18,549 nt of DNA, taken from Comamonas sp. (GTDB lineage Bacteria > Pseudomonadota > Gammaproteobacteria > Burkholderiales > Burkholderiaceae_C). The translations under genes and the position numbers were made by a program. Numbering within the stretch: position 1 is the stretch's first letter; each line of letters opens with the position of its first letter. The DNA lies in contig JAHAYB010000175.1 in the NCBI GenBank assembly GCA_018384835.1, positions 1 to 18,549 on the forward strand. Direction: 5' to 3'. Below the pieces are notes generated by a model that was not told the origin of the DNA, ran no database searches, and was given only the letters and a program-made list of their open reading frames with translations. Positions 1 to 18,549 of the stretch are shown here, piece after piece.

Positions 1-93
1 GCGTTTCTGTTTGGGCTGTATCAGCAACTGGCCGCGCCGCTGGATACGCCTGCTGCCAAAAAAGCCAGCAGGCGCAAAAAATCCGCTGAATAA
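1..93 (+). CDS. C-terminal end of an unidentified protein (partial)
   Basis: An open frame runs in from the left edge and stops at TAA 91-93, giving 30 residues. It begins AFLFGLYQQLAAPLD and ends in a basic Ala/Lys/Arg tail (KKASRRKKSAE). The last hydrophobic stretch could be the end of a helix, but too little is present to assign a family. The gene is convergent with the LysR gene that follows, and a palindromic repeat separates them. Confidence is for this being a coding end, not for any function. Confidence 0.55.
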   Translation, partial: AFLFGLYQQLAAPLDTPAAKKASRRKKSAE

Positions 94-107
94 GCACAAC
101 AAGTAGC

Positions 108-172
108 CTGAGCGAAGTCGAAGGCGGTGCTCTGAGCGGAGTCGAAGGCGATTTGGCTTCGACTTCGCTCAG
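108..172. repeat. Palindromic repeat between convergent genes (REP-like or bidirectional terminator)
   Basis: The word CTGAGCGAAGTCGAAG (108-123) recurs as CTGAGCGGAGTCGAAG (132-147) and again inverted at 157-172, where it is the exact reverse complement of the first copy. Copies one and three can form a 16-bp perfect stem. Copy two can form the same stem with one mismatch. It lies between two converging genes, so it could end transcription from both sides, but there is no T-run. I infer a dispersed extragenic palindrome family; other copies would lie outside this window. Confidence 0.6.
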
Positions 173-190
173 CCAACGCAGAAACAAAAA

Positions 191-1180
191 TTAGGGCGGA
201 GGCAGGCGGTGGCTCTCCTGCAAAAACTGCCATAGCGCTTGGGCTGTGGTTTTAGGCGGCTCTGCCCTTTGTTGGGCGTTGGGCTTTTCGCGGTAAGCCA
301 GCAGGCTCATGGGCAGGCTAAAGCGCGGTAGTGGGGTGTGCGGGGTAAGTGCGGGCGCAGGTGCGGGGGCGTTGGGGGAAGGGTCAGCGCTGACCAAGCG
401 GCCTTGCGCCAGCTCGTCACGCACAGCGCTGTAGGGGAGGAAGGCCAGGCCATGGCCTTCTAGCGCCATGGCTTTCAGCCCCTCGGCCATGTCGGTTTCG
501 TAGATGCGCTCTAGGTGAATGGGCTGCTGGGCTTGCTTCAAAATCAAATCGGTCAAGCGCCCTAGGTAAGCCCCTGGGCCATAGGCCAAAAATGGCAAAG
601 GCCGCTCGCTACTGCCCGGTAGGGGGAATAGGGGCTGCCCCAGGTTGTCGGGCTTGCTGTAGGGCGCTAGTAGTTCACGCCCCAAATCCACCATGTCGTA
701 GCGCTGGGTGTTGATTTCCAGCGGCTGAGAGCTATGGTGATAGACGATAAGCACGTCGCAGCCGCCTTCGACCAAGCGCATCACCGCGTCATGCACATTC
801 AGGGCAATCAAGCGGCTTTTGAAGGGGCCAAAATGCGCTTGCACTTGCGAGACCCAGCGCGGAAAAAACGTAAACGCCAAGGTGTGGGGCACGGCAAAGC
901 CGATGGTGTCCTTATCAGTATTGGCGTGGGCACGCAGCATAGAACGCGTGCCTTGCAGGGTTTGCAGCATCTCTAGCGCTTGGGCGTACATGGTTTGCCC
1001 GGCAGCGGTTAGGCGCGTGGGATAGCCGCCCCTATCGACCAAGGCCGCACCAGCCCATGCCTCCAGCGCCTGAATGCGGCGCGAAAACGCCGGTTGGGTC
1101 ACTTGGCGCAATTGCGCAGCGCGGCTAAAGCTGCGCGTTTGCGCCAGGCTGACAAAGTCTTCAAGCCATTTGATGTCCAT
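191..1180 (-). CDS. LysR-family transcriptional regulator, HypT (YjiE/QseD)-like
   Basis: A 329-residue regulator of ordinary LysR length. Residues 1-60 form the winged helix-turn-helix (FSRAAQLRQVTQPAFSRRIQ). The rest is a type-2 periplasmic-binding-like effector domain. Segments such as HDAVMRLVEGGCDVL, GAYLGRL and ALEGHGLAFLP match in order and spacing what I recall of Escherichia coli HypT, a hypochlorite-responsive LysR protein. That assignment is from memory, not from a search. A long Pro/Ala insert near residues 270-290 (PSPNAPAPAPAL) precedes the last strand and is probably a flexible loop. The start is the only early ATG and has no clear Shine-Dalgarno sequence. It lies 48 bp downstream of msbA on the same strand, so read-through co-expression is possible. 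The target genes are unknown. Confidence 0.85.
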   Translation of the reverse strand: MDIKWLEDFVSLAQTRSFSRAAQLRQVTQPAFSRRIQALEAWAGAALVDRGGYPTRLTAAGQTMYAQALEMLQTLQGTRSMLRAHANTDKDTIGFAVPHTLAFTFFPRWVSQVQAHFGPFKSRLIALNVHDAVMRLVEGGCDVLIVYHHSSQPLEINTQRYDMVDLGRELLAPYSKPDNLGQPLFPLPGSSERPLPFLAYGPGAYLGRLTDLILKQAQQPIHLERIYETDMAEGLKAMALEGHGLAFLPYSAVRDELAQGRLVSADPSPNAPAPAPALTPHTPLPRFSLPMSLLAYREKPNAQQRAEPPKTTAQALWQFLQESHRLPPP

Positions 1181-1228
1181 ACGTGGTTCGCAAAAAAGCA
1201 GTAAAGCAAAAACGCAAAAATGCCGCTG

Positions 1229-3052
1229 CTAGGCGCTATAGGCTTGCAGGCGGGCATACAGCCCGTCTTGCGCGAGCAGGTCTTGGTGCGTGCCCTGCTC
1301 CACAATCTGCCCCTGCTGCATGACCACCACATGGTCGGCGTGCTCAATGGTGGAGAGGCGGTGCGCGATTACCAAGGTCGTGCGCCCCTGCATCAGGCGG
1401 GTGAGGGCTTCTTGCACAAGGCGCTCGGATTCGGTATCCAGCGCGGAGGTGGCCTCGTCCAAAATCAAAATCGGCGCGTCCTTGTAGAGCGCCCGGGCAA
1501 TCGCCAAGCGCTGGCGCTGTCCACCAGAAAACTGCCCCGCGTTATGCCCCACTACGCTATGAATGCCATCGGGCAATTGGCGTACGTGCTCGGTTAGATT
1601 GGCGGCTTCTAGGCATTGCCACACTTTGGCCTCATCCAGCGGTTGACCCAAGGCGATATTGGCCGCCACGCTGTCGTTAAACATCACCACATCTTGCGTG
1701 ACCATGGCGAATTGCTGGCGCAAATAGGCCAAATCCCAATCCGATAGCGCTACGCCGTCTAGCAACACTTGGCCGCTGCTGGGGGATAAAAAACGCGGCA
1801 GCAAATTCACCAGCGTGGTTTTGCCCGCGCCCGATGAACCCACTAAAGCCACTATCTGCCCAGGCGCAATGTGCAGACTGACCTCGCGCAAAGCGGGGGC
1901 GGCATCTTCGGAAAAGCGCAGACTCACGCTCTCGAACTGCAAGGCTCCGCGCACTGGGGAGGGGCGCTGCGTGCCGCCTTGCTCGGCCAGACTGCCTTCT
2001 AAAAGCGCCAAGCCACGCTCTAGCGCGGCCACGCCTCGGGTGATGGGTTTGGCCACATCGGCGACGCGGCGCAAAGGGGCAATGAGCATCAGCATGGCGC
2101 TGATAAAGGCCACAAAGCTGCCCACCGACACCGCCCCTGCGCTATTGCGTCCCTGCCACAGCGCAATACAAATCACCGCCGAGAGCGCCACCGCCGCTAA
2201 AAGCTGGGTGGTCGGGGTCATGGCTGCCGAGGCAATGGTGGATTTGATATTCAGCCCGCGCAGTTGCTCGCTCAGGGCGAAAAAGCGTGCGCCCTGCGCC
2301 TGCTGCGCCCCGTGCAGACGCACCATGCGATGCGCCAGCACGTTTTCCTCGACAACATAGGCCAGCGAATCGGTAGCCGCTTGGCTGCTTTTGGTGATGC
2401 GGTAAAGCCGACGCGAGAGGGTTTTCATAATCCACGACACCCCAGGCACGATAACGGCCACGGCCATCGTGAGCTGCCAGTTCAGATAGAGCAAATACGC
2501 CAGCAACGCCACCAGCGTGAAGCCGTCACGCGAAATCACCAAAAAGGCGCTGACCAGCTCGCTTGCGCCGGTCTGCACCTCATACACCACGGTATTGGAG
2601 AGGCTGCTGGCCGAGTGGCGGCCGAAAAACCCCATCTGCGCTTGCTGAACGCGCTCAAACAGGTCGCGGCGCAGGCGCAGCATTCCGTCGTTGGCAATGC
2701 GCGAAAGCGCGTACTGACCGGCAAACTGCGACAAGCCACGAATAAAAAACAGCCCCACGATAAACAGCGGAACCAGCCACAGATTGAGCGTGCCCTCGGT
2801 AAAGCCGTTGTCCAGCAGCGGTTTGAGTAGGGCGGGGATAAATGGCTCAGTGGCTGCGCCCAACAGCGTGGTGGCCAAGGCCAGCGCCCACATCCAGCGC
2901 TGTTGTCCCCAAAAATAAGGCGCAACCCGCGCTAGGCGCTCGCGCAGGGTGAGGGTGCTGGGGTCGAACTCGGGGACGGGGTGTGTGCCACCGCTAGCTA
3001 AAGACGCAGAAGCGGCTGGCGCGGCAGTGGTAGAAAGGGGGGGGGCTTGCAT
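1229..3052 (-). CDS. msbA: Lipid A export ABC transporter permease/ATPase MsbA
   Basis: An inner-membrane half-transporter of 607 residues that, as a homodimer, flips lipid A-core from the inner to the outer leaflet using ATP. Hydrophobic segments from about residue 55 to 360 form the six-helix type-1 exporter domain. The ATPase domain then shows Walker A GSSGAGKTT (about 404-412), signature FSGGQRQRLAIARAL (about 507-521), Walker B ILILDEATSALD (about 525-537) and the switch histidine in IAHRLST (about 561-568). I chose the ATG at 3050-3052. The frame stays open to 3205, but the extra 51 residues are unlike the family and would make the protein too long. The N-terminus is Ala/Pro/Ser-rich before the first helix. 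It is divergent from tolB. Confidence 0.9.
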   Translation of the reverse strand: MQAPPLSTTAAPAASASLASGGTHPVPEFDPSTLTLRERLARVAPYFWGQQRWMWALALATTLLGAATEPFIPALLKPLLDNGFTEGTLNLWLVPLFIVGLFFIRGLSQFAGQYALSRIANDGMLRLRRDLFERVQQAQMGFFGRHSASSLSNTVVYEVQTGASELVSAFLVISRDGFTLVALLAYLLYLNWQLTMAVAVIVPGVSWIMKTLSRRLYRITKSSQAATDSLAYVVEENVLAHRMVRLHGAQQAQGARFFALSEQLRGLNIKSTIASAAMTPTTQLLAAVALSAVICIALWQGRNSAGAVSVGSFVAFISAMLMLIAPLRRVADVAKPITRGVAALERGLALLEGSLAEQGGTQRPSPVRGALQFESVSLRFSEDAAPALREVSLHIAPGQIVALVGSSGAGKTTLVNLLPRFLSPSSGQVLLDGVALSDWDLAYLRQQFAMVTQDVVMFNDSVAANIALGQPLDEAKVWQCLEAANLTEHVRQLPDGIHSVVGHNAGQFSGGQRQRLAIARALYKDAPILILDEATSALDTESERLVQEALTRLMQGRTTLVIAHRLSTIEHADHVVVMQQGQIVEQGTHQDLLAQDGLYARLQAYSA

Positions 3053-3240
3053 GTGGGGGGATTTTACGTGTTCGTTGTACGCCGCCAAGCCTGGGCGAAA
3101 GAGCAGCAGCCAAGCCCATTTAACACAGTTTGACAAGTGGCAGTCACTTCGTGCGCACTTAGGCTGTAAGATGGTGGTTTTGCTCGTCAGCTTGGTTTTC
3201 TTCACCCCTTTTGTGTTTATTTTTTGGATTTAGCCCGCCT

Positions 3241-4554
3241 GTGTTGCCCGCTTTCCCCCGCTCCTTTCGTGCTTCTTTGCCCACCCGCCGCCATGTGCTG
3301 ACGGCACTTTCAGCCAGTGCGCTGACCCCTGCTTTTGCCCAGTTTCGTGTTGAGGTCACGGGCATTGGGCTGCGCCAAATTCCCTTAGCGCTGCCCGCGT
3401 TTCGTGGCCAGGCTGGTGCGCCAGCAGCCATTGCTAGCATCGTGCAGGCTGATTTAGAGCGCAGCGGCTTGTTTCGCTCTATCAACACCGCTGCTGACCA
3501 GGGGCTGGATGAAACTACCCACCCCGCCATGCAGCAGTGGCGCGAACGCGCTGCCGATGCGCTGGTGCTAGGCAGCATCAACGCCTTGGCCGATGGCCGC
3601 TACGACGTGCGCTTTCGCCTGTGGGATGTAGTCAAAGCCCAAGATTTAGGCGGTCAAGGCTTTGTTGTGCAAAGCGCCGATTTGCGCCTGGTCGCCCACC
3701 GCATTGCCGACTATGTGTATGAAAAACTCACCGGTGAACGCGGCGTGTTCTCTACCCGCATTGCCTACGTTACCAAAGCAGGCTCGCGCTATGTGCTGTG
3801 GGTGGCCGACTCTGATGGCGAGAACGCCCAGTCCGCCCTGACCAGTACCGAGCCTATTATTTCGCCCGCCTGGTCGCCTAGCGGTGGGCAGTTGGCCTAC
3901 GTCTCGTTTGAGTCGCGCAAGCCCGTGGTGTACGTACACGATGTGGCGAGCGGCCAACGCCGCTTGGTGGCTAACTTCCGAGGCTCTAACAGCGCCCCCA
4001 CATGGTCGCCCGATGGTAGTCAACTGGCGCTGACCCTGAGCCGCGACGGCTCCTCGCAAATTTACTTGTTAAGCGCCCAAGGCAACGGCCAGCCTAGGCG
4101 CATCATGCAAAGCAGCGGTATTGATACGGAGCCGGTGTTCTCCCCCGACGGCGCTAGCCTGTACTTTGTGAGCGACCGAGGCGGCGCACCGCAAATCTAC
4201 AAAGTCCCCGTCGCCGGCGGCAATGCCCAGCGCGTAACATTTAGCGGCAGCTACAACATCTCGCCCGCTATTAGCGCTGATGGCCAATGGCTGGCCTACA
4301 TCAGCCGTGTGGGCGGCGGCTTTAAGCTGCACGTCATGGACTTGGCCAACGGCCAAGCACAGGCCATTACCGAGACCAACGATGACGAAAGCCCCAGCTT
4401 TGCCCCCAATAGCCGCTTGCTGGTGTATGCCACGCGCCAAGGCGGCACTGAAGCGCTGATGACCACCACCTTAGACGGCAGCATCAAAGCACGCCTGGCT
4501 GGTAAGAGCGGCGATATCCGCGAGCCTGACTGGGGGCCGTTTCAGAAGTATTAA
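3241..4554 (+). CDS. tolB: Tol-Pal system periplasmic beta-propeller protein TolB
   Basis: TolB is a periplasmic protein that binds Pal and links it to the inner-membrane TolQRA motor during outer-membrane constriction. After a signal peptide ending near LTPAFA comes the TolB N-terminal alpha/beta domain (starting QFRVEVTGIGLRQIPLALP). At least five PD40 propeller blades follow, for example SPAWSPSGGQLAYVS, APTWSPDGSQLALT, EPVFSPDGASLYFVSDRGG, SPAISADGQWLAYIS and SPSFAPNSRLLVYAT. The signal contains TRRHVLTALS, which resembles a Tat twin-arginine motif. The start is uncertain: I prefer GTG 3241 (437 residues). TTG 3211 is in frame (447 residues), and neither has a convincing ribosome site. 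It heads tolB-pal-cpoB-tcdA and is divergent from msbA, with tolQRA not beside it. Confidence 0.92.
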   Translation: MLPAFPRSFRASLPTRRHVLTALSASALTPAFAQFRVEVTGIGLRQIPLALPAFRGQAGAPAAIASIVQADLERSGLFRSINTAADQGLDETTHPAMQQWRERAADALVLGSINALADGRYDVRFRLWDVVKAQDLGGQGFVVQSADLRLVAHRIADYVYEKLTGERGVFSTRIAYVTKAGSRYVLWVADSDGENAQSALTSTEPIISPAWSPSGGQLAYVSFESRKPVVYVHDVASGQRRLVANFRGSNSAPTWSPDGSQLALTLSRDGSSQIYLLSAQGNGQPRRIMQSSGIDTEPVFSPDGASLYFVSDRGGAPQIYKVPVAGGNAQRVTFSGSYNISPAISADGQWLAYISRVGGGFKLHVMDLANGQAQAITETNDDESPSFAPNSRLLVYATRQGGTEALMTTTLDGSIKARLAGKSGDIREPDWGPFQKY

Positions 4555-4673
4555 CGCCCTCCATTAACCCAGCGATTTGTTTTTTTACGGTTCAAGGTCA
4601 GGTTTTTTTTCTGTCTTTGATACCTTTTTGCGTGACTGAAATACTGGAATTTCCCAGGATTGGAGAACTTGAC

Positions 4674-5198
4674 ATGTTTAGCTTTAAACCTACCTCTTTG
4701 GTTGCTGCCGCCTTGGCAGTGGTGTTGGCTGGTTGCAGCTCGGGCGTAAAGCTCAATGAGGCAGCCGTTCAAGATGCCGGCGCTGGCCAAAATGCCAACG
4801 CTGGCGCGGGCGCAGTTACCGGCGTGGATTTAACCGCCAGCAGCATTGCCCCAGACGGCGGCCCTGCCCATGTTGGGCGGGTGGTGTACTTTGACTATGA
4901 CAGCTACATCGTCAAATCTGAAGCCCAGTCGCTGGTGGATGCGCACGCCCGCTTCCTCAAAGAAAACGCGAATCGCCGCGTCATGATTGAAGGCCACACT
5001 GACGACCGTGGTGGCCGCGAATACAACTTGGCTTTGGGGCAAAAACGTGCTGAGGCCGTGCGCCGCTCCCTAGGCTTGCTGGGCGTGCAAGACAGCCAAG
5101 TGGAAGCCGTTAGCTACGGCAAAGAAAAACCCGCAGCCCAAGGCGCAAACGAAGCGGCCTACTCCCAAAACCGCCGCGCTGAGTTGTCCTACCGTTAA
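4674..5198 (+). CDS. pal: Peptidoglycan-associated lipoprotein Pal
   Basis: A 174-residue outer-membrane lipoprotein that holds the outer membrane to the cell wall and partners TolB. The lipobox LAGC places the lipidated cysteine at residue 21, followed by a low-complexity Gly/Ala/Asn linker. The OmpA-like domain starts at VVYFDYDSYIV and carries the peptidoglycan-binding signatures GHTDDRGGREYNLALGQKRA and the closing NRRAEL. ATG 4674 was chosen because GGAG at 4662-4665 lies 8 nt upstream and the resulting signal peptide is normal. An in-frame upstream start at 4617 would put 19 atypical residues in front. The 119-bp gap after tolB is T-rich but shows no clear hairpin. Confidence 0.95.
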   Translation: MFSFKPTSLVAAALAVVLAGCSSGVKLNEAAVQDAGAGQNANAGAGAVTGVDLTASSIAPDGGPAHVGRVVYFDYDSYIVKSEAQSLVDAHARFLKENANRRVMIEGHTDDRGGREYNLALGQKRAEAVRRSLGLLGVQDSQVEAVSYGKEKPAAQGANEAAYSQNRRAELSYR

Positions 5199-5210
5199 CC
5201 CTTGCTTGCC

Positions 5211-5978
5211 ATGCACATGAACACACCAGCGCCAACGCAAGTGGCTGCATGGGCTTCAAGCCGCCCCTGGGCGTACTGGGGGCGCTGGGGGGGGCGCACC
5301 GCACTGCTTTGCGCCCTAGGCTGGGGGGCGCTACCCGCTCATGCCCTGTTTGAAGATGCCGAGGCCAGACGCGCCATTTTGGAGCTGCGCCAGCACGCAG
5401 AAGCTAGCACCCAAGAAAACGCCCAACTACGGCGCAGCCTGCTGGACTTGCAAGGGCAAATTGACAGCCTGCGCTCCGAGCTGGCACAGCTACAAGGGCA
5501 AAACGAGCAGCTAGTGCGTCAAACCACGCAAATAGCAGAAGGTGTGGACCAACGCCTGAGCAAGTTCGAGCCAACAGAGGTGCAGGTCGATGGCCTGCGC
5601 TTTATGGCCGAGCCGCAAGAGCGCGATGACTTTGAAGCCGCTTTAGCCCTATTTCGCGAAGGCAACTATCCCGCAGCCCGCAAAGCATTTGCCGCCTTTG
5701 TCAACGGTTATCCAGGCAGCGGCTATATGCCATCGGCACGTTTTTGGCTAGCCAACACCCAATACGCGGGCGGCGACTACAAAGAGGCCGTGGCCAACTT
5801 TCGTGCCGTCGTCAAAGCCGGGCCAGAGCACCAACGCGCTGCCGACGCAGCACTGGGGCTGGCCAACAGCCAGCTAGAGCTTAAAGACCGCAAGGGCGAG
5901 CGCCAAACCCTGCAAGCCCTTGTCAAAGACTACCCTGATAGCCCCGCCGCCCAAGAGGCCAAGCAGCGGTTGAAGTAA
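5211..5978 (+). CDS. cpoB: Tol-Pal cell-division coordinator CpoB (YbgF)
   Basis: A periplasmic protein of 255 residues that in other bacteria couples Tol-Pal action to peptidoglycan synthesis at the septum. The N-terminus has an unusually long, Trp-rich n-region before the hydrophobic core, with likely cleavage after AHA (residue 45). The mature start LFEDAEARRAI is typical of the family. Residues about 55-110 are heptad-like and Gln/Leu-rich, the trimerising coiled coil. The C-terminal half is TPR-like (FEAALALFREGNYPAARKAF, SARFWLANTQYAGGDYKEAVANF, AALGLANSQLELKD). The gap to pal is only 12 bp, so co-translation is likely. ATGs at 5211 and 5217 are equally possible starts, with no clear ribosome site. 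Confidence 0.92.
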   Translation: MHMNTPAPTQVAAWASSRPWAYWGRWGGRTALLCALGWGALPAHALFEDAEARRAILELRQHAEASTQENAQLRRSLLDLQGQIDSLRSELAQLQGQNEQLVRQTTQIAEGVDQRLSKFEPTEVQVDGLRFMAEPQERDDFEAALALFREGNYPAARKAFAAFVNGYPGSGYMPSARFWLANTQYAGGDYKEAVANFRAVVKAGPEHQRAADAALGLANSQLELKDRKGERQTLQALVKDYPDSPAAQEAKQRLK

Positions 5979-6022
5979 CAGGCTTCCTCCCCCCCTCTGT
6001 GCTGCGCCTACCGCCCTGCCCC

Positions 6023-6889
6023 ATGCCAAGCTCTTTCCCCGATAGTCCAAACAGCCCAAACAGCCCAAACGGTTCAAATAGTTCAGACAACCGCGCCACG
6101 CCAACGCAGCGGCGCTTTTCTGGCCTACAGCGCCTGTATGGCGTAGAGCCTGCCCAGCACATTGGTCGCGCCCATGTGGTGGTGGTCGGCATTGGCGGGG
6201 TCGGCTCCTGGGCGGCTGAGGCATTGGCGCGTAGCGGCATCGGTCGCTTGACCTTGGTGGATATGGACCATATTGCAGAGTCCAACATCAATCGCCAAAT
6301 TCACGCCCTGGGTAGCACGCTGGGGCAGGCCAAGGTATTAGCCATGCAAGCGCGTATTGCTGATATCCACCCCGACTGCCAGGTGCATGTGGTCGATGAC
6401 TTCGTTACGCCCGAGAACTGGCTGGCCATCGTCCCCCCCGATGCCGATGCTGTGATTGATGCCTGCGACCAAGTCCACGCCAAACAAGCCATGGCGCATT
6501 GGGCATGTAGCAGCGGCTGGCGGGGCAGCTTTATCACCATTGGGGCGGCAGGGGGCAAGCGCCTAGCGCACAAGGTGGAAATTGACGACCTCGCCGCAGT
6601 CACCCACGACCCCTTGCTGGCGCAACTGCGCTACCGCCTGCGCAAGCACCATGGCGCTGCGCGTAATGGCAAAAAAATAGGGCTGCACAGCCTCTTTAGC
6701 CGCGAAGCAGTGCGCGGCCCCGATGCCTCCTGCCAGCTAGAGGGGGAGGCAGACTCTAGCCTCAACTGCCACGGCTACGGCTCTGTGGTGGCGGTAACGG
6801 CTACCTTTGGGCAGTGCGCTGCTGGCTGGGTGCTGGATCAACTGGCACAAAAATCTGCCAAAAAAACCGTTTTCAAGAAAAGCCTCTAA
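6023..6889 (+). CDS. tcdA: tRNA threonylcarbamoyladenosine dehydratase TcdA (CsdL)
   Basis: A 288-residue E1-like enzyme that uses ATP to convert t6A37 of ANN-decoding tRNAs to its cyclic form. The nucleotide-binding loop is VVGIGGVGSWAAEAL (residues about 55-69), followed by LVDMDHIAESNINRQ. The family-specific second half includes THDPLLAQLRYRLRK, LHSLFSREAV and the C-terminal GYGSVVAVTATFGQCAAGWVL. Before the core lies an odd 25-residue stretch rich in Pro, Asn and Ser, encoded by a short tandem repeat. I chose ATG 6023; GTG 5999 is in frame but adds only a Pro/Cys-rich peptide. The tRNA-Lys genes directly downstream encode substrates expected to carry t6A, a suggestive but probably coincidental link. 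Confidence 0.93.
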   Translation: MPSSFPDSPNSPNSPNGSNSSDNRATPTQRRFSGLQRLYGVEPAQHIGRAHVVVVGIGGVGSWAAEALARSGIGRLTLVDMDHIAESNINRQIHALGSTLGQAKVLAMQARIADIHPDCQVHVVDDFVTPENWLAIVPPDADAVIDACDQVHAKQAMAHWACSSGWRGSFITIGAAGGKRLAHKVEIDDLAAVTHDPLLAQLRYRLRKHHGAARNGKKIGLHSLFSREAVRGPDASCQLEGEADSSLNCHGYGSVVAVTATFGQCAAGWVLDQLAQKSAKKTVFKKSL

Positions 6890-6899
6890 AAAATAAGGC

Positions 6900-6910
6900 T
6901 ATAATCGCGG
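6900..6910 (+). promoter_or_regulatory. Putative promoter -10 and discriminator of the tRNA-Lys operon
   Basis: A perfect TATAAT at 6900-6905 is followed by the GC-rich discriminator CGCGG (6906-6910). That combination is typical of stable-RNA promoters under stringent control. No good -35 hexamer is visible at 16-18 bp. The box begins 10 bp after the tcdA stop codon. The leader that follows can fold: GCTGC (6916-6920) pairs with GCAGC (6948-6952), enclosing ATGGG/CCCAT. Confidence 0.6.
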
Positions 6911-6954
6911 ACTTCGCTGCATAAAAATGGGCTTAATCCCATCCATTGCAGCAG

Positions 6955-7030
6955 GGGTCTTTAGCTCAGCCGGTAGAGCAGCGGACTTTTAATCCGTTGG
7001 TCGCGAGTTCGAATCTCGCAGGACCCACCA
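6955..7030 (+). tRNA. tRNA-Lys (anticodon TTT), first copy
   Basis: A 76-nt cloverleaf including encoded CCA. The acceptor arm is GGGTCTT with AGGACCC, the D arm starts AGCTC, the anticodon stem is GCGGA/TCCGT around loop CTTTTAA (anticodon UUU), and the T arm is GCGAG-TTCGAAT-CTCGC. It differs from the second copy by a compensated pair in the acceptor stem (U4-A69 here, C4-G69 there), so both fold equally well. Confidence 0.97.
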
Positions 7031-7072
7031 GTTTTTTAGCTGATGCAGTACAGCAAGCTACTGCTAAGGCAA

Positions 7073-7148
7073 GGGCCTTTAGCTCAGTCGGTAGAGCAGC
7101 GGACTTTTAATCCGTTGGTCGCGAGTTCGAATCTCGCAGGGCCCACCA
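7073..7148 (+). tRNA. tRNA-Lys (anticodon TTT), second copy
   Basis: A 76-nt cloverleaf with acceptor GGGCCTT/AGGGCCC, anticodon loop CTTTTAA (UUU) and T arm GCGAG-TTCGAAT-CTCGC, with encoded CCA. It starts 118 bp after the first copy. The 42-nt spacer before it and the 41-nt spacer after it both begin with a T-run plus TAGC and end with GGCAA, so tRNA and spacer were duplicated as a unit. Confidence 0.97.
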
Positions 7149-7189
7149 GTTTTTAGCCGAAACGGCACAGTGCAATATGCCTTCGGCAA

Positions 7190-7265
7190 GGGCCTTTAGC
7201 TCAGCCGGTAGAGCAGCGGACTCTTAATCCGTTGGTCGCGAGTTCGAACCTCGCAGGGCCCACCA
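7190..7265 (+). tRNA. tRNA-Lys (anticodon CTT), third copy
   Basis: A 76-nt cloverleaf almost identical to the second copy. The anticodon loop is CTCTTAA, giving anticodon CUU, which reads only AAG. Other differences are a D-loop C and T-loop TTCGAAC. The acceptor is GGGCCTT/AGGGCCC with encoded CCA. It starts 117 bp after copy two. It is the last gene before a strong terminator, so all three are probably one transcript. Confidence 0.96.
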
Positions 7266-7276
7266 AAAAATAAATG

Positions 7277-7307
7277 AAGCGCATTGTTTTTACAATGCGC
7301 TTTTTTT
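7277..7307 (+). terminator. Rho-independent terminator of the tRNA-Lys operon
   Basis: AAGCGCATTGT (7277-7287) pairs perfectly with ACAATGCGCTT (7292-7302) around a TTTT loop, followed by T-run 7301-7307. It begins 12 nt after the CCA end of the third tRNA. Confidence 0.92.
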
Positions 7308-7370
7308 ATGCCGACAATCTGCGCAATCTGCGGTTTGCCAATTGATGGTTTGTTTTAGAGGGGGTATGCG

Positions 7371-7796
7371 ATGTCTGCGGTTTTGCTTTGCTTGGTCATC
7401 GCCGTCAGTGATGGCGATTCATTAAAGGTTCGCTGCCCCCAGCGTCAAGAACTGCGCGTGCGTATTGCCTCTATGGATGCGCCCGAGCTGCGCCAAGCCT
7501 ACGGCCAGCAATCACGCCGCCAGCTCTACCAATGGTGTTACCGCCAGCAAGCGCAAATTACCGTGAAGGGCACAGACCGCTATCGCCGCACCCTGGCAGA
7601 AGTGCGCTGCAAAGGCCAAGACATGGCCACCCTACAAGTGCGCACTGGGCTAGCTTGGGTTTATACCCCTCATGCTTACCGCTACCCCCAACTAGCCACG
7701 TTGCAAGAGCAAGCACGCGCTAGCGGCATTGGCCTATGGAGGCAAAAACGCCCTTTGCCGCCTTGGGACTATCGCAGGCGTAGCAAAAAATTTTAG
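7371..7796 (+). CDS. Thermonuclease (SNase-fold) family protein
   Basis: A 141-residue protein with a complete Staphylococcus nuclease-like active site. VSDGDSLKVR carries the calcium-ligand Asp16. RIASMDAPE carries Arg31, Asp36 and Glu39 at the same spacing as Arg35, Asp40 and Glu43 of the staphylococcal enzyme. TDRYRRTLAEV carries Arg73, equivalent to Arg87. Calcium-dependent DNA/RNA hydrolysis is therefore plausible. Unlike secreted homologues it has almost nothing before the first strand: MSAVLLCLVIAVSDGD runs straight into the catalytic motif. It therefore probably lacks a cleavable signal and may be cytoplasmic or poorly exported. The start is supported by GAGGGGG at 7358-7364. It lies after the tRNA terminator and converges with flhC. 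Confidence 0.85.
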   Translation: MSAVLLCLVIAVSDGDSLKVRCPQRQELRVRIASMDAPELRQAYGQQSRRQLYQWCYRQQAQITVKGTDRYRRTLAEVRCKGQDMATLQVRTGLAWVYTPHAYRYPQLATLQEQARASGIGLWRQKRPLPPWDYRRRSKKF

Positions 7797-7813
7797 AGCT
7801 TACTCACTCCAAT

Positions 7814-7835
7814 AGGCCAATAGCCTTGGCCTTTG
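7814..7835. terminator. Possible short bidirectional hairpin between nuclease gene and flhC
   Basis: AGGCCAA (7814-7820) pairs with TTGGCCT (7826-7832) around a 5-nt loop, followed by TTT on the plus strand. The position between two convergent stops suggests a terminator. The stem and tail are short, so the call is weak. Confidence 0.35.
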
Positions 7836-7843
7836 CCGCTACA

Positions 7844-8479
7844 TCAATGCAGCATAAGCGCACCGGGGTTTTTGCTCTTGCCTGCGCGTGCTGGTGGAGT
7901 GCATAGGCCGCACTCGTAGTATTTCGTGTTTTCGTACATTTCGCTGACGAACATGCCCTCGCACTTGGTGCATTTGGTGCGGGTGAGCATCTGCGCATCA
8001 ATGAACTTGACTAAGCGCCAGGCGCGGGTAAAGGAGAGTAGGCAATCGAGTTCCAGCACCTGCATTTGCTCGGTGTACAAGCGAAAGGCTTTGGTGAGGA
8101 TTTCAATCGGGTCGGCATCCACGCCTTTAGAGAGGTAGTCGTAGATGTTCAAAAACAGCGAGCTGTGGATGTTCTCTTGCCACGTCAGAAACCAGTCGGT
8201 GGAAAAAGGCAGTTGCCCCTTGGAGGGGGATTTACCCGCAATCTCTTTGTACAAGCGAATCAGGCGCTCGTAGGACAGGTTGGTTTCAGACTCTAGCACC
8301 TGCATCCGTGCGCCCATTTGGATGAGCATGGCGGCACGCTCAATTTGGCGGGACTCATCCAGCACACTTTTAGCGGCACTTTTCGCAGAACTTTTGGCGC
8401 TGCCCTTGGCGGGATTTTTAACGGCGCTTTTTGCAGGACTTGGGGCGGGGACGCTGGCGGGGGTGGCATGGGCTGGCAT
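7844..8479 (-). CDS. flhC: Flagellar master transcriptional activator FlhC, with basic N-terminal tail
   Basis: FlhC joins FlhD in a heterohexamer that activates class II flagellar promoters. The conserved core begins near residue 40 (DESRQIERAAMLIQMGARMQ) and continues with LESETNLSYERLIRLYKEI, KGQLPFSTDWFLTWQ and SFTRAWRLVKF. The four zinc ligands are Cys170, Cys173, Cys190 and Cys193 (CTKC and CGLC). At 211 residues it is longer than the 192 of Escherichia coli FlhC. The excess is an N-terminal segment of about 34 residues rich in Ala, Lys, Pro and Ser (PAKSAVKNPAKGSAKSSAKS). The start is supported by AGAGAGG just upstream on the coding strand. It lies 111 bp after flhD, probably in one operon. 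Confidence 0.93.
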   Translation of the reverse strand: MPAHATPASVPAPSPAKSAVKNPAKGSAKSSAKSAAKSVLDESRQIERAAMLIQMGARMQVLESETNLSYERLIRLYKEIAGKSPSKGQLPFSTDWFLTWQENIHSSLFLNIYDYLSKGVDADPIEILTKAFRLYTEQMQVLELDCLLSFTRAWRLVKFIDAQMLTRTKCTKCEGMFVSEMYENTKYYECGLCTPPARAGKSKNPGALMLH

Positions 8480-8590
8480 AGCGGCCTCTCTTTATCTAAT
8501 CGGGCAAATGACACCCAGGATACAAACAGGAGCGCGTAGGGCGCAGGGGGCGCAGGGCACAAGCCATAGGGCAGTGCCCGCTTGTGCTGC

Positions 8591-8920
8591 TTACAGCACC
8601 TCGCTGACGCGGCTGGCCATGACGATGTTGGCGTGCATGGTGTTGAGCGCGTTGTTGGTGTTTTTGACGCTGCTGTGGCTGCTCAGCAAGCTCCAGACCA
8701 ATTCATCATCAACACGGAAGCTGCACAGCAAGGTATTGCGCGATGCCAGCTTGAGCACTTGCCCTGCCGACAACGTGCCCAGCAGCTCACAAGCCTCTTC
8801 GCTCAAACCCAGGCGGAAGATAGCTTCGGCCTTGTCTTGGCGAATCAGGTTTTGCGCCAGCATCAAATAAGTCAAGTTGGCTTCGCGGATTTCTGCCAGT
8901 GTTTGTTCGTTGTTGCTCAT
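8591..8920 (-). CDS. flhD: Flagellar transcriptional regulator FlhD
   Basis: A 109-residue all-helical partner of FlhC. Conserved segments are EIREANLTYLMLAQNLIRQD, AIFRLGLSEEACELL and LASRNTLLCSFRVDDELVW, with length close to the family norm. The ribosome site AGGAAG on the coding strand lies a few bases before the ATG. It is the first gene of flhDC, the class I flagellar operon. The long upstream region (8921-9256) and a leader hairpin are the probable regulatory zone. Its identity is reinforced by flhC immediately downstream. Confidence 0.92.
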   Translation of the reverse strand: MSNNEQTLAEIREANLTYLMLAQNLIRQDKAEAIFRLGLSEEACELLGTLSAGQVLKLASRNTLLCSFRVDDELVWSLLSSHSSVKNTNNALNTMHANIVMASRVSEVL

Positions 8921-8942
8921 GGTGCTTCCTTTGTGCTGGGAG

Positions 8943-8971
8943 CCAAGGCAGGTTGTTGAAGCCTGCCTTGG
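8943..8971 (-). promoter_or_regulatory. Hairpin in the flhDC mRNA leader
   Basis: A perfect 10-bp inverted repeat, CCAAGGCAGG (8943-8952) and CCTGCCTTGG (8962-8971), with a 9-nt loop. It ends 22 nt before the flhD start codon, just upstream of the ribosome site. There is no T-run, so it is not an intrinsic terminator. The ribosome site itself (AAAGGAAG) contains ANGGA, the core of CsrA sites. I infer a post-transcriptional control element. Confidence 0.5.
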
Positions 8972-9256
8972 GCATCGCAGTGGGTGGTTGTGTCAATCGT
9001 TTGCGGTATCGGTTTTTTTTAATACCTGGGCAAATCACTGGGTGCGGGTGCAAGGCGGTATTGGCTTTCCCCCCGCGCTGTCAGCATTTGCTTCAGGCTT
9101 GAGAGCGATTGTGCCGCTACTGCTTGGGTAACTTGAGTCAGTCTTGCGCCATACCGTTTGTAGGAAGAAAAGGCAGCACCTTGTCAGGCAAGCGGCCATG
9201 CGTTGTCAGATTTTTTCTTACATTGGCCACGAAGCAACGCTGGCTATGATGCCGCC
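8972..9256. other. Long non-coding region upstream of flhDC
   Basis: No credible gene is seen here on either strand; the short open frames lack ribosome sites and protein-like composition. It is the natural place for the flhDC promoter. On the minus strand there is a TTGACA just upstream of the leader hairpin, but no matching -10 at normal spacing. A short palindrome GGTAT/ATACC (9005-9009 and 9022-9026) flanks a T8 run. Confidence 0.4.
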
Positions 9257-9298
9257 AAAAAAAAGCGGCTATGCCCCTAATAGCAGGGCATAGACCGC
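9257..9298 (-). terminator. Rho-independent terminator after grxC
   Basis: On the minus strand, GCGG plus CTATGCCC (complement at 9286-9298 with one bulged base) pairs with GGGCATAG plus CCGC (complement at 9265-9276). Eight consecutive T follow (A-run 9257-9264 on the plus strand). It ends transcription coming from rhodanese-grxC and insulates flhDC. Confidence 0.88.
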
Positions 9299-9354
9299 AT
9301 TGTTGGTACTTTTGTAAAGAGGCTCTGGGGAGCTATCGCTAAAGATAGCGCAGG

Positions 9355-9411
9355 GCGTTAATACAAAGCGCTAATACAAAGCGCTAATACAAAGACAAAG
9401 ACAAAGACAAA
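9355..9411. repeat. Two adjacent tandem repeats downstream of grxC
   Basis: Three copies of a 13-bp unit, GCGYTAATACAAA (9355-9367, 9368-9380, 9381-9393), run directly into three copies of GACAAA (9394-9411). The second unit looks like slippage of the end of the first. The array stops 4 bp before the grxC stop codon and lies upstream of the terminator, so it is transcribed in the grxC 3' UTR. Confidence 0.85.
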
Positions 9412-9415
9412 GCAA

Positions 9416-9676
9416 TTAGGCTTGCAGCAGGGCTTGCAGGCCGCCTTGGGCATCTAGCGCCATCAAATCATCGCAGCCCCCTACGTGGGTATCGCCAATG
9501 AAGATTTGCGGCACGGTGCGCCGCCCGCCGCTGGCCTGCATCATCTCGGCGCGGGCGCTGGGGTCTAGGTCGATGCGGATTTCCTGCACCTCTTGCACGC
9601 CACGCGCTTGCAGCAGTTGCTTGGCACGGGTGCAGTAGGGGCAGACGGCGCTGGTGTACATCTTGACGGTTTGCAT
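9416..9676 (-). CDS. grxC: Glutaredoxin 3 (GrxC)
   Basis: An 86-residue cytoplasmic dithiol glutaredoxin that reduces disulfides with glutathione. The active site CPYC is at residues 12-15 (YTSAVCPYCTRAKQLL), followed by the cis-proline motif RRTVPQIFIG and the glycine pair VGGCDDL of the glutathione site. The start is ATG 9674-9676, with AAAGGAA upstream. The frame stays open a further 69 codons, but these lie in the gap after the rhodanese gene and are not glutaredoxin-like. It follows the rhodanese gene by 77 bp on the same strand. Confidence 0.95.
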   Translation of the reverse strand: MQTVKMYTSAVCPYCTRAKQLLQARGVQEVQEIRIDLDPSARAEMMQASGGRRTVPQIFIGDTHVGGCDDLMALDAQGGLQALLQA

Positions 9677-9753
9677 AGCAATGATTCCTTTCACAGTGTT
9701 TGACGGTGCTTCGTCGTGTTTGGCTTTGGGCTTGGTGTGTGCTTTATGGTGCT

Positions 9754-10161
9754 TTACGCCTTGGTAACAGGCAGGTTGGCCGCACGCCAAGCATTCATGC
9801 CGCCGGCCATGGCCTCGGCCTTCTCGTAGCCCAGGCTGCGGGCAATGGCTTGGCCGCGTACCGAGCGTGGGCTTGTGGCGCATACCAGCACCACGGGCAG
9901 CGTCTTATTTTTTACCACCTGGGGCAAACGCTCTTGCAGTTGAGCCAAGGGCACATTTTTGGCATTGGTAATATGGCCGCTGGCAAACTCAGCAGGCTCG
10001 CGCACATCCACTACCACCGCTTTTTCGCGGTTAATGCGCTGCACCGCATCCTGGGGCGACAGCCCTGCGCCTATGCCGCCGCGCAAGGCAGGTAGCATCA
10101 ACAGCAGGCCGGAGACAAGCGCCAGTAAAAACAAATGCCAGTTTTCAATCAAAAAAGTCAC
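9754..10161 (-). CDS. Membrane-anchored rhodanese-domain protein (YibN-like)
   Basis: A 135-residue protein with one N-terminal transmembrane helix (about residues 9-26), then a single rhodanese domain (VVVDVREPAEFASGHITNAKNVP). The catalytic Cys94 sits in VLVCATSPRS, so it is potentially an active sulfurtransferase, although this loop differs from the common CxxGxR form. The start is GTG at 10159-10161, with AAAGGA 5 nt upstream on the coding strand. It lies directly upstream of grxC, as yibN does in Escherichia coli, and is divergent from gpmA. Substrate unknown; YibN-like proteins are linked to envelope biogenesis. Confidence 0.88.
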   Translation of the reverse strand: MTFLIENWHLFLLALVSGLLLMLPALRGGIGAGLSPQDAVQRINREKAVVVDVREPAEFASGHITNAKNVPLAQLQERLPQVVKNKTLPVVLVCATSPRSVRGQAIARSLGYEKAEAMAGGMNAWRAANLPVTKA

Positions 10162-10250
10162 AACAATCCTTTGGGAATTTAAGCGTGGGGGAAAAGCGAA
10201 GACCAGGCCAAGACAGCACCAGGCAAAGCACTAGGCATTGAAAAATACCT

Positions 10251-10283
10251 AGCGAATATCCAGCGAATATCCAGCGAATACCC
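10251..10283. repeat. Three 11-bp tandem repeats in the gpmA/rhodanese divergent region
   Basis: AGCGAATATCC occurs at 10251-10261 and 10262-10272, and as AGCGAATACCC at 10273-10283. The 11-bp spacing places each copy on nearly the same DNA face. A longer inverted pair, CCCGCGATT (10291-10299) and AATCGCGGG (10350-10358), follows on the gpmA side. The 287-bp gap holds no credible gene. Confidence 0.75.
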
Positions 10284-10448
10284 GGCAAAGCCCGCGATTT
10301 TAGGCAGTTCCCGCCCTCGTCATCGTCGCCTAGGAGCAGCACGCCCTAGAATCGCGGGTTTACCAGCCCTTGGGCAGATGCGCTCTCACCGCCCTTTTCA
10401 CCCCTTTTCTTCCCTTCTCTTTAAGCGCCTGTGTGTGCTTTTCTTGCT

Positions 10449-11192
10449 ATGTACCAATTAGTTCTTATCCGTCACGGCGAATCAACCTGGAATCTGGAAA
10501 ACCGCTTCACCGGCTGGACCGATGTGGCGCTGACTGCCACCGGCATTGTCCAAGCCCAAGCGGCGGGCAAGCTCTTAAAAGACGAGGGCTTTGCCTTTGA
10601 CTTGGCCTACACCAGCGTGCTCAAACGCGCCATTCATACCCTGTGGCACACGCTGGACAATATGGACAGCACCTGGCTGCCCGTTATCAAAGACTGGCGC
10701 TTAAACGAGCGCCACTACGGTGGCCTGCAAGGCTTGAACAAGGCCGAAACCGCCCAGCAATACGGCGATGAGCAAGTGCTAGTTTGGCGACGCAGCTACG
10801 ACACCCCACCCCCCGCCCTAGAGGCCAACGACCCACGCAGCGAACGCGCAGACCGCCGCTACGCCGCCCTGGCCGCCGAGCAAATCCCGCTGACCGAATG
10901 CCTCAAAGACACCGTGGCCCGCGTCGTGCCTTTCTGGGAAGAATGCCTGGCTCCCAACATCAAAGCTGGTAAACGCATTGTGGTATCGGCGCATGGCAAC
11001 TCCATTCGCGCCCTGGTCAAATACTTGGACAACATTGCTGACGATGCCATCGTGGGCGTAAACATCCCCAACGGCATCCCCCTGGTTTATGAGCTGGATG
11101 CCAACCTCCAGCCCATCCGCAACTACTACCTAGGCGATGCCGAGGCCGCCGCCAAAGCCGCAGCCGCTGTTGCCGCTCAGGGCAAAGCCTAA
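10449..11192 (+). CDS. gpmA: 2,3-bisphosphoglycerate-dependent phosphoglycerate mutase
   Basis: A 247-residue glycolytic enzyme interconverting 3- and 2-phosphoglycerate in the cytoplasm. The phosphohistidine is His9 in [10 protein letters not shown], the acid residue Glu87 lies in [14 protein letters not shown], and the second catalytic histidine is His182 in [15 protein letters not shown]. All three are offset by two from the Escherichia coli enzyme (11, 89, 184). ATG 10449 gives the conserved [11 protein letters not shown] start. A GTG six codons upstream is in frame but not family-like. It ends in an Ala-rich tail ([14 protein letters not shown]). The gap to the protease gene is 49 bp, so co-transcription is likely. 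Confidence 0.96.
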
Positions 11193-11241
11193 GCCTTGCC
11201 CCCGCAGCAAGCCAGGCGCAAGCACACAGGAAAGCATATTT

Positions 11242-12753
11242 ATGGGTCAAAAATTCAAAATAGCCGGCTGGGTCTCTGTTGGCGTTCTTGCTGGGGCGCT
11301 GACTACCGTCTCGCTACAAACCGTAGCGCGTGGCAGCATCACCCCTTTGCCGCTGGAGGAGATTCAGCAGCTCTCGGCCGTCTTTGGCATCATCAAAAGC
11401 GATTATGTCGAGGCGGTCGATGACAGAAAGCTCATCACCGATGCCATCTCTGGCATGGTCTCTAGCCTAGACCCGCACTCGCAATACTTTGATAAAAAAA
11501 CCTTCAAAGAATTTCGCGAGGGCACCAGCGGCAAGTTTGTCGGCGTGGGCATTGAAATCACCCAGGAAGACGGGCTAATCAAAATCGTCTCGCCCATTGA
11601 AGGCTCTCCGGCCGACCGCGCTGGCCTGAAAACCAACGACCTCATCACCAAAATTGACAGCACCGCCGTCAAAGGCTTAAGCCTGAACGAGGCCGTCAAG
11701 CGTATGCGCGGTCAGCCCAACACCAAGGTGACGCTGACCATTTTGCGCCGTGATGAGGGGCGTAGCTTTCCCGTCACCATCACCCGCGAAGAAATCAAAA
11801 CCCAGTCCGTTAAAGCCAAGATGGTTGAGCCAGGCTACGGCTGGGTGCGCCTGAGCCAGTTCCAAGAGCGCACGGTGGAAGATTTTGTGCGCAAAGTCTC
11901 TGAGCTGTACCAGCAAGACCCGGCTCTGAAAGGCTTGGTGCTGGATTTGCGCAACGACCCCGGCGGCCTGCTGGATGCGGCGGTTGCCATCTCCGCCGCC
12001 TTCCTGCCCCAGGGCGTGACTGTGGTCAGCACCGATGGCCAGCTAGAAGAAAGCAAAGCCATCTTCAAAGCTGACCCCGAGTTCTACGCCCGCCGTGGCC
12101 GCGCCGACCCGCTAGAAAAACTCCCCGCCGCCTTAAAGCAAGTGCCCTTGGTGGTGCTGGTCAACGAAGGCTCGGCCTCAGCCAGCGAGATTGTGGCCGG
12201 CGCACTGCAAGACCACGAACGCGCCACCGTCATGGGCAGCCAAACCTTTGGCAAAGGCTCGGTGCAAACTGTGCGCCCCCTGGGGCCCGATACGGGGCTG
12301 AAGCTCACCACCGCCCTGTACTACACCCCTAGCGGCGAATCCATCCAGGCCAAGGGCATCGTGCCCGATGTCATGCTCGATGAAACGCCAGAGGGCGACC
12401 TCTTTGCCGCCCTGCGTATGCGCGAGGCCGACTTAGACAAGCACCTGACCGTGGACGTGGCCGACGAGACAGCCGCCGCCAACGCCCGTGAAAAAGCCCG
12501 CGAAGAAGCCCGCAAGCGCCTAGAGGAAGAAAGTAAAAAGCCCCTGGAAGAGCGTCGCCTGCCCGAGTTTGGCTCGGACAAAGACTTTCAGTTACAGCAA
12601 GCGCTCAACCAGCTCAAGGGCTTACCCGTCAAAGCCAGCCAAACCCTGACTGAGCGCCAGATTGAGCCTGACGAGGACGAAGAAGCCGACGAGGCCGAGG
12701 AAGACGATGCAATCATCGATGGTGATGAGGGCGATGAAGACAGCGACGATTAA
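11242..12753 (+). CDS. Carboxy-terminal processing peptidase (S41 family, CtpA/Prc type)
   Basis: A 503-residue exported serine protease of the envelope. An N-terminal hydrophobic segment (residues about 6-28) is a signal or anchor. Next come the S41 N-terminal helices (SDYVEAVDDRKLITDAISGMVSSLDPHSQYF), a PDZ domain (GVGIEITQEDGLIKIVSPIEGSPADRAGL region) and the protease core. Ser313 in NEGSASASE and Lys338 in TFGKGSVQ form the Ser/Lys dyad, with the same 25-residue spacing as Prc. The C-terminus is odd: a charged helix (residues about 415-440) and a last 30 residues that are mostly Asp/Glu. ATG 11242 has AGGAAAG upstream. The frame also opens at 11137, inside gpmA, which I reject. Confidence 0.93.
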   Translation: MGQKFKIAGWVSVGVLAGALTTVSLQTVARGSITPLPLEEIQQLSAVFGIIKSDYVEAVDDRKLITDAISGMVSSLDPHSQYFDKKTFKEFREGTSGKFVGVGIEITQEDGLIKIVSPIEGSPADRAGLKTNDLITKIDSTAVKGLSLNEAVKRMRGQPNTKVTLTILRRDEGRSFPVTITREEIKTQSVKAKMVEPGYGWVRLSQFQERTVEDFVRKVSELYQQDPALKGLVLDLRNDPGGLLDAAVAISAAFLPQGVTVVSTDGQLEESKAIFKADPEFYARRGRADPLEKLPAALKQVPLVVLVNEGSASASEIVAGALQDHERATVMGSQTFGKGSVQTVRPLGPDTGLKLTTALYYTPSGESIQAKGIVPDVMLDETPEGDLFAALRMREADLDKHLTVDVADETAAANAREKAREEARKRLEEESKKPLEERRLPEFGSDKDFQLQQALNQLKGLPVKASQTLTERQIEPDEDEEADEAEEDDAIIDGDEGDEDSDD

Positions 12754-12808
12754 GCCGCAGCCGTTCTAAACACCCGCCAAAACATTCCACACCACACCAC
12801 AACACAAC

Positions 12809-12836
12809 ACAGCCGGTTTTTACCGGCTGTTTTTTT
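12809..12836 (+). terminator. Rho-independent terminator between the protease gene and moeB
   Basis: ACAGCCGG (12809-12816) pairs perfectly with CCGGCTGT (12823-12830) around a 6-nt loop, followed by T-run 12830-12836. A G-free CA-rich stretch (12787-12810) precedes it. Its T-run ends only 15 nt before the moeB ATG. Confidence 0.88.
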
Positions 12837-12851
12837 GCAAATAAACCCCTT

Positions 12852-13604
12852 ATGAACGACGAACAACTACTGCGCTACTCGCGCCACATCCTGCTCGATG
12901 AAATTGGCATTGAAGGCCAAGAGCGCATACTGGCCGCCCACGCCGTTATTTTGGGCGCGGGCGGCTTGGGCGCACCCGCAGCCCTCTACCTGGCCGCTAG
13001 TGGCGTAGGCCGCATCACCGTGATTGATGACGATGTGGTGGACCTGAGCAACCTACAACGCCAAATTGCCCACAGTAGCGCCCGCGTAGGCATGGCCAAG
13101 GTGCAATCCTTAGCGCAGGCCGTGGCAGATTTGAACCCTCACCCCCACATTGAGCCAGTGCAGCAACGCGCTGACGCTGCCTTACTTGACCGCCTGCTGC
13201 CCAGCGCCAGCGTGGTGCTCGATTGCAGCGACAACTACCGCACCCGCCAGCTCCTGAACGCTGCCAGCGTGCGCCACGGTGTGCCCCTGGTCAGCGGGGC
13301 GGCCATACGGCTGGATGCGCAAATCACCGTCTTTGACCCCCGCCAGCCAGACAGCCCCTGCTACGCCTGCCTGTTTGAGCCGGATGCCGAATTTGAAGAA
13401 GTGCAATGCGCCACCATGGGCGTGCTCGCCCCCCTGGTGGGCATTGTGGGCAGTATGCAGGCGGCAGAGGCGCTCAAGCTGATAGTGGGCATAGGCCACA
13501 GCCTGGCCGGGCGGCTTTGGATGCTCGATGGCCGCAGCATGGAATTTAGCCGAATGCACACCACCCGCAACCCCGAATGCAAGGTGTGCAAAGACCGAGG
13601 TTAA
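12852..13604 (+). CDS. moeB: MoeB/ThiF/HesA-family adenylyltransferase
   Basis: A 250-residue E1-like enzyme that activates the C-terminal Gly-Gly of a small sulfur carrier (MoaD for molybdopterin, possibly ThiS for thiamine) by adenylation. Residues 1-25 are the classic RYSRHILLDEIGIEGQERI. The nucleotide loop is GAGGLG (35-40), followed by VIDDDVVDLSNLQRQ. The zinc cysteines are Cys170 and Cys173 (CYAC) and Cys243 and Cys246 (CKVC). There is no C-terminal rhodanese domain, so this is the short bacterial form. MoeB and ThiF are hard to separate by sequence, and no thiamine or moa genes lie nearby. No Shine-Dalgarno is visible. The gene is distinct from tcdA, the other E1-like gene in the window. 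Confidence 0.88.
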   Translation: MNDEQLLRYSRHILLDEIGIEGQERILAAHAVILGAGGLGAPAALYLAASGVGRITVIDDDVVDLSNLQRQIAHSSARVGMAKVQSLAQAVADLNPHPHIEPVQQRADAALLDRLLPSASVVLDCSDNYRTRQLLNAASVRHGVPLVSGAAIRLDAQITVFDPRQPDSPCYACLFEPDAEFEEVQCATMGVLAPLVGIVGSMQAAEALKLIVGIGHSLAGRLWMLDGRSMEFSRMHTTRNPECKVCKDRG

Positions 13605-13731
13605 ACCCATAGCCGATAGTCTGTAGTTGCTCATAGCTCATAGCGCTGGCCTATTTAACACAGTGTAGGGCTTTATTTACCTGGGGTTTTTCAGGACTCA
13701 GCATTGCTTGTAGAACCGCTCCATAGTGCAG

Positions 13732-13754
13732 TATTATCTACCGACCAATCGGTA
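13732..13754 (+). promoter_or_regulatory. Putative promoter and 16-bp palindromic operator of the diiron gene
   Basis: A -10-like TATTAT (13732-13737) is followed at once by the perfect palindrome TACCGA-CCAA-TCGGTA (13739-13754), placing the palindrome over the expected transcription start. The -35 region is weak. Palindromes of the ACCGACC/TCGGT kind are common TetR-family operators. Binding here would block transcription, and a TetR gene lies at the end of this gene set. Which protein binds is inference. Confidence 0.6.
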
Positions 13755-13785
13755 AATTATGCTTTTTCACGAGGAGACATACAGC

Positions 13786-14808
13786 ATGAACAAGGAAAAA
13801 CTCGCGCAAACCATGGAGTTCCCGCCTGCCACCGAGCAGCCCAATATCTACCCCCTGTCTTGGCATCAACACACCAAGAAACTGGAAGAAATCTGGGACG
13901 CATCGCGCCGCGAGGTGTGGGACCCCAAGAAACTGCCCTGGGATACCTTCGACGTTGAAAAATACACTTGGGAAGAGCGCGAAGCCATCGCCTACTGGTG
14001 GACGCTGCTGTCGGTGTTTGACGCTTCTGCGCCACCCGTGTTTGCCGCTGCCCTCATCAAAACCTACGAAGCGCATGAAGAAGATGCCGTGCGCCGCTGC
14101 TTCTTCAGCGTCACCCAAGACGAGCAAAACCATGAGCAAATGTGCGGCATGGCCATCACCAAGTTCCTGGGGCACCCCGACCCCATCACTTACGAACCCA
14201 AAACCGAGCTGGGCAAGCGCCTGCAAAAGAACGCCAAATGGCTGTACTTCAACGGTGGGCGCTACTGGAATGGCTACAAAACCGCTGTGCCCAAGTACAG
14301 CTTGGCGGTGCTGTTCAGCTCCTTCCTGATGGGTGAGATTGCTGCTGCCACCATCTTCCACCAGATGGCAGCGGGCTGTACCGAGCCAGTGTTCAAGGAA
14401 GCCTTCCGCAACATCGGCAAGGACGAAGGCCGCCACATGGGCATTTGCCTGGCCTTGATGGAGCGCGACTACCCCAAAATTGCCGCCGAAGACCGCAGCC
14501 TGATTACCAAGCAAATTCGCGCTGGTTATCTGTTCCTATCGGCAGTGTTGTTTGAGCCACCCATGGACTTCTGGGATTTGCCCGAAGACTTCATCCAGAA
14601 CCAGCGCGATGGTGAGGCTATAGCGCGCGCCGCCGGTTTTGCTATCCCTGAGTACGAGGCCAAGAAAAACAACTGGCGCACCGCCATTCTGAACCTCAAA
14701 GGGGCGCTGGATAAGTACGACATCCCCTTCCCCGCCATCCCCGAAGTGGGCATTACGGGCGAGGAAGTCTCGGATGTGGATATGGACGACATCATCCCTG
14801 TGTTCTAA
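13786..14808 (+). CDS. Ferritin-like (R2-type) diiron protein, putative oxygenase or desaturase
   Basis: A 340-residue soluble protein with two carboxylate/histidine iron-binding helix pairs. The first contains DEQNHEQM (Glu113, His116). The second contains MGEIAAATIF (Glu184) and DEGRHM (Glu214, His217). The fourth carboxylate is less clear; Asp79 in VFDASAPP or Glu95 are candidates. The E-x2-H spacing matches class I ferritin-like diiron oxidases, and spacing and surrounding residues do not match the ribonucleotide reductase R2 radical site or AurF. The C-terminus is acidic (DVDMDDIIPVF). ATG 13786 has GAGGAG at 13771-13776; an earlier in-frame ATG at 13759 lies just past the operator. With the reductase downstream it probably activates oxygen on an organic substrate. 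I do not recognise the subfamily. Confidence 0.8.
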   Translation: MNKEKLAQTMEFPPATEQPNIYPLSWHQHTKKLEEIWDASRREVWDPKKLPWDTFDVEKYTWEEREAIAYWWTLLSVFDASAPPVFAAALIKTYEAHEEDAVRRCFFSVTQDEQNHEQMCGMAITKFLGHPDPITYEPKTELGKRLQKNAKWLYFNGGRYWNGYKTAVPKYSLAVLFSSFLMGEIAAATIFHQMAAGCTEPVFKEAFRNIGKDEGRHMGICLALMERDYPKIAAEDRSLITKQIRAGYLFLSAVLFEPPMDFWDLPEDFIQNQRDGEAIARAAGFAIPEYEAKKNNWRTAILNLKGALDKYDIPFPAIPEVGITGEEVSDVDMDDIIPVF

Positions 14809-14815
14809 GCCCTCA

Positions 14816-14854
14816 CCCCCGCTTGCTTCCCCATTGAGCAGAGGCAAGCGGGGG
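14816..14854 (+). repeat. Perfect 11-bp inverted repeat between diiron and reductase genes
   Basis: CCCCCGCTTGC (14816-14826) and GCAAGCGGGGG (14844-14854) can form a strong stem with a 17-nt loop, 7 nt after the diiron stop codon. No T-run follows. It could be a processing or stability hairpin giving different amounts of the two proteins, rather than a true terminator. Confidence 0.7.
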
Positions 14855-14904
14855 CTTGCAACACTGTTTTATCAGCCACTTTTCTCAAATAAAGAATTGC
14901 CACT

Positions 14905-15939
14905 ATGACAAGCAACATCAAGCTCTCCCCTTCCGGTCAAACCGTCATTTGCGAAAGTGGCCAAACCGTGCTGGAGGCGCTGGAGCGCTCAGGCTATGCC
15001 CTGCCCAATAACTGCCGCGCCGGTGCTTGTGGTGAGTGCAAGGTCAAAGTACTCGATGGCGAGTTTGACCAAGGCTTTGTGCTGGACATGGCTTTGTCAC
15101 AAGACGAGCGCGCCCAGGGCTATGGCTTGATGTGCATGGCCAAGCCCCTGACCGATACGCTGGAAATTGAATGGGGCACGGAAGATGCCAAGCCCCAGCT
15201 CTTTCCCGCCCGCGAGGGGCAATACGCCGTGCTGGTGGATCGCATTGCCCGCACACCGCGCATCACCGAATTTGTGCTGCGCCCCCTGAGTGAGCCTATG
15301 CGCTTTTGGCCGGGGCAGTATGTGCAACTGGGCGATACCAGCCAAGGCATACCGGTGCGCAGCTACTCGCTAGCCAGCGCCCCGCGCCCAGATGGAGAAA
15401 TCCGCCTGCAAGTCACTCGCGTGGATGCCGACGAGGCCGACAGCCCCGCAGGCCGCACCAGCCGCTGGCTGCACGATGAGGTAGAGCTGGGCGCAAACCT
15501 GCGCTTTTCCGGCCCACACGGCACATTTATTGGCGACCCCTCGGTGGATACGCCGGTGCTGTGCTTGGCGGCAGGCTCTGGCCTGGCACCGATTTTGTCG
15601 CTGGCAGAGGCGGCGTTGCGCCGAGGCTTTAAGCTGCCGGTCACGCTGATGTTCTCCGCCCGTGAGGCAGAGGATTTGTACGACATTGGCCTAATGCGTT
15701 ATTGGCAGGCGCGTTATCCCAAATTCCGCTATATGCCCACGCTTACCCGTGGACAGCAGGAAGGGGTATTGCAGGGACGCATTCCTGCTATTTTGGGGCA
15801 GCACTTTCCTGACCTGAGCGGCCACAGCGTGTTTGTGGCCGGCACGACCAGCTTTGTCGATGACTGCGTAGCTGCCGCCAAAGCCCTGGGTGCCAAGGAT
15901 GAGCTGATTCACACCGAAGGGTTTTTTGCCCAGAATTGA
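14905..15939 (+). CDS. 2Fe-2S ferredoxin/FAD/NAD(P)H oxidoreductase, likely electron donor of the diiron protein
   Basis: A 344-residue three-module flavoprotein of the BenC/MmoC/XylA layout. The N-terminal plant-type ferredoxin has Cys37, Cys42, Cys45 (NNCRAGACGECKV) and Cys77 (GLMCMA). The FAD domain has the RSYS flavin motif at residues 152-155. The pyridine-nucleotide domain begins LAAGSGLAPILSLAEA (about 221-236) and ends in VFVAGTTSFVDDC, where many homologues have CGPP. It would carry electrons from NAD(P)H through FAD and 2Fe-2S to an oxygenase. It lies 96 bp after the diiron gene on the same strand, with no other oxygenase near, which makes that gene its probable partner. The ribosome site is weak. 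Confidence 0.9.
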   Translation: MTSNIKLSPSGQTVICESGQTVLEALERSGYALPNNCRAGACGECKVKVLDGEFDQGFVLDMALSQDERAQGYGLMCMAKPLTDTLEIEWGTEDAKPQLFPAREGQYAVLVDRIARTPRITEFVLRPLSEPMRFWPGQYVQLGDTSQGIPVRSYSLASAPRPDGEIRLQVTRVDADEADSPAGRTSRWLHDEVELGANLRFSGPHGTFIGDPSVDTPVLCLAAGSGLAPILSLAEAALRRGFKLPVTLMFSAREAEDLYDIGLMRYWQARYPKFRYMPTLTRGQQEGVLQGRIPAILGQHFPDLSGHSVFVAGTTSFVDDCVAAAKALGAKDELIHTEGFFAQN

Positions 15940-16008
15940 GGCATCAACCACGCTGTATAACGCGCACTAAAGCGCACTTACGCGCATTCAAGCTGCGCAA
16001 TATATATA

Positions 16009-16038
16009 GGGGGTACTACCTAGTTTGGTAGTATCCCC
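16009..16038 (+). promoter_or_regulatory. 30-bp inverted repeat upstream of the TetR gene (operator or terminator)
   Basis: GGGGGTACTACC (16009-16020) and GGTAGTATCCCC (16027-16038) form an 11-of-12 inverted repeat around TAGTTT. A TATATA box (16001-16006) lies just before it, so binding here would suit autorepression. A T-rich run (CTATCTTTTTT, 16039-16048) follows, so the same element could terminate transcription from the reductase gene. Upstream, a 10-bp period repeat begins at 15962 (GCGCACTAAA, GCGCACTTAC, GCGCATTCAA). Confidence 0.6.
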
Positions 16039-16071
16039 TATCTTTTTTCCCCTGCTTGAAGGAGCACCGCC

Positions 16072-16725
16072 ATGGCCAGAGGGCGCGCCGCTAATTACGA
16101 AGAACAACACCAAGCCATCTTGCAGCAGGCCGCCGAACTGTTTGCCCTACAAGGCTACTGGGCGACCAGCATGAACCAGGTGGCCAAGGCTTGCGGCCTG
16201 TCCAAACCCGCGCTCTACCATTACTTTGTGGACAAGCACGATTTACTGGTGCAGATTGCCCAAGGCCATGTCAGCCGCCTGCAAAACCTGGTGGAGCAAG
16301 CTTTGCACACCCAGGCCAGTACAAGCACCAGCAGCGCTAAACCCGAGCAGGCCAGCACCGAGCAGCAAAAGGCGCTGGCTTTTTTGGAGGCGTTGATTCA
16401 AAGCTTTGTGCAGGAATACGCCCAGGCACGCTATGCCCACCGCGTGCTGGTGGAGGATGTGAAATTCATGCAGCCCCAAGCGCAAGCGCAAGTGCTGCAA
16501 GCCCAGCGCGATTTGGTTGATAGCTTTGCCCAAGCCTTGAGCAGCACTTGGCCGCAGTTGCAGCCACAAGGGCTGGCCAAGCCCACCACCATGCTGCTGT
16601 TTGGCATGTTGAACTGGCTATTCACCTGGTTCCAGCCGGAGGGGGATTTGTCCTATACGCAGATTGCGCACATGGTGTTGCAACTGCTGCAAGGCGGCGT
16701 ACCTGCGCTGGTGAGGCAGAACTAG
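16072..16725 (+). CDS. TetR/AcrR-family transcriptional regulator
   Basis: A 217-residue one-component repressor type. The N-terminal helix-turn-helix is clear: AELFALQGYWATSMNQVAKA then CGLSKPALYHYFVDKHDLL (residues about 21-58). The ligand domain includes a Ser/Thr/Gln-rich loop (about 83-103) and ends with TTMLLFGMLNWLFTWFQPEG, a style I associate with TetR proteins that sense acyl-CoA or aromatic-CoA compounds; this is a weak impression. AAGGAG at 16059-16064 supports ATG 16072. It is the last gene of the diiron-reductase group, 132 bp downstream with its own likely promoter. It probably controls that group and itself. Confidence 0.88.
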   Translation: MARGRAANYEEQHQAILQQAAELFALQGYWATSMNQVAKACGLSKPALYHYFVDKHDLLVQIAQGHVSRLQNLVEQALHTQASTSTSSAKPEQASTEQQKALAFLEALIQSFVQEYAQARYAHRVLVEDVKFMQPQAQAQVLQAQRDLVDSFAQALSSTWPQLQPQGLAKPTTMLLFGMLNWLFTWFQPEGDLSYTQIAHMVLQLLQGGVPALVRQN

Positions 16726-16818
16726 CGCAGTCCTTTCCGCCTAAGAATGCGTTGACCAACCTGCTCTGCTGCTAGCGCTGTATTTTTAGGAGGTATTGGC
16801 CAGCAGCAGGCCAGGAGG

Positions 16819-17349
16819 TTAAGCTTTTTGCACGTTGGCGATACCGTCGGTAATTTCCTTGTGCGCCGCTTCAATACCCTTCCAGCCCAGCACTTTGACC
16901 CATTTGCCTTTTTCCAAGTCTTTGTAATGCTCAAAGAAGTGGGCAATTTGCTGCAAGGTCAGCTCATGCACATCTTCCAAGCTGTTGATTTTGTCGTAAG
17001 CGGGCAGGATTTTCTTGGTGGGCACAGCCAGCACCTTGCCATCCACACCGGCCTCGTCTTCCATTTCCAGAATGCCCAAGGCGCGGCAAGGCACGACTAC
17101 GCCGGGAGGCAGGGGATAGGGGGTGAGCACCAGCACATCCACCGGGTCGCCGTCGCCCGACAGGGTTTGTGGCACATAGCCATAGTTGCAGGGGTAGTGC
17201 ATGGCCGTGCCCATGAAGCGGTCCACAAACACGCAGTCGGTGTCTTTATCTACTTCGTACTTGATGGGGTCAGCGTTGGCCGAAATTTCAATGACGACGT
17301 TGAAGGCTTCAGGGGCGTTTTTACCGGGGGTAACTTTTTCAAAAGACAT
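16819..17349 (-). CDS. ppa: Inorganic pyrophosphatase (soluble family I)
   Basis: A 176-residue cytoplasmic enzyme hydrolysing pyrophosphate to two phosphates, which drives biosynthetic reactions forward. Signatures are KYEVDKDTDCVFVDRFM, YPCNYGYVPQTL and the metal-binding GDGDPVDVLVL, then KILPAYDKINSLEDV and the closing EHYKDLEKGKWVKVLGW. Length equals that of Escherichia coli Ppa. The start ATG gives the usual MSFEKVTPG opening. It is convergent with the TetR gene and divergent from the DUF2889 gene. The short gap after its stop shows only a weak stem, so no terminator is called. Confidence 0.96.
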   Translation of the reverse strand: MSFEKVTPGKNAPEAFNVVIEISANADPIKYEVDKDTDCVFVDRFMGTAMHYPCNYGYVPQTLSGDGDPVDVLVLTPYPLPPGVVVPCRALGILEMEDEAGVDGKVLAVPTKKILPAYDKINSLEDVHELTLQQIAHFFEHYKDLEKGKWVKVLGWKGIEAAHKEITDGIANVQKA

Positions 17350-17505
17350 GGAAAAACCAATCAGCTAAGAGCGGGAGGACAGCAACCTGAACAAGGGCAA
17401 CACACCCACCCCAGCCCAGGCACGAAAAACTTTGTATTCTATGCGCCCTTGGCTTGCGCCAGACTTGCAAAGCCAGCCCCTTTGAACAACAACAGTCCGA
17501 TTTGT

Positions 17506-18117
17506 ATGACGCTTTCTGCCCTCTCTGCCCCTCAACCTGACCGCCAGCCCCGCCACATTCGCCGCATTACCTACCAAAGTTTCGAGCGCAGCGATGGCCT
17601 GTGGGACATGGAGGGCGAGCTAATAGATGTCAAAGCCACAGACATCACCTTACTCAACGGCAAAACCCATCCCGCAGGCCAGCCCATCCACCACATGCAG
17701 CTGCGCGTGACCATGGACAAGCAACTGGTGGTACATGCGCTGGAGGCGGCCATGCCCTCCCACCCCCTGCAAGGCTGCCCGCAGGCGCTGGCGGCCATGC
17801 AGAACATGGTGGGCGCTTGCATGGCGCGTGGCTGGCGCAAGGCTATTGATACCCATTTGGGCGAAATCAAAGGCTGCACCCACATGCGCGAGCTGCTGCT
17901 GAATATGGCTACCGCCGCCTTCCAAAGCATTTTGTCGGCCTTCACCACGGAGGACGACCAGCCCCCCGGCTTCTTAGGGCGCTGCGTTGGCTGGGACTTC
18001 AAAGGCCCGGCGGTGGCAGAGTTCTACCCCAAGTTCATCAACTACGAACGCCCTGCAAAAACTGCGCCCCAATCACCCCAACCCCAAAGCCACAACAAGG
18101 AAGCAGGCAAGGGCTAA
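17506..18117 (+). CDS. DUF2889-family protein of unknown function
   Basis: A 203-residue protein with the features I associate with DUF2889: an early RHIRRITYQSFERSDGLWDMEG, the PIHHMQLRVTMD strand, a Cys-containing helix (MVGACMARGWRKAI) and GCTHMRELL. The Cys/His residues could bind a metal, but no function is established. The C-terminal tail (PQSPQPQSHNK) is disordered. ATG 17506 was chosen because the residues upstream in this frame are the antisense of ppa and a Cys/Ala-rich leader. There is no clear ribosome site. The next gene starts 9 bp after its stop, suggesting an operon. Confidence 0.8.
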   Translation: MTLSALSAPQPDRQPRHIRRITYQSFERSDGLWDMEGELIDVKATDITLLNGKTHPAGQPIHHMQLRVTMDKQLVVHALEAAMPSHPLQGCPQALAAMQNMVGACMARGWRKAIDTHLGEIKGCTHMRELLLNMATAAFQSILSAFTTEDDQPPGFLGRCVGWDFKGPAVAEFYPKFINYERPAKTAPQSPQPQSHNKEAGKG

Positions 18118-18126
18118 CGCTTTCTT

Positions 18127-18549
18127 ATGCAAACCACCTCCCCCACAGCCCCTGTCTTACGCCTGCAAAACGCCCTGAGTGCCGACCAAGCCGCCGCCTG
18201 GGATGCCCTGCTAGCGCAACAAAGCCAGCCCACGCCGTTTATGCAGCACGCCTATTTGCAGGCACTGCACGACAGCCATAGCGCCTGCCCGCAAACCGGC
18301 TGGAGCCCGCTGTGGTGCTGCCTGTACGCCAGCGAGGACAACGAAGAGGAAGCTGCCCCCCTGCTAGCCGCCTGCCTGCTGTATGTGAAAACCCACTCAC
18401 GCGGGGAATATGTGTTTGATTGGGCTTGGGCGGATGCCTACGCCCAGAACGGCCTGCGCTACTACCCCAAGGCGCTGCTGGCTGTGCCCTTTACCCCTGT
18501 GCCGGGCAACCGCCTGCTGGCTAGCGATGCAGCCAGCCGCCAAACCCTG
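18127..18549 (+). CDS. GNAT/FemAB-like N-acyltransferase, DUF482 (partial, 3' end missing)
   Basis: The first 141 residues of a protein cut by the window edge. PFMQHAYLQALHDS, GWSPLWCCLY, the hydrophobic AACLLYVKTHSRGEYVFDWAWADAY and the closing YYPKALLAVPFTPVPGNRLL follow the pattern I know from DUF482 (PF04339) proteins. These are FemAB-like acyltransferase-fold proteins sometimes labelled peptidoglycan biosynthesis proteins without direct proof. Full family length is about 380-400 residues. It starts 9 bp after the DUF2889 stop and is probably co-transcribed. Confidence 0.82.
   Translation, partial: MQTTSPTAPVLRLQNALSADQAAAWDALLAQQSQPTPFMQHAYLQALHDSHSACPQTGWSPLWCCLYASEDNEEEAAPLLAACLLYVKTHSRGEYVFDWAWADAYAQNGLRYYPKALLAVPFTPVPGNRLLASDAASRQTL

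Follow-up and report, generated by a model that had tools for sequence, protein, structure and literature searches.

Organization of the locus

The window analyzed here, an 18,549-nucleotide stretch of Comamonas sp. DNA, raises the question of what a soluble protein with two ExxH motifs might oxidize when its gene is followed by genes for a reductase and a TetR regulator. The first-pass annotation had described a 340-residue diiron protein with these motifs, then the reductase, then the TetR gene on one strand, and the ORF listing confirms all three in place on the + strand. The diiron ORF as called by the program begins at TTG/ATG 13759 and has 349 aa; the protein of 340 aa likely starts at ATG 13786, after GAGGAGA at about 13771. 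The features of the locus are:

13739..13754, no strand: candidate PaaR operator TACCGACCAATCGGTA, 32 bases 5' of ATG 13786 (pattern match and shuffles)
13786..14808, + strand: diiron oxygenase, 340 aa, predicted R2-like fold, proposed phenylacetyl-CoA epoxidase (homologue alignment, predicted fold, gene context)
14816..14854, + strand: stable RNA hairpin between the diiron and reductase genes, a possible processing or attenuation site (fold of 14808-14905)
14905..15939, + strand: NADH-type reductase, 344 aa, domain order [2Fe-2S]-FAD-NAD, proposed to supply electrons to the diiron protein (Pfam domains above cut-off; 80 of 80 loci)
16006..16041, + strand: terminator-like hairpin, then CTTTTTT; operator reading dropped (fold energy and terminator scan)
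16072..16725, + strand: TetR-family regulator, PaaR-like (TetR_N and TetR_C_24; 51-55% identity to the Comamonas-type TetR)

The Fer2, FAD_binding_6, and NAD_binding_1 domains of the reductase all score above the Pfam cut-off. The two genes are a fixed pair: each of the 80 related loci has the reductase gene next to the diiron gene, on its downstream side. The minimal system first suggested for this locus, with one oxygenase subunit, a dedicated reductase, and no effector gene seen, is supported. The RNA between the two genes (14808-14905), which includes the hairpin listed above, folds with -31.1 kcal/mol (z -2.82; 2 of 200 shuffles equally stable).

Family and fold of the diiron protein

As the first-pass annotation had anticipated, the diiron protein falls outside any characterized family, and a Pfam profile search gave no model above its cut-off. 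The model PF05138 (PaaA_PaaC) was absent among its Pfam matches at E <= 1, although HMMER filters can drop weak matches. Across 54 of 54 aligned homologues, both ExxH motifs (E113-H116 and E214-H217), D79, and E184 are invariant, as is Cys120, four residues after the first histidine. Some of the listed homologues bear PF11583 (AurF) in precomputed annotation.

The AlphaFold model (pLDDT 87.9, pTM 0.85) is an R2-like oxidase fold, predicting a soluble helical bundle that carries the ExxH motifs; a prediction made without an alignment (pLDDT 37.8) was set aside. The best 50 entries of the VIA-align listing included no PaaA, PaaC, BoxB, or AurF, which is uninformative either way. This ferritin-like fold is common to the R2-like ligand-binding oxidases and ribonucleotide reductase R2, but the diiron protein is only 10-13% identical to them and, unlike them, has a reductase partner within the paa regulon. 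The invariant cysteine stands where E. coli R2 has its radical-site tyrosine, a residue that some R2 classes lack.

Two other enzyme types were considered and rejected. The DesB/DesC/DesT acyl desaturase set, offered earlier as the closest analogy, is of the wrong kind, since the predicted protein is a soluble R2-like bundle with ExxH motifs and no membrane histidine-box enzyme, and it belongs to another regulon. The hydroxylamine and arylamine N-oxygenases (DnfA, AurF, CmlI) resemble the diiron protein in length and in being soluble diiron oxygenases with one subunit, and they were considered because DnfA too has a neighboring reductase, the FNR-type DnfB described in a section of PMC9478400. 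However, the diiron protein scores 20 bits against Pfam AurF, below the cut-off of 29.6, its regulon is paa, and the third histidine of the N-oxygenase site is missing. According to the same paper (PMC9478400), this residue is His209 in DnfA, four residues N-terminal to the Glu of the second ExxH; at the corresponding residue 210, 45 of the 54 homologues have Ile and the other 9 have Val.

Gene context in the phenylacetate regulon

The diiron-reductase pair appears to belong to the phenylacetate (paa) regulon. No paa gene adjoins the trio in the window, where the flanks are ctpA, moeB, and ppa. Among the 80 related loci, 47 contain paa genes; the other 33 have none within the stretch covered, and these comprise 20 with a PaaR-type operator and 13 with neither. 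Comamonas relatives have the gene order paaK-diiron-reductase-paaABCDE-paaR-paaJ, and in a Vitreoscilla plasmid record, genes annotated as paa adjoin the pair. In Insolitispirillum peregrinum DSM 11589, the order thiolase-paaK-paaI-paaH-paaG-paaN is followed by diiron-reductase-paaX, with PaaG at 381 bits (cut-off 345) and PaaN at 898 bits (cut-off 579).

Regulator, candidate operator, and putative terminator

The product of the TetR gene has TetR_N and TetR_C_24 above the Pfam cut-off and is 51-55% identical to the TetR whose gene separates paaE from paaJ in Comamonas-type loci. The suggestion that it is a fixed third member of the system did not hold, as TetR-like matches (>100 bits) occur in just 10 related loci besides the window. 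Nor is it a constant neighbor of the pair: in six Comamonas-type loci, the TetR orthologue lies behind paaABCDE, inside the paa operon. The first-pass annotation had stated that its proposal would fall if the three genes were not neighbors in relatives; this applies to the TetR gene but not to that of the reductase.

The sequence TACCGACCAATCGGTA at 13739-13754 is a good candidate for a PaaR operator, to which the TetR protein would bind. A search with the pattern TACCGACCNNTCGGTA, allowing up to 2 mismatches, hits this site alone in the window, once per strand, and two hits occurred in 0 of 200 shuffles. The core ACCGACCAATCGGT is identical at 12 of 14 bases (2 differ) to the repeat ACCGACCGGTCGGT, which, as stated in a section of PMC2770484, is required for the repression of paaA in Burkholderia cenocepacia. 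The B. cenocepacia PaaR and the window regulator are both of the TetR repressor type, but the latter follows the diiron-reductase pair, not paaABCDE. With up to 2 mismatches, the PaaR repeat is contained in 26 of 79 upstream regions, the window's included (20 of the 26 being loci without a paa gene in the stretch covered), versus 4 of 1494 control segments. In the organism's own genome, ACCGANNNNTCGGT occurs at 3 places including that in the window, versus 15 for the reversed control pattern, and the PaaR-type repeat is absent from the genome's paa contigs at one mismatch. A TGATACA/TGTATCA element is present in 27 of 52 loci of the PaaX type, in 1 of 27 of the PaaR type, and in 41 of 1944 controls; because the element was chosen after viewing the sequences, it is no more than a lead.

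Of the operator-like palindromes noted in the first pass, the one at 13739-13754 thus stands as an operator candidate, while that at 16006-16041 looks like a terminator, and its reading as an operator was dropped. It forms a 15-bp hairpin of -26.4 kcal/mol (z -4.64), a stability reached by 0 of 200 shuffles, and CTTTTTT follows. The class assignment is weak evidence by itself because the scan yielded 6 terminator-like sites against a mean of 4.3 in shuffles; the fold energy is the stronger evidence. The system is very likely inducible, as had been supposed: a PaaR-type TetR repressor (PaaX in other lineages) would silence the genes as long as phenylacetate is absent.

Occurrence of the pair without PaaA and PaaC

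We counted pathway genes in 50 pair-bearing genomes, namely the organism's own and those of 49 of the 80 loci, selected for spread. In 17 of them (14 metagenome assemblies and three isolates, two Tepidiphilus and Insolitispirillum), a PF05138 match is missing even at E <= 0.001. Insolitispirillum peregrinum DSM 11589 and Tepidiphilus margaritifer DSM 15129 are without a PaaA/C match. All 17 encode PaaK and a PaaG that exceeds its curated cut-off (as it did in 19 of 19 tested genomes), PaaN or PaaZ was observed in 15, and 9 have the pair within the paa cluster. Among 298 Campylobacterales genomes, the 4 with PaaN are also the 4 with the diiron protein, and no genome has PaaA/C (Fisher 3e-9, kinship ignored). 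In the tree of the diiron protein, the presence of PaaA/C changes 9 times, and at least 7 of these changes are forced by well-supported branches. In several bacteria, the pair seems to replace the multi-subunit enzyme by which the aromatic ring is normally first attacked.

One alphaproteobacterial order (149 genomes) has the diiron protein in 7 genomes, all among the 17 with PaaN (Fisher 7e-8, kinship ignored). Of these 17, 6 carry the pair alone, 3 carry PaaA/C alone, 1 carries both, and the other 7 encode a divergent PaaA-like protein. Two markers were discarded in this order. PaaG alone is not diagnostic of a missing epoxidase because PaaA/C and the pair are both missing from 23 of the 33 PaaG-positive genomes, and the PaaA-like protein was found in only 6 of these 23. 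For PaaZ (TIGR02278), all 17 listed matches span the dehydrogenase part only.

Strong PaaA/C matches are found in 32 of the 50 genomes, the organism's own included, so there the pair would be redundant or do something else. It is conceivable, though unlikely, that the substrate of the pair, within the paa regulon, is a related aryl-acetyl-CoA or a substituted phenylacetate, with hydroxylation of ring-substituted phenylacetyl-CoA as one example, and that PaaA/C-negative genomes use it for that only. The retention of PaaABCDE alongside the pair in the 32 genomes would fit, as would homoprotocatechuate-type genes at the Vitreoscilla locus, homogentisate-pathway genes (identified by eye) at an Azospirillum locus, and a sister clade of about 50% identity that in Variovorax lies together with a CoA ligase, a MaoC-type protein, and an indolepyruvate oxidoreductase. 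However, PaaG, PaaN/PaaZ, PaaH, and thiolase would then have no epoxide source in 17 genomes, and the exact PaaN-diiron match in the Campylobacterales would be left unexplained.

We regard as improbable a role in a non-essential upstream step, in which the pair makes phenylacetate or a precursor (e.g., from an amine, aldehyde, or alkylbenzene) and the epoxidase of the PaaA/C-negative genomes is of a type yet to be seen. The weak similarity to AurF-type N-oxygenases agrees with such chemistry, and the divergent PaaA-like protein, a third type present in other genomes, indicates that unseen epoxidases are possible. Against this, the 17 genomes lack PF05138 even at the permissive threshold, the third histidine is replaced in 54 of 54 homologues, and the pair is located in the lower pathway operon, adjoining paaK, paaG, or paaN. 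Very improbable is a role without ring chemistry, as a scavenger of oxygen or peroxide or a repair partner for PaaABCE: R2-like and rubrerythrin-like folds do serve several oxidases, and the pair adjoins paaABCDE in Comamonas-type loci, but it is present also where PaaABCE is absent, and a dedicated [2Fe-2S]-FAD-NAD reductase in every related locus better suits a monooxygenase.

Proposed function and implications

The diiron protein and reductase are probably an R2-fold single-subunit oxygenase system that makes ring-1,2-epoxyphenylacetyl-CoA as a non-homologous stand-in for PaaABCE, a catalytic role that we infer. As a two-component monooxygenase of aerobic phenylacetate catabolism, the pair would pass electrons from NADH to the FAD of the reductase, to its [2Fe-2S] cluster, and on to the diiron center, with D79, E113, H116, E184, E214, and H217 as proposed ligands. 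There, O2 would be activated and the aromatic ring of phenylacetyl-CoA, supplied by PaaK, would be epoxidized. The product would pass to PaaG and then to PaaN or PaaZ, which would make the pair a functional equivalent of PaaABCE. An aromatic CoA thioester is compatible with the earlier guess of an acyl-thioester or aromatic substrate.

The phenylacetyl-CoA epoxidase PaaABCE resembles the pair in its proposed reaction, pathway position, diiron center with an NAD(P)H reductase, and local regulators. It differs in having PaaA, PaaC, and PaaB subunits where the pair has a single oxygenase gene without the PF05138 family match, and the [2Fe-2S] domain, by sequence, comes first in the window reductase but last in PaaE of the related locus L002. 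No description of such an enzyme was found in the literature searched. It is possible, if not quite probable, that ring epoxidation was invented more than once, with the pair as a complete two-gene phenylacetyl-CoA epoxidase replacing PaaABCE in several phyla and the divergent single PaaA-like protein occupying the same slot in other alphaproteobacteria. Many carriers of the pair are microaerophiles or denitrifiers, and in organisms that retain both systems, such as that of the window, the pair may be a small system for low oxygen.

Phenylacetyl-CoA is a hub of aromatic degradation, including that of phenylalanine, styrene, and phenylethylamine, and the known aerobic entry from it needs a multi-subunit diiron epoxidase. 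PaaA and PaaC serve as genomic markers of the phenylacetate pathway, as a section of PMC13186573 indicates. If a two-gene oxygenase does the work of PaaABCE, surveys based on these markers overlook a class of degraders. The pair would also be a second solution to the epoxidation of CoA-ester arenes, open to mechanistic comparison, and a far smaller catalyst for arene oxide work.

Diiron Protein and Its Reductase

The first-pass annotation had placed genes for a diiron protein, a [2Fe-2S]/FAD/NAD reductase, and a TetR regulator in the window, and the ORFs bear this out in both position and kind:

13786–14808, diiron protein (340 aa)
14905–15939, reductase
16072–16725, TetR gene

The flanking genes (ctpA-type protease, moeB-type adenylyltransferase, and inorganic pyrophosphatase) have no relation to these three, and a stable hairpin (14816–14854) separates the diiron and reductase genes. 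Elsewhere in the window are two ORFs that, by eye, resemble flagellar regulators:

7844–8479, minus strand, FlhC-like
8591–8920, minus strand, FlhD-like

The N-terminal extension of the FlhC-like ORF appears by eye to be rich in lysine, alanine, and serine, with repeated KSAxK-like units.

Profile searches found no Pfam or NCBIfam model above cut-off for the diiron protein, and a homologue search yielded 754 matches with E ≤ 0.001. Those listed, 120 in number, share 78–94% identity with it and bear source names from assorted proteobacterial groups and a few others, while their usual source label is none, rubrerythrin, or hypothetical protein. Judged by these alignments, the protein is strongly conserved, considering that most sources leave it unnamed or generically named.

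Among the best 80 of 157 confirmed loci (one per genome record), the reductase follows the diiron gene at all 80. Its domain order is [2Fe-2S]-FAD-NAD, its best NCBIfam similarity is to BenC (140.6 bits, below the cut-off of 430), and its best PDB match is 5ogx. In the sequence of PaaE from the Comamonas operon the [2Fe-2S] domain is instead at the end, and the pair therefore looks unlike a reduced form of PaaABCE, the known multi-subunit phenylacetyl-CoA epoxidase.

Association With Phenylacetate Genes

At least one paa-specific gene lies within the available stretch at 47 of the 80 loci (PaaX 31, PaaK 23, PaaI 22, PaaG 18, PaaN 14, PaaA 13, PaaC 13, and PaaZ 5). In Comamonas denitrificans (locus L002), the ORFs run paaN, then paaG-paaI-paaK-diiron-reductase-paaA-paaB-paaC-paaD-paaE-TetR-paaJ, and the TetR proteins of six Comamonas-type loci are 51–55% identical to that of the window. 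On a Vitreoscilla filiformis plasmid record, paaIKABCDE and paaZ, so named by the annotators, adjoin the pair, whose diiron gene is annotated as ‘hypothetical protein’. A sister clade of the pair (approximately 50% identity, 47–55%) occurs in Variovorax (L083:11995–14047) beside genes for a CoA ligase, a MaoC-type protein, an enoyl-CoA hydratase, and a thiolase; the locus also encodes an indolepyruvate ferredoxin oxidoreductase and a transporter of the Liv type, and the clade perhaps performs the same chemistry on another aryl-acetyl-CoA.

In Burkholderia cenocepacia, mutating the ACCGACCGGTCGGT repeat relieves repression of the paaA promoter (PMC2770484). Of the 79 loci long enough to examine (all but two, and counting the window), 26 carry this PaaR-type repeat ahead of the diiron gene with up to two mismatches, vs. 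4 of 1494 control segments. As 20 of these 26 loci have no nearby paa gene, the candidate operator ties the pair to phenylacetate even where the pair stands alone, as in the window. PaaX was found in 31 of the 52 loci lacking the repeat vs. none of the 27 having it (≤3 mismatches). A TGATACA/TGTATCA element, a motif picked only after inspecting the sequences, precedes the diiron gene at 27 of those 52 loci (e.g., L012, L049, L052, and L071) and is possibly a PaaX site. Thirteen loci, several of them short contigs, have neither paa genes nor the repeat, and five of these carry the TGATACA-type element.

Genomes Without PaaA/C

PF05138, the Pfam model for PaaA/C, was searched in 50 genomes, comprising that of the window and 49 of the 80 locus genomes, chosen by us for spread. 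Strong matches in 32 indicate that the pair and PaaA/C are both kept there, possibly as isoenzymes, each suited to other oxygen levels or to substituted substrates. In the genome that the window comes from, one contig carries PaaC, PaaD, PaaE, and the end of PaaA and a second carries PaaG and PaaN; the PaaR-type repeat at one mismatch is absent from both. The sole match in Azospirillum soli is divergent (83 bits), and 17 genomes carrying the pair have no match at E ≤ 0.001.

PaaG exceeded its curated cut-off in all 17 (19 of 19 with the own genome and A. soli), PaaK was present in all 17, and PaaN or PaaZ was observed in 15; neither was seen in L011, and L054 was left out of that check. The pair lies inside a paa cluster in nine (L040, L041, L049, L052, L054, L058, L071, L074, and L076). 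NCBIfam supports the paa gene labels where these were tested: L052 has thiolase and PaaI above cut-off, best matches just under it for PaaK (620; cut-off 646) and PaaX (237; 265), and a PaaH cut by the locus end; L074 has PaaG and PaaN, and L076 PaaZ and PaaG, above cut-off. Metagenome assemblies account for 14 of the 17, and the three isolates are Tepidiphilus margaritifer, T. succinatimandens, and Insolitispirillum peregrinum.

A maximum-likelihood tree built from 81 diiron proteins requires nine changes in the label ‘PaaA/C present’ (32 rows vs. 17), at least seven forced by well-supported branches, and the diiron protein therefore coincides with PaaA/C absence many times. Sister rows with and without PaaA/C include L038 vs. 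L041, L035 vs. L059, and L046 vs. two labelled Tepidiphilus. The L034 protein groups with Magnetospirillum (100/99) although its record is titled Stygiobacter (Ignavibacteriota); this genome, drawn within the alphaproteobacterial order below, is a mislabelled assembly.

Order-Wide Counts

Unbiased counts covered 298 Campylobacterales genomes (tool-drawn) and 149 genomes of an alphaproteobacterial order. In the former, PaaN occurs in four genomes, likely one family, and the diiron protein in the same four (Fisher 3e-9), with PaaA/C at E ≤ 1e-8 in none. In the latter, PaaN occurs in 17 genomes, including all seven with the diiron protein (Fisher 7e-8; kin are not independent in either count, and four of these seven look close by score) and all four with strong PaaA/C, which is accompanied by the pair in one. 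PaaG alone is a weak marker, since it exceeds its cut-off in 33 of the 149 genomes and 23 of these lack both PaaA/C and the pair.

Each of the seven remaining PaaN-positive genomes has a single divergent PaaA-like gene inside its paa cluster:

L085:8517–9284
L091:8386–9186
L094:7148–7873
L097:8847–9584
L098:9784–10512
L099:9843–10571
L100:9427–10206

These proteins score 53–72 bits to PaaA, two of them were also compared with PF05138 and score 73 bits, and they are a candidate third epoxidase type. All 17 PaaN-positive genomes thus have one of three diiron oxygenases; the search for PaaA-like matches weaker than E 1e-30 covered the PaaN-positive genomes. At L085, a flavodoxin gene lies beside the PaaA-like gene, divergently oriented. 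That both types can occur at one locus is seen in A. soli, where such a gene (L109:10863–11591) adjoins the diiron pair and PaaX.

Proposed Role

Literature searches, with subscription papers and preprints outside their coverage, found no such enzyme described. The literature covered includes the GapMind paper (PMC9007349) and a survey of 6,536 genomes published in 2026 that treats PaaA and PaaC as markers; its final filter retained PaaK contexts with PaaABCDE only, bar a few ‘other configurations’, and the words ‘diiron’ and ‘Arcobacter’ are absent from its main text (PMC13186573). The pair almost certainly belongs to the phenylacetate regulon. Within it, the pair probably makes the ring epoxide, the simplest reading of those genomes in which the steps before and after epoxidation are kept without the known enzyme.
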